From: an uncultured Flavobacteriaceae bacterium
GTDB lineage: Bacteria; Bacteroidota; Bacteroidia; Flavobacteriales; Flavobacteriaceae
Direction: 5' to 3'
DNA length: 64,000 nt
Assembly: GCA_938017825.1 (NCBI GenBank)
Contig: CALIJE010000042.1
Coordinates: 56,938 to 120,937 of the forward strand
Position 1 is the stretch's first letter. Each line of letters begins with the position of its first letter. Positions 1 through 64,000 of this stretch are shown piece after piece. Position numbers and translations under genes: made by a program. The notes under the pieces were generated by a model. The model worked only from the letters and a program-made list of their open reading frames with translations. It was not told the origin of the DNA and searched no databases.

Positions 1-730
1 CAGTGCCATAGGCATACGTAATGAGTCCAACGTAAACCGATTTTCCATACTCTGGTGCCGTTCCTGGCAAGCTGCCCGTACCACGGTACAGGGTCCAATC
101 ATCGGCCTCTATTTGATAATTGCTATTTGGTAGTTGCCAATACACAGTTAGGGAATAATCGGCGTTGCCTACGATTCTAATATCGGCCCTGCCATCGGGC
201 ACAGAGTTTTTTCCGATGTCGTTAACGGAAGAATTTCCGTTAAGTGTATTTTTTCCTTCAATCGTAAATGAAGCCGAACCTCTATGCCCTACGACCACAT
301 GGGATGAATTGTACGAATCTAAATTAGCCACATGCACTTGTACTCCTGAAAAAATATAGGGTGAATTTGAGGCTTGTGGAGCTGTTTGCGATTCTGCTGT
401 TGTTCCAATCCCGATATTTCTTGCTACGAATTCGAAAGGGAATTCCACTAATTTTGCATCTAGCCTTCCCTGTTTGTCATGAAAGTGAAGGGTCACATTG
501 CTACTGTTATCGGTAAGCAAGGCATGGTAGCGACCTGAAGTCTGGGAGACTTGAGGTAGTGCCTCCGCATTATTGGTTACATAATTGACTAAGTCACCGG
601 TGCCGTTAAATTCATCAACAAAAGTGTTGGGGTCTGTGTTTTCTCCGTCGTTTATAACCATGGGTTCTGAATCATTTTCGGAACATGACAGAACTAAAAA
701 AAGTAAGAATGGCAAAAGATATGGTTTCAT
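1..730 (-). CDS. Putative secreted lipoprotein, C-terminus truncated by window edge
   Basis: Reverse-strand ATG at 730 gives MKPYLLPFLLFLVLSCSENDSEPMV..., a lipobox-like signal, open to the left edge; absent from the ORF track because it is partial. Confidence 0.75.
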   Translation of the reverse strand, partial: MKPYLLPFLLFLVLSCSENDSEPMVINDGENTDPNTFVDEFNGTGDLVNYVTNNAEALPQVSQTSGRYHALLTDNSSNVTLHFHDKQGRLDAKLVEFPFEFVARNIGIGTTAESQTAPQASNSPYIFSGVQVHVANLDSYNSSHVVVGHRGSASFTIEGKNTLNGNSSVNDIGKNSVPDGRADIRIVGNADYSLTVYWQLPNSNYQIEADDWTLYRGTGSLPGTAPEYGKSVYVGLITYAYGT

Positions 731-969
731 ACTGTAGTATTTAAGTGCCGGCGTTCCTGTAAAACGATTTTTAGAGATAATTAGTATGAGATGTGTCTTT
801 TGTGATTCGTTGCATTTGTTTTCGATTTCAACTAAGTTTTTTGTATGATATTTTCTCTTAAATATCATTTATGGGGATTCTACAACCCTTTTTATCTATT
901 TGACAACAAAAATTTAACTGTCTTAAGGGTAGCATATACCTTAGCCCCTTCAAACCAACCCCAATAAAC

Positions 970-1491
970 ATGAAAAAGGGATTTCTGATTATTTTTTTTG
1001 CCTTATTCGGTGCAACTATCTGTGCCCAGGAAGGATTTAAGCTAGGTGTTCAAGGCGGTCTTCCGTATAATGACTTTAACGATAAGACCAGTGTAATGGT
1101 CGGTGCAGATTTAGGGTATATGCGAGCCTTGGGGGAAGTTGTTGATTTAGGGATTATGACCGGAATCGTGCACGGCTTTCCAAAAACTTTTGTCTTTGAG
1201 GAAACAAACGTTGAGATTGAAGACAATACCGCAATTGATTTTGCACCCCTGGCCTTATCGGTCAGAATATGGCCATCGCAATCATTTTCATTTGGTATTG
1301 ATGGGGGAACGGCATTCGGACTAAGCGAAGGAAATGATGGCGGACTCTATTTTCGCCCTATTCTAGGTTATCTTTTTGGAACGTATACTGAAATCAATGT
1401 ATCACATACGACCATCAAATTAAAGGATGAGACTTGGTCGACTATAAATTTTGGGATACTACATACCTTCAAATCCAAGAGAACGCGATAA
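970..1491 (+). CDS. Outer-membrane beta-barrel-like hypothetical protein
   Basis: 173 aa, signal peptide MKKGFLIIFFALFGATICAQ, alternating aromatic/glycine beta-barrel pattern. Confidence 0.7.
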   Translation: MKKGFLIIFFALFGATICAQEGFKLGVQGGLPYNDFNDKTSVMVGADLGYMRALGEVVDLGIMTGIVHGFPKTFVFEETNVEIEDNTAIDFAPLALSVRIWPSQSFSFGIDGGTAFGLSEGNDGGLYFRPILGYLFGTYTEINVSHTTIKLKDETWSTINFGILHTFKSKRTR

Positions 1492-1507
1492 TTTTAAGCG
1501 CCTAGAC

Positions 1508-1876
1508 CTAATTAAACCAAACGGCATAGCCTTTTCTGCGCAGCTCTAATGCCAGTACTTTCTCCATTTTCAGTGCGTCGTTACGTGTGGCCAATGGGGC
1601 AATATGGTGGTATAGACTACCACGTAGATACAGGCCGTATTTTTCTACAATTCTTGCAGATAACTTATGGCCTTTTTTATTCACAAATCCTGTTTTATGT
1701 TGTTCAAACCGCTCTTTTGGCGATTTGCTCGTCATGCCAACATAAAGGCATTCGAGTACGCCGTTAAATTGGGGATTCGCTTCACGAAACTTTCTGTTTT
1801 CGGAAAATACTTTTTTGTGAAGTTCTATTACGTAGATATGGTATTGTCGCAATGGCATTTGCTTTAGCCTTCCCAA
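1508..1876 (-). CDS. GIY-YIG nuclease-like protein
   Basis: Motif LYVGMTSKSPKERFEQHKTG; overlaps the end of gnd by 13 bp. Confidence 0.6.
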   Translation of the reverse strand: MGRLKQMPLRQYHIYVIELHKKVFSENRKFREANPQFNGVLECLYVGMTSKSPKERFEQHKTGFVNKKGHKLSARIVEKYGLYLRGSLYHHIAPLATRNDALKMEKVLALELRRKGYAVWFN

Positions 1877-3273
1877 TCAGTATGAAAAATACCTTCCCGA
1901 TCTTGCCGTTCATAGGTATGCGAACCGAAAAAATCGCGCTGGGCTTGTATCATATTTAAGGGCAAAAGATTACTGGTGTATGCGTCGAAATAAGTTAAAC
2001 TATTGACCAGCCCTGGTAGAGGTATACCATTGGTAATTCCGTAACCTACAAGTTTACGGGCTGCTACTACAGTAGGCTCTATTTTTTTAACAAATGAAGG
2101 TGCAAGAAGTAAATTTGGCAAACTATTGTCTTCTTCAAAGGCTGCCGTAATGTCGGCCAACATGGCTGCACGAATAATGCAGCCCGCGCGCCATATTTTT
2201 GCAATAAGCCCAATATCCAACTGATACCCATATTCCTTAGAGGCTTCTGCCAACTGATGCAGGCCTTGTGCATAGGTCATGATAAATGAAAAGTATAAAG
2301 CCTCTTCCGCTAAATCGATCAGGGCTGTTTTTTCCATTGATTCAATACTAGGCCGGGTATAGAGTTTATTGGCCTGTATGCGTTCTTCTTTGAGAGCAGA
2401 GATTTCACGCATGCTAACAGAAATGTCTATTGAAGGTACTGGAATTCCCAAATCCATAGCATTTTGACTGGTCCATTTACCCGTACCTTTTTGTTTGGCC
2501 CGATCAAGTATCATATCTATAAGATCTCCATCAGTCAGGTCATCTTTTTTCGCGAGTATTTCAGATGTGATTTGGACCAAAAACGATTGTAACCTTCCCG
2601 TGTTCCATTGTGTAAATATATCATGCAATTCACTGTTAGACAGGTCCCCACCTTTTTTGAGCAGATCGTATATTTCGGACGTCAATTGCATGAGCCCGTA
2701 TTCGATACCATTGTGTACCATTTTTACATAGTTGCCCGCAGAGTTTGGTCCTAGATACGCTACACAAGGCTCACCTTGGTATTTTGCGGCCGCAGCCTCT
2801 AGAATAGGCTGTACCTTGGCATAGGCTTCCTTAGATCCTCCGGGCATAATACTTGGGCCTAACCTAGCACCCTTGGCGCCGCCTGATACTCCTGCGCCGA
2901 AAAAATGGATTCCCTTTTCTTTAAGATATGCCGCTCTTTCATCGGTATCTGTAAAAAAAGAATTGCCCCCATCGATCAAGATATCCCCGGGTTCAAGGTA
3001 TGGTAGCAAGCTTTCTATGACTGCATCCACAATTTTGCCTGCAGGTACCAATAACATGATTTTTCTTGGTGCGGACAGTTTTTCTACAAAGGTAGCTAGG
3101 TTGGTGGTTGCACTGACTTGGTTTTCATTGCCCCCTTCGCTTATTAAGGCAGCTACTTTTTCTGCATCAAGATCATTTCCGAAAGCCGTAAAACCTTTTT
3201 CTGCAACGTTTAAAATAAAATTGCGCCCCATGACACCTAGTCCTACCAATCCAAAATCATATCCCTGCTCCAT
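1864..3273 (-). CDS. gnd: 6-phosphogluconate dehydrogenase (decarboxylating)
   Basis: 469 aa, GLVGLGVMGRNFILNVAEKGF Rossmann motif, GPNSAGNYVKMVHNGIEYG. Confidence 0.97.
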   Translation of the reverse strand: MEQGYDFGLVGLGVMGRNFILNVAEKGFTAFGNDLDAEKVAALISEGGNENQVSATTNLATFVEKLSAPRKIMLLVPAGKIVDAVIESLLPYLEPGDILIDGGNSFFTDTDERAAYLKEKGIHFFGAGVSGGAKGARLGPSIMPGGSKEAYAKVQPILEAAAAKYQGEPCVAYLGPNSAGNYVKMVHNGIEYGLMQLTSEIYDLLKKGGDLSNSELHDIFTQWNTGRLQSFLVQITSEILAKKDDLTDGDLIDMILDRAKQKGTGKWTSQNAMDLGIPVPSIDISVSMREISALKEERIQANKLYTRPSIESMEKTALIDLAEEALYFSFIMTYAQGLHQLAEASKEYGYQLDIGLIAKIWRAGCIIRAAMLADITAAFEEDNSLPNLLLAPSFVKKIEPTVVAARKLVGYGITNGIPLPGLVNSLTYFDAYTSNLLPLNMIQAQRDFFGSHTYERQDREGIFHTDWEG

Positions 3274-3320
3274 ATTTATTTATAAATTTGTTGGGTTTGT
3301 AACCACGATAGTGATTGACC

Positions 3321-3866
3321 TTACTTTAAATCTATTTGTACGTTCTCTTTTTTCAAACCGCTGATATAAGCTTCTACTTTGAAATTGTTTTCGTCAAATT
3401 GGGTATCACGTTTGAAAGCGGCCTCTTTTCGATACTTACTTCTAGCAAAACGACGTACACCCTGTTCATCTTGAATCAATAAACCTGGCACGGCGGTACC
3501 TTTACCGTTTTCGTCTTTCGCGACCATAGTTAAGTAAGAGGAGTTGCAATGTCTTTTTTTACCTGTCGTTACATTTTGAGATTCAACGCGAACGCCTACA
3601 ACCATTGAAGTACGCCCGGTATAATTTATAGATGCTTTCAAGGTTAGTAATTCACCTACTTCAACGGGATGTAAAAAATCGACCCGGTTCACGGAGGCGG
3701 TGACGCAATAGCACTGAGAATGCTTAGAGGCACAAGCGAATGCAATCTGATCCATTAGACTCAAGATATGTCCGCCATGAATCTTACCACCGAAATTGGA
3801 ATGGGAGGGAAGCATCAACTCCGTAATGGAAAGTCTTGATTCTCGGGCGGTTTTAAAATGTTCCAT
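3321..3866 (-). CDS. Acyl-CoA thioesterase (hotdog fold)
   Basis: NFGGKIHGGHILSLMDQIAFACASKHSQ motif. Confidence 0.88.
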   Translation of the reverse strand: MEHFKTARESRLSITELMLPSHSNFGGKIHGGHILSLMDQIAFACASKHSQCYCVTASVNRVDFLHPVEVGELLTLKASINYTGRTSMVVGVRVESQNVTTGKKRHCNSSYLTMVAKDENGKGTAVPGLLIQDEQGVRRFARSKYRKEAAFKRDTQFDENNFKVEAYISGLKKENVQIDLK

Positions 3867-3867
3867 A

Positions 3868-5214
3868 TTAAAGGTTTAAGCGTGGTTCCTCTTCAAAATC
3901 ATCTTCCTGAGCTCGTTTTAAAATGGGTTCAGGAATAGACTTTTTCGCTTTAGCGCCCATTTTCTTTAACTTTTCAATACTGGTTATGATGTTGCCTCTG
4001 CCTTCGACCAATTTATTCATAGCCCCTTTGTATTCGATTTTGGCATCGTCCATTTTTTTACCAACTTTTGTTAGGTCCGAAACAAACCCCTCGAATTTAT
4101 CATAGAGCGCACCGGCCTGCCTAGCGATTTCAATGGCATTCCGTTGTTGTTTTTCATTATTCCACATACTATCGATGGTACGTAAGGTTGCCAGAAGTGT
4201 AGAAGGCGTTACAATAACTATGTTTTGTTCGAATGCTTTGTTATACAATGAGTTGTCGTTATTGACAGCTATTGCAAATGCAGGTTCTATGGGTACGAAC
4301 ATCAAAACAAAATCGGGGCTTTCCATTTCGTAGAGGTCCTCATATTTTTTTGCGGATAATTGATCCACATGTTTTCTAAGTGATGAAATATGATCTTTCA
4401 GATATTTTTCTTTTAACTCCTCCTCGGAATTTATAAAGCGTTCGTAATCGGTTAGGGAAACTTTTGAATCAACAATCATTTTCTTCCCATCGGGAAGGTT
4501 AATGATGACATCGGGTAGCACCCTTGAACCATCTTCCAAGGTAAAACTCTGCTGCACTGAATATTCACGATCTTTCTCCAAACCAGACTTTTCTAAAACC
4601 CGCTCGAGCACTAATTCGCCCCAATTGCCTTGCATTTTACTATCACCTTTGAGCGCTTTTGTTAGGTTCTCGGCTTCTTGGGTAATCTTAAGATTTTGTG
4701 TTTGAAGGTTCAATAATTGTTCTTTCAATGCTGAATGAATACTGATGTTTTCCTTTTGACTTTCCTCGACCTTTTTTTCGAACAATTGAATCTTTTCATT
4801 TAGTGGAGTAAGGATATCCTTGATGTTTTTTTCATTCCGCTCGGTAAACTTCAAACTTTTTTCCTCTAGTATTTTATTGGCAAGGTTTTCAAATTCCTTA
4901 GTGAATTTTTCTTGGAGCTTTTCTACTTCCTGTTGTTGTTCTCGATTCTTCAATTGCAAATTTTCCATATCGGCCTCATATCGTACTAGTTGATTGCCGA
5001 GAGCCTCTTTTTCGCGTTGCATATGCGTTTTGTGTTCCTCTACATCCATGAGTTTCGTCTCCATGTTCGCAAGATTTTGACGCAATTGTAGTGCTCTTTC
5101 CTCCAAGGCGATTTGGCTCGATTTTGTTTTGAGGTTCTGAATATAAATACCCAGAAAATAGCCCAGCGCCAGGCAGACCAAACCGACTAAAAGATAAATA
5201 AGGTACGCGTTCAT
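3868..5214 (-). CDS. rmuC: DNA recombination protein RmuC
   Basis: N-terminal TM, coiled coil, MQGNWGELVLERVLEKSGL...IVDSKVSLTDYERF. Confidence 0.95.
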   Translation of the reverse strand: MNAYLIYLLVGLVCLALGYFLGIYIQNLKTKSSQIALEERALQLRQNLANMETKLMDVEEHKTHMQREKEALGNQLVRYEADMENLQLKNREQQQEVEKLQEKFTKEFENLANKILEEKSLKFTERNEKNIKDILTPLNEKIQLFEKKVEESQKENISIHSALKEQLLNLQTQNLKITQEAENLTKALKGDSKMQGNWGELVLERVLEKSGLEKDREYSVQQSFTLEDGSRVLPDVIINLPDGKKMIVDSKVSLTDYERFINSEEELKEKYLKDHISSLRKHVDQLSAKKYEDLYEMESPDFVLMFVPIEPAFAIAVNNDNSLYNKAFEQNIVIVTPSTLLATLRTIDSMWNNEKQQRNAIEIARQAGALYDKFEGFVSDLTKVGKKMDDAKIEYKGAMNKLVEGRGNIITSIEKLKKMGAKAKKSIPEPILKRAQEDDFEEEPRLNL

Positions 5215-5289
5215 TTTTTTACTAAAGTATGAAGTAAAGATACAAGATTGCCTTCGAAAACAATCAAGTTGTTTTTAGATTTAGAACTG

Positions 5290-6048
5290 CTATTTCCTAA
5301 TCCGAAATGATTTTGTTTCTGAATTAAAAACTACGGTATCTTCGGGGAACAATGTCTCAAAAGCTTGGCTATTAATTAGGGCTTCAGGGGTGCCAAAAGG
5401 GTTGTTTTTACCATCTAACAATAACATCTTGTCACAGAGCTGCATGGCCATTTCTATTTCATGACTTGTAAACAGAATAGTTTTTTTGGTTTCATGTGCG
5501 ATTCTACGTAGTAGTTTTAGTAAGTGTACTTTATGGTAAAGATCTAAGTGGGTCGTTGGTTCATCCATGAGAATGATAGGAGTATCCTGTGCCAAGGCAC
5601 GGGCGATCAAAACCCGTTGCATTTGACCATCGCTTAGTTCATAGCAGGGTTTGTGCCGAAGGTCTTCCAATTCTAAAATTTGAATGGCTTCCCCGATTTT
5701 TTCCTCATCCAAGTGCGACAGGCTGCCTATCCAATTGGTATACGGTTGTCTTCCTAAGGTAACCAATTCCCAAACGGTCATATTTCTGGATGGAATCGCT
5801 TCGGTAAGAACCATGCTAATTTGAGAAGCGAGCGTGTTCGATTTAAGTTGAGCCAGTGCCTTCCCATTAATTAGTATGTGACCCGATAACTGCGGTTGTA
5901 CTTTTCCTAGTGTTCTGAGCAGGGTAGATTTACCAACGCCATTGATCCCTACAATAGACATCAGCTCGCCTTCAGTAAGGTTAAAATTGATTGCTTTGAC
6001 AACAATCTGAGTTTTATAACCGATTGATAATTCGGAAACGGTGAGCAT
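5290..6048 (-). CDS. ABC transporter ATP-binding protein (BtuD/FecE type)
   Basis: Walker A GINGVGKSTLL, signature LSDGQMQR, Walker B IILMDEPTTHLD; start at MLTVSEL is likely (ORF track start is 6105). Confidence 0.9.
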   Translation of the reverse strand: MLTVSELSIGYKTQIVVKAINFNLTEGELMSIVGINGVGKSTLLRTLGKVQPQLSGHILINGKALAQLKSNTLASQISMVLTEAIPSRNMTVWELVTLGRQPYTNWIGSLSHLDEEKIGEAIQILELEDLRHKPCYELSDGQMQRVLIARALAQDTPIILMDEPTTHLDLYHKVHLLKLLRRIAHETKKTILFTSHEIEMAMQLCDKMLLLDGKNNPFGTPEALINSQAFETLFPEDTVVFNSETKSFRIRK

Positions 6049-6068
6049 AGTTTGTAAAGGGTCGTTTT

Positions 6069-7100
6069 TCAAAATAGCATTCTTTTTTTTCGGATCAATA
6101 GCCAAATAACAACCGGAGCGCCCAGAATGCTTGTAATTGCATTTATGGGCAATACACTAGAGGAACCTGGTAATTGAGCCACAATATCGCATAGCAACAT
6201 TAATATTGCTCCATATAAAAGTACCGCTGGGACCAAAACCCTGTGGTCCGTGGTTCGAAACAATTGTCGAGTGAGATGTGGTACCGCGAGCCCCACAAAA
6301 GCAATAGGACCCGCAAAGGCAGTCACGGAACCAGCCAATAGACCTGTAGCTATAATAATGATATAGCGCGATTTCTTGAGGTTAACGCCCAAACTTCGAG
6401 CATAATTCTCTCCTAATAAATAAGCATTCAAGGACTTAATCGATAATACACTTAAGATGATTCCCAATATAATAATGCCCGATAACAAAAGTAATTGTGC
6501 CCATGACAGGTTGCCTAGACTGCCAAAAGACCAATAGATATATTGTTGCAGTTTTTCAGCATTGGTGAAATAGGAGAGGACGCTTACTACTGCACCGGTA
6601 ATGCTCCCGAACATGAGACCGATGATGAGGAGGGCCATGGTGTCCTTTATCTTGGAAGCCACAATCATCACGGCCATTAAGACTAAAAAGCTGCCCAAAC
6701 TTGCTGCTAGCGCTAAGGATACGTCATTTACCAATCCGAATGAGGTCAATCCAGTGAAGACCGTAGCACCCATAATCAGTATGGCGGCACCAAGACTGGC
6801 CCCTGAACTAATACCTAACACAAATGGTCCTGCCAAGGGGTTTCGAAAAAGGGTCTGCATTAAGAGCCCGCTCAAGGCAAGTCCACCTCCAACGAGAATT
6901 GCCGTAAACGCTTTTGGTATTCTATAATTCCAAATGATATAATCCCATGAAGAATTTTCGAGTTTGGCACCAAAAATGGCATTCAGGGTTTCTTTGAAAG
7001 GAATGGAAACCGAACCAAAACTTAAATTGAGTCCAAAACACAGCACCAGTGCAACAAAGAGGATTGCAAAAGAAAGGCCGTATGTTTTTTGAGGATTCAA
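6069..7100 (-). CDS. FecCD-family iron/cobalamin ABC transporter permease
   Basis: 343 aa multi-TM; GGGLALSGLLMQTLFRNPLAGPFVLGISSGASLGA. Confidence 0.93.
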   Translation of the reverse strand: MNPQKTYGLSFAILFVALVLCFGLNLSFGSVSIPFKETLNAIFGAKLENSSWDYIIWNYRIPKAFTAILVGGGLALSGLLMQTLFRNPLAGPFVLGISSGASLGAAILIMGATVFTGLTSFGLVNDVSLALAASLGSFLVLMAVMIVASKIKDTMALLIIGLMFGSITGAVVSVLSYFTNAEKLQQYIYWSFGSLGNLSWAQLLLLSGIIILGIILSVLSIKSLNAYLLGENYARSLGVNLKKSRYIIIIATGLLAGSVTAFAGPIAFVGLAVPHLTRQLFRTTDHRVLVPAVLLYGAILMLLCDIVAQLPGSSSVLPINAITSILGAPVVIWLLIRKKRMLF

Positions 7101-8249
7101 CTAATCTAAAGGTTTAAAAAAATAGGGTTGGTGGTCGGGCAACAATTCAGGATGAAAAATGTGGATCAAATCATTTAGGACGAGATCTGGTCTTTGGGGG
7201 GCCAATTCATAGAATAATAGTCCGCCTGTGGCGCCGACGGTTTTAGAAAAAGTATATATGTTTTTGTTTTGGAACGAGCTAAATTGTTGATAGTGCAGAC
7301 TACTTTCTGACATATTCTTGTACGAGGTAAACTGTGAAGGGGATACCCAAAAATCAGCATGTTGAGCGGTTTCCAATACGTTTTCCCAGCTTAAGGAAAG
7401 ACTGCCTGTTTCTGTAGTGGTTCCCCAGAGGTAATCGGCATTGGCATCTTTGAGAAACTGGGCGGCCCAGCTACCGCCTCCAGGTAAGTACCAAACATCT
7501 TTATACATGGCCCCACTTAGCACTGTTGGGCGTTTGGAAGCTTTAGTGGCCAACGCTTTTGAATTTTCATAGGAAGTTTCTATTTGTGCAAACAAGCTGT
7601 CCGCTTTTTTCTCGAGCTGAAAGAAAGGAGCAAAAAACTTAATCCATTCTGCCTTGCCCAACGGTGTTTCTTCTGTCCAATCCCCATTATAAACGACAGG
7701 AATATGAGACTTTTGAAGGGTCTCATAGGTTTTATTTTGACCATTGATGGCAAAACCAACTATCACCTCCGGATTCAGGGCTATGGTCATTTCTGTATTG
7801 ATACTTTCATTGCTACCCAATTCCTTTATGCTTTCGGCTTCGATGCGTTCTCTGGCTCTAGGGGATGATATATATTTGGTATCGGGGAAGCCTACCAGCC
7901 TGTCTAAAACGCCAAGACTTTCCAAGGCGGGAATATGAGTTGTTGAAGTAACCACGATGCGCTCAACTGGTATAGAGACAATAGCGTCGTACTCATCTTT
8001 GTTCAAAGTTATTGAGGCCATTTTATCTTTCGGAATGAGGGCGTAGGTAAACGCCGCTTCTGCGTCGGGCCAGGGAGAAGAAATTTTGATAAGTGTTATA
8101 TCATTACCAGATTTTTCAATCCGAAATCCTTTCGCATGTGCGATACTGATGTTCTCGGTACTCGAGGTCTCTGGTAACTTTATTTTGTTTTGTTGCTTAC
8201 AACCAGCCAATAGCACCAATAGTGCACATATAATTCCTTTCTTGATCAT
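7101..8249 (-). CDS. ABC transporter substrate-binding lipoprotein (BtuF-like)
   Basis: Lipoprotein signal LLVLLAGCKQ; periplasmic binding fold ALNPEVIVGF; operon with permease and ATPase, divergent to a riboswitch-controlled receptor. Confidence 0.88.
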   Translation of the reverse strand: MIKKGIICALLVLLAGCKQQNKIKLPETSSTENISIAHAKGFRIEKSGNDITLIKISSPWPDAEAAFTYALIPKDKMASITLNKDEYDAIVSIPVERIVVTSTTHIPALESLGVLDRLVGFPDTKYISSPRARERIEAESIKELGSNESINTEMTIALNPEVIVGFAINGQNKTYETLQKSHIPVVYNGDWTEETPLGKAEWIKFFAPFFQLEKKADSLFAQIETSYENSKALATKASKRPTVLSGAMYKDVWYLPGGGSWAAQFLKDANADYLWGTTTETGSLSLSWENVLETAQHADFWVSPSQFTSYKNMSESSLHYQQFSSFQNKNIYTFSKTVGATGGLLFYELAPQRPDLVLNDLIHIFHPELLPDHQPYFFKPLD

Positions 8250-8300
8250 TCTCCAAGTTTGCTTGTCAAAAGTAGTATTATTTGCTCTTTAGCTTAAAAG

Positions 8301-8319
8301 ATTAAACAAAATGTTTAAT
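8301..8319. promoter_or_regulatory. Perfect 8-bp inverted repeat ATTAAACA-AAA-TGTTTAAT, candidate operator
   Basis: Seen directly between the divergent btuF-like gene and the cobalamin riboswitch. Confidence 0.45.
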
Positions 8320-8334
8320 TTCGTCCCGAATTTT

Positions 8335-8530
8335 GGTTTTCAATCCAATCATTTCGGACTGAAATTAAAAGGGAATCCGGTTAGAATCCGGAGCTGTTCC
8401 CGCAACTGTAAACTAAGTCGATCCTAGCATCGATGGTTACCATTTTCTTCGAATACCACTGTTTGTCATTTGGCCGACGGGAAGGTCGATGGTAATACGT
8501 AAGTCAGGAGACCTGCCATGTTCAACAACT
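8335..8530 (+). promoter_or_regulatory. Cobalamin (AdoCbl) riboswitch
   Basis: GGGAATCCGG...GAATCCGGAGCTGTTCCCGCAACTGTAA core and B12 box AAGTCAGGAGACCTGCC (8501-8517), upstream of a TonB receptor; outer boundaries approximate. Confidence 0.95.
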
Positions 8531-8598
8531 ATTGTTAAACTTTCGGGATAAAAGTTAACGTATGGTACATACGATTTACTCGAACAATTAAGTAAAGG

Positions 8599-10473
8599 AT
8601 GAACAAAGGATTAAGTATTCTTTGTGCTGCATTTTTGTCAAATTTGACGCTTGTGGCACAACAGGAAAATGATTCGACCACTATTCAGATGTTGGATGAG
8701 GTCGTAGTTAGTGATTCTCGATTTGCATTGAAGAGGGAAAACTCTGGAAAAACGGTCATAACCATTTCTGCCGAAGAATTGAGTCGATTTCAAGGACGTA
8801 ATATTGCAGAGGTGATTACGACGAAAAGTGGCTTGGAACTTACGGGTGCCAGAAGTAGGGAAGGAGCTGTTTTCGGAGTATTCGCCAGAGGAGGAAGGGG
8901 ACGCCAGGTTTTGATATTTATTGACGGGGTGCGCGTTTCGGATCCATCGTCATTTTCTCAGGAGTACGACCTTAGACTGCTTTCCGCTGCGAATGTAGAA
9001 TCTGTAGAGATTATCAAAGGTGCAGCCAGCACACTATATGGCACCAATGCTGCAACAGCGGTAATCAACATCAAGACTAAGGATGCTGGTGCGAGCAAAA
9101 TAGGCCTTACTTTACAGTCGATGGCAGGAACCAATCAAAATGCTGATGACCAAAACTTTAATTTGTCAAGGTCTTCCAATAGCGGTCTTTTGAGCGGTAC
9201 CTTAAACAGGATTACCTACAAGGTTGGCTTTAGCAATAGGTTCGCCGAAGGGCTATCGGATATTGTGACCGTCGAAAATGAAAAGGACGGTTTTTCACAT
9301 TTTAGTGCAGATGCTCAACTGGGCTATTCCATTGCAGACAAGTTTAAGGTAGCGGTTTATGCCAATCAAACAAGACTGCGAACTGATTTTGATGAGTCTT
9401 TTGGACTATCAGATGCGCCATATAGATTTACAAGTGAACAGGAGCGCCTTGGGCTGTCGGCAAGTTTTGATTATGGCAAGGGTCAATTTCATGCCAATGG
9501 TGCCTATGCCAAGTATAGTTCAGAAAGCGTGAGTGCTTTCCCATCTACTTTCGACGGGAGTAACTATAATATCGACCTCTATAACAAATATATTTTCAAC
9601 GACCGTTTCTATAGCATTGTCGGATTACATTATTTAGAAGACAAGGCTGAATTGGAGACGGTTCAAAATTTTAGGATGACAGACCCATATGTGAATGCGG
9701 TATTTGTTTCCGAATTTGGATTGAATCTGAATTTCGGTGCCCGTTTGAACAATCATTCGGAGTACGGAAGCAAATTCGTTTATAACTTCAATCCTTCGTT
9801 TACATTAAAGTCAGGTGATGACTATTTTAAATTACTCGCCTCATATGCAACCTCATATATTACCCCATCACTTACACAGCTTTTTGGAAGTTTTGGTGCG
9901 AATCCTGATCTTGAACCAGAAGATAATCGTACCATCGAGGGTGGATTGGAATATGCCAGCAATAGTGGTTTTAGGGCCAATGTTTTATATTTCAATAGAA
10001 AAGAGGAGAATTTCGTGTTCTATGACCTAGTTGAAAATGGCTATAAGAATGCCGAGAACAGTATTGATGCACAAGGTGTAGAATTTGAGATACAGTACAA
10101 ACCAACAACAAATGTGGAACTCTATGCCAATTATACCTTCACGGAGCGCAAAGGGGATAACGCCATACGTATTCCAAAACACAAGGTGAATGCGACTTTG
10201 GGCTACCACTTTACGGAACGGTCATTCGCGTCGTTGGGCTACAATCTAACCGGCAATCGTTTGGATACGGATTTTAGTTCGTTTCCATCCAATGATGTTT
10301 CATTGGGCTCCTTTCAACTAGTAAATTTGTTTGCATCGCATGCGTTCATACCTGATGTTCTCAAGGTATTCCTGAATGTCGATAATTTGCTGAACGAGAA
10401 GTATACCGAGGTACTTGGGTTTACCACTAGGGGTAGGAATCTAAGTATAGGCTTTCAGTTGAACTTGCAATAA
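8599..10473 (+). CDS. btuB: TonB-dependent outer-membrane receptor (BtuB-like cobalamin receptor)
   Basis: 624 aa, TonB box/plug MLDEVVVSDSRF..., C-terminal aromatic beta strand; under a cobalamin riboswitch. Confidence 0.88.
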   Translation: MNKGLSILCAAFLSNLTLVAQQENDSTTIQMLDEVVVSDSRFALKRENSGKTVITISAEELSRFQGRNIAEVITTKSGLELTGARSREGAVFGVFARGGRGRQVLIFIDGVRVSDPSSFSQEYDLRLLSAANVESVEIIKGAASTLYGTNAATAVINIKTKDAGASKIGLTLQSMAGTNQNADDQNFNLSRSSNSGLLSGTLNRITYKVGFSNRFAEGLSDIVTVENEKDGFSHFSADAQLGYSIADKFKVAVYANQTRLRTDFDESFGLSDAPYRFTSEQERLGLSASFDYGKGQFHANGAYAKYSSESVSAFPSTFDGSNYNIDLYNKYIFNDRFYSIVGLHYLEDKAELETVQNFRMTDPYVNAVFVSEFGLNLNFGARLNNHSEYGSKFVYNFNPSFTLKSGDDYFKLLASYATSYITPSLTQLFGSFGANPDLEPEDNRTIEGGLEYASNSGFRANVLYFNRKEENFVFYDLVENGYKNAENSIDAQGVEFEIQYKPTTNVELYANYTFTERKGDNAIRIPKHKVNATLGYHFTERSFASLGYNLTGNRLDTDFSSFPSNDVSLGSFQLVNLFASHAFIPDVLKVFLNVDNLLNEKYTEVLGFTTRGRNLSIGFQLNLQ

Positions 10474-10513
10474 CGAAAAACGGTTTGGGAAAATCCCAAA
10501 CCGTTTCTTTTTG
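10474..10513 (+). terminator. Rho-independent terminator
   Basis: AACGGTTTGGGAAAATCCCAAACCGTTTCTTTTT. Confidence 0.85.
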
Positions 10514-10528
10514 TCTTTGTGAAATTAC

Positions 10529-12010
10529 TTATTTGAAGCTAATATTCATGGGCTTGTCCAAGATCGCCTTGTTCTTCATAGGGGACATCATCTTTGAATC
10601 TTCAAATACCTCGATTGGCATTTGAGCGCTGAAGTCGAACTTACCAGTGTCATTCGCGATTTCAGCCAAGGCCCTACCCAATAAGCGTTCATTTTGATCG
10701 CCTAACACGCCAAGATTTTCAAGTGCTTCGGGCAATTCAATAGTAGGTGCCAACCCTTCGGTATAGTCGAAAAAGCCATCTGCATTTTCGTTACGTCCTA
10801 CAAGCGGTTGTATGGCCCATGAGTTATCAGGATTAATGCTTGACTCTCGTTCAGGATTGTAGATATACGGTCCAAAATTACTTTCCCGATCATCTACCAT
10901 AGTAATTGAGAATTCGTTTTTGCCTCGTGTTGTTTCTCCAATATGAACAACTTCCATATACGGGGCCAAACCGTTCATGACTAGCTCACTGGCCGAAGCA
11001 GAGCTATTAGTTGCCAATACATATACCTTACTAAGATTAAGCGTATTTACCGGTGTGCCGTCATTGGTAGTATCTGCAAAATAGTCCTCTAATTGTTCGG
11101 AGCTCAATTGTGCCTGAATCTTTGCATTCCATCTTTGTCTGATATATAGGTTCGAGGTATTGGTCCCATAGATCATGCTCGCGAGCAATCTGGAAGAATT
11201 TACAGAGCCACCGCCGTTATATCTAAGGTCTAGGACCAAATCGGTCACCCCACCGTCAACAAAACGACCAAATGCAGCATTAAGGTCTTCATCATATTCG
11301 TTCGTGAAGCCATTATACATCAAATAGCCAATTGTTTTTCCTTGAATTTCAAAGATTTTATCGAGGAAAACAGGATTTTCTGCAAAATTTGCCTGCTTTG
11401 TTAGTTCAACCTCTTTTCCATTGGGTGAAATAGTATTGTTCGAGAGTGTAGCCATGTTCAATGTGTAAGTATCCGCATCACCGAACAATAAGTCAATGTA
11501 ATTACTAATTGTCAAGGTTTCGCCATTTACACCTGTAAAGATTTCGCCACGCGAAATATCTTTGGTTGAGGCATCTGAATTAGGCAATATATAGCGTACG
11601 TAGCCATATAGATCATCACTACCCGAAAAACGACCAAGGCCGAATTCCATACCATTGTTCTTGGATATTCCGGACAATTGTTGAGTCAATTGAGTATAAT
11701 CGCTATTATAAAAGCTAAAACGATCCTCGGAAAAGCTTAATTTTTCATCGAAAAATTTGCCTGGATCCGTTTCAGATTCCAAAAAGGTAGTGTATTCTTC
11801 GTTTGTCGAAAACCTGGTATCGGATAGATTAGGTACATTGGATTGCCAAAAATACCAGAAGTTCATGGCTTTCCACATAAAGTCCTGAACAACCACATCG
11901 ACTTCGGACTCAGGTTCTGGTTGATTTCCCGGATCTAAACCATCATCGTTTTTTTTACAACTCACAAATAATATCCCCATGACGAGGAAACATGCAATGT
12001 ACTTTTTCAT
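10529..12010 (-). CDS. S41 family peptidase, lipoprotein
   Basis: MKKYIACFLVMGILFVSCKK; VTDLVLDLRYNGGGSVNSSRLLASM and NSSASASELVMNGL; start at 12010 preferred over 12061. Confidence 0.9.
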   Translation of the reverse strand: MKKYIACFLVMGILFVSCKKNDDGLDPGNQPEPESEVDVVVQDFMWKAMNFWYFWQSNVPNLSDTRFSTNEEYTTFLESETDPGKFFDEKLSFSEDRFSFYNSDYTQLTQQLSGISKNNGMEFGLGRFSGSDDLYGYVRYILPNSDASTKDISRGEIFTGVNGETLTISNYIDLLFGDADTYTLNMATLSNNTISPNGKEVELTKQANFAENPVFLDKIFEIQGKTIGYLMYNGFTNEYDEDLNAAFGRFVDGGVTDLVLDLRYNGGGSVNSSRLLASMIYGTNTSNLYIRQRWNAKIQAQLSSEQLEDYFADTTNDGTPVNTLNLSKVYVLATNSSASASELVMNGLAPYMEVVHIGETTRGKNEFSITMVDDRESNFGPYIYNPERESSINPDNSWAIQPLVGRNENADGFFDYTEGLAPTIELPEALENLGVLGDQNERLLGRALAEIANDTGKFDFSAQMPIEVFEDSKMMSPMKNKAILDKPMNISFK

Positions 12011-12299
12011 CTTTTTTTTGATTTTAAGATTTTGATTAACCCAAATAAAGCGTAAAATCACATTTTACTAGGGTTTTTCACTCATTTTCATAACAACCCC
12101 ATCTGCAAAAACCCTACCATAGTATTCTAACGAACTTAAACGAATTTGTAAATTCAAAAAACAAATCTAGGCTTTAGTGCAAACAGACCCCTAAAATATG
12201 GAGATTGTAAAGAATAAAAAATTAATTGTAACAAAATTCGTTATACGTCGTCTTCCCTATATAAACGGCTAACAAACGTTTAGACAACACCCAACCATA

Positions 12300-12809
12300 A
12301 TGCAACAGTCAGAGTTTTTAAACATAGTAATGCCATTTAAGGACAAACTATACCGTTTGGCGAAACGTTTGCTTACATCGAGAGAGGAAGCGGAGGATGC
12401 CACACAGGAAATTTTGATGAAATTATGGGCAAAGAACCAGGCAATGGATTCGTATAAAAATGTAGAGGCTTTTGCCATGACCATGACGAAGAATTTTTGT
12501 TTAGATCGTTTGAAATCTAAACAGGCCAGTAATCTAAAGCTAGTTCATAGCAACTATGATGATGGAAGTACATCGCTTCACAAGCAAATAGAAATCAAGG
12601 ATAGCCTGAGTTGGGTGGAGCGAATTTTGGAAGAATTGCCAGAACAACAGAAATTGGTTGTACAGCTGAGGGACGTTGAGCAGTATGATTTTGAAGAGAT
12701 TGCCCAAATGCTTGATATGGAAGTTGGCACGGTACGTGTAACGCTATCGAGGGCACGTAAAACAATAAGAGAAAAGTTAGTTCAAAAACATAATTATGGA
12801 ATCGCATAA
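12300..12809 (+). CDS. RNA polymerase ECF-type sigma factor
   Basis: AEDATQEILMKLWAK (region 2) and YDFEEIAQMLDMEVGTVRVTLSRARKTIREKL (region 4). Confidence 0.93.
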   Translation: MQQSEFLNIVMPFKDKLYRLAKRLLTSREEAEDATQEILMKLWAKNQAMDSYKNVEAFAMTMTKNFCLDRLKSKQASNLKLVHSNYDDGSTSLHKQIEIKDSLSWVERILEELPEQQKLVVQLRDVEQYDFEEIAQMLDMEVGTVRVTLSRARKTIREKLVQKHNYGIA

Positions 12810-13227
12810 GATCGAAAAATTATTGGAAAAGTATTTTGAGGCGAACACGACTGTCGCCGAGGAAGAAACATTACGCATGTACTTTAACGAAGAAAGTGTT
12901 TCTACACATCTAGTGCAGTATGCTCCCATGTTTCAATATATGACCCATGCCAAAGAAGAACGCTTTACCAAGCAGGTACCCATAAAAACAGGAAAGAGAA
13001 AACTAGTATTTCGATGGGTTTCCGCAGCAGCGGCCATAGCTCTCTTAGCTGGCGTTTATTTTACCCGAACCTCCGAGGATTCCTTGGAAGATAGTTACAC
13101 TCAAGAGGAAATAGCAGCGGCCGAAGAAGCCTTATCATTATTGGCTATGAACTTCAATAAGGGTACAGATCAATTAGAACACTTGGAAGAGTTCGATAAA
13201 AACACGACTAAATTTTTAAACAAATAA
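12796..13227 (+). CDS. Putative anti-sigma factor / single-pass membrane protein
   Basis: Overlaps the sigma gene by 14 bp; single TM (WVSAAAAIALLAGVYF). Confidence 0.65.
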   Translation: MESHKIEKLLEKYFEANTTVAEEETLRMYFNEESVSTHLVQYAPMFQYMTHAKEERFTKQVPIKTGKRKLVFRWVSAAAAIALLAGVYFTRTSEDSLEDSYTQEEIAAAEEALSLLAMNFNKGTDQLEHLEEFDKNTTKFLNK

Positions 13228-13259
13228 GGAAATCCCTCTAACACAAATAATTTAAAATC

Positions 13260-13835
13260 ATGAAACAGATAATAATTCTATTAGCATTTTTAACCCTGGC
13301 TCCACTTGTTAGTTCTGCACAGGATATTTTTGACAAATACGAAGACAATGATGAAGTGACCTTTGTTGCCATGCAGCCTAAGATGTTTCAAATGTTGGCT
13401 AAAATGAGCATCAGCGTCGATGATCCTGAAGCGAAAGACTTCTTTGACTTGGTGAATTCAATTACTAGCTTTAAGGTAATTACCACTGAAAATGCCGGTA
13501 TCACCAAAGATGTCAATAGCTGGGTTACCAATCGATTGAAAAGTTCTACTTACGAAGAATTAATGCGTGTTCGAGACGAAGGCTCAAATGTAAAGTTCTA
13601 TGTGAAGGAAGGAAAAGATGATGACCATGTGAAAGAACTTTTAATGTTCGTTACCGGACTTTCAAGTGTAAAAGAGGTCGGTGAAATCAATGTCAACGGC
13701 AAAAAAATCGAAACGGTTTTACTTTCATTGACAGGTGATATCGACCTTACTCAAATCGGGAAGCTTACAGAGAAAATGAATCTTCCTGGTGGTGAACAAT
13801 TAGAAAAGGCCGGAGAAAAAGGTGGCAAAAACTAA
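13260..13835 (+). CDS. DUF4252 domain-containing secreted protein
   Basis: Signal peptide; paralogous to 13967..14509 (EELMRVRDEGSNVKFYVKEGKDDDHVKELLMFV). Confidence 0.85.
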   Translation: MKQIIILLAFLTLAPLVSSAQDIFDKYEDNDEVTFVAMQPKMFQMLAKMSISVDDPEAKDFFDLVNSITSFKVITTENAGITKDVNSWVTNRLKSSTYEELMRVRDEGSNVKFYVKEGKDDDHVKELLMFVTGLSSVKEVGEINVNGKKIETVLLSLTGDIDLTQIGKLTEKMNLPGGEQLEKAGEKGGKN

Positions 13836-13846
13836 AAATCAAAAGA

Positions 13847-13893
13847 GGTCGGTAGCAGCGCTGTCAGAGCTTTGCGCTACCGACCTTACTTTA
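13847..13893 (+). terminator. Strong intergenic hairpin (terminator/attenuator)
   Basis: AGGTCGGTAGC...GCTACCGACCT stem followed by a T-rich stretch, between two DUF4252 genes. Confidence 0.6.
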
Positions 13894-13966
13894 TATTTTC
13901 ATCAATCAAATTATTAATCACGAATTTGACCTAATCAAAATTTCAAATTCATTTAAAACGACACTC

Positions 13967-14509
13967 ATGAAAAAATTAATCGTTGTAATCGTATTGGCAA
14001 TTTTTCCAGTATTGGGTTTTTCCCAATCAATTTTTGACAAATTTGAGGAAATGGACCATGTGGCGGCCATTACCATCAATAAAGGGCTTATTAATCTGGT
14101 AGGCTCCGTGAATATTGAAGGGGATGATGATGCCAAAGAGTTTTTGGAATTGGCCAAAGGAATTAACGGAATTAAGGTCTTTGTTACCGAGAACAAAAAG
14201 GTATCTGCCGATATGACGGCCACAGTGAAAAAGTACTTAAAGTCTTCTTCGTTAGAAGAACTTATGCGGGTAAAGGACAAAGATGTAAACGTAAAGTTTT
14301 ATGTGCAAGAAGGTAAAGATGATAACCATGTGAGCGAATTGTTGATGTTCGTATCCGGGTTTGAGAACACCGATCTAGACATCAACGGCCACAAACTGGA
14401 AACTGTTCTGGTCACCTTGACCGGGGATATCGATTTGCGAAAAATCGGCTCTTTGACCGAAAAAATGAATTTGCCAAAAGATTTAAAAAAGGCACAAACC
14501 GAAAAATAA
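13967..14509 (+). CDS. DUF4252 domain-containing secreted protein (paralog)
   Basis: Signal peptide; EELMRVKDKDVNVKFYVQEGKDDNHVSELLMFVSG. Confidence 0.85.
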   Translation: MKKLIVVIVLAIFPVLGFSQSIFDKFEEMDHVAAITINKGLINLVGSVNIEGDDDAKEFLELAKGINGIKVFVTENKKVSADMTATVKKYLKSSSLEELMRVKDKDVNVKFYVQEGKDDNHVSELLMFVSGFENTDLDINGHKLETVLVTLTGDIDLRKIGSLTEKMNLPKDLKKAQTEK

Positions 14510-14566
14510 AGATTTCTGCACAGCAGAACCTTAAACAATACAATCACATATTTTAAATAAGGCATT

Positions 14567-15106
14567 ATGAAAACAAGACTTACCATCATCGGGTTGTTTA
14601 TGACCATATTATTTATGGGGTGCTCTTCAACACAGAGTCTTCAGGAATACTATATAGACAGTTCGGAAAATCCTAATTTTCTTTCAGCCGATTTACCTGT
14701 GAGCTTGCTAAATTTGAAAAAGGCAGACTTAAGTGGTGCTGAAAAGGAGGCCCTAGAATCATTGAAAAAGATGAATCTGCTGGCCTTTAAGAAAGATGAT
14801 AGCAACGGTGCTGAATATACAGCGGAAAAGACCAAGGTGAAGGCGATCCTAAAGAATCCTGACTTTCATGAATTAATGAAAATGAACACTTCAATGGGGA
14901 AGGCGACTATCAAATATCTAGGTGAAGACGACGCCATAGATGAAGTGATTATTTACGGGGATAGCAAGGAAAAAGGCTTCGTATTGGTCCGGGTTTTGGG
15001 CGATGACATGAATCCTGCCCACTTGGCCCAACTGCTGAAAGCTATTGAGAAGTCGGATTATAAAGGAGAAGGACTTGAACAAATAGGAGAGTTTTTCAAA
15101 GGATAA
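14567..15106 (+). CDS. DUF4252-like lipoprotein
   Basis: Lipobox LFMGCSS; diverged third member of the cluster (FHELMKMNTSMGKATIKYLGEDDAIDEVIIYG). Confidence 0.75.
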   Translation: MKTRLTIIGLFMTILFMGCSSTQSLQEYYIDSSENPNFLSADLPVSLLNLKKADLSGAEKEALESLKKMNLLAFKKDDSNGAEYTAEKTKVKAILKNPDFHELMKMNTSMGKATIKYLGEDDAIDEVIIYGDSKEKGFVLVRVLGDDMNPAHLAQLLKAIEKSDYKGEGLEQIGEFFKG

Positions 15107-15124
15107 GCACAGCTTCGTTCAACT

Positions 15125-15165
15125 AACAAAAACCGTTCTGGGAAATTTCCGGAGCGGTTTTTTTG
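15125..15165 (+). terminator. Rho-independent terminator
   Basis: AAAACCGTTCTGGGAAATTTCCGGAGCGGTTTTTTTG. Confidence 0.8.
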
Positions 15166-15271
15166 TGATTGTAAGATGGTGAATTGTTAAATTTTGATTT
15201 GATTGTGACCTTCTGCTTATATTGGTGTCCTATTATTTAGAATACTAACCTTAAAAACATTTCTAAGAATT

Positions 15272-16087
15272 ATGGAAAACACACAAGTATGGATTGACAA
15301 AGGAATCAATTTTGCCTCGGAATATGGTCCGAAAATTATTGGAGCGATTCTCATTTACATTATTGGTTCATGGGTCATAAAGAAACTCGTCGGGGTTTTG
15401 AGAAAAGTCATGATGAAAAAAGAGTATGACGAATCTCTTCAAAAATTCCTACTAAACCTTGTTGGGTGGGCCTTAAAGATTTTCTTGATCATCATGGTCA
15501 TTTCAAAACTTGGGGTCGAGACTACCAGTTTTGCGGCTATCATTGCCGCGGCAGGTTTGGCAATCGGTTTGGCACTTCAAGGATCTTTGGCCAATTTTGC
15601 CGGAGGGGTATTATTAATCATATTCAAACCCTTTAAAATAGGAGACCTTATCGAAGCACAGGGCGTTACCGGAGTGGTAAAAGAGATTGAAATTTTTACG
15701 ACCAAATTGACGACCCCAGATAACAAGCTCGCTATTATACCGAATGGTGCAATGGGCAACGGTAATATTGTCAATTATACGGCTGAAGGTAAGATAAGGG
15801 TCGATACCATGGTAGGTATCGGTTATGATGAAGACATCAAACAAGCCAAAGACGTCTTATTGGAAGTACTTACTTCTAACCCAAAGGTATTGCAAGATCC
15901 GGCTCCATCTGTTAATGTGGCCAACCTTGGTGATAGTTCTGTCGACTTGGCGGTAAGACCTTTTTGCAAACCAGAAGACTATTGGGATGTTTTTTTTGCA
16001 ACCGTTGAAGGTAGTAAACTAGCACTCGATAAAGCAGGTATTGAGATTCCGTATCCACACGGTGTTGAAATTCAAAAAGAAGGGTAA
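15272..16087 (+). CDS. MscS family small-conductance mechanosensitive channel
   Basis: AAIIAAAGLAIGLALQGSLANFAGGVLLIIFKPFKIGD. Confidence 0.95.
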   Translation: MENTQVWIDKGINFASEYGPKIIGAILIYIIGSWVIKKLVGVLRKVMMKKEYDESLQKFLLNLVGWALKIFLIIMVISKLGVETTSFAAIIAAAGLAIGLALQGSLANFAGGVLLIIFKPFKIGDLIEAQGVTGVVKEIEIFTTKLTTPDNKLAIIPNGAMGNGNIVNYTAEGKIRVDTMVGIGYDEDIKQAKDVLLEVLTSNPKVLQDPAPSVNVANLGDSSVDLAVRPFCKPEDYWDVFFATVEGSKLALDKAGIEIPYPHGVEIQKEG

Positions 16088-16105
16088 ACCCGCTCTTTAA
16101 GAGAT

Positions 16106-16137
16106 AACAAAAAGGCCGCTTTTAGCGGTCTTTTTTC
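16106..16137. terminator. Hairpin terminator between convergent genes
   Basis: AAAAAGGCCGCTTTTAGCGGTCTTTTTTC. Confidence 0.75.
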
Positions 16138-16304
16138 TTTTTAAAAAGAATAATAAGTACGGAAATCGCCAAAAGCACATACGCAGAATACTGAATAGTT
16201 CTGCCGGTAATAAAGGTACCAAACTGCCAATGCAAAATTCTGACTAACATCCCAACGAAATAGAACGCCATGGCACACACGGCGAATACCTGCCAAAGTT
16301 TCAT
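16122..16304 (-). CDS. Small two-TM membrane protein
   Basis: 60 aa, two hydrophobic segments, immediately upstream of purB in the map. Confidence 0.55.
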   Translation of the reverse strand: MKLWQVFAVCAMAFYFVGMLVRILHWQFGTFITGRTIQYSAYVLLAISVLIILFKKKKDR

Positions 16305-16306
16305 TC

Positions 16307-17650
16307 TTAAATTCCTAAATAGTTGCTTGGGGTAATCGCCTTTAGTTCGGTTTTGATTTGTTCGGAAACCGCTAGTGTATCGATAAATTGCGCAATTGAT
16401 TCTTGATTGATCTTTGCATTTGTACGGGTCAACCCCTTCAAGGCCTCATACGGATTTGGGTACCCTTCCCTTCTCAAAATGGTTTGAATGGCCTCTGCGA
16501 CTACGGCCCAATTGTTCTCTAAATCCTGATCGAATTTTTCTTTGTTCAATAGCAATTTGTTCAAACCTTTTAGGGTCGATTGGAAAGCGATCATTGTATG
16601 GGAAAAAGGTACCCCAACATTTCTGAGCACCGTACTATCGGTCAAATCGCGCTGTAATCGAGAAACAGGTAACTTGGCCGATAAATGTTCAAACAAGGCG
16701 TTGGCTATGCCCAAATTCCCTTCGGAGTTTTCAAAATCAATAGGATTTACTTTATGCGGCATTGCCGAGGAACCTACTTCGCCCTTTTTGATCTTTTGCT
16801 TAAAATAGTCCATCGAAACATAGGTCCAGAAGTCCCTATCCATATCCAATATTATCGTATTGATTCTTTTAAGGCCATCAAATAAGGCAGCCATATGATC
16901 GTAATGCTCAATTTGTGTAGTAGGGAAGGAATGGTGCAATCCCAATTTTTCCTGCACGAATCGTTGCCCGAATTTTTTCCAATCTATTGACGGATATGCT
17001 ACCTTGTGTGCATTGTAATTTCCAGTAGCTCCACCAAATTTCGCCGCGCTGGGTATATCGTTCAATAAATTAAACTGTTCTTTTAGTCGTTCTACGAAAA
17101 CATCGATTTCCTTGCCCAAGCGGGTAGGGGAAGCAGGCTGGCCATGGGTTCTCGCCAGCATTGGAATTGATGCCCATTCTGAAGCCAATTCCTTTATTTT
17201 TTCAAAAAGCTCAAAATACTTTGGTACATATACCTCGTTCATGGCCTCTTTTATCGAAAGCGGAATGGCCGTATTATTAATGTCTTGCGAAGTGAGTCCA
17301 AAGTGAATAAATTCTTTATACTCTTGCAGCCCTAGTTTGTCGAATTTTTCTTTGATAAAATATTCTACCGCCTTGACATCATGATTGGTTACCTGTTCTA
17401 TTTCTTTGATAGACAAGGCATCTTCAGAATCAAAATTTTGATAAATTTCTTGCAAAGCCGCAATTTTAGAATGATCAAAACTCTCTAATTGTGGCAAGGG
17501 TATTTCGCATAAAGCAATAAAATACTCAATTTCAACTTGAACGCGATATTTGATCAGCGCTTCCTCAGAAAAATAGGGGGCAAGATTCTCGGTTTTACCT
17601 CTATAGCGCCCGTCAATAGGGGAGATTGCATTCAATGGATGTAACGACAT
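16307..17650 (-). CDS. purB: Adenylosuccinate lyase
   Basis: 447 aa; GSSAMPHKVNPIDFENSEGN signature. Confidence 0.97.
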   Translation of the reverse strand: MSLHPLNAISPIDGRYRGKTENLAPYFSEEALIKYRVQVEIEYFIALCEIPLPQLESFDHSKIAALQEIYQNFDSEDALSIKEIEQVTNHDVKAVEYFIKEKFDKLGLQEYKEFIHFGLTSQDINNTAIPLSIKEAMNEVYVPKYFELFEKIKELASEWASIPMLARTHGQPASPTRLGKEIDVFVERLKEQFNLLNDIPSAAKFGGATGNYNAHKVAYPSIDWKKFGQRFVQEKLGLHHSFPTTQIEHYDHMAALFDGLKRINTIILDMDRDFWTYVSMDYFKQKIKKGEVGSSAMPHKVNPIDFENSEGNLGIANALFEHLSAKLPVSRLQRDLTDSTVLRNVGVPFSHTMIAFQSTLKGLNKLLLNKEKFDQDLENNWAVVAEAIQTILRREGYPNPYEALKGLTRTNAKINQESIAQFIDTLAVSEQIKTELKAITPSNYLGI

Positions 17651-17684
17651 TTTGTGTGGTTCTTCGTTGTTTTTTACAAAAGGG

Positions 17685-17714
17685 CAAAGATACCCAATAG
17701 TTTGGTAAGTTCAA
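17685..17714 (-). promoter_or_regulatory. Bacteroidota-type sigma promoter for purB
   Basis: Reverse strand TTG-N19-TATCTTTG (consensus TTG-N~19-TAnnTTTG). Confidence 0.6.
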
Positions 17715-17765
17715 GTTTTGAATAGACTCAAAAGATGGCCTTTGCTATGGAAACATGAACTTACA

Positions 17766-18326
17766 TCATTTAAGCTTTTTCAAAATCATTCGCCCCCTAG
17801 CCTTGTATGCTGCGCTACCCGTATCATAATTTTGCTCTATGATCATCCTTAACTCAGGATGTACCCAATCGAATGTCTTGCCCAATAAGAACAAACAGGT
17901 CATAGAATAGGCTTTGGCCGCAACTTTTTGATCACTTATCAGCCAATCGAAGCATGCAGTTGTAATACGCTCCAAATGCCTTTCGTTCACTACTTCTTGA
18001 ATATTGTTTTTGGTTTTCGAGTAGAAGGACAAAACAAGATATTCACAAATTTTAGCTATTGGCCGAACCGATGAATCTAAGTGAACTTTTCCAAGATTTT
18101 CAGTGAAATAGTCTAAATACGGGTTGATAAAGCTCAGCTCAAACTTGGTAGTGAATTCAAGTACCCAGCAGGCACGGCTCGAAATAGTCTTGTCAACATC
18201 GAAGGCGATATCGAGTAAAGGTTTAATCAATTCCGGGTTGTTTACGACCAAATTTGCCATTTCTTGTCTTTTTTCACGAGAATGGTTTACATAATCCAAT
18301 CGATGATATAGTTCTTTAATTTCCAC
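17766..18326 (-). CDS. HEAT-like alpha-helical hypothetical protein adjacent to purB
   Basis: 186 aa helical; no lyase motifs. Confidence 0.65.
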   Translation of the reverse strand: MEIKELYHRLDYVNHSREKRQEMANLVVNNPELIKPLLDIAFDVDKTISSRACWVLEFTTKFELSFINPYLDYFTENLGKVHLDSSVRPIAKICEYLVLSFYSKTKNNIQEVVNERHLERITTACFDWLISDQKVAAKAYSMTCLFLLGKTFDWVHPELRMIIEQNYDTGSAAYKARGRMILKKLK

Positions 18327-18363
18327 AAAAATCGTAAATTAGCTAGTCCTCCAATTCAACTTA

Positions 18364-18837
18364 ATGAAAGTAGTAAAAAAAATCCCCCTTATCCTGTTAG
18401 TGGTGTTGGTTGCCATGCAATTTTATCGTCCGGAACAGAACTTTGCCCAAGGCAATCACACCAAAGTGTTTTTGAAACAAACAAACCCGCCGGAGGATGT
18501 CAAAACCATTCTTCAAGAAAGTTGCTACGATTGTCACAGTGACAATACCGTTTATCCGTGGTATAATAATGTGGCTCCAATTTCGTATTGGATTGCCGAC
18601 CATGTGCAAGATGGAAAAAAACACCTGAATTTTTCGGATTGGGAGAATTATTCGCCTAAAAAAGCGGCCCATAAACTTGAGGAGACGGCAGAAATGGTCT
18701 CAGAAGGAGAAATGCCTCTCAAAGAGTATACTTGGACACATGAAACTGCGCGCCTCACTGCGGAACAAATAGAGGCCTTGGTAGAGTGGGCCGAACAATC
18801 TAAGTTACTCTACGAATTAGGTCCTCAACCAGAATAG
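18364..18837 (+). CDS. Haem-binding domain-containing protein
   Basis: ESCYDCHSDNTVYPWYNNVAPISYWIADHVQDGKKHLNFSDW, CxxCH motif. Confidence 0.85.
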   Translation: MKVVKKIPLILLVVLVAMQFYRPEQNFAQGNHTKVFLKQTNPPEDVKTILQESCYDCHSDNTVYPWYNNVAPISYWIADHVQDGKKHLNFSDWENYSPKKAAHKLEETAEMVSEGEMPLKEYTWTHETARLTAEQIEALVEWAEQSKLLYELGPQPE

Positions 18838-19495
18838 GAACCCCCTTGGCGGCAGTTTCAGTAATGATCGTTAGATGGTTGTGGTCTTCCTCTGAAATAT
18901 TTGGTTTGGGATCAATGAAGTAAATAGGGGTGCCCTCTTTTGAAAAGTTGACCAGGCCTGCTGCTGGATAGACCTGCATAGAGGTACCTATAATCATAAC
19001 CACATCTGCCATTTCTACCAAAGCCGCGGCTGTATCGAGTAGGGGTACCATCTCTCCGAACCATACAATATGAGGTCTAAGTTGATGCCCATCCGGGCAG
19101 TTGTCCCCTATATTCAAATCTATGTCCCAATCGAGAATGGTTCGTTCATTGCCAATGCTTCTGGCCTTAAGCAGTTCGCCATGCAAATGCAATACGTTCG
19201 AACTTCCGCCACGTTCATGAAGGTCATCTACATTTTGAGTGATTATATGAACCTCATAAACTTCTTCCAACTTGGCCAAAGAAATATGTGCTGCATTGGG
19301 CTCTACCGTCTTAAGTTGCCTTCTTCTTTGATTGTAAAAATTCATGACTAAGTCGGGGTTTTTGGCGAAGCCCTGAGGAGATGCAACTTCCATTACGTCA
19401 TGACCTTCCCATAATCCGTCAGCATCTCGAAAGGTATTGATTCCGCTTTCCGCACTGACTCCTGCTCCGGTTAAAACAACGATTTTTTTCTTCAT
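18800..19495 (-). CDS. NAD-dependent protein deacylase (sirtuin)
   Basis: VLTGAGVSAESGINTFRDADGLW, ITQNVDDLHERGGS, HIVWFGEMVP. Confidence 0.94.
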   Translation of the reverse strand: MKKKIVVLTGAGVSAESGINTFRDADGLWEGHDVMEVASPQGFAKNPDLVMNFYNQRRRQLKTVEPNAAHISLAKLEEVYEVHIITQNVDDLHERGGSSNVLHLHGELLKARSIGNERTILDWDIDLNIGDNCPDGHQLRPHIVWFGEMVPLLDTAAALVEMADVVMIIGTSMQVYPAAGLVNFSKEGTPIYFIDPKPNISEEDHNHLTIITETAAKGVPILVEDLIRRVT

Positions 19496-19541
19496 ACGTA
19501 TTGTTATTCCATCTAATTTAGACTTTTCTTACTTTAGTTTT

Positions 19542-20198
19542 ATGAACGATCAGAAGCTTTTGACGTATTTGGAGGGTTTTTTGACGCCAGAACGCAAAGC
19601 CAGATTCTTGGAAGTCTTAGAACAACGTACCAAGCTTATTACAGTGGCTATAGAGGATGTGTATCAAATGCACAATGCCAGCGCTGTAATTCGAAGTTGT
19701 GAGGTTTTTGGCATACAGGAAGCTCATGTCATTCAGAGCAAGTATGGAGAACGTTTAGATTCTAAAATTGCAATGGGTGCTGAAAAGTGGGTAGACGTAA
19801 AGCGCTACGATTCCACATTGGATTGCATTACCCATTTAAGGGCATCGGGATACAAGATTGTCGCAACAAGTCCGCATAAGGAAGACTGTGATCTTAAAGA
19901 CTTTGAACTTGAGGGTAAAACGGCACTTTTCTTTGGAACTGAACGTGATGGATTATCAAAGGAAGTTTTTGAACAAGCGGATGCGTATTTGAAGATTCCT
20001 ATGAATGGCTTTACCGAGAGTTTAAATATTTCGGTCTCAGCTGCGATTATCCTACAAACATTGACTGCACAGTTGCGCAATAGCAAGTTGCCATGGCGGC
20101 TGAGTCCTGAAGAAAAGCTCGATAAGCAGATAGATTGGGCAAAAAAGACCATTCAGAGTATAGATGATGTACTGGCAAGATATTATGGTCATAAATGA
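19542..20198 (+). CDS. TrmH-family RNA 2'-O-methyltransferase
   Basis: SPOUT motifs ALFFGTERDGLSKEVFEQADAYLKIPMNGFTESLNISVSAAI; start MNDQKLL preferred over 19437. Confidence 0.92.
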   Translation: MNDQKLLTYLEGFLTPERKARFLEVLEQRTKLITVAIEDVYQMHNASAVIRSCEVFGIQEAHVIQSKYGERLDSKIAMGAEKWVDVKRYDSTLDCITHLRASGYKIVATSPHKEDCDLKDFELEGKTALFFGTERDGLSKEVFEQADAYLKIPMNGFTESLNISVSAAIILQTLTAQLRNSKLPWRLSPEEKLDKQIDWAKKTIQSIDDVLARYYGHK

Positions 20199-20246
20199 TT
20201 TTGAAGAATATAGGCTATATCAAATGATAATTCTAGATTACTAAAT

Positions 20247-20624
20247 ATGGAACATAATATGGTTGGATGGTTCGAAATTCCTGTTAACAATATGAATAGG
20301 GCGAAGCAATTTTACGAAGCTGTTTTCAGTATTAAAATTCAGCTCCATGATTTTAACGGACTCAAGATGGGGTGGTTCCCAATGGTACCCAATAAAAAAG
20401 GGATAACAGGTTCTTTGGTCGAACATGAAGCTTATGTTCCGAGTGCAACAGATGGTGCGGTATTGTATTTTTCGAGTGCAGACGTTGTTACAGAACTAGA
20501 CCGTGTAGCGGATGCTGGCGGAAAGGTCTTGCAGTCTAAAAAACAAATTGGTGAGGGCCACGGTTTCATGGCCGTTTTTCTCGATAGCGAAGGCAATAGA
20601 ATAGCGCTACATTCGCAACAGTAG
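20247..20624 (+). CDS. VOC (glyoxalase/bleomycin resistance) family protein
   Basis: VGWFEIPVNNMNRAKQFYEAVF ... FLDSEGNRIALHSQQ. Confidence 0.88.
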   Translation: MEHNMVGWFEIPVNNMNRAKQFYEAVFSIKIQLHDFNGLKMGWFPMVPNKKGITGSLVEHEAYVPSATDGAVLYFSSADVVTELDRVADAGGKVLQSKKQIGEGHGFMAVFLDSEGNRIALHSQQ

Positions 20625-20632
20625 TTCGCTGC

Positions 20633-22327
20633 CTAATTTGCCAGTTCTAGAAGTGCAATGTCATAATCATTGTCTAGCACTACCTTGCCTTTCTGGACAA
20701 TAACCTCAGTTTCGGAATAGGTATCATATAGTTTGGTTCCATCCCCGAAAAAGCCTTTTACCCAGAGCGATTTTTTGCCTTTCGGAAGGTCAAGACCAAC
20801 AGCCACCTTGTCCTTATACTCGCCATTTGTATAGGTACGGCTAAAGACGTACGGCTTCTTAGCCAATCGCTTGTGCTTACCAGCTCCAATGGCCGGGTGA
20901 TTGTCCCGGAACTTTCCTAGTTTTCGCCAATGGGAAATAATTCGCTGTGTTTCCGGTAAACTATCCAACTCTTCCCAATTCATAAAGGAACGCAAAGTAG
21001 CATCGCCGGCGGCACCCCAAATAGTAAGGTCTCTTGAGGTTTCATCCCCGTAATAAATTTGTGAAGTTCCCGGCGTAAGGAGCAAAACATTTGCGGTCTT
21101 GATGGGTTGCGTTCTCTCCTTGTCGAAAGGTTGCCCGTCGTCATGGGAGGTAAGGTAATTCACGACACCAAAACCCTTTAGTTTGGTGTGCAGTAAAGTA
21201 TTGTACTTTTTAAAAATCTCATCATAAGAATTCTTAGCATCATATTTCAGTTCAAAATTGATGAGGCTTTGCAGCCCATGTGCAAAATAATCTACCTTTT
21301 TGTCCCCAAAATCATATTCTCTTCCTCCAGATATCCCATAGTTGTATACCTCACCCATCATATAGAAATCATTATCATCTAAAACAAGCTCCGGGTTTCT
21401 TTTTTTCCATGTCTCGAACGCGTGAGAGGCCTCTGTATATAATTCGGCCCAGGCCTTTTCATCGGCATGCTTCACCGTATCTACACGAAAACCGTCTATG
21501 CCGAGGTCATTGACATAATCCGCCAACCATTTTATAATATAGAAGCGCGGCGCCCTCGGATATCCTGTTCGTTCGAAAAACAATTGTAGCTCATCCAATT
21601 CATTACTTAAGCGACCTTCCTGTTTCCATTTTGCAAGCAGGGCATCGGGTAATTCTACAGCTTCGTCCGATTCGGTCAAGATATCAGGAAGGTTATCCAC
21701 TAGAGAACATGCTGTTGTATTTTCATAGGTGGTGAATTGGCAAGTAGGGTCTTCGCGTACCCATTCTTTTGGCCATACGGGGTCAATTTCCGTTACAGGA
21801 CCCGTATGGTTCAGAACTACATCCATTAGTATTCGAATACCTTTTGAATGCGCAGTTTTTACCAATGCCTCTAAATCTTTTTTGGTCCCAAAGTTCGGAT
21901 CAAGTGCTGTCCAATCCTTGGTCCAGTAGCCATGATAACCATAGGTGTTGCCAGTACCTTCGTCGGTGGGGCCATGAATCTGCTCCACTACCGGGGTAAA
22001 CCAAATAGCGTTAACGCCTAAATCGCTGAAGTAATTTTCCTCGATTTTTTGGGTGATGCCTTGAATGTCGCCCCCCATAAAGCCGCGTAGTATCGCGGTC
22101 GAGTCTCTGCGCTCTAATGTAAGATCATTATCAGGATTACCATTATTAAAACGATCGGTCAACAAAAAGTATATATTGGCACCTTCCCAGACAAAGGGTG
22201 CTGTGCGTTTTTCAACTTCTGGCAGGCTGTCAACCACAGCTAAGGGCTCTTTGACTGCATTTTCATTCTTTTGTTTGCACGAAAAAAGAAATAGGGAAAC
22301 AACAAAAAGAATGGTGATTCTGGTCAT
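20633..22327 (-). CDS. Alpha-amylase family (GH13) lipoprotein
   Basis: Lipobox FLFSCKQ; GH13 motifs DVVLNHTGP, GFRVDTVKH, MMGEVYNYG, TSHDDGQP. Confidence 0.93.
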   Translation of the reverse strand: MTRITILFVVSLFLFSCKQKNENAVKEPLAVVDSLPEVEKRTAPFVWEGANIYFLLTDRFNNGNPDNDLTLERRDSTAILRGFMGGDIQGITQKIEENYFSDLGVNAIWFTPVVEQIHGPTDEGTGNTYGYHGYWTKDWTALDPNFGTKKDLEALVKTAHSKGIRILMDVVLNHTGPVTEIDPVWPKEWVREDPTCQFTTYENTTACSLVDNLPDILTESDEAVELPDALLAKWKQEGRLSNELDELQLFFERTGYPRAPRFYIIKWLADYVNDLGIDGFRVDTVKHADEKAWAELYTEASHAFETWKKRNPELVLDDNDFYMMGEVYNYGISGGREYDFGDKKVDYFAHGLQSLINFELKYDAKNSYDEIFKKYNTLLHTKLKGFGVVNYLTSHDDGQPFDKERTQPIKTANVLLLTPGTSQIYYGDETSRDLTIWGAAGDATLRSFMNWEELDSLPETQRIISHWRKLGKFRDNHPAIGAGKHKRLAKKPYVFSRTYTNGEYKDKVAVGLDLPKGKKSLWVKGFFGDGTKLYDTYSETEVIVQKGKVVLDNDYDIALLELAN

Positions 22328-22417
22328 AGGGTGAGATTTTTTGTATTGTGGAAAATATACCTGTGAGGCATGGTATATTTTTTCTAAAACTATAAAATGA
22401 TTGGGGAACTTGAAAAT

Positions 22418-23197
22418 TTATTTTTTGCGGTTGAGCACTTTGTATTCCTCATAACAACTGCTTATCGCATCTAGAATTTGAAGATCGTTGGCGGTAGTAA
22501 TAAATGATTTGGAATAGCTGCAATTGTTGAGAATATCCTCGATATCTACCTTTTCAATTTGCAACAACTCTTTCAACACCTCACGGTCAAATTTCCCGGC
22601 CAATAAATTGCGAATTTGGTCGTCTTCCTTAATTTTTCGGAGCTTGCGCATCTGTGCCGGTTTCTTCCCAAATAGATTCCGTAATAGGTCTGCGGGGTTG
22701 AGTATCGCTCCCAAGACTTTTGTGACCGCACTCGGACTTTTATTACCTGCCTCGTACCCAACGGAAAGACCAGAAATGCTGTATTGATAGGCAGTATTTA
22801 TAGGAAGGTTTTTTACATCTATTTCTAAATATCCTGTGAGCTGATAAGGCGTTACGATAACCTCTTCCAAGGCGTAGGCCAATTCGGTCATTGAAACCTT
22901 GGTATCCTTGAATTTGAACATATCATTCGTTACACGAATTTTCTGTGGCTTAAAGCCCAAGTAAGAAAAATACAAGGTGTCGTTGACCGCAGCTTTAATG
23001 GTAAATTCACCTTCTTCATTGGTAATGGTACCGATTACCTGGTTTAGATTTACCACATGAACACTTTCTAAAGGATCATCGGTCTGCGCATTGATGACAA
23101 GTGCTTTTATTTCATCCTCCTCGACTTTATCTTTTTTATTCTGGGCAAGTATAGATAGGGCGAGAAAGAAGAAAATTAACGTAAGATATTTTGCCAT
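22418..23197 (-). CDS. Carboxypeptidase-like regulatory domain-containing protein
   Basis: Signal peptide; IKALVINAQTDDPLESVHVVNLNQVIGTITNEEGEFTIKA. Confidence 0.82.
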   Translation of the reverse strand: MAKYLTLIFFFLALSILAQNKKDKVEEDEIKALVINAQTDDPLESVHVVNLNQVIGTITNEEGEFTIKAAVNDTLYFSYLGFKPQKIRVTNDMFKFKDTKVSMTELAYALEEVIVTPYQLTGYLEIDVKNLPINTAYQYSISGLSVGYEAGNKSPSAVTKVLGAILNPADLLRNLFGKKPAQMRKLRKIKEDDQIRNLLAGKFDREVLKELLQIEKVDIEDILNNCSYSKSFITTANDLQILDAISSCYEEYKVLNRKK

Positions 23198-23212
23198 GCG
23201 TATTTTGTTAAA

Positions 23213-23230
23213 AACTGTTCTTGAACAGTT
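23213..23230. promoter_or_regulatory. Perfect palindrome AACTGTTC-TT-GAACAGTT, candidate operator
   Basis: Seen directly 16-33 bp upstream of the start at 23197. Confidence 0.4.
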
Positions 23231-23256
23231 CCTAGGCTAAAATACTAAACAAAACC

Positions 23257-23282
23257 AAAAAATACGCCAGCGCGTATTTTTT
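23257..23282. terminator. Bidirectional terminator hairpin
   Basis: AAAAAATACGC-CAGC-GCGTATTTTTT, perfect 11-bp stem downstream of the helicase. Confidence 0.8.
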
Positions 23283-23308
23283 AGTTCTTATTTAACATTG
23301 TGATGGAG

Positions 23309-25090
23309 TTAGAAGAAATCACTCCTTTTTTTACTTCGGCGCTTGCCTGAGTTCGAAGCACTGTTGCGGTTTCCGCCACGATCACCTCTTCTTTTGCCAT
23401 AACCGGCTTTGTCCCTTTTTCGTCCTCGGTCACGACCTCCACCTCCGCCACCGCGTCTCCCTCCACCACCAGGGTTCTTGGAAACTTCGACATTTACGAA
23501 TCGCCCATCTACCTTAAATTCGGTAAAGGTGCTTAATATCTGGTCGGTAGTCGCAGATTCAGAATTGAAAAATGAAAAACTGTCCTTAACGTCGACCTTA
23601 AAAATATCTTCACGCCCCAGACCTGCGGTATCGCGGATAAAGTCTTTTAGGGACATCCAGTCATAGCCGTCTTTTTCACCTACATTGATAAAGTAACGTA
23701 CCGAGCCATTACCGCCACCATAGTTGCCACGCTCACCTTTTCGACTATCATTATCGCGACCGTTACTAACGGTGTTCAGGTCTTTTGATTTGTTATAGTA
23801 ATTCGAGAATCTCGTAAATTCAACCGAAACTATTTTTTTGATGAGCTCGTCCCGATCTATTTCTTTCAGTACCTCATTAATTGCTGGAAGGTAACTATCC
23901 ACATCATCGGCAATTTGCGTGTCCTTGATTTTGTTGGCCAAATGGTATAATTGAATCTCACAAATTTCAGGACCGGTCGGAATTTTTTTAGAAATGAATT
24001 TCTGTTGGATCTTCCGTTCAATGGCTTGAATTTTTCTCATTTCGCTGCGCGTCACTATGACCATTGAGATTCCAGACTTACCTGCACGCCCAGTTCGACC
24101 ACTGCGATGGGTATAGGTTTCAATTTCGTCGGGAAGTTGGTAATTGATCACATGGGTAATATCATCAACATCGATACCTCGCGCGGCCACATCGGTAGCG
24201 ACCAGCATCTGTATTTGTTTTTTGCGAAACGAGTTCATGACCAAATCGCGTTGATTTTGGCTGAGGTCTCCATGAAGTGCACCGGCATTGTAACCGTCTT
24301 CGATCAACTTTTCGGCAACCCGCTGGGTGTCTCTTTTCGTTCTACAAAATACAACCGAAAAAATATCGGGATTGGCATCTGCAAGTCTTTTGAGGGCAGG
24401 GTATCGGTCACGGCCGCCAACGGTATAGAATTCGTGCTGCACGGTAGAGGCTCCTGAATTTTTGGCACCCACAGTAATTTCTTGGGGACTGTGCATGAAT
24501 TTCCTTGCGATTATGGAAACCTCTTTTGGCATGGTCGCCGAAAATAACCAGGTAGACTTTTCGTCCGGTGTATTGGATAAAATGTCTTTAATGTCTTCAA
24601 AGAAACCCATGTTCAACATTTCATCGGCTTCGTCTAGAATACAATAATCTATTTTAGAGATATCGACCAAACGACGCCCTATCATATCTTTCATACGACC
24701 TGGTGTGGCTACAACTACCTGCGCACCTCGTTTAATTTGTCTGGCCTGTTCCGTAATGCTCGCTCCCCCGTAAATAGCTACTACATTGATATTCTTTTCG
24801 TATTTGGAGTACGCTTGCATTTCCTTGGTAATCTGCAAGCAGAGCTCACGTGTAGGCGATAAAATAAGGCCTTGGGTAGTTCTGCTGTTCGCATCTATTT
24901 TTTGAATTAGCGGAAAACCAAAAGCGGCCGTTTTGCCGGTTCCTGTTTGAGCAAGTGCAACCAAATCGGTTTCACTTTCCAATAAAATAGGGATTGCTTT
25001 TTCCTGTACTTCGGAAGGGGTTTCAAAACCCATGTCGGCAACAGCATCCAAGAGGGATTGCTGAAGCCCTAACGCTTCAAATTTTGTCAT
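23309..25090 (-). CDS. DEAD/DEAH-box RNA helicase (DeaD/CsdA-like) with DbpA-type RNA-binding domain and Gly/Arg-rich tail
   Basis: AQTGTGKTAAFGFP, DEAD, SAT, HRSGRTGRAGKSG; RRGGGGGGRDRGRKRD tail. Confidence 0.95.
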   Translation of the reverse strand: MTKFEALGLQQSLLDAVADMGFETPSEVQEKAIPILLESETDLVALAQTGTGKTAAFGFPLIQKIDANSRTTQGLILSPTRELCLQITKEMQAYSKYEKNINVVAIYGGASITEQARQIKRGAQVVVATPGRMKDMIGRRLVDISKIDYCILDEADEMLNMGFFEDIKDILSNTPDEKSTWLFSATMPKEVSIIARKFMHSPQEITVGAKNSGASTVQHEFYTVGGRDRYPALKRLADANPDIFSVVFCRTKRDTQRVAEKLIEDGYNAGALHGDLSQNQRDLVMNSFRKKQIQMLVATDVAARGIDVDDITHVINYQLPDEIETYTHRSGRTGRAGKSGISMVIVTRSEMRKIQAIERKIQQKFISKKIPTGPEICEIQLYHLANKIKDTQIADDVDSYLPAINEVLKEIDRDELIKKIVSVEFTRFSNYYNKSKDLNTVSNGRDNDSRKGERGNYGGGNGSVRYFINVGEKDGYDWMSLKDFIRDTAGLGREDIFKVDVKDSFSFFNSESATTDQILSTFTEFKVDGRFVNVEVSKNPGGGGRRGGGGGGRDRGRKRDKAGYGKRRGDRGGNRNSASNSGKRRSKKRSDFF

Positions 25091-25209
25091 AATGTGTTTT
25101 ATAATCGCAAATATGTGTACTGCATAGAGCGATTATTCTGTATAACCCATTCGACTCTCCACGCAACACCTGCCATACCGGCGGCATTTATTGAGCGGCA
25201 AAGATACGT

Positions 25210-25797
25210 TTAATTGTTGGATTGCAGGCTATTGAGGTAGTTCAGTAATTTCTGTATCGCTTTTCCGCGGTGTCCGATTTTGTTCTTTTCCGATAAGGGA
25301 AGCTCGGCAAATGTTTGCGTGTATCCGGCCGGCCGAAAGATGGGGTCGTATCCAAAACCGTCTTGTCCAAATTTTTGTAGTGTGATTTCACCATTTATCC
25401 GACCCTCAAAAATTTGATGCTCATGTTTGAGTTGTAGGGCGATAACGGTAACAAATCGCGCCTGTCGATTCGCACAGTTTTTTAAGTTCTTCAACAACTT
25501 GTTCATATTGTGCTCGGCATTCTTGTCTTCCCCCGCATATCGGGCCGAGTAAATCCCCGGTTCGCCGTTTAAGGCATCAACCAATAAACCTGTGTCATCG
25601 GCAAAGCAGGGGAGCGCATAGTTTTTGGTAACAAAGTCCGCTTTTAATAATGCATTCGCTAACAGAGTTTTGCCGGTTTCGGGAATGTCTTCTGTGCAGC
25701 CGATATCGTTTAAGGATAGAAGTTGTATGTGAGATGGCATTAATTTTTGTACCTCTAGAAATTTATTTCGATTGTGGGTAGCGAAGACAAGTTGCAT
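25210..25797 (-). CDS. rdgB: Non-canonical purine NTP pyrophosphatase (RdgB/HAM1)
   Basis: MQLVFATHNRNKFLEVQ..., FADDTGLLVDALNGEPGIYSARYAGE; start 25797 preferred over 25842. Confidence 0.95.
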   Translation of the reverse strand: MQLVFATHNRNKFLEVQKLMPSHIQLLSLNDIGCTEDIPETGKTLLANALLKADFVTKNYALPCFADDTGLLVDALNGEPGIYSARYAGEDKNAEHNMNKLLKNLKNCANRQARFVTVIALQLKHEHQIFEGRINGEITLQKFGQDGFGYDPIFRPAGYTQTFAELPLSEKNKIGHRGKAIQKLLNYLNSLQSNN

Positions 25798-25823
25798 AGA
25801 CTCAAAAGTACTAATTTTACAAT

Positions 25824-26276
25824 ATGAAGCTAAAAGTACCACCTGTTATCGTATTTCTGGTATTTGCCGGGTTGATGTATATGTTAGCGAAATTCCTTCC
25901 TTTTGGGGATTTTGACTTTTTTGGCCGGGGCTATATGATCTATGGCCTATTAGGCATGTCTTTTTTTATTGGGGCTATGGCGATTCTTCAGTTTATCCGA
26001 TCACGGACTACCGTTGATCCTAGGACGCCTGCCAAGGCTGCGAAATTAGTCACCGGTGGACTATATAAATTTACGAGAAACCCTATGTACTTGGGCTTGC
26101 TAATGTTTTTGCTAGCTTGGGGCATTTGGCTTGGCAATGCTTTTAATACGCTCCTTGCCGCAGGTTTTGTAGGATATATGAATCGGTTTCAGATAATTCC
26201 GGAAGAGGAAGCGCTGCTCAAGCTATTCGGTAAGGAGTACCAGCAGTATTGCGCTTTGGTACGTAGATGGTTCTAG
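25824..26276 (+). CDS. Isoprenylcysteine carboxyl methyltransferase-family membrane protein
   Basis: LVTGGLYKFTRNPMYLGLLMFLLAWGIWLGN, PEEEALLKLFGKEYQQY. Confidence 0.88.
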   Translation: MKLKVPPVIVFLVFAGLMYMLAKFLPFGDFDFFGRGYMIYGLLGMSFFIGAMAILQFIRSRTTVDPRTPAKAAKLVTGGLYKFTRNPMYLGLLMFLLAWGIWLGNAFNTLLAAGFVGYMNRFQIIPEEEALLKLFGKEYQQYCALVRRWF

Positions 26277-26308
26277 TATAGTAGAGTCGTAACATATATC
26301 TCATTTTT

Positions 26309-26385
26309 ATAAGCAAATTAACTTATATTGTAAATTATTAGCAAATAAGCTTATATTTTTATATATTAGCGCTTTAGCTTATATA
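26309..26385 (+). repeat. Three ~21-bp repeat units at exact 28-bp period
   Basis: 26309 ATAAGCAAATTAACTTATATT; 26337 ATTAGCAAATAAGCTTATATT; 26365 ATTAGCGCTTTAGCTTATATA; ends 2 bp before the ATG of the SatD gene. Confidence 0.75.
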
Positions 26386-26387
26386 TT

Positions 26388-26999
26388 ATGATAGCAATTA
26401 TTACAGGGGACATCATTAATTCAGAGACGCATAAAGCGTCCGAATGGATTGATGTGCTTAAAAATCAATTCTCTAAATGGGGTGAAACCCCAACAGAATG
26501 GGAAATATACAGGGGTGACGAGTTTCAGCTCAAAACAGAACCCCAACAAGCGCTAAGGCTAGCTATACAGCTAAAAGCGCTAATCAAATCAATTAAAGGC
26601 CTAGATGTGCGCATGGCCATAGGTATTGGTACAGAATCATTTAAGGGCGTTAGTATCAGCGAATCGAACGGTACGGCCTACCAACGTTCAGGACGAACTT
26701 TTGAGACCTTACGGAAAGAAAAAGTGAACCTTGCTATCGCAACGGGCAACAAAGAAGAGGATTATAGTCTTAATTTAATGCTTAAACTTGCCTTGGACTT
26801 TATGGATGAATGGACAATGGTATCGGCAGAAATAGTTGCCATTGCCCTAGCTAATCCCGAATTGGCCCAACAGGAAATAGCGGAGCAATTGCATATTCAA
26901 CAATCTGCCGTAAGCCAACGACAAAAAAGAGCGCGCTTGGATTTAGTCTTGCAACTGATGGACTATTACCCGCAAATCGTAAAAAGAATGAAACCATGA
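26388..26999 (+). CDS. SatD-family protein; palm-domain-like N-terminus plus C-terminal HTH
   Basis: ITGDIINSE, YRGDEFQL, VRMAIGIG motifs; C-terminal QQEIAEQLHIQQSAVSQRQKRARL. Confidence 0.8.
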   Translation: MIAIITGDIINSETHKASEWIDVLKNQFSKWGETPTEWEIYRGDEFQLKTEPQQALRLAIQLKALIKSIKGLDVRMAIGIGTESFKGVSISESNGTAYQRSGRTFETLRKEKVNLAIATGNKEEDYSLNLMLKLALDFMDEWTMVSAEIVAIALANPELAQQEIAEQLHIQQSAVSQRQKRARLDLVLQLMDYYPQIVKRMKP

Positions 27000-27694
27000 C
27001 CATATTCATAAAACTTTTATTGGCACATTTGATTGGCGATTTTCTTTTGCAGCCCAACAAATGGGTGTTGCATAAAGAAGCTAAGAAAGCTGGGTCAAAA
27101 TACCTATATATTCACGTGATACTTCATTTTGTAGTCACCATGATTTTGCTATGGGACTTGAAGTATTGGAAGCTGGCTTTACTCATCATGGCTTCCCATT
27201 ATATCATTGATTTGATCAAATTGTATAGCGCTCCACTTTTCAAACATCAGAATATTCCATTTTTTATAGATCAAGCACTGCATCTCATTGTTTTGTACTG
27301 CTGTGCTTTTTACACTGATTTGTTCGCACACACCACGGCCCTAATCGAATTGATCGACTGGCCATTGGTTACAGCAGCTTTTTTCCTCACTTTCCCCGCG
27401 GCAATTATTATGGGCAAATTGCTTGAACGAATGTCGGTTCAGATCGACATTGATCACGAATCGCTCCCGAATGCGGGCAAATATATCGGCATTATTGAGC
27501 GGCTATTCGTTTTGGTGTTCATCGTTTTGGGAAATTGGGCGAGTATTGGACTTTTGATTACCGCAAAATCGGTCTTTAGGTTTAATGACCTTAAGGACAG
27601 CAACAACAGAAAATTGACCGAATATATTTTAATCGGCACCTTATTGAGCTTTGGTCTTGCCATGGTAACGGGCCTAATTTACTTGAACATGTAA
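26996..27694 (+). CDS. DUF3307 integral membrane protein
   Basis: LLAHLIGDFLLQPNKWV...ASHYIIDLIK...FIDQALHLIV, multi-TM; start overlaps SatD stop by 4 bp. Confidence 0.82.
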   Translation: MTIFIKLLLAHLIGDFLLQPNKWVLHKEAKKAGSKYLYIHVILHFVVTMILLWDLKYWKLALLIMASHYIIDLIKLYSAPLFKHQNIPFFIDQALHLIVLYCCAFYTDLFAHTTALIELIDWPLVTAAFFLTFPAAIIMGKLLERMSVQIDIDHESLPNAGKYIGIIERLFVLVFIVLGNWASIGLLITAKSVFRFNDLKDSNNRKLTEYILIGTLLSFGLAMVTGLIYLNM

Positions 27695-27698
27695 TGCT

Positions 27699-28475
27699 AT
27701 GCGAATACTCCTGGCTTTAGTTCTATTGGCCCAATCCTTTCAAATCTATTCTCAAACAGAACAATTTGAATCTTTTGATGGTACCACAATTGTGTATACC
27801 GATGAAGGCCAAGGCAAACCAATTTTACTCATACACGGTTTTATTAATACAAGAAAAAGCTGGGATAGAAGCGTTTTAAAAGAGATGCTTATAGCTAAAG
27901 GCTATAGGGTCATAATTCCCGACCAAAGGGGAAATGGGGATTCTGACAAACCGCAAGACGATGCATCCTATCAAAATAATGCTGAGGTAAAAGATCTTGT
28001 TGCATTGATGAATCACCTTGGTATAAAGAAGTACAAGGCGATTGGCTATTCGCGTGGCAGCATTATACTTGCAAAATTGCTCACCAAAGACAAGCGAATT
28101 AAAAAGGCAGTATTGGGTGGTATGGGCATCGATTTTACGAATTCGGAATGGGAGATTCGAAAGATGTTCGCCGAAGCCTTTGCCGGGAACACAAATGAAA
28201 CCACTGAAGGCGCGGTCGCATACGCAAAATCCATAAAAGCGGATTTGCGTTCCTTGCACTTACAGCAAAAATATCAACCCGTAACCACTAAAAAAGAACT
28301 GGCCAAAATAAAGCGAAAAATACTGATTTTGGCTGGTGATGTTGATACTTCAAATGGAAATAAAGAAGCACTTAGCAAGGCCTTTCCCAAAGGAACATTA
28401 CAAATCGTAAAAGGGGATAATAATACGACCTATCGAACGAAGGGATTTTCAGAGGCAGTCTTATCATTTCTTTGA
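27699..28475 (+). CDS. Secreted alpha/beta hydrolase
   Basis: Signal peptide; IHGFINTRKSWD, nucleophile motif GYSRGS; 4 bp after the DUF3307 stop. Confidence 0.88.
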   Translation: MRILLALVLLAQSFQIYSQTEQFESFDGTTIVYTDEGQGKPILLIHGFINTRKSWDRSVLKEMLIAKGYRVIIPDQRGNGDSDKPQDDASYQNNAEVKDLVALMNHLGIKKYKAIGYSRGSIILAKLLTKDKRIKKAVLGGMGIDFTNSEWEIRKMFAEAFAGNTNETTEGAVAYAKSIKADLRSLHLQQKYQPVTTKKELAKIKRKILILAGDVDTSNGNKEALSKAFPKGTLQIVKGDNNTTYRTKGFSEAVLSFL

Positions 28476-28627
28476 ATTGTGATTAAAGCATTTTTGTGAA
28501 ATTCACAATTATACACCCCTTAAAAAATCATATTCGCAGCAAACTTCATCAATTTGGGACTGGGAATAACTTTTGATAACATTCTCCATTCCCACAGGCA
28601 TTTAATTTATATTTTTAAGCCTTAATC

Positions 28628-30529
28628 GTGATAATTATGATTGCCGTGGCACGTAAATATATTTTTGATTTCGATAGTACGTTAACCCGGGTTGAAGCGC
28701 TTGATGTGCTTGCAGAGATGACCTTGCAGGGAAAATCGAATAAGAACGAAATAATCGATGAAATACAGAAGATCACCAATTTAGGAATTGATGGCGATAT
28801 TTCATTTACAGAATCTTTAGAACGACGCATAAAATTGCTCAAGGCGAATAAATCGGATCTAGAGGGCCTGGTTGCCGAACTACGTCAAAAGATTTCTAAA
28901 TCGATTGAATCGAACAAAGAGTTTTTTGAAAAATTTGCGGATGATATCTATGTGATCTCTTGCGGATTCAAAGAGTTTATAGATCCAATAGTAGCCGAAT
29001 ATAACATACCCTCCCATAGGGTGTATGCGAATACCTTTGAGTTTAACGAAGAAGGGGACATTATCGGTTTTGATGAAAATAACCCCCTGTCCCAACATAA
29101 TGGGAAGATAGAGTGCTTGAAACAAATGAACTTGGAAGGTGAGGTTCAGGTCATTGGCGATGGGTATAGCGATTATGTTATGCGCGAAGCAGGTATCGCG
29201 GACAAGTTTTTTGCCTATACAGAAAATGTGCATAGGGATAAGGCCGCAAACAATGCTGATCACGTAACGCCGAACCTAGACGAGTTTTTGTTCGTAAATG
29301 ACCTCCCCAGAAATATCTCATATCCTAAAAACAGAATAAAGATCTTGTTGCTGGAAAATGTGCATCCAGATGCTTTTGAGAATCTGTCTGAGGATGGGTT
29401 TTCCGTTGAACTGGTGAAACACAGTCTTCCAGAGGATGAACTGATCGAAAAGATAAAAGGGGTTCATGTTTTGGGTATTCGTTCCAAAACTCAGGTAACT
29501 GCCAAGGTGCTCGAGGCTGCCAATAAGCTATTGGTGGTCGGTGCATTTTGTATTGGGACGACTCAAATAGACTTAGATCAGTGCAAGAAAAATGGAGTAG
29601 TGGTCTTCAATGCGCCCTACAGCAATACTCGTTCTGTGGTCGAATTGGCGATTGGTGAAATCATTATGCTCATGCGCAGTATATTTCCGAGAAGTACTGA
29701 AATTCATAACGGGCAATGGCAAAAAACCGCTGTTGGGTCTAAGGAAGTAAGAGGCAAGAATCTGGGAATAGTGGGTTATGGCAACATTGGCAAGCAACTT
29801 TCAGTTTTGGCGGAAGCCATTGGTATGCGCGTGTATTACTACGACGTCAATGATAAGTTGTCGCTCGGTAACGCTGTGAAATGCAATAGTTTGGAAGATT
29901 TGTTGAGCGTGTCGGACGTAGTTACCTTACATATCGATGATAACAAAGCGAATAAGAATTTTATAGGTCGAAGGGAAATCAATCAAATGAAGACGGGAGC
30001 GCTGTTGGTAAATCTTTCGCGCGGGTTCGTGATTGATATAGAAGCCTTGGCAGACGCTTTAAAGAATGGCAAATTAGCCGGAGCGGCAATCGATGTATAT
30101 CCCGAAGAGCCAAGGGCCAATGGTCCGTTTTATACAGAATTGCAAGGGCTGCCCAATGTTATCCTAACTCCACATGTTGGGGGAAGTACAGAGGAAGCCC
30201 AGCGCGATATCGCCGGTTTTGTTCCAAATAAGATCATGGAATATATCAACTCGGGTAATACGGTCGATGCGGTAAACTTCCCGAATATTCGCCTTCCTAA
30301 ACAAAGCAATTCGCATCGTTTCTTGCATATTCACAAAAATGTTCCAGGAGTAATGGCAAAAATCAATAAGGTCTTGGCCAAGTATGAAATGAACATTAGC
30401 GGACAATACCTTTCGACCGATAGCGATGTGGGCTACGTAATTTCAGATTTGGATAAGGAGTACAATAAGGAAGTAATCAAGGCACTTAAAAAAGTTGACA
30501 ACACCATAAAATTCAGAGTCCTTTATTAA
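28628..30529 (+). CDS. serA: Fused phosphoserine phosphatase (HAD) - phosphoglycerate dehydrogenase (with ACT domain)
   Basis: DFDSTLT, SCGF, GDGYSD HAD motifs; then D-isomer dehydrogenase LGIVGYGNIGKQL...NLSRGFVID...TPHVGGSTEEAQ, C-terminal ACT. Confidence 0.92.
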   Translation: MIIMIAVARKYIFDFDSTLTRVEALDVLAEMTLQGKSNKNEIIDEIQKITNLGIDGDISFTESLERRIKLLKANKSDLEGLVAELRQKISKSIESNKEFFEKFADDIYVISCGFKEFIDPIVAEYNIPSHRVYANTFEFNEEGDIIGFDENNPLSQHNGKIECLKQMNLEGEVQVIGDGYSDYVMREAGIADKFFAYTENVHRDKAANNADHVTPNLDEFLFVNDLPRNISYPKNRIKILLLENVHPDAFENLSEDGFSVELVKHSLPEDELIEKIKGVHVLGIRSKTQVTAKVLEAANKLLVVGAFCIGTTQIDLDQCKKNGVVVFNAPYSNTRSVVELAIGEIIMLMRSIFPRSTEIHNGQWQKTAVGSKEVRGKNLGIVGYGNIGKQLSVLAEAIGMRVYYYDVNDKLSLGNAVKCNSLEDLLSVSDVVTLHIDDNKANKNFIGRREINQMKTGALLVNLSRGFVIDIEALADALKNGKLAGAAIDVYPEEPRANGPFYTELQGLPNVILTPHVGGSTEEAQRDIAGFVPNKIMEYINSGNTVDAVNFPNIRLPKQSNSHRFLHIHKNVPGVMAKINKVLAKYEMNISGQYLSTDSDVGYVISDLDKEYNKEVIKALKKVDNTIKFRVLY

Positions 30530-30568
30530 AAGGCAACCAAAGTCGAAGCTAGGCGAAACACCATAGAA

Positions 30569-31042
30569 TTACCGATGGTGATAAGGTTCGTTCCGAAATA
30601 TCGTGAAAGCCCGGTACAGTTGTTCCACCATAAATAGGCGAACCATTTGATGGGAAAAGGTCATTTTTGATAAACTTACCTGTCCTGTTGCTTTTTGGTA
30701 CACAGCCTCACTAAAACCATAAGGGCCGCCTATAACGAAGACCAATTGTTTCAATCCCGAATTCATTTTCTTTTGTAAGTATGCTGAGAAGGATATGGAA
30801 TCGTATTGCTTGCCATTTTCATCCAGCAATACCAAAATATCGCCTGTACTCAACTTATTTAGAATCAACTCCCCTTCTTTTTCTTTTTGCTGTGATTCGG
30901 ATAAGTTCTTGGTGTTTTTGATATCGGGAAGAATCTCCAGATCAAATTTTATGTAATGCTGAAGCCTCTTTTCATATACTGAAATAAGCTCTTGCAATGC
31001 CTTATTGTCAGTCTTGCCAATAGCCAGAAGTTTAATGTTCAT
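30569..31042 (-). CDS. rlmH: 23S rRNA (pseudouridine1915-N3)-methyltransferase RlmH
   Basis: FVIGGPYGFSEAVYQKA...SLSKMTFSHQMVRLFMVEQLYRAFTI...PYHH. Confidence 0.97.
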   Translation of the reverse strand: MNIKLLAIGKTDNKALQELISVYEKRLQHYIKFDLEILPDIKNTKNLSESQQKEKEGELILNKLSTGDILVLLDENGKQYDSISFSAYLQKKMNSGLKQLVFVIGGPYGFSEAVYQKATGQVSLSKMTFSHQMVRLFMVEQLYRAFTIFRNEPYHHR

Positions 31043-31113
31043 GGGTCAAAGTTAAATGATTTTCTGTATTGGGATTTGTTTTTCTTAAATTAGCCACCAA
31101 CAAAAATGCAGCA

Positions 31114-31971
31114 ATGATTTCCCAAGAACAATTCGATTTTGAAGTAGAAAATATCATTAAAAATGCCATACGTGAAGATGTCGGTGATGGTGACCATAGC
31201 TCCTTGGCATGTATTCCGGCCACCGCCAACGGCAAGGCAAAATTACTGGTAAAAGATGAGGGTATTGTTGCCGGAGTTGAATTCGCCAAGAAGGTCTTCG
31301 AATATGTTGATCCTGCAATGAATGTTGAGACTTTAATGAATGATGGCGCCGAGGTGAAGTATGGCGATATTGTATTTTATGTGGAAGGGAGTTCCCAAAG
31401 TATTTTAAAAGCGGAACGCTTGGTTTTGAATGCAATGCAGAGAATGAGTGCGATTGCAACCAAAACAAGGTCATTCGTAAAACTATTGGAAGGTACGTCC
31501 ACTAAGATACTGGATACAAGAAAAACCACACCCGGCCTCCGTGCCTTAGAGAAATGGGCCGTTAAAATTGGAGGTGGTGAGAATCACCGCTTTGCCCTAT
31601 ACGATATGATAATGCTCAAAGACAATCATATCGATTTCGCAGGTGGGGTTACCAAGGCCATTGATAAAACCCTTGAATACTTGAAGAACACCGGGAGAGA
31701 TTTGAAGATAATCGTTGAGGCCCGCAGTTTAGAGGAAATTCAAGAGATACTTTTGTCTGATGGTGTGTACCGCATACTCATTGACAACTTCAACTATGAA
31801 GATACGCGAAGGGCCGTTGCACTGATTGGGAACAAATGTTTGACAGAATCCTCTGGAGGGATAAACGAGAAAACCATTCGTAATTATGCCGACTGTGGGG
31901 TAGATTACATTTCCTCTGGTGCATTAACACATTCGGTATATAATATGGATCTGAGTCTAAAAGCTGTTTAG
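31114..31971 (+). CDS. nadC: Nicotinate-nucleotide pyrophosphorylase (carboxylating)
   Basis: DTRKTTPGLRALEKWAVKIGGGENHRFALYDMIMLKDNH; start 31114 (MISQEQF) preferred over 31069. Confidence 0.96.
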   Translation: MISQEQFDFEVENIIKNAIREDVGDGDHSSLACIPATANGKAKLLVKDEGIVAGVEFAKKVFEYVDPAMNVETLMNDGAEVKYGDIVFYVEGSSQSILKAERLVLNAMQRMSAIATKTRSFVKLLEGTSTKILDTRKTTPGLRALEKWAVKIGGGENHRFALYDMIMLKDNHIDFAGGVTKAIDKTLEYLKNTGRDLKIIVEARSLEEIQEILLSDGVYRILIDNFNYEDTRRAVALIGNKCLTESSGGINEKTIRNYADCGVDYISSGALTHSVYNMDLSLKAV

Positions 31972-32952
31972 ATGTCGGCTGAAATCGAAGAAAAACTCGC
32001 AAAAATACCAGTGATAAACTGGCTGGTGGTTGTCTTGAAAAAGATAAAACTTCCGGGTTTCGAAGGCCTGTCGATTTATGATCTAAGCGAGATGTACATT
32101 CGCGGAATTCTTAGGGGAGCCCTCTCTACAAGGGCGAGCTCAATCGCTTTCAGCCTGTTTATGGCCTTGTTTCCACTGTTGATTTTTATGGTAACCCTCG
32201 TACCTTTTCTAGTATCGTACATCAGTATTGAGAATGCCAATTTCGATGCGGAATTTTTGTCGTTCTTAGAATCTTTCCTACCCTCGGCGACGGGAGATTA
32301 TTTTGGGGATATTTTTCAACAGATAAAAGATCAAAAGCGTGGTGGTTTACTATCATCTTCTTTTATTATATCAATATTCTTGATGGCCAATGGGGTGAAT
32401 TCCATATTCGGTGGTTTTGAAAATTCCTATCATGTAGACCTCACTCGAAATTTCTTTAGACAATACCTTTTTGCCTTGATGGTTGGGCTCATTCTTTCTA
32501 TATTGATCATTGTTGGTTTTGTTGCCTTTGTTTATTTTGAAGTATATATCCTTGGTTATTTGAAAGAATTTGCAGAGCGTACAAGCGGCAGTATTTTAGA
32601 TAATGATGAATTGATCGGTATTCAAATCGGTAAGTTTCTGTTCTTTATAGTACTGTCTTATCTTACCACGGCAACCCTGTATTACTTTGGCACGAGAGAG
32701 GGAAAGCAAGCAAAGTTCTTCTCAGCAGGAGCCTTGATGACGACCATACTTTTTATACTTACATCTTATCTTTTTGGTGTATATGTTGACAAAATAGCCA
32801 GATACAACGAATTATATGGTGCGTTGGGCGGTTTGTTGATATTGATGGTCTACATCTGGTTAAATTCCAATATCTTGTTACTCGGCTTTGAGCTGAATGC
32901 CTCTTTAAATTGGCTAAGAAAAAACTACAATACCAATGAGATTACAAAATAG
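31972..32952 (+). CDS. YihY/BrkB-family membrane protein
   Basis: STRASSIAFSLFMALFPLLIFMVTLVPF; multi-TM. Confidence 0.9.
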   Translation: MSAEIEEKLAKIPVINWLVVVLKKIKLPGFEGLSIYDLSEMYIRGILRGALSTRASSIAFSLFMALFPLLIFMVTLVPFLVSYISIENANFDAEFLSFLESFLPSATGDYFGDIFQQIKDQKRGGLLSSSFIISIFLMANGVNSIFGGFENSYHVDLTRNFFRQYLFALMVGLILSILIIVGFVAFVYFEVYILGYLKEFAERTSGSILDNDELIGIQIGKFLFFIVLSYLTTATLYYFGTREGKQAKFFSAGALMTTILFILTSYLFGVYVDKIARYNELYGALGGLLILMVYIWLNSNILLLGFELNASLNWLRKNYNTNEITK

Positions 32953-33373
32953 GATTTTGCTTTTAATCCTGCTTAGCTTTGCAACAGTAGGATATGGACA
33001 GACGGTGTTCGGAAAATGGAAAACAATCGATGACCGAACAGGCAATCCGAAAGCCATTATAGATATCTACGAAAAAGATGGAAAGATGTATGGCAAGGTT
33101 ATCAAAATCGTTGAAAAGGGGAAGGAAAATTCGCTTTGCACCAAGTGTGATGGCGATTTAAAAGACAAACCAGTAGTCGGAATGCGCATCATAGATGCTG
33201 CCGAGCACAAAGGTGACGGTGTATATAAGGGTGATACCCTTTTTGACCCAGAACAGGCAATGACGTTCCGTTGTAAAATCTGGTTAGATCCCGAAAATTC
33301 AGATCAGCTTAAAGTACGTGGCTATCTTGCCTTTATTTACCGCACCCAGACCTGGGTACGTGTTGATGGGTAG
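32936..33373 (+). CDS. DUF2147 secreted protein
   Basis: FGKWKTIDDRTGNPKAIIDIYEKDGKMYGKV. Confidence 0.88.
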   Translation: MRLQNRILLLILLSFATVGYGQTVFGKWKTIDDRTGNPKAIIDIYEKDGKMYGKVIKIVEKGKENSLCTKCDGDLKDKPVVGMRIIDAAEHKGDGVYKGDTLFDPEQAMTFRCKIWLDPENSDQLKVRGYLAFIYRTQTWVRVDG

Positions 33374-33384
33374 TATGTAATATT

Positions 33385-35841
33385 ATGCAGTATTTCATTG
33401 ATGTAATACTTCCGATTCCCTTAGAGAAATTGTTCACGTATTCCATTTCGGAGGCTGAAGCGGAATTTCTCCGCCCAGGTATGCGTGTTGCGGTGCCTTT
33501 TGGTAAATCCAAAATATATACCGGCTTGGTCAACAAGGTGCATCAAACCCCACCATCAGTATATGAGGCCAAGGAAATTCATCAAATATTGGATGACCAG
33601 CCCTTGGTCAATGAAGTTCAGTTAAAGCACTGGACTTGGATCGCCGATTACTACATGTGCACGCTAGGAGAGGTTGTCAGAAGTGCCTTGCCGAGTGCCT
33701 TTCTACTGGAAAGCGAGACCTTGATTCTCAAAAACACCCAAGCCATGGTCGTCGAAGGAGAATTAAAGGATGATGAGTTTTTGGTGTATGAAGCCTTACA
33801 ACATCAATCAATGCTGAAAGTACATGAGGTAAGTGCTATCGTGGAACGAAAAAATGTTTTGCCGGTACTGAACCGTTTGTTAGACAAGAAGGTTATCCAC
33901 TTAAAAGAGGAGGTGTATGAGAAATATCGGCCCAAATTGGTGCGATATGTGCAATTGGGCAAAGCGTACCAAAGCGAAACCGAATTAGAGGAATTGTTAA
34001 ATTCATTGACCCGAGCACCAAAACAAAGTCAGGTTGTGTTAGCGCTATTTCAACTAAGGGCGGAGGTACAAAAACCTATTAAGGTGTCAGAATTGGAACA
34101 AAAGAGTGGTGGTTCAAAAGCGGTAATAAAATCCTTAATAGATAAAGGTATTCTGGAGGAATACTATATTCAGACCGATCGTGTAAATTATGAAAAAGAA
34201 GTAGATGACAGGGCGTTGAAAGAGCTTAATACTTATCAAAAAGATGCTTTAGATGAAATATCTCAAAGCTTTGAAAAAGAAAAAGTTACGTTACTTCATG
34301 GTGTTACCTCATCCGGAAAAACAGAGGTGTATGTACAATTGATAGATAAGTGTTTGAAAGCTGGGAAACAAGCGTTGTATCTGCTGCCTGAGATTGCATT
34401 GACGACACAATTGATCACACGCTTACAAGCCTATTTTGGTGAGCAAATATCGGTGTATCATTCTAAGTACACAGTCTTTGAACGGGTTGAAGTCTGGAAG
34501 AATGTTATCGACAAAAAACGCAAGGCCCAAGTGGTCATAGGAGCAAGATCATCTTTGTTTTTGCCATTTAGCAATTTGGGACTGATTTTGATCGATGAGG
34601 AGCATGAAAGCAGCTTTAAGCAATTTGATCCCGCTCCCAGATATCATGCTCGAGATGCCGCCATAGTTCTTGGCAAGCTACATAAGGCAAACGTATTACT
34701 TGGTTCGGCCACCCCAAGTATCGAAACTTTTAGAAATGCCCAAACCGGAAAATACGGCTATGCCACTATTGATCGGCGCTTTGGGAATGTCTTAATGCCC
34801 GAAATCGAATTGGTCGATATCAAGGAACAAACCAGAAAGCGAAGAATGAATGGCCACTTTTCCGAGCGACTTTTGGCAGAGATGACCGAATCGTTGGCGG
34901 CAGGTGAACAGATTATCCTATTTCAAAACAGGAGAGGTTTCGCTCCAATAGTGGAGTGCAATACCTGTGGCCATTCGCCGCAATGCCCGAACTGTGATGT
35001 AAGTCTAACCTATCATCAATATAAAAAACAACTGCGCTGTCATTACTGTAGTCACCATATTGCGCTCCAGGAAAGCTGCCAGGCGTGCGGGAGTCAAACT
35101 TTGGATACCAAGGGTTTTGGCACTGAACAGGTCGAGAAAGAAGTACAGGCACTATTCCCTGAGGCGAAGGTCTCTCGAATGGATTTGGATACTACACGTG
35201 GTAAACACGGTTATGAAAAAATAATCACGGCTTTCGAACAACAAGAAATGGATATTCTTGTGGGTACTCAGATGCTCACCAAAGGATTGGATTTTAGGAA
35301 TGTTTCGCTTGTAGGAATAATGAATGCGGATTCGCTTTTGAACTTTCCTGATTATAGGGCACATGAGCGCTGTTTTCAATTATTGACGCAGGTTGCCGGT
35401 AGGGCAGGGCGCACTCAAAAAAGGGGTCGGGTTATCGTACAGACCTACAATCCGTTTCATCAAATTCTAAATCAGGTTTCGACCAATGATTATGATTCAA
35501 TGTACAAGGAGCAACTTTATGAGCGTGAGCAATATAAGTACCCTCCTGCGAATAAGATCATTAGAATCACTTTTAAACACAAAGAGTACAATCGCCTAAA
35601 TGAAGCTTCTGAATGGTTTGCAAAAGGCCTAAGAAGTGCTATGGGAACCAATGTATTAGGGCCTGAGTTTCCGCCAGTGGCACGGATCAGGAATCTATAC
35701 TTGAAGCACGTAATCGTGAAAATCGAACATAAGACATCCGTTAAGAGCATCAAGGCAGGTATTAAGAGGGTAGAGCGGTCATTTAATGCTATTTCCCAAT
35801 TTAGGAGTGTTCGGGTGTTGTACAATGTAGACCATTTGTAG
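33385..35841 (+). CDS. priA: Primosomal protein N' (replication restart helicase)
   Basis: GVTSSGKTEVY, DEEH, zinc cysteines CNTCGHSPQCPNCD...CHYCSHH. Confidence 0.97.
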   Translation: MQYFIDVILPIPLEKLFTYSISEAEAEFLRPGMRVAVPFGKSKIYTGLVNKVHQTPPSVYEAKEIHQILDDQPLVNEVQLKHWTWIADYYMCTLGEVVRSALPSAFLLESETLILKNTQAMVVEGELKDDEFLVYEALQHQSMLKVHEVSAIVERKNVLPVLNRLLDKKVIHLKEEVYEKYRPKLVRYVQLGKAYQSETELEELLNSLTRAPKQSQVVLALFQLRAEVQKPIKVSELEQKSGGSKAVIKSLIDKGILEEYYIQTDRVNYEKEVDDRALKELNTYQKDALDEISQSFEKEKVTLLHGVTSSGKTEVYVQLIDKCLKAGKQALYLLPEIALTTQLITRLQAYFGEQISVYHSKYTVFERVEVWKNVIDKKRKAQVVIGARSSLFLPFSNLGLILIDEEHESSFKQFDPAPRYHARDAAIVLGKLHKANVLLGSATPSIETFRNAQTGKYGYATIDRRFGNVLMPEIELVDIKEQTRKRRMNGHFSERLLAEMTESLAAGEQIILFQNRRGFAPIVECNTCGHSPQCPNCDVSLTYHQYKKQLRCHYCSHHIALQESCQACGSQTLDTKGFGTEQVEKEVQALFPEAKVSRMDLDTTRGKHGYEKIITAFEQQEMDILVGTQMLTKGLDFRNVSLVGIMNADSLLNFPDYRAHERCFQLLTQVAGRAGRTQKRGRVIVQTYNPFHQILNQVSTNDYDSMYKEQLYEREQYKYPPANKIIRITFKHKEYNRLNEASEWFAKGLRSAMGTNVLGPEFPPVARIRNLYLKHVIVKIEHKTSVKSIKAGIKRVERSFNAISQFRSVRVLYNVDHL

Positions 35842-35859
35842 TAGGTTGCATAAACAAAA

Positions 35860-35900
35860 TAAAAAAGCCGCTATGTTCCATTGAACATAGCGGCTCCGTG
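35860..35900. terminator. Bidirectional terminator
   Basis: AAAAAAGCCGCTATGTTCCATTGAACATAGCGGCT between convergent priA and LytTR gene. Confidence 0.85.
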
Positions 35901-35917
35901 TTTTAAAAGACGTGTGC

Positions 35918-36610
35918 TTAAACGTTGCTCAATGCTTCCGCCAACTCGGTCTTTTTGTTTCTACTTAATGGAATGGATCTTCCACTTACTTCAACATTTT
36001 TACTGTTGAATTTCTCGATTTTTTCCAAGTTAACGATATACGACTTGTGTATTCTTAAAAACTTTTCGGCAGGCAATTGCTTTTCGAAAGATTTCATAGT
36101 TGACAAGATTACGATGTTCGCTTCGTCGGTAACCAATTTAATGTAGTCACCAAGCGCTTCGATCCACTTAATATCGTTTAGGATAACTTTTCTTTTCTTC
36201 AGGTTACTTTTCACAAAGATATGCTCCTCATCTTCCTGTACTTTGTGCATTTGCTCATACTTGGCAACCGCACGTCGTATAGAGGCATCAAAACGAGCCA
36301 TTGTAATAGGTTTGTGCAAGTAATCCGTTACGTCGTAATCAAAGGCTTTAAGCGCATAATCGGGCTTTCCAGTGATTAAAATTACCTGAGGACTGTTTTC
36401 AAGAGACTCGAGTAGGTCGAATCCGTTGATAATAGGCATTTCAACGTCTAGGAAAATTAAGTCAATTTCATTGTTCTTGATGCCGTTCTTGGCCTCGATC
36501 GCGTTGCTGTACTCTGCCACCATAGCAAGGTTTGGATGATTGTTCACCAACTTCGCGACAGCCATTCGTTGCATTGACGAATCGTCTACGATAATACTTC
36601 TTAATTTCAT
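35918..36610 (-). CDS. LytTR-family response regulator
   Basis: Receiver (LIFLDVEMPIINGFDLLESL) and LytTR output (FLRIHKSYIVNLEKIEKFNSKNVEVSGRSIPLSRNKK). Confidence 0.95.
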   Translation of the reverse strand: MKLRSIIVDDSSMQRMAVAKLVNNHPNLAMVAEYSNAIEAKNGIKNNEIDLIFLDVEMPIINGFDLLESLENSPQVILITGKPDYALKAFDYDVTDYLHKPITMARFDASIRRAVAKYEQMHKVQEDEEHIFVKSNLKKRKVILNDIKWIEALGDYIKLVTDEANIVILSTMKSFEKQLPAEKFLRIHKSYIVNLEKIEKFNSKNVEVSGRSIPLSRNKKTELAEALSNV

Positions 36611-36722
36611 AAATGGGTTGATTTGTGGGGTTAAATCATCGTCAAAGTACTAAAAAAACACGTTGAACTGCAATAAAAATTGTTAACAATCGGGTTAGTT
36701 TTGTTCCATGTTGATGACCATA

Positions 36723-36740
36723 GGTTAAGATTTGGTTAAG
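36723..36740. repeat. Tandem direct repeat GGTTAAG x2 at 11-bp period
   Basis: GGTTAAG 36723-36729 and 36734-36740, related GGTTAG at 36693-36698. Confidence 0.5.
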
Positions 36741-36788
36741 TTCGATTTATGATTCTGTTCAAACTATAACGAAGAAAAAACGGTTTTC

Positions 36789-36819
36789 TTGTGAAGTGTA
36801 GTAAATATTCCTATTTTTG
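36789..36819 (+). promoter_or_regulatory. Bacteroidota-type promoter for rpsF operon
   Basis: TTG-N20-TATTTTTG. Confidence 0.7.
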
Positions 36820-36843
36820 CACTCCAAAATTAAAATTTTATAT

Positions 36844-37182
36844 ATGAACAATTACGAAACTGTTTTCATTTTGAATCCCGTGCTTTCTGACGAACAGATT
36901 GCGGAAACAGTAAAGAAGTTCGAGAATTTCTTAACTAAGAATGGAGCCAAAATGGTCGCCAAGGAAAATTGGGGGCTGAAGAAATTGGCCTATCCTATCC
37001 AACACAAAAAAAGTGGTTTTTACCACTTGTTCGAATTTACCGGTCCCGGTGAGGTGGTAACGCCTTACGAGCAAGAATTTAGAAGGGACGAACGTGTGAT
37101 GCGTTTTTTAACGGTAAAATTAGATAAGCACGCCATCGAGTGGGCAGAAAAAAGAAGAACAAGGTTAAAAGCTAAAGCATAA
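36844..37182 (+). CDS. rpsF: 30S ribosomal protein S6
   Basis: [23 protein letters not shown]...; start 36844 preferred over 36817. Confidence 0.97.
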
Positions 37183-37187
37183 AGGAT

Positions 37188-37484
37188 ATGGCATCAATAG
37201 AACAACAGGCAAAAGGTAAAAAAGATGGGGAAATCAGATATCTGACCCCATTGAATATCGAAACGAACACCAAAAAGAAATACTGTAGATTTAAAAAATC
37301 GGGTATCAAGTATATCGATTATAAAGATCCAGATTTCTTAATGAAGTTGGTCAATGAACAAGGTAAGTTACTTCCTAGAAGACTTACCGGTACTTCTTTG
37401 AAATACCAAAGAAAAGTGGCGCAGGCCGTAAAACGTGCGCGTCACATAGCATTAATGCCTTACGTTGGCGATTTATTAAAATAA
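37188..37484 (+). CDS. rpsR: 30S ribosomal protein S18
   Basis: [62 protein letters not shown]. Confidence 0.98.
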
Positions 37485-37497
37485 AAGAAGAAGCACC

Positions 37498-37950
37498 ATG
37501 GAATTGATATTAAAGCAAGACGTAGAGCATTTGGGTTTTAAAGACGATGTCGTACAGGTAAAGAGCGGCTATGGTCGCAATTTCTTGATTCCAAGAGGTA
37601 TGGCCGCCATGGCCACGCCATCTGCAAAAAAAGTCTTGGAAGAGAATTTGAGACAACGCGCCCACAAAGAGAAAAAAGTTATAGATGCGGCCAATAAGAC
37701 CGCTGACGCTTTAAAGACTCTTGAGATAAAAATACCTGCGAAGGTAGGTACAGGCGATAAATTGTTCGGTTCGGTAACGAACATCGATTTGGCAACGGCC
37801 CTCGGTAAAGAAGGTCATGAGATCGAAAAGAAATTCATCAGCATTCAAGGAGGTAGCGTAAAGCGATTAGGGCCATATAATGCAAAAGTTAGATTGCACA
37901 GAGATGTTGTAGTTGATTTGGCGTTTGAGGTTACTGCGGCCAAAAGCTAA
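37498..37950 (+). CDS. rplI: 50S ribosomal protein L9
   Basis: MELILKQDVEHLGFKDDVVQVKSGYGRNFLIPRGMA. Confidence 0.98.
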   Translation: MELILKQDVEHLGFKDDVVQVKSGYGRNFLIPRGMAAMATPSAKKVLEENLRQRAHKEKKVIDAANKTADALKTLEIKIPAKVGTGDKLFGSVTNIDLATALGKEGHEIEKKFISIQGGSVKRLGPYNAKVRLHRDVVVDLAFEVTAAKS

Positions 37951-37966
37951 GACTTGATATTGTAAA

Positions 37967-38004
37967 AATCCGAGCCTTTCAGAATTACTGGAAGGCTTTT
38001 TTAT
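37967..38004 (+). terminator. Terminator of rpsF-rpsR-rplI operon
   Basis: AGCCTTTCAGAATTACTGGAAGGCTTTTTT. Confidence 0.8.
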
Positions 38005-38012
38005 GGCATGAA

Positions 38013-38483
38013 ATGAAATATACAAGACTAACAAAACAACAACTGGAAGAGCTAAAGCCCGAATTCATCAATTTTTTGGCCACCCAACAAATAACCGGGG
38101 AGGAGTGGAAACTCCTAAAAGAGGATCAGCCCAATGTAGCAGAAGATGAAGTTGACGTATTTAGCGATTTGGTCTGGGAGGGTGTCATGACCAAAGTGGG
38201 ATATATCGAGAATATCTCTGCACAGCACATGCATCTTTTTCATTGTTCCGAAAAAGAAATGAAATTGATATCGGTCAAAGTAATGAATCCAGACATAGAT
38301 CTTACAACGAGTATTGGTTTCAGCTGGTTCAAGAAAAACTGGCAATCTGACTTTGTAGAATACCTCACGGCTTCGAAGGCCTATACCGAAGACAAAAATC
38401 TTGACAAGTTTTCCCTAATCCAAAAGGGAGGGGTGATTACCAAGGGCGAATTGTATCAATGGTTTGAAAAAGTGATCGGTTAG
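38013..38483 (+). CDS. Hypothetical protein (DUF6495-like)
   Basis: 156 aa, MKYTRLTKQQLEELKPEFINFLATQQITGEEW; family name from recall. Confidence 0.7.
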   Translation: MKYTRLTKQQLEELKPEFINFLATQQITGEEWKLLKEDQPNVAEDEVDVFSDLVWEGVMTKVGYIENISAQHMHLFHCSEKEMKLISVKVMNPDIDLTTSIGFSWFKKNWQSDFVEYLTASKAYTEDKNLDKFSLIQKGGVITKGELYQWFEKVIG

Positions 38484-38520
38484 CTAGTGACTATTGATAA
38501 AATCTAATTATTCATGTGCT

Positions 38521-38551
38521 TTGCACCGAATACCATCTAATCCTATATTTG
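38521..38551 (+). promoter_or_regulatory. Bacteroidota-type promoter for hisS
   Basis: TTG-N20-TATATTTG; ATG at 38569 gives a very short leader. Confidence 0.65.
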
Positions 38552-38568
38552 TAGCACAATAAAACCAA

Positions 38569-39945
38569 ATGGCTCAAAAACCCAGTATTCCTAAAGGCAC
38601 CAGAGATTTTTCTCCTTCTGAAGTAGGCAAGCGCAATTATATTTTCAATATTGTAAAAAAGCACTTTAAGACGTTTGGTTTTCAGCCGATCGAAACCCCC
38701 TCATTTGAAAATTCGGATACCTTGTTAGGTAAATACGGGGATGAAGGTGACCGGTTGATATTCAAGATTTTAAATTCTGGGGATTTTATCAGCAAGGTAG
38801 ACGATGTTACCTATAGCTCCAAAAACTCCTCTACCATAGCCCCCAAAATAACCGAAAAAGCGCTCCGATATGATCTTACGGTGCCCTTTGCACGTTATGT
38901 GGTGATGCATCAAAATGAAATAGACTTTCCGTTTAAGCGCTATCAAATACAACCGGTTTGGCGCGCCGATAGACCTCAAAAAGGCAGGTTTAGGGAGTTT
39001 TACCAATGCGACGCCGATGTTGTCGGTTCTAAATCGTTACTACAAGAGGTTGAGTTGGTGCAGCTCTATGATGCCATATTTTCTGATTTAGGTCTTGTGG
39101 GCACGACTATAAAATTGAATAACCGAAAGGTCCTGGCAGGTATTGCCGAAGTTATAGGGGCCAAACATTTATTGGTAGATTTTACGATTGCGTTAGATAA
39201 ACTCGATAAGATCGGAAAGGATGGCGTCGTCACCGAAATGCTGAACAAGGGAATTTCGGAAGCGGCAATCGAAAAAGCAAGTCCGTTGTTTTCCTTATCT
39301 GGAAGCAACAGCGATCAGCTAGCGATGCTAAGGCGCTTACTTTCAGATTCGGAAGTGGGCTCGAAAGGAGTTGAGGAACTCGAATTCATTCTCAATAGTA
39401 TTGTTGAACTGGGCTTGCAATCCGCACAACTCACAATTGACGTCACCTTGGCAAGGGGACTTAATTATTACACCGGAGCCATTTTTGAAGTTGCTGCTCC
39501 AAATGGTGTGCAAATGGGATCGATCGGCGGTGGAGGTCGCTATGATGATCTGACCGGAATTTTTGGACTTAAGGATGTCAGTGGAGTAGGTATTTCTTTT
39601 GGACTCGACCGAATTTATTTGGTTCTTGACGAATTGAATCTGTTCCCAAAGACAGTAGAACAAGACGTACAGGTGCTCTGCGTGAATTTTGGCGAGCAGG
39701 AAGCAATGGCTTCCATTAAATTGATAACACAGCTTAGAAAGGCTGGCGTAGCTTCTGATTTGTATCCTACAAGCGCTAAAATGCAGAAGCAAATGAAATA
39801 TGCCAATAACCGCAAGATACCGTATGTGATTTTAATAGGGGCTCAGGAATTGGAAGCGAATTCTTTTGTGGTAAAAAACATGAATAAAGGTAGCCAGGCC
39901 ACATTCCAATTCACAGAGATAAGCGATTTCATCAACTCTTTATAA
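38569..39945 (+). CDS. hisS: Histidine--tRNA ligase
   Basis: PKGTRDFSPSEVGKRNYIFN; RYQIQPVWRADRPQKGRFREFYQCDAD; GGGGRYDDL. Confidence 0.97.
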   Translation: MAQKPSIPKGTRDFSPSEVGKRNYIFNIVKKHFKTFGFQPIETPSFENSDTLLGKYGDEGDRLIFKILNSGDFISKVDDVTYSSKNSSTIAPKITEKALRYDLTVPFARYVVMHQNEIDFPFKRYQIQPVWRADRPQKGRFREFYQCDADVVGSKSLLQEVELVQLYDAIFSDLGLVGTTIKLNNRKVLAGIAEVIGAKHLLVDFTIALDKLDKIGKDGVVTEMLNKGISEAAIEKASPLFSLSGSNSDQLAMLRRLLSDSEVGSKGVEELEFILNSIVELGLQSAQLTIDVTLARGLNYYTGAIFEVAAPNGVQMGSIGGGGRYDDLTGIFGLKDVSGVGISFGLDRIYLVLDELNLFPKTVEQDVQVLCVNFGEQEAMASIKLITQLRKAGVASDLYPTSAKMQKQMKYANNRKIPYVILIGAQELEANSFVVKNMNKGSQATFQFTEISDFINSL

Positions 39946-40486
39946 GACGCTGAACTGATTCAACTACCTCTAAGTAGTAGTTTGTATCATGCGGTACGTA
40001 GATCAACTCGCTTTTTCCGTTTTTGAGCTGTTCTTCCGAAAAGGCGGTCACCGATTTTAATAAGACTGCCTCTACTTCAGAATCTTGTAGCCTCAGTGCT
40101 TCAATAGGAACCTTCAATTCACATAAAAAAGTATGATGAAATTCATTATCCGTAAGAGTGGTATGTTGTTGCTCAGATTTAAAGACACCAATTTTTTGTA
40201 AATCAGCAATGGTGATTTGAATCCCGATTTCTTCGGCAACTTCCCTAACGGCAGCGGCCTCAATAGCTTCGCCAGCACCGATGTGACCCGCTACCGAAAC
40301 ATCCCAGAGTAGCGGATAGGTGTCCTTTTTTTTGCCACGTTGTTGAAAAAGTAGCTGCCCTTTTTCGGTATAAAACCAAATATGTACCGTTCGATGATAT
40401 AAACCGTTGCGATGCGCAACCGATTTCAACGCAGTTTGTCCTGTAGGTTTGCCGTTGGCATCCAAAATATCCAAGAGTTCATCCAT
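39932..40486 (-). CDS. NUDIX hydrolase
   Basis: GHIGAGEAIEAAAVREVAEEIGI Nudix box. Confidence 0.93.
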   Translation of the reverse strand: MDELLDILDANGKPTGQTALKSVAHRNGLYHRTVHIWFYTEKGQLLFQQRGKKKDTYPLLWDVSVAGHIGAGEAIEAAAVREVAEEIGIQITIADLQKIGVFKSEQQHTTLTDNEFHHTFLCELKVPIEALRLQDSEVEAVLLKSVTAFSEEQLKNGKSELIYVPHDTNYYLEVVESVQRLIKS

Positions 40487-40530
40487 GCGCAGACAGCTTC
40501 GCCTTTGTGCGGCATTACGATAAATGTTCT

Positions 40531-41619
40531 TTATTCAAAGTAGCTAAAAGTCTCCCCTGATTTAATGGTAAGCAAGGTCTCATAAATTAGTCGAATAACA
40601 TTTTCGACATCATCTCGATGCACCGTTTCAACCGTGGTGTGCATATAGCGCAACGGCAAGGATATCAATGCCGAGGCCACACCGCTATTGCTATAGGCAA
40701 AGGCATCGGTATCTGTACCCGTAGATCTAGAGGCTGCCATACGTTGAAATGGAATCTTCTTTTTTTCAGCAGTTTCTATTATACGCTCTCTGAGTTTGTT
40801 CTGTACCGCTGGTGCATATGAAATTACCGGACCCGAACCGATTTCGGTATGCCCTTGTACTTTTTTCTCAATCATCGGAGTAGTAGTGTCATGACACACA
40901 TCGGTTACGATAGCCACATCGGGGTTTATGCGTTCGGCTATCATTTGTGCCCCGCGTAACCCAATTTCCTCTTGCACGGCATTGGTAATGTACAAACCAA
41001 ACGGAAGTTTCTTTTTGTTCTCCTTCAACAAGCGCGCAACTTCAGCTATCATAAAGCCGCCAGCTCTATTGTCTATGGCGCGGCAAACAAATTTGTCCTT
41101 ATTTAGAACATGAAATTCGTCCGGGTATGTGATGACGCATCCAACATGAACCCCCATTTTTTCGACCTCTTTTTTGTCCTTGGCTCCGATGTCTATAAAA
41201 ATGTTATCCAACTTCGGCGGTTCTTCCTTGGCGCTTTTGCGCGTATGAATGGCAGGCCATCCGAATACGCCTTTGACAATACCTTTTTTGGTATGAATAT
41301 TCACCCATTTCGAAGGGGCTATTTGATGGTCGCTGCCTCCATTCCGAATTACATATAACAGGCCATTATCGGTTATATAATTTACGTACCAGGATATTTC
41401 ATCCGAATGCCCTTCAATGACGACTTTATATTCGGCATCAGGGTTAATAACCCCAACTGCAGTACCATAGGTATCCGTTATAAAAGTGTCAACATAGGGC
41501 TTTAAATAGTCCATCCACAATTTCTGCCCTTCCCACTCGTACCCCGTTGGGGCGGCATTGTTCAGGTACTTTTCAAAAAATTCGAGAGATTTTTTGGTGA
41601 TAATTTTCTTTTCGGCCAT
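40531..41619 (-). CDS. M42 family metallopeptidase
   Basis: VVIEGHSDEISWYVNYI; CRAIDNRAGGFM; NAVQEEIGLRGAQ; start 41619 (MAEKKII) preferred. Confidence 0.93.
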   Translation of the reverse strand: MAEKKIITKKSLEFFEKYLNNAAPTGYEWEGQKLWMDYLKPYVDTFITDTYGTAVGVINPDAEYKVVIEGHSDEISWYVNYITDNGLLYVIRNGGSDHQIAPSKWVNIHTKKGIVKGVFGWPAIHTRKSAKEEPPKLDNIFIDIGAKDKKEVEKMGVHVGCVITYPDEFHVLNKDKFVCRAIDNRAGGFMIAEVARLLKENKKKLPFGLYITNAVQEEIGLRGAQMIAERINPDVAIVTDVCHDTTTPMIEKKVQGHTEIGSGPVISYAPAVQNKLRERIIETAEKKKIPFQRMAASRSTGTDTDAFAYSNSGVASALISLPLRYMHTTVETVHRDDVENVIRLIYETLLTIKSGETFSYFE

Positions 41620-41723
41620 GTATTCAAAGTTTATATACAAACTTAACAATATTCACTATTCTTTAATAATATGGCTGCGTATTAATCGTTAATTTTGGCA
41701 AGGCTTTTGCCTATACCCATACT

Positions 41724-42410
41724 ATGAAAAGAAGATTAGCTATTATTGGCTTTGTTTTATTCGGTTTCTACGGAATTTCCCAAGTGGAAGAGCAACCGTT
41801 GGATTCGATAACCGAGAAGATGATCATCATTGAAGGCGACTCGATTATTCGTAGTTCAATAGATTTAGGGGAGGTCTACGTCTTTAGCAAGCTAAAATTT
41901 CCAGATCGTGAATCGAAATTAAGATATTACATTCTTCGTCGAAAGACCATTAAGGTGTTTCCCTATGCTAAAATGGCCGCCGACCGATTAACTGAACTTA
42001 ATGACAGTATCGGAAAAATAAAAAAGAAGCGGCACCGAAAGAAATACACCAAGAAAGTACAGAAGTATATCGAGGAAGAATTTTCAGCAGAATTGAAAAA
42101 GCTAACACGCACCGAAGGACAGATTTTGGTGAAGTTGATTCATCGCCAAACAGGATCAACAGCGTTCAATTTGGTCAAGGAACTTCGCAGTGGCTGGCGG
42201 GCTTTTTGGTATAGTACTACGGCTAAGATTTTCGATATCAGCATTAAGGAGGAATTTCATCCCGAAAACGTGCACGAAGACTATTTGATCGAAGATGTAT
42301 TGCAACGCGCCTTTGCGGCAGATCGATTGGAGCGTCAAAAAACGGTACTGGCTTTCGACTACGCCACCTTATCGGATAAATGGAGCGTAAGTGGCAAAAA
42401 GAAAAATTAA
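41724..42410 (+). CDS. DUF4294 secreted protein
   Basis: Signal peptide; LGEVYVFSKLKFPDRESKLRYYILRRKTIKVFPYAKMAADRL. Confidence 0.83.
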   Translation: MKRRLAIIGFVLFGFYGISQVEEQPLDSITEKMIIIEGDSIIRSSIDLGEVYVFSKLKFPDRESKLRYYILRRKTIKVFPYAKMAADRLTELNDSIGKIKKKRHRKKYTKKVQKYIEEEFSAELKKLTRTEGQILVKLIHRQTGSTAFNLVKELRSGWRAFWYSTTAKIFDISIKEEFHPENVHEDYLIEDVLQRAFAADRLERQKTVLAFDYATLSDKWSVSGKKKN

Positions 42411-42655
42411 GACTTCTTCTTTCCGAACAACGAATCAACAATGGTTTTAATACTTACAAAACCCATCGCTATTGCCGCGACACCCAGTAAACAACCTACA
42501 ACCAAAACAGGAATGTAGAAGGCATGGTCCTGATTTTTAAAGGCTTGCCATACTACAATTGGTGCCAAGAACATCAAAATAACCGTATAGGTAAGATAGC
42601 GTAGGCCTTTTATTAACAATACTCGGTCGGTTCTCATAGATGGTTTGTAATTCAA
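42407..42655 (-). CDS. Small two-TM protein (DUF6095-like)
   Basis: 82 aa, two TM segments; family name from recall. Confidence 0.65.
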   Translation of the reverse strand: MNYKPSMRTDRVLLIKGLRYLTYTVILMFLAPIVVWQAFKNQDHAFYIPVLVVGCLLGVAAIAMGFVSIKTIVDSLFGKKKS

Positions 42656-42707
42656 TCAAAAATATGAAATAGCCATTGAAATAAGCATTGGCAACAACAA
42701 ATGCCAA

Positions 42708-43568
42708 CTATTCTATGGTTATCGTTTTGGTAAAGGTCTGACAAATTGCAAAATAACCTAAAGCAAAATTATCGCTATTCTCTACGTTGTCAAAAGAGTC
42801 GATATTGTTGATGCCGGTAATGTTGATAATGTTACCGCGAACCGTTGCAGAAGGGGTTTGAAAGGGCCCAGTACTGCCACTATTGGCCTGAACAATAATT
42901 TGATTCATATAATTGTAAAACAATTCATCCACACCAAGTAGACTTACATTTATATCCATACCGGCGTTCACACTCTCATCGTAGAAATATGAGAATTCAA
43001 AACGTTGTCCAGGATAAAATTCATCCTCGGTAACCAAATATTCATTAAAGTCTAAATCAAAGAGGTAAAAATCCTCGCGATCTGGTTGATCTGTAAAAGA
43101 AACAATGATTTCGGTCTCATCTCCGCCGAACAAGGAGCCATCCCCTTGAGCCAATTCGTCTATATCACTAGTAGGGACAAATGCCGTTTGTGCCAAAAAA
43201 CGTTCTCCCTGATGCTCTAATATGAGTTGTAGGGTACCTTCGGTAAAGAAAATGGTCGTTTTAGAACCTTCATATATTCCTGGAGCCACCTCGGTCATCA
43301 CAAGTGAATTAAGGTCCAATGGTCCTGTGGGTACATAATCAGGGTTGATCAGGGTTATGGCATCCAAACTTGTTGTTTGCAACTCATCGAAGAAGCCACT
43401 GGTCTGGCCAACCTTTACTTGAACTGTTTGAATGGGTTCACTTACATCCAATCGAAAAACGGCATCGACGGTTAATCGCGGACGGTCAACAGGAACATCC
43501 ACATCGATAACATCCTCACACCCGAGCAGAATGAAAACAACTGGTAATATGTAAAAAAGCTTCCTCAT
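42708..43568 (-). CDS. DUF4249 lipoprotein
   Basis: Lipobox FILLGCEDVIDVDVP; DREDFYLFDLDFNEYLVT; paired with the TonB receptor. Confidence 0.85.
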   Translation of the reverse strand: MRKLFYILPVVFILLGCEDVIDVDVPVDRPRLTVDAVFRLDVSEPIQTVQVKVGQTSGFFDELQTTSLDAITLINPDYVPTGPLDLNSLVMTEVAPGIYEGSKTTIFFTEGTLQLILEHQGERFLAQTAFVPTSDIDELAQGDGSLFGGDETEIIVSFTDQPDREDFYLFDLDFNEYLVTEDEFYPGQRFEFSYFYDESVNAGMDINVSLLGVDELFYNYMNQIIVQANSGSTGPFQTPSATVRGNIINITGINNIDSFDNVENSDNFALGYFAICQTFTKTITIE

Positions 43569-43571
43569 AGC

Positions 43572-45971
43572 TTAAAATTTAAAATTGTAGGTTACCGCAG
43601 GAACCACCCCGAAAATCGAGGTGCGAATAGCCTCATTTGCCCCTGTATCTTGATTCTTTCTAAAATTGATGGACGCGGCATTTTTTCTATTATAAATATT
43701 ATATACACTAAAGACCCATTCGCCCTTAAAGTTTCGATTTTTGTTTTTTCGAGGGGTAAGAGTAGCAGACACATCTATACGGTGGTAATCCGGAAGTCGT
43801 TCTGTATTTCTTCTCCCGTAAAAGGGAACAATCAGGCCCTGAACTTCAAATTGCCCAATAGGGTAATTCGTAGGTTGGCCGGTTTGATAAACAAAATTCG
43901 TGTTGAAAGTCCATTTTTCGTTGAGCTCATAACTACCATAAAAGGATATGTCATGAGGTTTGTCATAGGGCGTATTATACCAATCCCCGAAATTGATCCC
44001 GGTCTCAAGATTGGATCTGCCATTGTCGAAACTGGGTGTTCTTCCCGGTGTACGCTGTTCAGATTTGGATAGGGTATAAGCCAACCAACCTTGAAACTTC
44101 CCTGAATTTTTTCGAAGCAACACCTCCAGGCCATAAGCGCGTGCCTGACCGTTTAAGATTACTTGTTCAATGGCATCATTGGCTATAAGATTTGCACCGT
44201 CAATGTAGTCGATGCGATTTTGAATATCCTTGTAAAAGACTTCACTTTCGATCGACCAATCCCCATTTTTGATATTTTTGAAAAACCCTAGAGCATATTG
44301 GTCGAGCAGTTGCGGCTTCGCGAACGGTCCGCTGGGAGTCCAAACATCCAACGGAGTAGGGGAACTGGTGTTGGACAAGAGGTGCAGGTATTGGGCCAAA
44401 CGGGTATAACTTGCCTTCACCGAACTATTCTCATTGATCGTATACGAAAGGGAAATACGCGGTTCGATATTGTTAAAGGTAGCAAGGCTGCCAGATCTTC
44501 CTGGATTGATGGTCTCTATAGGATCTGCCTCACTATAGGTCAATGTAAATGGATCGAAGTCTACAGGGTCGTTGTTGGCATAAACATTCAGTTCATCTTG
44601 CCCCAAACGCACAAAATTACTATATCGAATGCCGTAACCTAAGCTTAGGTTAGGGGTAATATCATGTTCCACATCAATGTAGGCGGCAAATTCGTTGGCA
44701 TACTTTTGCGTGAGTTGATCCTCAATAATTCCCGATTCTGAGTTGCTAGGTTCAATTTTTCCAGGGTTAAACGCGTAATAAATATTGTTTAGGCCGTAAT
44801 TGACTTGTAGCTTATCATTCAAATAATGTTTTAGGTCATATTTCAGATTAAAATTTCGAATCCCCGAATTCCAATTGAATCCAACAAAATCCAATTTAAG
44901 TCCGTAGAAATAATCAGAATAGATCAGGGAAAGGTTCGAAAACAATTTGTCTGAAAACAGATGATTCCATCTAAAGTTTCCGACGGCATTGCCATAGGTG
45001 TTTTCAAAACTCTCGCTAATTCCAAAAACATCTCTGCCAAAGTACCCAGAAAGGTAAACACTATTGCGTTCGTTTATGTTATAATTGAGTTTCGTATTCA
45101 AATCATAGAAGTAGGCTGTGTTTTCTTGATCTGTCAATCTTAAAAACAGATGTGCATAGGAGCCTCGACCACCAACTAAAAAAGCGGCCTTATCCTTTAT
45201 TAGGGGGCCTTCGACCAACAGTCTGCTTGCAACCGCCCCAATGCCCCCGTTGGCATGAAATTCTTTGCTATTTCCTTCCTTTTGAAAGATGTCTAGAACC
45301 GAGGATACCCGCCCACCATAGCGTGCCGGGATGCCCCCTTTGTACAATTTAATATCTTTGATTGCATCAGGATTGAACACCGAAAAGAATCCGAATAGGT
45401 GCGAAGAATTAAAGATAATCGCCTCGTCCAAAAGAATCAAATTCTGATCGACTGCCCCTCCCCGAACATTAAATCCAGAGGCACCTTCACCAGCATTCGT
45501 AACTCCTGGCAAAAGTAAAATAGATTTGATGACATCGGCCTCGCCCAAAATAACCGGAATTTTCTTTATGGTGGCGGCAGAAAGTACATTTACACTCATC
45601 TGGGGGGTTCGTACGTCCATTTGTTCAACATCCTCGGTTACAACGACCTCTTGCAACTGTTCGGCTTCTTCGATCATTTTAAAATTGATCTTTCTATTTT
45701 CCGAAAGTTCTACATCCTGTACTATGTCTTTGAAACCCAAATAATTAACCAAAACTTTGTAGGTACCCTCCGGCAGTGTGATTGAATAAAACCCATATTC
45801 ATTGGTCGTAACCCCCGTTTTCAAGTCAGGAAAGGCAATGGTGACCCCAATAAGTGTCTCATTGCTAGATGCTTCTGAAATTGTTCCGCTCAAGGTATAT
45901 TTTTGCTGAGCGGAAACGAAAAATAAAATCGAGGACAAAAAGAAAAGGAGTACTGTGCAGTATAGTCGCAT
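43572..45971 (-). CDS. TonB-dependent receptor with carboxypeptidase-like N-terminal domain
   Basis: YTLSGTISEASSNETLIGVTIAFPDLKTGVTTNEYGFY; plug GFNVRGGAVDQNLILLDEAIIFNSSHLFGFFSVFNPDAIKD. Confidence 0.93.
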   Translation of the reverse strand: MRLYCTVLLFFLSSILFFVSAQQKYTLSGTISEASSNETLIGVTIAFPDLKTGVTTNEYGFYSITLPEGTYKVLVNYLGFKDIVQDVELSENRKINFKMIEEAEQLQEVVVTEDVEQMDVRTPQMSVNVLSAATIKKIPVILGEADVIKSILLLPGVTNAGEGASGFNVRGGAVDQNLILLDEAIIFNSSHLFGFFSVFNPDAIKDIKLYKGGIPARYGGRVSSVLDIFQKEGNSKEFHANGGIGAVASRLLVEGPLIKDKAAFLVGGRGSYAHLFLRLTDQENTAYFYDLNTKLNYNINERNSVYLSGYFGRDVFGISESFENTYGNAVGNFRWNHLFSDKLFSNLSLIYSDYFYGLKLDFVGFNWNSGIRNFNLKYDLKHYLNDKLQVNYGLNNIYYAFNPGKIEPSNSESGIIEDQLTQKYANEFAAYIDVEHDITPNLSLGYGIRYSNFVRLGQDELNVYANNDPVDFDPFTLTYSEADPIETINPGRSGSLATFNNIEPRISLSYTINENSSVKASYTRLAQYLHLLSNTSSPTPLDVWTPSGPFAKPQLLDQYALGFFKNIKNGDWSIESEVFYKDIQNRIDYIDGANLIANDAIEQVILNGQARAYGLEVLLRKNSGKFQGWLAYTLSKSEQRTPGRTPSFDNGRSNLETGINFGDWYNTPYDKPHDISFYGSYELNEKWTFNTNFVYQTGQPTNYPIGQFEVQGLIVPFYGRRNTERLPDYHRIDVSATLTPRKNKNRNFKGEWVFSVYNIYNRKNAASINFRKNQDTGANEAIRTSIFGVVPAVTYNFKF

Positions 45972-46043
45972 TCAAGGCAAATTTTTATAAAAATAAGTAT
46001 GAAAAGTACGGGGTGAAAATCCTTAACGTTTATTTGGGAAATT

Positions 46044-46071
46044 GAAAACCCCCGATCAAGTCGAGGGTTTC
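46044..46071 (-). terminator. Terminator-like hairpin downstream of icd
   Basis: AAACCCCCGATCAAGTCGAGGGTTT, one mismatch in stem. Confidence 0.6.
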
Positions 46072-46097
46072 TATTGTTCTAATACGATTTTTTCAAA

Positions 46098-48416
<2,319 letters not shown>

Positions 48417-48427
48417 CTAGGCCAAAA

Positions 48428-48475
48428 GATAAAAGCCATATCATTGTACAAGTACATTGACATGGCTTTCTTTTT
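48428..48475. terminator. Long hairpin with T-rich flanks, probable terminator
   Basis: AAAGCCATATCATTGTACAAGTACATTGACATGGCTTTCTTTTT, stem up to ~17-18 bp with one mismatch. Confidence 0.65.
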
Positions 48476-48611
48476 GGTAACTGGCAAACTGTTTGTTTCG
48501 CTCGAAAGAAAAACCGCAACCATTGATTGCATTTGCATCATTACCACCACGTTTAAAATACATTTGTTTATTAGTCTTACCCAAACAACTTCTGTATTTT
48601 TTTCTGTTCAT
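48441..48611 (-). CDS. Possible 56-aa small protein MNRKKYRSCLGKTNKQMYFKRGGNDANAINGCGFSFERNKQFASYQKESHVNVLVQ
   Basis: Read manually on the reverse strand; below the ORF track length cut; overlaps the hairpin at its 3' end; no family recognised. Confidence 0.35.
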   Translation of the reverse strand: MNRKKYRSCLGKTNKQMYFKRGGNDANAINGCGFSFERNKQFASYQKESHVNVLVQ

Positions 48612-48618
48612 CAAACCT

Positions 48619-48658
48619 ATTGATGTTTTCTTAAAACCGAGATTTTAAGAAAATCAAT
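48619..48658. other. Long inverted repeat (structured RNA candidate)
   Basis: ATTGA-tg-TTTTCTTAAAA-ccgaga-TTTTAAGAAAA-TCAAT, 11-bp perfect stem extended by 5 bp across a bulge; no T-run. Confidence 0.6.
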
Positions 48659-48914
48659 TTAGTTCCTAAAGCGTTCAGTAAAGGCAACCGCCCTCACAAC
48701 TTTATTCGTAAGTAATTATTTTGGGTTACCCCACTGTCCTTACCAACTAAACTTACAGTATAAATTACGTGAACTTTATAGTTTTTAATTGAATCTCCTC
48801 GACAGAGCTTCCTTTAAAGACACTTAAATATAGAAAAAATTAGAATCGCCTACCAAATATTTAACATATTAGTAATGAACATGTTATGAACCTAGGTAAT
48901 TAACAAATGTTCAT

Positions 48915-48946
48915 AAAAAAAAGCCTTCCAATTTTGGAAGGCTTTT
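48915..48946 (-). terminator. Terminator of rplS
   Basis: AAAAAAAAGCCTTCCAATTTTGGAAGGCTTTT. Confidence 0.85.
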
Positions 48947-48966
48947 GAGTAAGTTGAAGCGTTGCT

Positions 48967-49317
48967 TTAGGAACGCACTTCTTTGATTCTGGCTTTCTTG
49001 CCAGTAAGTCCTCTAAAGTAAAAGATACGAGCTCTGCGAACCTTACCTTTTTTATTGACTTCTATTTTCTGTAAGGCGGGCATGTTTACCGGGAAAATTC
49101 TTTCCACGCCTATAGTACCACTCATTTTTCTAATGGTAAAGGTCTCGGTCGCCCCAGAACCTCTTCGTTGAATAACTACACCTTTAAAGAACTGAGTACG
49201 TTTTTTTTCACCTTCCTTGATTTCGTAATAAACCGTTATGGTGTCACCAGCCGAAAAATTCGGAAACTCCTTTTTGGCTACAAATTCGTTTTCTACAAAG
49301 CTAATTAATGAATCCAT
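48967..49317 (-). CDS. rplS: 50S ribosomal protein L19
   Basis: FSAGDTITVYYEIKEGEKKRTQFFKGVVIQRRGSGATETFTIRKMSGTIGVERIFP. Confidence 0.98.
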   Translation of the reverse strand: MDSLISFVENEFVAKKEFPNFSAGDTITVYYEIKEGEKKRTQFFKGVVIQRRGSGATETFTIRKMSGTIGVERIFPVNMPALQKIEVNKKGKVRRARIFYFRGLTGKKARIKEVRS

Positions 49318-49385
49318 GATTCCTTTTTACTGTTATGTAATGGTCAACGTTCACGATTTTCGTCAGAGGTTGATTTTACAGGAGG

Positions 49386-49415
49386 CAAAAATAAGCCATA
49401 ATTCAGAAACAACAA
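49386..49415 (-). promoter_or_regulatory. Bacteroidota-type promoter for rplS
   Basis: Reverse strand TTG-N19-TATTTTTG. Confidence 0.6.
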
Positions 49416-49460
49416 GCTATTTATTGCTTTTTTTGTATTTCAAAATCACTTCGAAAATTT

Positions 49461-50135
49461 TTATTCCAATAAATCTGGGCGTAGTGTTTTAGTTCGTTTT
49501 ATGGCCTCCTGTTCTCGCCATTCTTCAATTTTGGGGAAGTTCCCACTGAGTAGTATTTCCGGAACTTTTAAACCCTTGTATTCCGCCGGTCTTGTAAAAA
49601 CTGGCGGTGCTAATAGTCCGTCTTGAAAACTATCGGTCAAGGCAGATGTTTCATTGTTCAGCACCCCTGGTATTAGTCTAATTATGGTATCGCATAAAAC
49701 GGCCGCACCCAACTCCCCACCTGAAAGTACGTAATCCCCGACTGATATTTCCTTGGTAATAAAAGTGTCTCGCACTCGCTGGTCTACCCCCTTGTAATGT
49801 CCGCATAAAATAATGATGTTGTCGAGTAGGGAAAGACTGTTCGACATTTGTTGGTTCAAGGTTTCCCCATCTGGAGTCATATAGATGATTTCATCATAAT
49901 TGCGTTCTGACTTTAAGGCCGAAATACATTTGTCTATAGGTTCGATCATCAGTACCATACCGGCTCCGCCTCCGAATTGGTAATCGTCTACTTGATTGTA
50001 ACTCTTGTCAGTGTAATCCCTGATATTGTGAAAATGTACTTCAACAAGACCTTTGTCACTGGCCCTTTTGAGAATGGAGGCTTCAAATGGACTCTTTATT
50101 AATTCGGGCAGTACGGTGATAATGTCGATTCGCAT
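49461..50135 (-). CDS. trmD: tRNA (guanosine(37)-N1)-methyltransferase
   Basis: [53 protein letters not shown]; start 50135 preferred over 50168. Confidence 0.97.
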
Positions 50136-50155
50136 ATAAAGAGCTTTGGAGTAAT

Positions 50156-50596
50156 TTATGCCGTCCAAAAGTAATGAAAACTATGTACATCTTTCTGCCA
50201 TCCCAGACGCTCATAAAGCCGTTGAGCAGGATTGTCGGTGGCAGTTTCCAATGCCAGCCCCTTATAGCCTGCATTTTGACAGTAGACTTTGGCTTTTTCC
50301 AATAAATCTTCTCCTATGCCTTTTTTTCGGAACTCGGGCAATACGAAAAGGTCATTTAAAATATAGACCGGTTGCATTGATACCGAAGAAAATGAGCTGT
50401 ACAATTGCGTAAACCCTACGGGCTCTTTTTCATGGAAGGCCAATAAAACAACAGATTCTTTATTATCAAAACGCTCTTTAAGAAAATGGGCGGCAGCCTC
50501 TAAATTTGATTCCTGTTCGTAAAAAACACGGTACTGGTCAAACAGTACGGCCAGTTGATCGATATGACGTGGGGTGGCTTCTATAATCTCGGTCAT
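50156..50596 (-). CDS. GNAT family N-acetyltransferase
   Basis: [30 protein letters not shown]. Confidence 0.92.
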
Positions 50597-50605
50597 AATT
50601 GCACA

Positions 50606-50634
50606 TAAAAAAAGCCCCTTTCGGAGCTTTTTGA
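50606..50634 (-). terminator. Terminator-like hairpin
   Basis: Reverse strand AAAAAGCTCCGAAAGGGGCTTTTTTT. Confidence 0.65.
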
Positions 50635-51246
50635 TTACTTAGGCTTTTTTTGTTTGTTCAGCTCATCTTGCAATTGCCTATTTATTTTTTGCTCCCTTTC
50701 CAAAGCCCGTCTTCTATGGTCTTCATATTCTACTTCGAGTTCCGAAAGGTTCGTGCGGGCCTCCTGAGTGAGCGAGTTACTCTTTTTGAACTTAAAGATA
50801 AAAAACAGTAAGGTTCCCAATAGGGTGGCAATGGTCGCCCATAAAATTGAGTTATAGGTGGCCTTGGACACTTGCATGCCCAAAAAAGACAAACTATCTT
50901 TTTCCTCGGTAACCGTGACAAGGTTTCCGGTAGTTTCCTCTAATTTCTTGTTCAATGAACTGATGGTGGTTTCATGACCAGCAATTGTCGTCTTCAATTC
51001 CCCCTCTTTCTTACTATATACCGCAAGGGTGTCCAATACATTTTGACGAAGTTTGTCTAAAGAAATCACCCGAACCACCTCGTACTTTTTTCCGTCGGAG
51101 CGGTAGTTGCCAGATTTTTTATATATGTATTCGAATTGGCTGGAAATTGGTCCTTTATCCAAAGATAAAAGTTCAGTTTCCTGTGCATAATTTAGGTTTA
51201 CCGTTAACAAGACGGCCAGCGCAAGCAATATTCTTAAACCTTTCAT
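50635..51246 (-). CDS. Secreted/membrane coiled-coil hypothetical protein
   Basis: Signal peptide; coiled coil, central TM (ILWATIATLLGTLLFFIFKF), second coiled coil. Confidence 0.75.
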   Translation of the reverse strand: MKGLRILLALAVLLTVNLNYAQETELLSLDKGPISSQFEYIYKKSGNYRSDGKKYEVVRVISLDKLRQNVLDTLAVYSKKEGELKTTIAGHETTISSLNKKLEETTGNLVTVTEEKDSLSFLGMQVSKATYNSILWATIATLLGTLLFFIFKFKKSNSLTQEARTNLSELEVEYEDHRRRALEREQKINRQLQDELNKQKKPK

Positions 51247-51437
51247 TTTAAAAATAGTTGGTAAGTGTTAATAAATAATAATTTAGAGCAGTCAAAAGTA
51301 ATTCAATAATATCAATTAAGAAAAAAAAACGGCTAATTGATGGCACAGCAGCAATCAAGCTGCAGAAAACATAGCTGCTCTTAAATTATATTATTGACCA
51401 AATCTAGGGAGGAACTATAGGGTCATTATTTAGTTGA

Positions 51438-52886
51438 CTAATAATAGGTAAATCTACGCACTTTTGCAATATATTTCGCAAGACGGATTACTTGATGTGA
51501 ATAACCAAATTCATTGTCGTACCAGATATAAAGAATAATATTTTTACCGTTTCGCGAGACCAAGGTAGCCATACTATCATAAATAGAAGGTGCAGAGGTG
51601 CCAACGATATCAGAGGATACCACCTCTTTACTTAAAGAATATTTAATCTGTTCGACCAAATCACCTTCTAAAGCATACTTTTTAATAATGGTGTTGATAC
51701 CATCAATGCTGGTTTTATTGTTGATTTCTAGATTCAATATAGCCAGTGAACCATTGGGTACGGGTACGCGTATCGCGTTAGAGGTGAGTTTGTCCTTTAA
51801 GCCTGGCAAGGCCTGGGTTACCGCCTTTCCAGCACCTGTTTCCGTAATCACCATATTAAGCGCTGCGGCACGGCCTCGGCGGTATTTGCCATGCATATTA
51901 TCCATTAGGTTCTGGTCATTTGTATAGGCATGAATGGTTTCTAAGTGTCCCTTCACAAGCCCTAGAGAATCATCTACCACTTTGAGGATAGGTGTAATGG
52001 CATTGGTGGTACAAGAAGCCGCCGAATATATCTTTACCTTATTCGGGTCATGCTCAGTATGGTTTACCCCATGAACAATATTTGGAATACCCTTGCCTGG
52101 GGCCGTTAATAAGACCTTTTCAACACCTTTTGATTTCAGGTGCAGTCCTAGCCCAGCTTTGTCCCGATAAACACCGGTATTGTCTATTACCAAAGCATTT
52201 TTGATTCCGTATTTAGTATAGTCGATTAGATCCGGACTTTTGGCCGATACCAAATAAACTGTGGTGCCATTAATGACAAGTGCTTTCTTTTTGACATTTA
52301 TGTTCACGGTGCCCATGAATTTTCCATGAACGGAATCGGTACGGAGCAGGTTAGCCCTTTTTTCCAAAATCGCCTCATTGATCGTTCCGCGAATAACAAT
52401 GGCTCGAAGTCGCAATTGATTGCCTTTACCGGTTTTTGCCATGAGTTCACGTGCCACCAAACGCCCAATTCTGCCAAAACCGTACAAGACCACATCTTGA
52501 GGCGTAATGTCTTTGGTTTTGTTCGCATTTTTGAGTTTGTCGAGTACGAAGGCCTTAACATCTGAATAGCCGGTATCGTCTGAATGGTATTCATAAGTGA
52601 GCTTGCCAATGTCTAATTTAGATGGAGGCAAGGGGATATCGTTAATGGCCCTTAGAATTTCCACGGAATCGAAAATAGAGATCGGTTTCTGAACAAATTT
52701 GCCCGCATATTCATGTAGGTTGATGATGTCGCTAACATTTTTGTCAATGACCTGATTTTTGAATAGCACAACCTCTATAGATTTGTCATACCATAAATCA
52801 CTGGTTAGCTTTATGAACTCGGTTGTCGCCTTTCTACGATCTGCCTGAAAAGCAAGTTCTTTTTCGTAGGAACTAATATTTGCCAT
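51438..52886 (-). CDS. gap: Glyceraldehyde-3-phosphate dehydrogenase, long form with N-terminal extension
   Basis: 482 aa; YGFGRIGRLVARELM, SAASCTTNAITPILKVV, WYDNEFGYSHQVI. Confidence 0.92.
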   Translation of the reverse strand: MANISSYEKELAFQADRRKATTEFIKLTSDLWYDKSIEVVLFKNQVIDKNVSDIINLHEYAGKFVQKPISIFDSVEILRAINDIPLPPSKLDIGKLTYEYHSDDTGYSDVKAFVLDKLKNANKTKDITPQDVVLYGFGRIGRLVARELMAKTGKGNQLRLRAIVIRGTINEAILEKRANLLRTDSVHGKFMGTVNINVKKKALVINGTTVYLVSAKSPDLIDYTKYGIKNALVIDNTGVYRDKAGLGLHLKSKGVEKVLLTAPGKGIPNIVHGVNHTEHDPNKVKIYSAASCTTNAITPILKVVDDSLGLVKGHLETIHAYTNDQNLMDNMHGKYRRGRAAALNMVITETGAGKAVTQALPGLKDKLTSNAIRVPVPNGSLAILNLEINNKTSIDGINTIIKKYALEGDLVEQIKYSLSKEVVSSDIVGTSAPSIYDSMATLVSRNGKNIILYIWYDNEFGYSHQVIRLAKYIAKVRRFTYY

Positions 52887-53032
52887 TAAAATTGATTTTG
52901 TTGTTATATTGGTGTTGCAAAAGTAATTATTTACTTAGGTTTTTGTTAGGGTTCCAACAAAGAACTCGATTAAACTATTTCTTTTTTCCCTGAATGTCTT
53001 TATTTAGAGGATACCATTTGCATCATAAAATA

Positions 53033-53060
53033 AAAAAAGCCCCATTATAGGGGCTTTGTA
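53033..53060 (-). terminator. Terminator-like hairpin downstream of the protease
   Basis: AAAAAGCCCCATTATAGGGGCTTTG. Confidence 0.75.
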
Positions 53061-53075
53061 AATCTTTAGGGACAA

Positions 53076-54467
53076 CTATTGGAATATCAATCGTTCTCGT
53101 TCACCATCTTCATTCAAAAGGGTAATACTAGTATCTCCATATTTCGATATTTGTTCAAATAGTATTTTCGCGTCTTTGATATTTTTAATGTCTTGACCGT
53201 CGACTTCGATAATAACTTTGCCTACTAAATCATACCTGTTGAACGCCAAAGGCACAGCTCTAATAATTACACCATTTTCGGTATCAAAATTCCTTTTTTC
53301 CTTTTTAGTAAGATTTTTCACCTCAAAACCAAAATTTTCAACTATCAAGGTTTGGGCTTCTTTAAGGGTCACGGGCAAAACCAATTGTTCACCGTCTCTT
53401 TCGATAGCAACATCAATTTTGTCACCTGGTCTTTTGCTCGAAACATAACCCGTAAGATCCGGAAAATTGCGAACCTTTATCCGATCAACTTTTTTGATAA
53501 TATCACCTTCCTTTAAACCGGCGTCCTGTGCCCCCGATTCGTCTTCAACTCCTGAAACATATACACCATCTATTTCATTAAGACCTTGTTCAACTGCATA
53601 GCGGGTATTTTTCCCGAAAGATTGAATACCTAGCACCCCTTTTTTTACATTTCCAAATTCAGATAAGTCGTCTACGACCTTCTTAGCGATATTGCTGGGA
53701 ACGGCAAACGAATAGCCTACATAAGAACCTGTTTGTGACGTAATAGCAGTGTTGATGCCGACCAGTTGCCCATCGGTATTTACCAAAGCGCCTCCGCTGT
53801 TGCCCGGATTTACAGCCGCATCCGTTTGAATGAACGATTGACCTTTTCCTAAATTTCTTGCCTTTGCGCTGACAATCCCAGCGGTTACCGTAGACGTTAA
53901 GTTGAACGGATTGCCTACGGCCAAAACCCATTCTCCGATTTTAGTGTCGTCAGAATCACCAAAGGTCAGATACGGGAGTTGTTCTTCAGCATCTATTTTG
54001 AGTAAAGCGATATCGGTCTTGGGATCTGATCCCACAAGTTCCGCATCATAGGTTTTATTGTTGTTCAAGGTAACTTGAAGTCTAGTGGCATTGGCAACGA
54101 CATGATTGTTGCTTACAATATACCCATCTGGAGTAATGATTACCCCTGATCCAGAACCAACTTGAGCGCGCTGTCCTTGACCAGATCCGTAGAAAAGATC
54201 GCTTAAACTTACCGGTCCGGAACTAATGCTCATATTTTTTACGTGCACTACGGCATTTACCGTATTTTGTGCCGCAAGGGTGAAGTCGACCTCATCGATA
54301 CCCGAGCCTTTGTTGGAGGTTGGCGAATAGTTTGTCAATAAAGTTTGGTTATCTTGATTTTCAGTGACTAAGGCAAAATTTTGCTTCTCGAAAAAAAGTT
54401 TATATGCTCCGAGTGTCAGTGCGCCAGCAAAGACGGCCACCATAAATAGACTGGCAATTTTTTTCAT
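53076..54467 (-). CDS. Do/DegP-HtrA family serine protease
   Basis: SNNHVVANATRLQV; DPKTDIALLKID; TDAAVNPGNSGGALVNTDGQLVGINTAI; PDZ. Confidence 0.95.
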   Translation of the reverse strand: MKKIASLFMVAVFAGALTLGAYKLFFEKQNFALVTENQDNQTLLTNYSPTSNKGSGIDEVDFTLAAQNTVNAVVHVKNMSISSGPVSLSDLFYGSGQGQRAQVGSGSGVIITPDGYIVSNNHVVANATRLQVTLNNNKTYDAELVGSDPKTDIALLKIDAEEQLPYLTFGDSDDTKIGEWVLAVGNPFNLTSTVTAGIVSAKARNLGKGQSFIQTDAAVNPGNSGGALVNTDGQLVGINTAITSQTGSYVGYSFAVPSNIAKKVVDDLSEFGNVKKGVLGIQSFGKNTRYAVEQGLNEIDGVYVSGVEDESGAQDAGLKEGDIIKKVDRIKVRNFPDLTGYVSSKRPGDKIDVAIERDGEQLVLPVTLKEAQTLIVENFGFEVKNLTKKEKRNFDTENGVIIRAVPLAFNRYDLVGKVIIEVDGQDIKNIKDAKILFEQISKYGDTSITLLNEDGERERLIFQ

Positions 54468-54600
54468 GGGATAGAAAAGTTTTTACAATTATGAATCATA
54501 AAATTAAGGCATTTTTCATGCCATTTTAAGTAGTTTAACGAGTTTTTAACGGCTAAAAATTCGTTAAATAAAGCACTATCTTTGTTGTTCAAAACTGAGC

Positions 54601-55386
54601 ATGCAACTTCCTTTTTATAAATATCAGGGTACCGGAAACGATTTTATCGTCATCGATAATCGTGCTGAAATTGTTCCGGTAGATGATAGGGATCTGATCT
54701 CTTTTTTATGCGATAGAAAACTTGGTATCGGAGCAGATGGACTACTCTTATTGGAAAATGCCCCTGGTGTCGATTTTAAAATGGTCTATTTTAATTCTGA
54801 CGGGAACGAGAGCAGCATGTGCGGGAATGGGGGAAGATGTTTGGTCGCTTTTGCCAAACAATTAGGCATTATAGATGTGATGACGACCTTCATTGCAATC
54901 GATGGCATTCATACTGCCTCCATAAACGATGACAATATTGTTCGTTTGAAAATGCAGGATGTTCCTGAACTTAAGGAAAAACCAGGCTATACTTTTTTGG
55001 ATACGGGCTCACCACATCATGTACAGCTGGTAGACGATTTGGAAAAACTAAATGTGCGTAAGGAAGGAGCCAAGCTCCGTTACGGACTATATGGGGCAAA
55101 GGGGAGCAATATTAATTTTGTGGAACCAAAAGGCCCTAATACCTTTCGGGTGCGTACCTATGAAAGAGGGGTAGAGGACGAAACTTTATCCTGTGGCACA
55201 GGCGTTACCGCCGTCGCATTGGCCATGCATCATGCCCAAAAAGCTACTTCCAATTCAATTTTGTTAGAGGTAGAAGGGGGAAATCTTGAAGTACAATTCG
55301 AAACCAATGAGACAGGGTATACCAATGTGTTTTTGGTGGGGCCTACACAATTGGTCTTTAAAGGAACGGTAGAATGCAAGAGTTAA
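54601..55386 (+). CDS. dapF: Diaminopimelate epimerase
   Basis: KYQGTGNDFIVIDNR; SMCGNGGRCLVAFA; LSCGTGVTAVALA. Confidence 0.97.
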   Translation: MQLPFYKYQGTGNDFIVIDNRAEIVPVDDRDLISFLCDRKLGIGADGLLLLENAPGVDFKMVYFNSDGNESSMCGNGGRCLVAFAKQLGIIDVMTTFIAIDGIHTASINDDNIVRLKMQDVPELKEKPGYTFLDTGSPHHVQLVDDLEKLNVRKEGAKLRYGLYGAKGSNINFVEPKGPNTFRVRTYERGVEDETLSCGTGVTAVALAMHHAQKATSNSILLEVEGGNLEVQFETNETGYTNVFLVGPTQLVFKGTVECKS

Positions 55387-55898
55387 AAGGCAACAAAGTA
55401 TACCTTAGGGCTCTGGAAATGGGAGATTTAGACTTCCTTTACCAACTCGAAAATGACACTTCCATTTGGGAAATCAGCGGTACGGTGACCCCTTATTCGA
55501 AGCATGTATTACGAAAATATCTAGAAAACGCTCACCGAGATATTTATGATGTGAAACAACTGCGTTTGGTCATATGTTTACATTCGGGGACAACGGTAGG
55601 ATTGATAGACCTCTTCGATTTTGACCCAAAAAACAAACGCGCTGGAATTGGCATTGTGGTATTGCGAGGCACAGATCGTAATATGGGTATTGGAAGTGAG
55701 GCCTTGGCCTTATTGATCGACTATGCCTTTTCAACACTTGAGATGCATCAATTGTTCGCAAATGTAGGTAAGCAGAACGAACCTAGCATTCACCTGTTCG
55801 AAAAGATGGGTTTTACCACGGTCGGTGTCAAGAAGGATTGGATTTATAGTAACGGAACCTTTTTCGATGAAATACTTTATCAAAAAATAAATAGGTAG
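55374..55898 (+). CDS. GNAT family N-acetyltransferase (RimJ/RimL type)
   Basis: NKVYLRALEMGDLDFLYQLEND...NEPSIHLFEKMGFTTVGVKKDW. Confidence 0.92.
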   Translation: MQELKGNKVYLRALEMGDLDFLYQLENDTSIWEISGTVTPYSKHVLRKYLENAHRDIYDVKQLRLVICLHSGTTVGLIDLFDFDPKNKRAGIGIVVLRGTDRNMGIGSEALALLIDYAFSTLEMHQLFANVGKQNEPSIHLFEKMGFTTVGVKKDWIYSNGTFFDEILYQKINR

Positions 55899-56945
55899 AT
55901 GTACATCAAAAAAATACTCTTGGCGGTTGTCGCAATTGGGCTGGTTATCGGAGGCCTTTTCGCCTATATGGTATATTCGGCCATTTTTACTCCGAATACC
56001 AATTTCGAACAGGATACACATGTAGTCTTCGTACGTTCGGATGCCAATTTTGCGGAGGTGAGAGATTCTATTGTTCCGTATCTCGAAGATATAGATACGT
56101 TCGAAAAATTGGCAGAACGAAAGGGATATACCGCTAATGTATACGGCGGTAAATATGTCATTCGCAAAGGGATGAACAATAATGAAATCATCAATTCGCT
56201 TCGCAGTAGGTTTAATAGTCCGGTGAAGGTTTCATTCAACAATCAGGAAAGGGTCGAGGACTTGGCCGGTAGAATTGCAGTTCAGCTCGAGGCCGATAGC
56301 ATTTCATTATTGACCGCCTTTAAGGATAAAGATTTTTTAGTTGCCAACGGCTTCGATGAAAATACCTGTTTGTCAATGTATTTGCCGAATAGCTATGAAT
56401 TTTTTTGGAATACTTCTGCTGAGAAATTTCGCGATCGTATGTTAAAGGAATATCGACGCTTCTGGACCCCAGCACGCGTTCAAAAGGCAAAACTGCAGGG
56501 GTTGTCACCTACTGAGGCAGTCTCCTTGGCGGCCATAGTGCATAAAGAAACCGCCAAAATCGATGAACGCCCAAGGGTAGCCGGGCTGTACTTAAATCGT
56601 CTTAAGCGAGGAATGCTTTTGCAAGCAGACCCTACTGTGATATATGCCCTAAAAAAACATACCGGCAATTTTGATCAAGTAATTAAGCGTGTGCTTTATA
56701 AAGATCTTGAAATTGATTCTCCTTATAATACCTACAAATATTCTGGAGCACCTCCAGGACCAATAATAATGCCCGATATATCTGCAATTAAGGCCGTTTT
56801 GAACCCTGAAAAGCACAACTATCTATATATGGTTTCCCATGTAGAAAATTTTGGCTACCATAAGTTCGCCGAATCGTTGGCGCAACACAACCAAAATAAG
56901 GTGCAGTATATCCGCTGGATTAATGAGCAGGGGGTAAATCGCTAG
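55899..56945 (+). CDS. mltG: Endolytic transglycosylase MltG
   Basis: AAIVHKETAKIDERPRVAGLYLNRLKRGMLLQADPTVIYAL...YNTYKYSGAPPGPI. Confidence 0.96.
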   Translation: MYIKKILLAVVAIGLVIGGLFAYMVYSAIFTPNTNFEQDTHVVFVRSDANFAEVRDSIVPYLEDIDTFEKLAERKGYTANVYGGKYVIRKGMNNNEIINSLRSRFNSPVKVSFNNQERVEDLAGRIAVQLEADSISLLTAFKDKDFLVANGFDENTCLSMYLPNSYEFFWNTSAEKFRDRMLKEYRRFWTPARVQKAKLQGLSPTEAVSLAAIVHKETAKIDERPRVAGLYLNRLKRGMLLQADPTVIYALKKHTGNFDQVIKRVLYKDLEIDSPYNTYKYSGAPPGPIIMPDISAIKAVLNPEKHNYLYMVSHVENFGYHKFAESLAQHNQNKVQYIRWINEQGVNR

Positions 56946-57054
56946 GCATCTTAACCTAATTTTAGAACATCTTAACTAAAAACACCCAGTTTTAACGAAA
57001 TCTTGGTGCACAACCCATATTGTCGGTCATATCTTTGTATTGGAATTTTAACTA

Positions 57055-57723
57055 ATGCTATCGGCTTGGTTTCTAAAATGGGTAGGTATGAGAAAATGTG
57101 TTTTGTTTTTCTGTGGTTTTATGGCCGTATTGCTTTTGGGAAGCTATGGTTTCAACTTTAGAGAGGTTACCGTCCCTCAAGAATTGGTCGTATGTGAGCC
57201 TATGGAAGTGCTGTACCCACAGCAACAAATAGCTTTTAATGCACCATTGGTGGCACCACCATTCTTGGGAAGCTCCTATATTGGGTTTAAGGAAGCACTT
57301 GCTTTCAAAGAATCTTCTGGTGACTATTTCAGAACCAATACCTTGGGATATTTAGGAAAGTACCAGTTTGGGGTAGGAACGTTGCAATTGATGGGAGTAT
57401 ATAATGCGTCACGATTTCTCAATGATCCTGCTTTACAGGAAAAAGTATTTTACACCAATTTATCGCGCAATAAATGGATTCTAAGAAAAGACATTTTGAG
57501 ATATACCGGAAAACGTATCGGGGGGGTAACCATTACCGAATCAGGTATGTTGGCCGCTGCTCATTTAGCAGGTCCGGGTAATGTGAAAAAGTATTTAAGG
57601 ACTTGGGGTAGAACCAATAAAAAGGATGCCAATGGCACTCAGGTTTCAAATTATCTAAAGTCATTTTCAGGCTACGACATGTCTTATATTTCGCCGGTTC
57701 GTAATCCAAAAATTTTGATGTAA
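57055..57723 (+). CDS. Membrane-anchored lysozyme-like hypothetical protein
   Basis: N-terminal TM; GFKEALAFKESSGDYFRTNTLGYLGKYQFGVGTLQLMG resembles an SLT/lysozyme catalytic-Glu region. Confidence 0.65.
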   Translation: MLSAWFLKWVGMRKCVLFFCGFMAVLLLGSYGFNFREVTVPQELVVCEPMEVLYPQQQIAFNAPLVAPPFLGSSYIGFKEALAFKESSGDYFRTNTLGYLGKYQFGVGTLQLMGVYNASRFLNDPALQEKVFYTNLSRNKWILRKDILRYTGKRIGGVTITESGMLAAAHLAGPGNVKKYLRTWGRTNKKDANGTQVSNYLKSFSGYDMSYISPVRNPKILM

Positions 57724-57784
57724 AAAATATAGATTGAAGATCTCGTACATTTTTTTGAAAATGTGCCAAATATGAGAATGTTCC

Positions 57785-57822
57785 CGTACCCCGTTCAATG
57801 ACACTTGATCGGGGTTTTTTAA
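57785..57822. terminator. Terminator-like hairpin
   Basis: ACCCCGTTCAATGACACTTGATCGGGGTTTTTT. Confidence 0.7.
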
Positions 57823-57831
57823 TTCTAGTGC

Positions 57832-58554
57832 TTAGGCCTGAATAATAAAAATTGCAGGGCGCTTGTGCAGTTCAACTGGCGATTTTTTCCAATCTCGGAG
57901 CGTTTTGGTTGCGATATATTCAGTAGGGAGTGTAATGTCGCATGCGATGCACAAATAGGTATGAGGTGATAGTATACGAATCAAATCTGCCAATAGCTTA
58001 TCATTTCGATATGGTGTTTCGATAAATAGTTGACTCTGATTGTTTTCTTTGGATATTTTCTCCAATCGTTTCATCGCTTTTTTGCGTTCATTAGAGTCAA
58101 TGGGCAAGTAGCCATTGAAAGCAAAATTTTGTCCGTTCATTCCGCTGGCCATTAAAGCCAAAAAAATTGATGACGGCCCCACCAAAGGCACGACTTGAAT
58201 GTTTTTTTCATGGGCAATTTTCACCACCTCTGCTCCAGGGTCTGCAATTCCTGGAGCACCTGCTTCCGATAGAACACCTACATCCCGGCCTTTAAGGCAC
58301 GGGTCTATGAAGGTAGGAATGGCTGCTGCTTCGGTATATTTATTGAGCAAAAAAAGATGAAGGCCAGCTTGCGATTTTCGAGGGCTTATTTTCTTAATAA
58401 ACCGGCGTGCGGTCTTTTCGTTTTCAACGATATAAGAATCGATATTCTCTACCGCCCTTTTGATCGAAATGGGAAGTACCTCCAGAGGTTCGGTTTCGCC
58501 CAAAGTCGTAGGGATCAAATAAAGTTTGCCAATACCGGTTTTGTTTTCAGCCAT
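57832..58554 (-). CDS. SAM-dependent methyltransferase, tetrapyrrole methylase/RsmI-like
   Basis: GVLSEAGAPGIADPGAEVVKIAHE...VVPLVGPSSIFLALMASGMNGQNFAFNGYLP. Confidence 0.92.
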   Translation of the reverse strand: MAENKTGIGKLYLIPTTLGETEPLEVLPISIKRAVENIDSYIVENEKTARRFIKKISPRKSQAGLHLFLLNKYTEAAAIPTFIDPCLKGRDVGVLSEAGAPGIADPGAEVVKIAHEKNIQVVPLVGPSSIFLALMASGMNGQNFAFNGYLPIDSNERKKAMKRLEKISKENNQSQLFIETPYRNDKLLADLIRILSPHTYLCIACDITLPTEYIATKTLRDWKKSPVELHKRPAIFIIQA

Positions 58555-59013
58555 CTATACCGCACTTAATTTTTGGGCTATTTTATCACATGCAATGTCA
58601 ATCAGTTGATATACTTTTTCAAACCCATCAACACCGCCATAATAAGGATCGGGTACTTCCTTGTTCAGCTCATCTGTTTCGTCTAGTAACAAACGAACTT
58701 TTACAATTTGCAACTTGTTTTGAGCCAGCGATATGATGTTTTTATAATTGCTACGGTCCATAGCATAGATCAAATCGAATTCATCTAAATCGCTCGCTTG
58801 TAGTTTTCTACATCTTTGTGCACTAATATCAAGACCATATTTAGCGGCAACTTCAATGCTTCGAGGGTCGGGCCTATTGCCGATGTGATACCCGCCGGTG
58901 CCCGCAGAATCTACGAAGAACCGATCAGGGTCTATTTTTGAGCTTAAAATGCCTTCGGCCAAGGGAGACCTACAGATATTACCGAGGCAAACCATCAATA
59001 CCTTGGTATTCAT
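58555..59013 (-). CDS. Low molecular weight protein-tyrosine-phosphatase
   Basis: VCLGNICRSPLAEG P-loop; EVPDPYYGG. Confidence 0.96.
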   Translation of the reverse strand: MNTKVLMVCLGNICRSPLAEGILSSKIDPDRFFVDSAGTGGYHIGNRPDPRSIEVAAKYGLDISAQRCRKLQASDLDEFDLIYAMDRSNYKNIISLAQNKLQIVKVRLLLDETDELNKEVPDPYYGGVDGFEKVYQLIDIACDKIAQKLSAV

Positions 59014-59019
59014 AAAATG

Positions 59020-60444
59020 CTATGAGAATTTTTTGGTAAGGTCTTCAATGTACTTTCTGAACTGTTTGTCGGTCTCAGCAAGATTGTCAACGGTTTTACA
59101 GGCATGTAGTACTGTTGCGTGGTCTCGTTTCCCAATTTGCGAACCAATGCTGGCAAGTGATGCCTTGGTGAATTTTTTTGCAAAGAACATCGCCAATTGA
59201 CGTGCCTGAACGATATGGCGTTTCCTTGTTTTGGATTGCAAAGTAGCGACATCCATCTCGAAATAATCGGAGACCACTTTTTGAATGTAGTCTATAGAGA
59301 CCTCTCGTTTTGTATTCTTTACGAATTTCTCTACTACTTGCTGGGTGAGTTCGAGGGTTACTTCCTTTTTGTTGAACGATGATTGTGCAATCAAAGAAAT
59401 GATGGCGCCTTCCAATTCGCGTATATTCGTTTTGATATGCTTCGCAACATATTCCACGATATCATCGGGCATTTCAACGCCATCGCGATACAGTTTGTTC
59501 TTTAAGATGGAAATTCGTGTTTCATAGTCCGGGTTTTGCAGCTCAGCAGACAGCCCCCATTTGAAACGCGACAGCAACCGCTGCTCAATATCTTGCATGT
59601 CAACCGGTGCCTTATCAGAGGTGAGGATAACCTGCTTTCCGTTCTGATGAAGGTGATTGAAAATATGAAAAAACACATCTTGCGTTCCTGATTTTCCGGA
59701 AAGAAACTGAACGTCATCGATAATCAGAACATCGATCAGCTGATAAAAATGTATGAAATCGTTTCTTGTGTTTTTCTTGACCGATTCAATATATTGTTGC
59801 GTAAACTTTTCGGCTGAAATATACAGCACGGTGCGCTCAGGATATTTGTCTTTTATTTCTACCCCAATGGCATGTGCCAAATGAGTTTTCCCAAGGCCCA
59901 CACCTCCGAATACCAATAGCGGATTAAAAGAGGTGCCTCCAGGTTTGTTCGCTACGGCCATTCCGGCGGAACGTGCCAAGCGGTTGGCGTCCCCCTCTAA
60001 GAAATTATCAAAGTTGTAGTTGGGATTTAGCTGTGACTCGATTTTGATATTGCGAATTCCGGGAATGACAAAAGGATTTTTCAACTCCGGGTTTTTCGAC
60101 TTGATCGGAACATCCATTTCCTGCGCCCCAAAATTACCTCGATTTGCGCTGGGTATTTTTTCGGTAAACGGCTCGCGATTACCATAGGTATTTTCCATCT
60201 TGATAATATAGACCAGCTTTGCCGTCTCACCCAGCTCTTTGGTCAATGCTACTTTAAGAAGCTTTACGTAATGCTCCTCTAACCACTCGTAGAAAAATTT
60301 ACTGGGTACTTGGATACTTAAGGCGTTCTCTGAAAGCTTAACTGGCTTAATTGGTTCAAACCATGTTTTAAATGCCTGCGGTTGAATGTTGTCTTGAATA
60401 AAAGCCAAGCAATTGCTCCATACAGATTCGGCAGTTACATTCAT
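59020..60444 (-). CDS. dnaA: Chromosomal replication initiator protein DnaA
   Basis: FGGVGLGKTHLAHAIG; IDDVQFLSG; SQIGKRDHATVLHACKTV. Confidence 0.98.
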   Translation of the reverse strand: MNVTAESVWSNCLAFIQDNIQPQAFKTWFEPIKPVKLSENALSIQVPSKFFYEWLEEHYVKLLKVALTKELGETAKLVYIIKMENTYGNREPFTEKIPSANRGNFGAQEMDVPIKSKNPELKNPFVIPGIRNIKIESQLNPNYNFDNFLEGDANRLARSAGMAVANKPGGTSFNPLLVFGGVGLGKTHLAHAIGVEIKDKYPERTVLYISAEKFTQQYIESVKKNTRNDFIHFYQLIDVLIIDDVQFLSGKSGTQDVFFHIFNHLHQNGKQVILTSDKAPVDMQDIEQRLLSRFKWGLSAELQNPDYETRISILKNKLYRDGVEMPDDIVEYVAKHIKTNIRELEGAIISLIAQSSFNKKEVTLELTQQVVEKFVKNTKREVSIDYIQKVVSDYFEMDVATLQSKTRKRHIVQARQLAMFFAKKFTKASLASIGSQIGKRDHATVLHACKTVDNLAETDKQFRKYIEDLTKKFS

Positions 60445-60646
60445 TATAAACTTTCGTATTTTTTGGTTAGCGACTTATGTTGTAGGTCAAAAAGGAGTAG
60501 GAGCGTACTCATTTTCGAAGCGGGACAAATATGTGAACAAAAATTCTAAAAAAAAAATGAAATACTATTGAATTTTCACTTTTTTTTCGCCATGTTCAAC
60601 AGAATTTTCCATCCGCTTTAAATATATCATTTTTACCGAAACTTTT

Positions 60647-61048
60647 ATGGACTTTAACAAAATTTCTTTTCGGGTACGTTATGCCGAAACTGACCAGATG
60701 GGAGTAGTATATCACGGCAATTATGCCCAGTACCTGGAGATGGGGCGAGTTGAATGGCTAAGGCAATTTGGGGTTTCCTACAAAAGCATGGAGGAAAACG
60801 GAGTAATGCTTCCGGTAATTTTCATGCGTATGAACTTTAAAAAATCCGCCGTGTATGACGACCTTCTTTCAGTACACACCAAACTCAAGAAAATGCCATC
60901 GGTAAAAATCGAGTTCGAGTTCGAAATTTTCAACGAGCAAGATGAACTCTTGGTCGAGGCCGAGGTAGCACTTGCCTTTATGGATATGAAAACGAATCGC
61001 CCGATCAAATGTCCTGATTATGTACTAGAGGCAATTTCTGCGAAATGA
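60647..61048 (+). CDS. Acyl-CoA thioesterase (4-hydroxybenzoyl-CoA thioesterase-like)
   Basis: RYAETDQMGVVYHGNYAQYLEMGRVEWLRQFG. Confidence 0.95.
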   Translation: MDFNKISFRVRYAETDQMGVVYHGNYAQYLEMGRVEWLRQFGVSYKSMEENGVMLPVIFMRMNFKKSAVYDDLLSVHTKLKKMPSVKIEFEFEIFNEQDELLVEAEVALAFMDMKTNRPIKCPDYVLEAISAK

Positions 61049-61300
61049 AATTTTGGCCTTTTCGATACTGATGCGAATAGAAATTCATAATTGTAAACCC
61101 ACCTAATCACAGAATAGGTCTAGATTTAGTGCTTTTTTTTGAAGTTAAAGGGTATCTAAAACCCGACAATTTGCATATCTTTTTTGATACACATCACCTT
61201 CTGGCACTTTCACAACAAAAAACATGCTCTGCCTGTATTTCACTATACCTTTGATAATTCGTCAATAACTTTCATGTGAAGTTTTTGAAATGAATGTATC

Positions 61301-64000
61301 ATGTTAAAGACTACTCTTCGTCTCATTTTTGTTCTCTTTTGTGCTAATCTTACAGCACAATTAGATTTGAGTTTATCCCAAACTGAGGCGATATGTTCAT
61401 CTGATGGTAGTATTCTAGCAGTAGCCTCTGGAGGTACAGAACCTTATCAATACAGAATAATAAGTGGCCCTGAACGACGAAATTTTCAATCTTCAGGACT
61501 TTTTCAGGCGCTTCAACCAGGTTTATATACCGTACAAGTACGAGATGCAGCTTTCGATAGACATTCCGAAACAATTGAGGTTTTAGGAAACTATGTATTG
61601 CCTGGGCTAACGGTTAGTTTTACAGACCCCACTTGTTCGAATAGTGCCGATGGGGAGGTGATCTTAACGGGCATAGATGGCAATTTGATTGGCACTACTG
61701 CTTTTCCTACGTATAAGTACCGAATTGTTGATTTGAGCACTACTCCGCAAACCGTTCTCCAAGAGCAAAATTCAGATACATTTAGCAATCTTGCAGCAGG
61801 TACCTATACCCTCCAGATTGAAGATGGCTGTCAAAACATCGTCAGCGAGACCGTGACTATAGAAGCTCCTACGATTGTTGCTTTAGACGGAGCTATTGAT
61901 TTTATAGAAAAAGTTGCTTGCGATTTATACGAGGTTGAGTACGCCCCGTTCGGGAGGGGGGTGTCACCTCACAATGTTACCGTAACCGAGGATTTAACAG
62001 GAAATACGGTTTTTTCAGGTTTAATCGATACCAGTTCTGGCCTTTCCTATAGTCTCGGTACGAATTTTAGTTTCGGGGTTGACTATACGGTAGACGTCGT
62101 AGATGCTTGTGGGCAAACCGACACTATGAATTTTGGATCTGTTCCAGATATGGAAATGTATAGAAGAAAAGCAACCGATTGTTCTGGGGATACGAATTTC
62201 TTTGTTTATATGTCACTAACAGGTACAACCTCTGGTGAACGCAGCATTATGGTACCGGCTACTCTTACCCTTACGAACCAGTCGGACGCGACCGATGTAG
62301 TTGTCTATAATATTACCGACCCCAATGACTTGCAAGTTCTTATCAATCAGGCCGACATAAGTCTCGGGGACACCTATGATGCTGTTTTAGAGGATAATTG
62401 CAAATATTTGACCACGAGGACTTTAACTTTTGAAAGTTTGCCGAGTGCCTATTTTGTTGCCAATGTAATCGATGAACGCGGTTGTTTGGACGGAACCACT
62501 TCAATGGCTTTTCATGTACGAAATGGAGGTATACAGGCCATAAGGGTAACCATTACATCCGGACCCGCTAGTTTTACTTCGGAAAGTGGTGTAGTTACGA
62601 ATTATACCTACCCTAGGGTTTTTGATCGAACAGATCGAAATTCAATGTACCCCGACGCCTTTCCGCCGGGGAGCTACCAAGCCGAAATAACCAATGGTTG
62701 TGATACGGGAATCGTAAACTGGGACATTTTGCCTTCCGATACCGTCGAACATGATTTTTCTTTGGATTTTCAACAAAGTTGCGGAAACCTTAATTCGTTG
62801 ATCATTAATCCGAATGTACTTAAAGCCTCCGGTAATTCATACTATACCAACGTAAATGTAATCAATACTGATACTGGTGACAATATATTTAGAGAGAGTA
62901 TTTGGTTCTTCACAGAGGGAATGCCGGTTACCATACCCAATCTGCCAACAGGTAATTACCAATTGTTTCTTGAACACCAAAGTGCCGGGGAATGCAGTTC
63001 ATATTATGCTTACACCTGTCCCTGTGAATCCCAAGCCGTTAATGTAACGATCCCTGAATATGTTCCGACGTCATTTGATAGAATTTTTGGGTTTACCTGT
63101 ACCGAAGGGTCGGGTGTCATTTTAGCGGAAGGTGCCAATGGTGTTGCGCCCTATCAATATGAAATTATAGATTCTTCAATACCTGCGAACATAGGCCGTG
63201 TTTCTACCGATGGTGTTTTCGAAAATACAGATGAAGGTACCTATACCATTAGGATAACCGATAGTTGTGGTAATTCTGCAGACGGTGCTTTTGAAGTTAC
63301 CCCGTATCTGCCAAGTTTAGTGGCAGTCTGTGACCCTTCGGGTACGCGCGTAACCATTTCGGCAAATCCAATTCCCAATGCGGAATTTACATGGATAGAT
63401 GATGCCGGTACCATTGTACAACAAGGCGCAAGCAATGAATTGATTTTTGATCCTTTTGATGCTTCGCTAGGTGGCGATTATACGTTACAAGTTGCAGCCC
63501 CAGGGGGACTAAGTTGTACTATTTTTGATGGTTCCATTACCGTTCCAAATTTCCCATGTAGCGCACGGATAGACGTGAGTAAAACGGTTGAATCAGGACC
63601 GATCTATGATGACATTGCAGACGAATATGCGGTAACATATCGCATAACTGCAGATAACCTTGGCGGCTTAGCCGGCAGCTATGACGTGACCGATACCTTC
63701 ACCTTGGGAACGGGCCTTACCGTTACCAGTGCGACCTTGGCCTATGGCGGGGAAAGCGATGGTGTAGACGGTACGATATTGAGCCCCTTCAACAGCGGTG
63801 ATCAGATAATCACGGGAGAGTCCCTTGCCGGTCTTCGAACGGAGAGTTGGTTGGTAACGGCCATTTTCACGGTCGACAGGGATGCCTTCGACCCGACGCA
63901 GGATTGTACCAACGGCGGTGGTTTAGGGAACCAGATCACGGTACCGGGAGATACCGACCCCTCGAACAACATGGCATGCGTGCCGGTGGGCATCGGTAAT
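61301..64000 (+). CDS. Large secreted SprB-repeat / DUF11-like surface protein, truncated by window edge
   Basis: ATG at 61301 with signal MLKTTLRLIFVLFCANLTAQ; 900 codons, with the same frame at start and right edge; repeated G-x-Y-T/Q modules (GTYTLQIEDGCQN, GTYTIRITDSCGN); ends in a conserved-repeat-like ARIDVSKTVESGPIYDDIADEYAVTYRI module. Confidence 0.85.
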   Translation, partial: MLKTTLRLIFVLFCANLTAQLDLSLSQTEAICSSDGSILAVASGGTEPYQYRIISGPERRNFQSSGLFQALQPGLYTVQVRDAAFDRHSETIEVLGNYVLPGLTVSFTDPTCSNSADGEVILTGIDGNLIGTTAFPTYKYRIVDLSTTPQTVLQEQNSDTFSNLAAGTYTLQIEDGCQNIVSETVTIEAPTIVALDGAIDFIEKVACDLYEVEYAPFGRGVSPHNVTVTEDLTGNTVFSGLIDTSSGLSYSLGTNFSFGVDYTVDVVDACGQTDTMNFGSVPDMEMYRRKATDCSGDTNFFVYMSLTGTTSGERSIMVPATLTLTNQSDATDVVVYNITDPNDLQVLINQADISLGDTYDAVLEDNCKYLTTRTLTFESLPSAYFVANVIDERGCLDGTTSMAFHVRNGGIQAIRVTITSGPASFTSESGVVTNYTYPRVFDRTDRNSMYPDAFPPGSYQAEITNGCDTGIVNWDILPSDTVEHDFSLDFQQSCGNLNSLIINPNVLKASGNSYYTNVNVINTDTGDNIFRESIWFFTEGMPVTIPNLPTGNYQLFLEHQSAGECSSYYAYTCPCESQAVNVTIPEYVPTSFDRIFGFTCTEGSGVILAEGANGVAPYQYEIIDSSIPANIGRVSTDGVFENTDEGTYTIRITDSCGNSADGAFEVTPYLPSLVAVCDPSGTRVTISANPIPNAEFTWIDDAGTIVQQGASNELIFDPFDASLGGDYTLQVAAPGGLSCTIFDGSITVPNFPCSARIDVSKTVESGPIYDDIADEYAVTYRITADNLGGLAGSYDVTDTFTLGTGLTVTSATLAYGGESDGVDGTILSPFNSGDQIITGESLAGLRTESWLVTAIFTVDRDAFDPTQDCTNGGGLGNQITVPGDTDPSNNMACVPVGIGN

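Follow-up and report, generated by a model that had tools for sequence, protein, structure and literature searches.

The locus examined here raises the question of what a SatD-family protein does beside a membrane protein of the DUF3307 family. In the window, meaning the whole stretch of 64,000 nucleotides that was analyzed, satD (26388..26999, on the forward strand, as are all window features given below) encodes a predicted palm-domain/helix-turn-helix (HTH) regulator of 203 amino acids, of which residues 2-188 match PF16264 at 38 bits, against a gathering cut-off of 29. The membrane partner gene (26996..27694) encodes 232 amino acids, of which residues 3-111 only match PF11750 (DUF3307), again above the gathering cut-off (93.8 bits versus 23; E 1e-26). 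A 4-bp overlap (ATGA) joins the two genes, and a third ORF, encoding an alpha/beta hydrolase with a likely signal peptide (27699..28475; Abhydrolase_1, E 2e-19), begins after a 4-bp gap. An earlier note on this DNA had read all three as one cassette. The ORFs, overlap and gap are as it described them, and the SatD peptides which it quoted lie where it placed them (D8; GDE at 43-45; VRMAIGIGT at 74-82; the HTH at about 160-183). The hydrolase, however, is a lineage-specific neighbor, as a homologous ORF adjoins the pair mainly in a Maribacter/Zobellia/Arenibacter-like clade, and we rejected it as part of the conserved system. Incidentally, in the window hydrolase Asn (GDNN) replaces the expected catalytic His, which every one of the 16 relatives aligned retains (as GDHN or similar); the window copy may be inactive. 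For the remaining two genes we propose, with a probability of about two in three, that SatD represses one membrane protein, regulates its own synthesis and is probably gated by a nucleotide.

The linkage on which any such proposal depends, and which the earlier note had suggested checking, proved near-universal. Across 130 Bacteroidota loci, the partner adjoins SatD on the same strand in 94 of the 95 loci retrieved via SatD, the sole exception lying at a contig end. A SatD-like gene stands just upstream in 33 of the 35 Bacteroidota loci retrieved via DUF3307, and both genes are present in 78 of 80 named genomes, mostly with the 4-bp overlap. Occurrence of the cassette is patchy among relatives (65/149), and all ten genus genomes examined possess it. 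Flavobacteriaceae copies sit among fixed housekeeping neighbors (one upstream gene in 38 loci, and another pair in 36), which argues against a defense island there and led us to reject that reading. The pair is also found on plasmids of Vibrio, Segatella, Pseudoalteromonas, Enterobacter, Pseudomonas, Sphingomonas, Agrobacterium and haloarchaea, and on a Fusobacterium replicon. Three IMG/VR contigs bear it, one of which (L221) has neighbors that by eye appear phage-like (endolysin-like and terminase-like); a tblastn search of phage records for SatD and DUF3307 returned none. Such carriage on plasmids and prophage-like contigs argues for a portable benefit. Among individual loci, the 3,770-bp mobilizable E. 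coli plasmid pEC34A (L214, NC_019077.1, 1792-3481) carries no obvious cargo besides a SatD-like/DUF3307 pair, its other annotated genes being Rop, MobA and one small ORF; plasmids of the same size in Klebsiella are its relatives, and a blastn search for its cassette in complete E. coli genomes, a collection that may omit pEC34A itself, found none. DUF4365 genes adjoin the cassette in L246 and L218 (an Agrobacterium pAt and an Enterobacter plasmid), and two loci may hold frameshifted copies, with a shortened partner ORF in L076 and a split satD in L096.

The AlphaFold2 model of SatD is confident (pLDDT 94.9, pTM 0.91), and proceeds in the order beta-alpha-beta-beta-alpha-beta, an extra alpha-beta unit, and then a helical HTH region. 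The palm-like domain, delimited by the model, Foldseek and alignment, comprises residues 1-120 (26388..26747), and the C-terminal HTH region, supported by a Pfam search as well as the model, residues 144-199 (26817..26984), so that palm and HTH occupy a single confidently modeled chain, as befits a one-component regulator. Foldseek matches include GGDEF domains, class III adenylyl cyclases, Csm Cas10, GTP cyclohydrolase III and cUMP synthases (E 1e-3 to 1e-1, TM about 0.4-0.5; 4zmm at prob 1.00, 3qyy at TMt 0.55); as these E-values and TM scores are modest, the palm assignment is one of remote homology. Within this domain, the residues at D8 (codon 26409-26411) and D44 (codon 26517-26519) are Asp in all 218 aligned homologues (51/51 clusters at 50% identity), and S12, G43 and Q47 are nearly invariant. 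Thus the palm fold and HTH proposed in the earlier note are upheld, as is the importance that it attached to D8, G43 and D44; its E45 fared otherwise, since residue 45 varies (E 65%, S 28%, others), and the SatD motif is therefore GD-x-F-Q, not GGDEF. Among the findings which the note had named as telling against it (no palm fold, unconserved D8/GDE residues, no linkage), this variability is all that appeared.

In a Pfam search, window SatD matched no GGDEF family at E<=1 and no Guanylate_cyc model, and the Asn/Arg pair of class III cyclases is unrecognizable in its subfamily (residue 103 is R/E/K, and 102 mostly G). Membership of the GGDEF diguanylate cyclases was rejected, as both the GG(D/E)EF signature and the Pfam match are absent, and assignment by sequence to the class III nucleotidyl cyclases failed on the CHD match and the catalytic pair. 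Sequence searches of the PDB with SatD or partner profiles returned nothing relevant. Collectively, a palm with two metal-type aspartates, seen in a structure that is predicted only, supports an N-terminal domain of the GGDEF/class III cyclase type which keeps the aspartate pair.

Between the upstream gene and satD lies an array that is absent from the earlier note (26308-26383), and which consists of three predicted 20-bp dyads at 28-bp spacing. O1 (TATAAGCAAATTAACTTATA, 26308..26327) matches TATWAG-N8-CTTATA exactly and lies 28 bp from O2 (TATTAGCAAATAAGCTTATA, 26336..26355), which emerged from the dyad search, and O3 (TATTAGCGCTTTAGCTTATA, 26364..26383) stops 4 bp short of the satD start codon. 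A tentative Bacteroidota-type promoter (TTG ... TATATTTT, 26328..26359) would overlap O2; with one mismatch to TAnnTTTG, it is weak in the window. Comparable arrays are widespread. Over 122 distinct loci the repeated-dyad score averaged 8.7, versus 3.2 in dinucleotide shuffles, and 98 of these loci outscored all 20 of their own shuffles; in high-scoring arrays, 170 of 177 site intervals measure 28 or 29 bp. The Bacteroidota -7 element TAnnTTTG occurs in 52/112 arrays, versus 15% in shuffles, and in related loci its start frequently lies 2 or 4 bp within the right-hand edge of a site. The half-site itself varies by lineage (TATAAG, TATTAG, TATTAC, TATTCC, TATCGG, TATCAC, TTCAAC, GAAACA and more), and equivalent arrays of differing sequence were found in Vibrio (TTAGCC), a prophage-like contig (TGGCCG), Enterobacter (TCAACC) and haloarchaeal plasmids (GTTCGC), with similar ones discerned by eye in Sphingomonas and Natronosalvus. 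Arrays were weak or undetected in some loci (L094, L107, L125, L213, L216, L220).

These sites appear to be dedicated to satD. Throughout the 3.3-Mb genome, exact matches to TATWAG-N8-CTTATA are confined to the three satD sites, a count from which further sites could be missing as the assembly is 87% complete, and matches with up to one mismatch number 36, versus 110 for a reversed control pattern. A two-site operator pattern matched 11 of 21 genomes, in one cluster each, adjoining satD, with 0 control matches; each of the 10 closest genomes holds a single such cluster, beside satD.

Co-variation between protein and DNA connects the array to SatD itself. The predicted recognition helix spans residues 172-181 (26901..26930), and residue 177 (Q177 in the window, codon 26916-26918), the main specificity position, shares more mutual information with half-site bases 4-6 than any other SatD column (z 20.4, 11.1 and 7.6 at 90, 70 and 60% clustering), a ranking which, being made against other SatD columns, controls for shared ancestry, albeit imperfectly. 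With changes mapped onto a palm-domain-only tree, this residue again leads the 203 columns in concordance with half-site changes (15 shared, p 1.1e-5). The resulting code is legible: Q at residue 177 accompanies TAT[A/T]AG, R accompanies TATTAC, E accompanies TATC and K accompanies TATTCC, while the change Q172R pairs with replacement of TAT by TGT. Three Flavobacterium loci (L184, L199, L206) combine Arg-172 with TGTTAC, where Gln-172 relatives have TATTAC, and so constitute a natural specificity switch. It is hardly credible that the dyads serve some other regulator or element with no connection to SatD; lineages do differ in dyad sequence, but those differences follow SatD residue 177, and the pattern lies only at satD in the genomes searched. 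On the strength of the array, its uniqueness in the genome and the tracking of the half-site with residue 177, SatD is very probably a dedicated autoregulator, and the one-component regulator suggested by the earlier note is strengthened both by the array and by the way in which its sequence co-varies with the recognition helix.

The membrane partner is less conserved where it is best annotated. Its DUF3307 half (residues 3-111, 27002..27328) is a separable and replaceable module, whereas its invariant residues fall in the C-terminal ~75 residues, outside DUF3307. This membrane core (residues 156-229, 27461..27682; AGxxIGxLER...AAKSxxRF...EYxLIGTLxS) is kept in all partners examined, including partners of ~105-150 amino acids that lack DUF3307. 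Several Bacteroidota partners of 104-137 amino acids have little beyond the core, others join it to an unrelated N-terminal half, and core-only forms also occur among alphaproteobacterial partners and in one archaeal partner. As core-only partners and those with other N-terminal halves exist, and phages carry the DUF3307 half alone, the window partner is composed of two separable modules. The DUF3307 half, which the earlier note's wording would have made the conserved part of an effector, finds no support in that role, given the core-only partners and the invariant C-terminal residues. The predicted structure of the partner is all-helical; Foldseek gave no significant match in the PDB (best E 0.38), and no Pfam match was found for the C-terminal core. 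Against viral models, Foldseek matched stand-alone DUF3307 phage proteins only, over the N-terminal half only (prob about 1, E 0.17). One such ~119-amino acid DUF3307-like membrane protein (phrog_2470; Ralstonia phage RP12, A0A1L7N193) is classed under moron/host takeover, and no SatD lies beside these stand-alone phage proteins in the records searched.

In the mechanism that we propose, satD and the overlapping membrane gene would constitute a two-gene operon under its own control. The SatD palm, with its two invariant metal-type aspartates, would bind a metal-nucleotide ligand, with or without turnover, and the HTH, probably as a dimer, would bind the 20-bp dyads, which recur across the satD promoter as a phased array with a period of 28-29 bp. 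Given this position, SatD would most likely repress satD and the membrane gene until the state of the ligand changes. Repression is likely because the last site ends so close to the start codon, and because TAnnTTTG lies near site edges, such that occupancy would block polymerase; the sites may instead serve activation, or repression by looping. As the exact operator occurs in this genome only at the satD promoter, SatD would act on a single membrane protein as its dedicated controller and would not regulate globally, and we infer that the activity of this partner, with its invariant three-helix C-terminal core, is the output.

What that output serves may be approached from several directions. 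SatD could be a housekeeping stress-response regulator of an envelope function, such as pH, ion or membrane homeostasis, with the palm sensing a common nucleotide. We regard this as possible at clearly less than even odds: stable chromosomal contexts in Flavobacteriaceae would suit it, as would, by analogy, the satCDE genes of Streptococcus mutans, which share a cluster with ffh/ylxM that is linked to acid tolerance (PMC12077213), but carriage as cargo of small plasmids and prophage-like contigs would not. A further possibility is a toxin-antitoxin-like or phage-defense module, in which a toxic partner would be held down by SatD repression and perhaps by contact. Judged by sequence only, the first gene does appear to autoregulate via operators at its own promoter, and this dedicated autoregulation, the overlapping genes, the patchy distribution, the role of the pair as sole obvious cargo of the 3.77-kb pEC34A, its presence on prophage-like contigs, and the classification of related stand-alone proteins as phage morons all speak for such a module. 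Fixed housekeeping neighbors in Flavobacteriaceae in place of a defense island, retention in every genus genome examined, and the lack of a PADLOC match speak against it, and we consider it unlikely.

A catalytic role is not mutually exclusive with toxicity or defense. SatD might be an active nucleotidyl cyclase or synthase whose product gates the partner, in a Panoptes- or Pycsar-like manner, while the HTH only tunes expression. Complete conservation of D8 and D44 would be surprising in a dead domain, the Foldseek matches, cUMP synthases and Cas10 among them, are active cyclases, and canonical SatDs keep a G-x-x-F-H-x-A-R stretch which we liken to the VNxAxR region of cyclases. The combination of a palm enzyme with a membrane protein also echoes mCpol-2TMbeta (PMC12657230). 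Conversely, the catalytic Asn/Arg pair is not conserved across the family, E45 is variable, the all-helical partner has no recognizable nucleotide-binding domain, and PADLOC again offers no match; active synthesis of this kind is rather improbable. More ambitious still, SatD could synthesize a nucleotide signal, read its own product or substrate via the HTH, gate the partner, and control the operon through the phased array. This is less likely still; if true, the pair would amount to a self-contained second-messenger guard module, common to bacteria and archaea and borne on plasmids and prophages.

Under the reading that we prefer, SatD and DUF3307, families without known function, come together as one conserved operon in Bacteroidota, Proteobacteria, Fusobacteria and haloarchaea, a previously undescribed pair which recurs in bacteria and archaea. 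The operon contributes a cyclase-like sensor of the palm type that is fused to an HTH, as well as a membrane core domain without a Pfam match. Its regulation can be tested directly, given the fold, the invariant residues, the array of operators and a legible protein-DNA code, and whether such palms make a nucleotide or only sense one can be settled in one protein. The naturally matched pairs of operator and recognition helix might further be put to use as orthogonal repressors.

Comparison with known systems places the pair near several of them. Window SatD shares the GDI..S and GDxFQ motifs of the SatD family (PF16264), which takes its name from satD of the S. mutans sat operon. Our search found essentially no literature on SatD, DUF3307, PF16264 or PF11750: the SatD family is present there in name or annotation only, and no description of a SatD operator, fold or partner was found. 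Like GGDEF domains, class III cyclases and Cas10-mCpol, SatD has a predicted palm with one Asp on beta1 and another in the beta2-beta3 hairpin; it differs in having no GGDEF or CHD Pfam match, in a hairpin Glu that is not conserved, and in its fusion to an HTH. CdaR/PucR-type regulators, which we take to combine a GGDEF-like domain with an HTH, and of which structure 3onq (rank 42 of the SatD Foldseek list) is presumably one, similarly unite a degenerate-cyclase-like sensor and an HTH in one chain, but the kind of HTH differs, and we know of no conserved metal aspartates, membrane partner or phased array among them. CARF-HTH regulators (Csa3 and relatives) likewise couple a ligand-sensor domain to an HTH, and pEC34A SatD has weak, HTH-only similarity to Csa3/CasR models; the SatD sensor is, however, a palm and not a CARF domain, and no CRISPR context was seen. 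Closest in layout are Panoptes (mCpol-2TMbeta) and Pycsar, in which a small palm-type enzyme also stands beside a membrane protein. In Panoptes, palm enzyme and membrane protein form a guard system, with the enzyme's product holding a membrane toxin inactive; the paper describing it (PMC12657230) names neither SatD nor DUF3307 in its text. Membership in Pycsar, of which the layout had reminded the earlier note, or in another catalogued defense system found no support: PADLOC-DB 2.0 has no family for either window protein, so that no PycC-type cyclase paired with a known Pyc effector is seen as Pycsar would require, and Panoptes membership fails as the partner model is all-helical and without a PDB relative, versus a 2TM beta-barrel effector. 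The SatD partner thus has neither beta-barrel nor known effector domain, and what sets the SatD pair apart from both systems is a predicted DNA-binding domain with dedicated operators.
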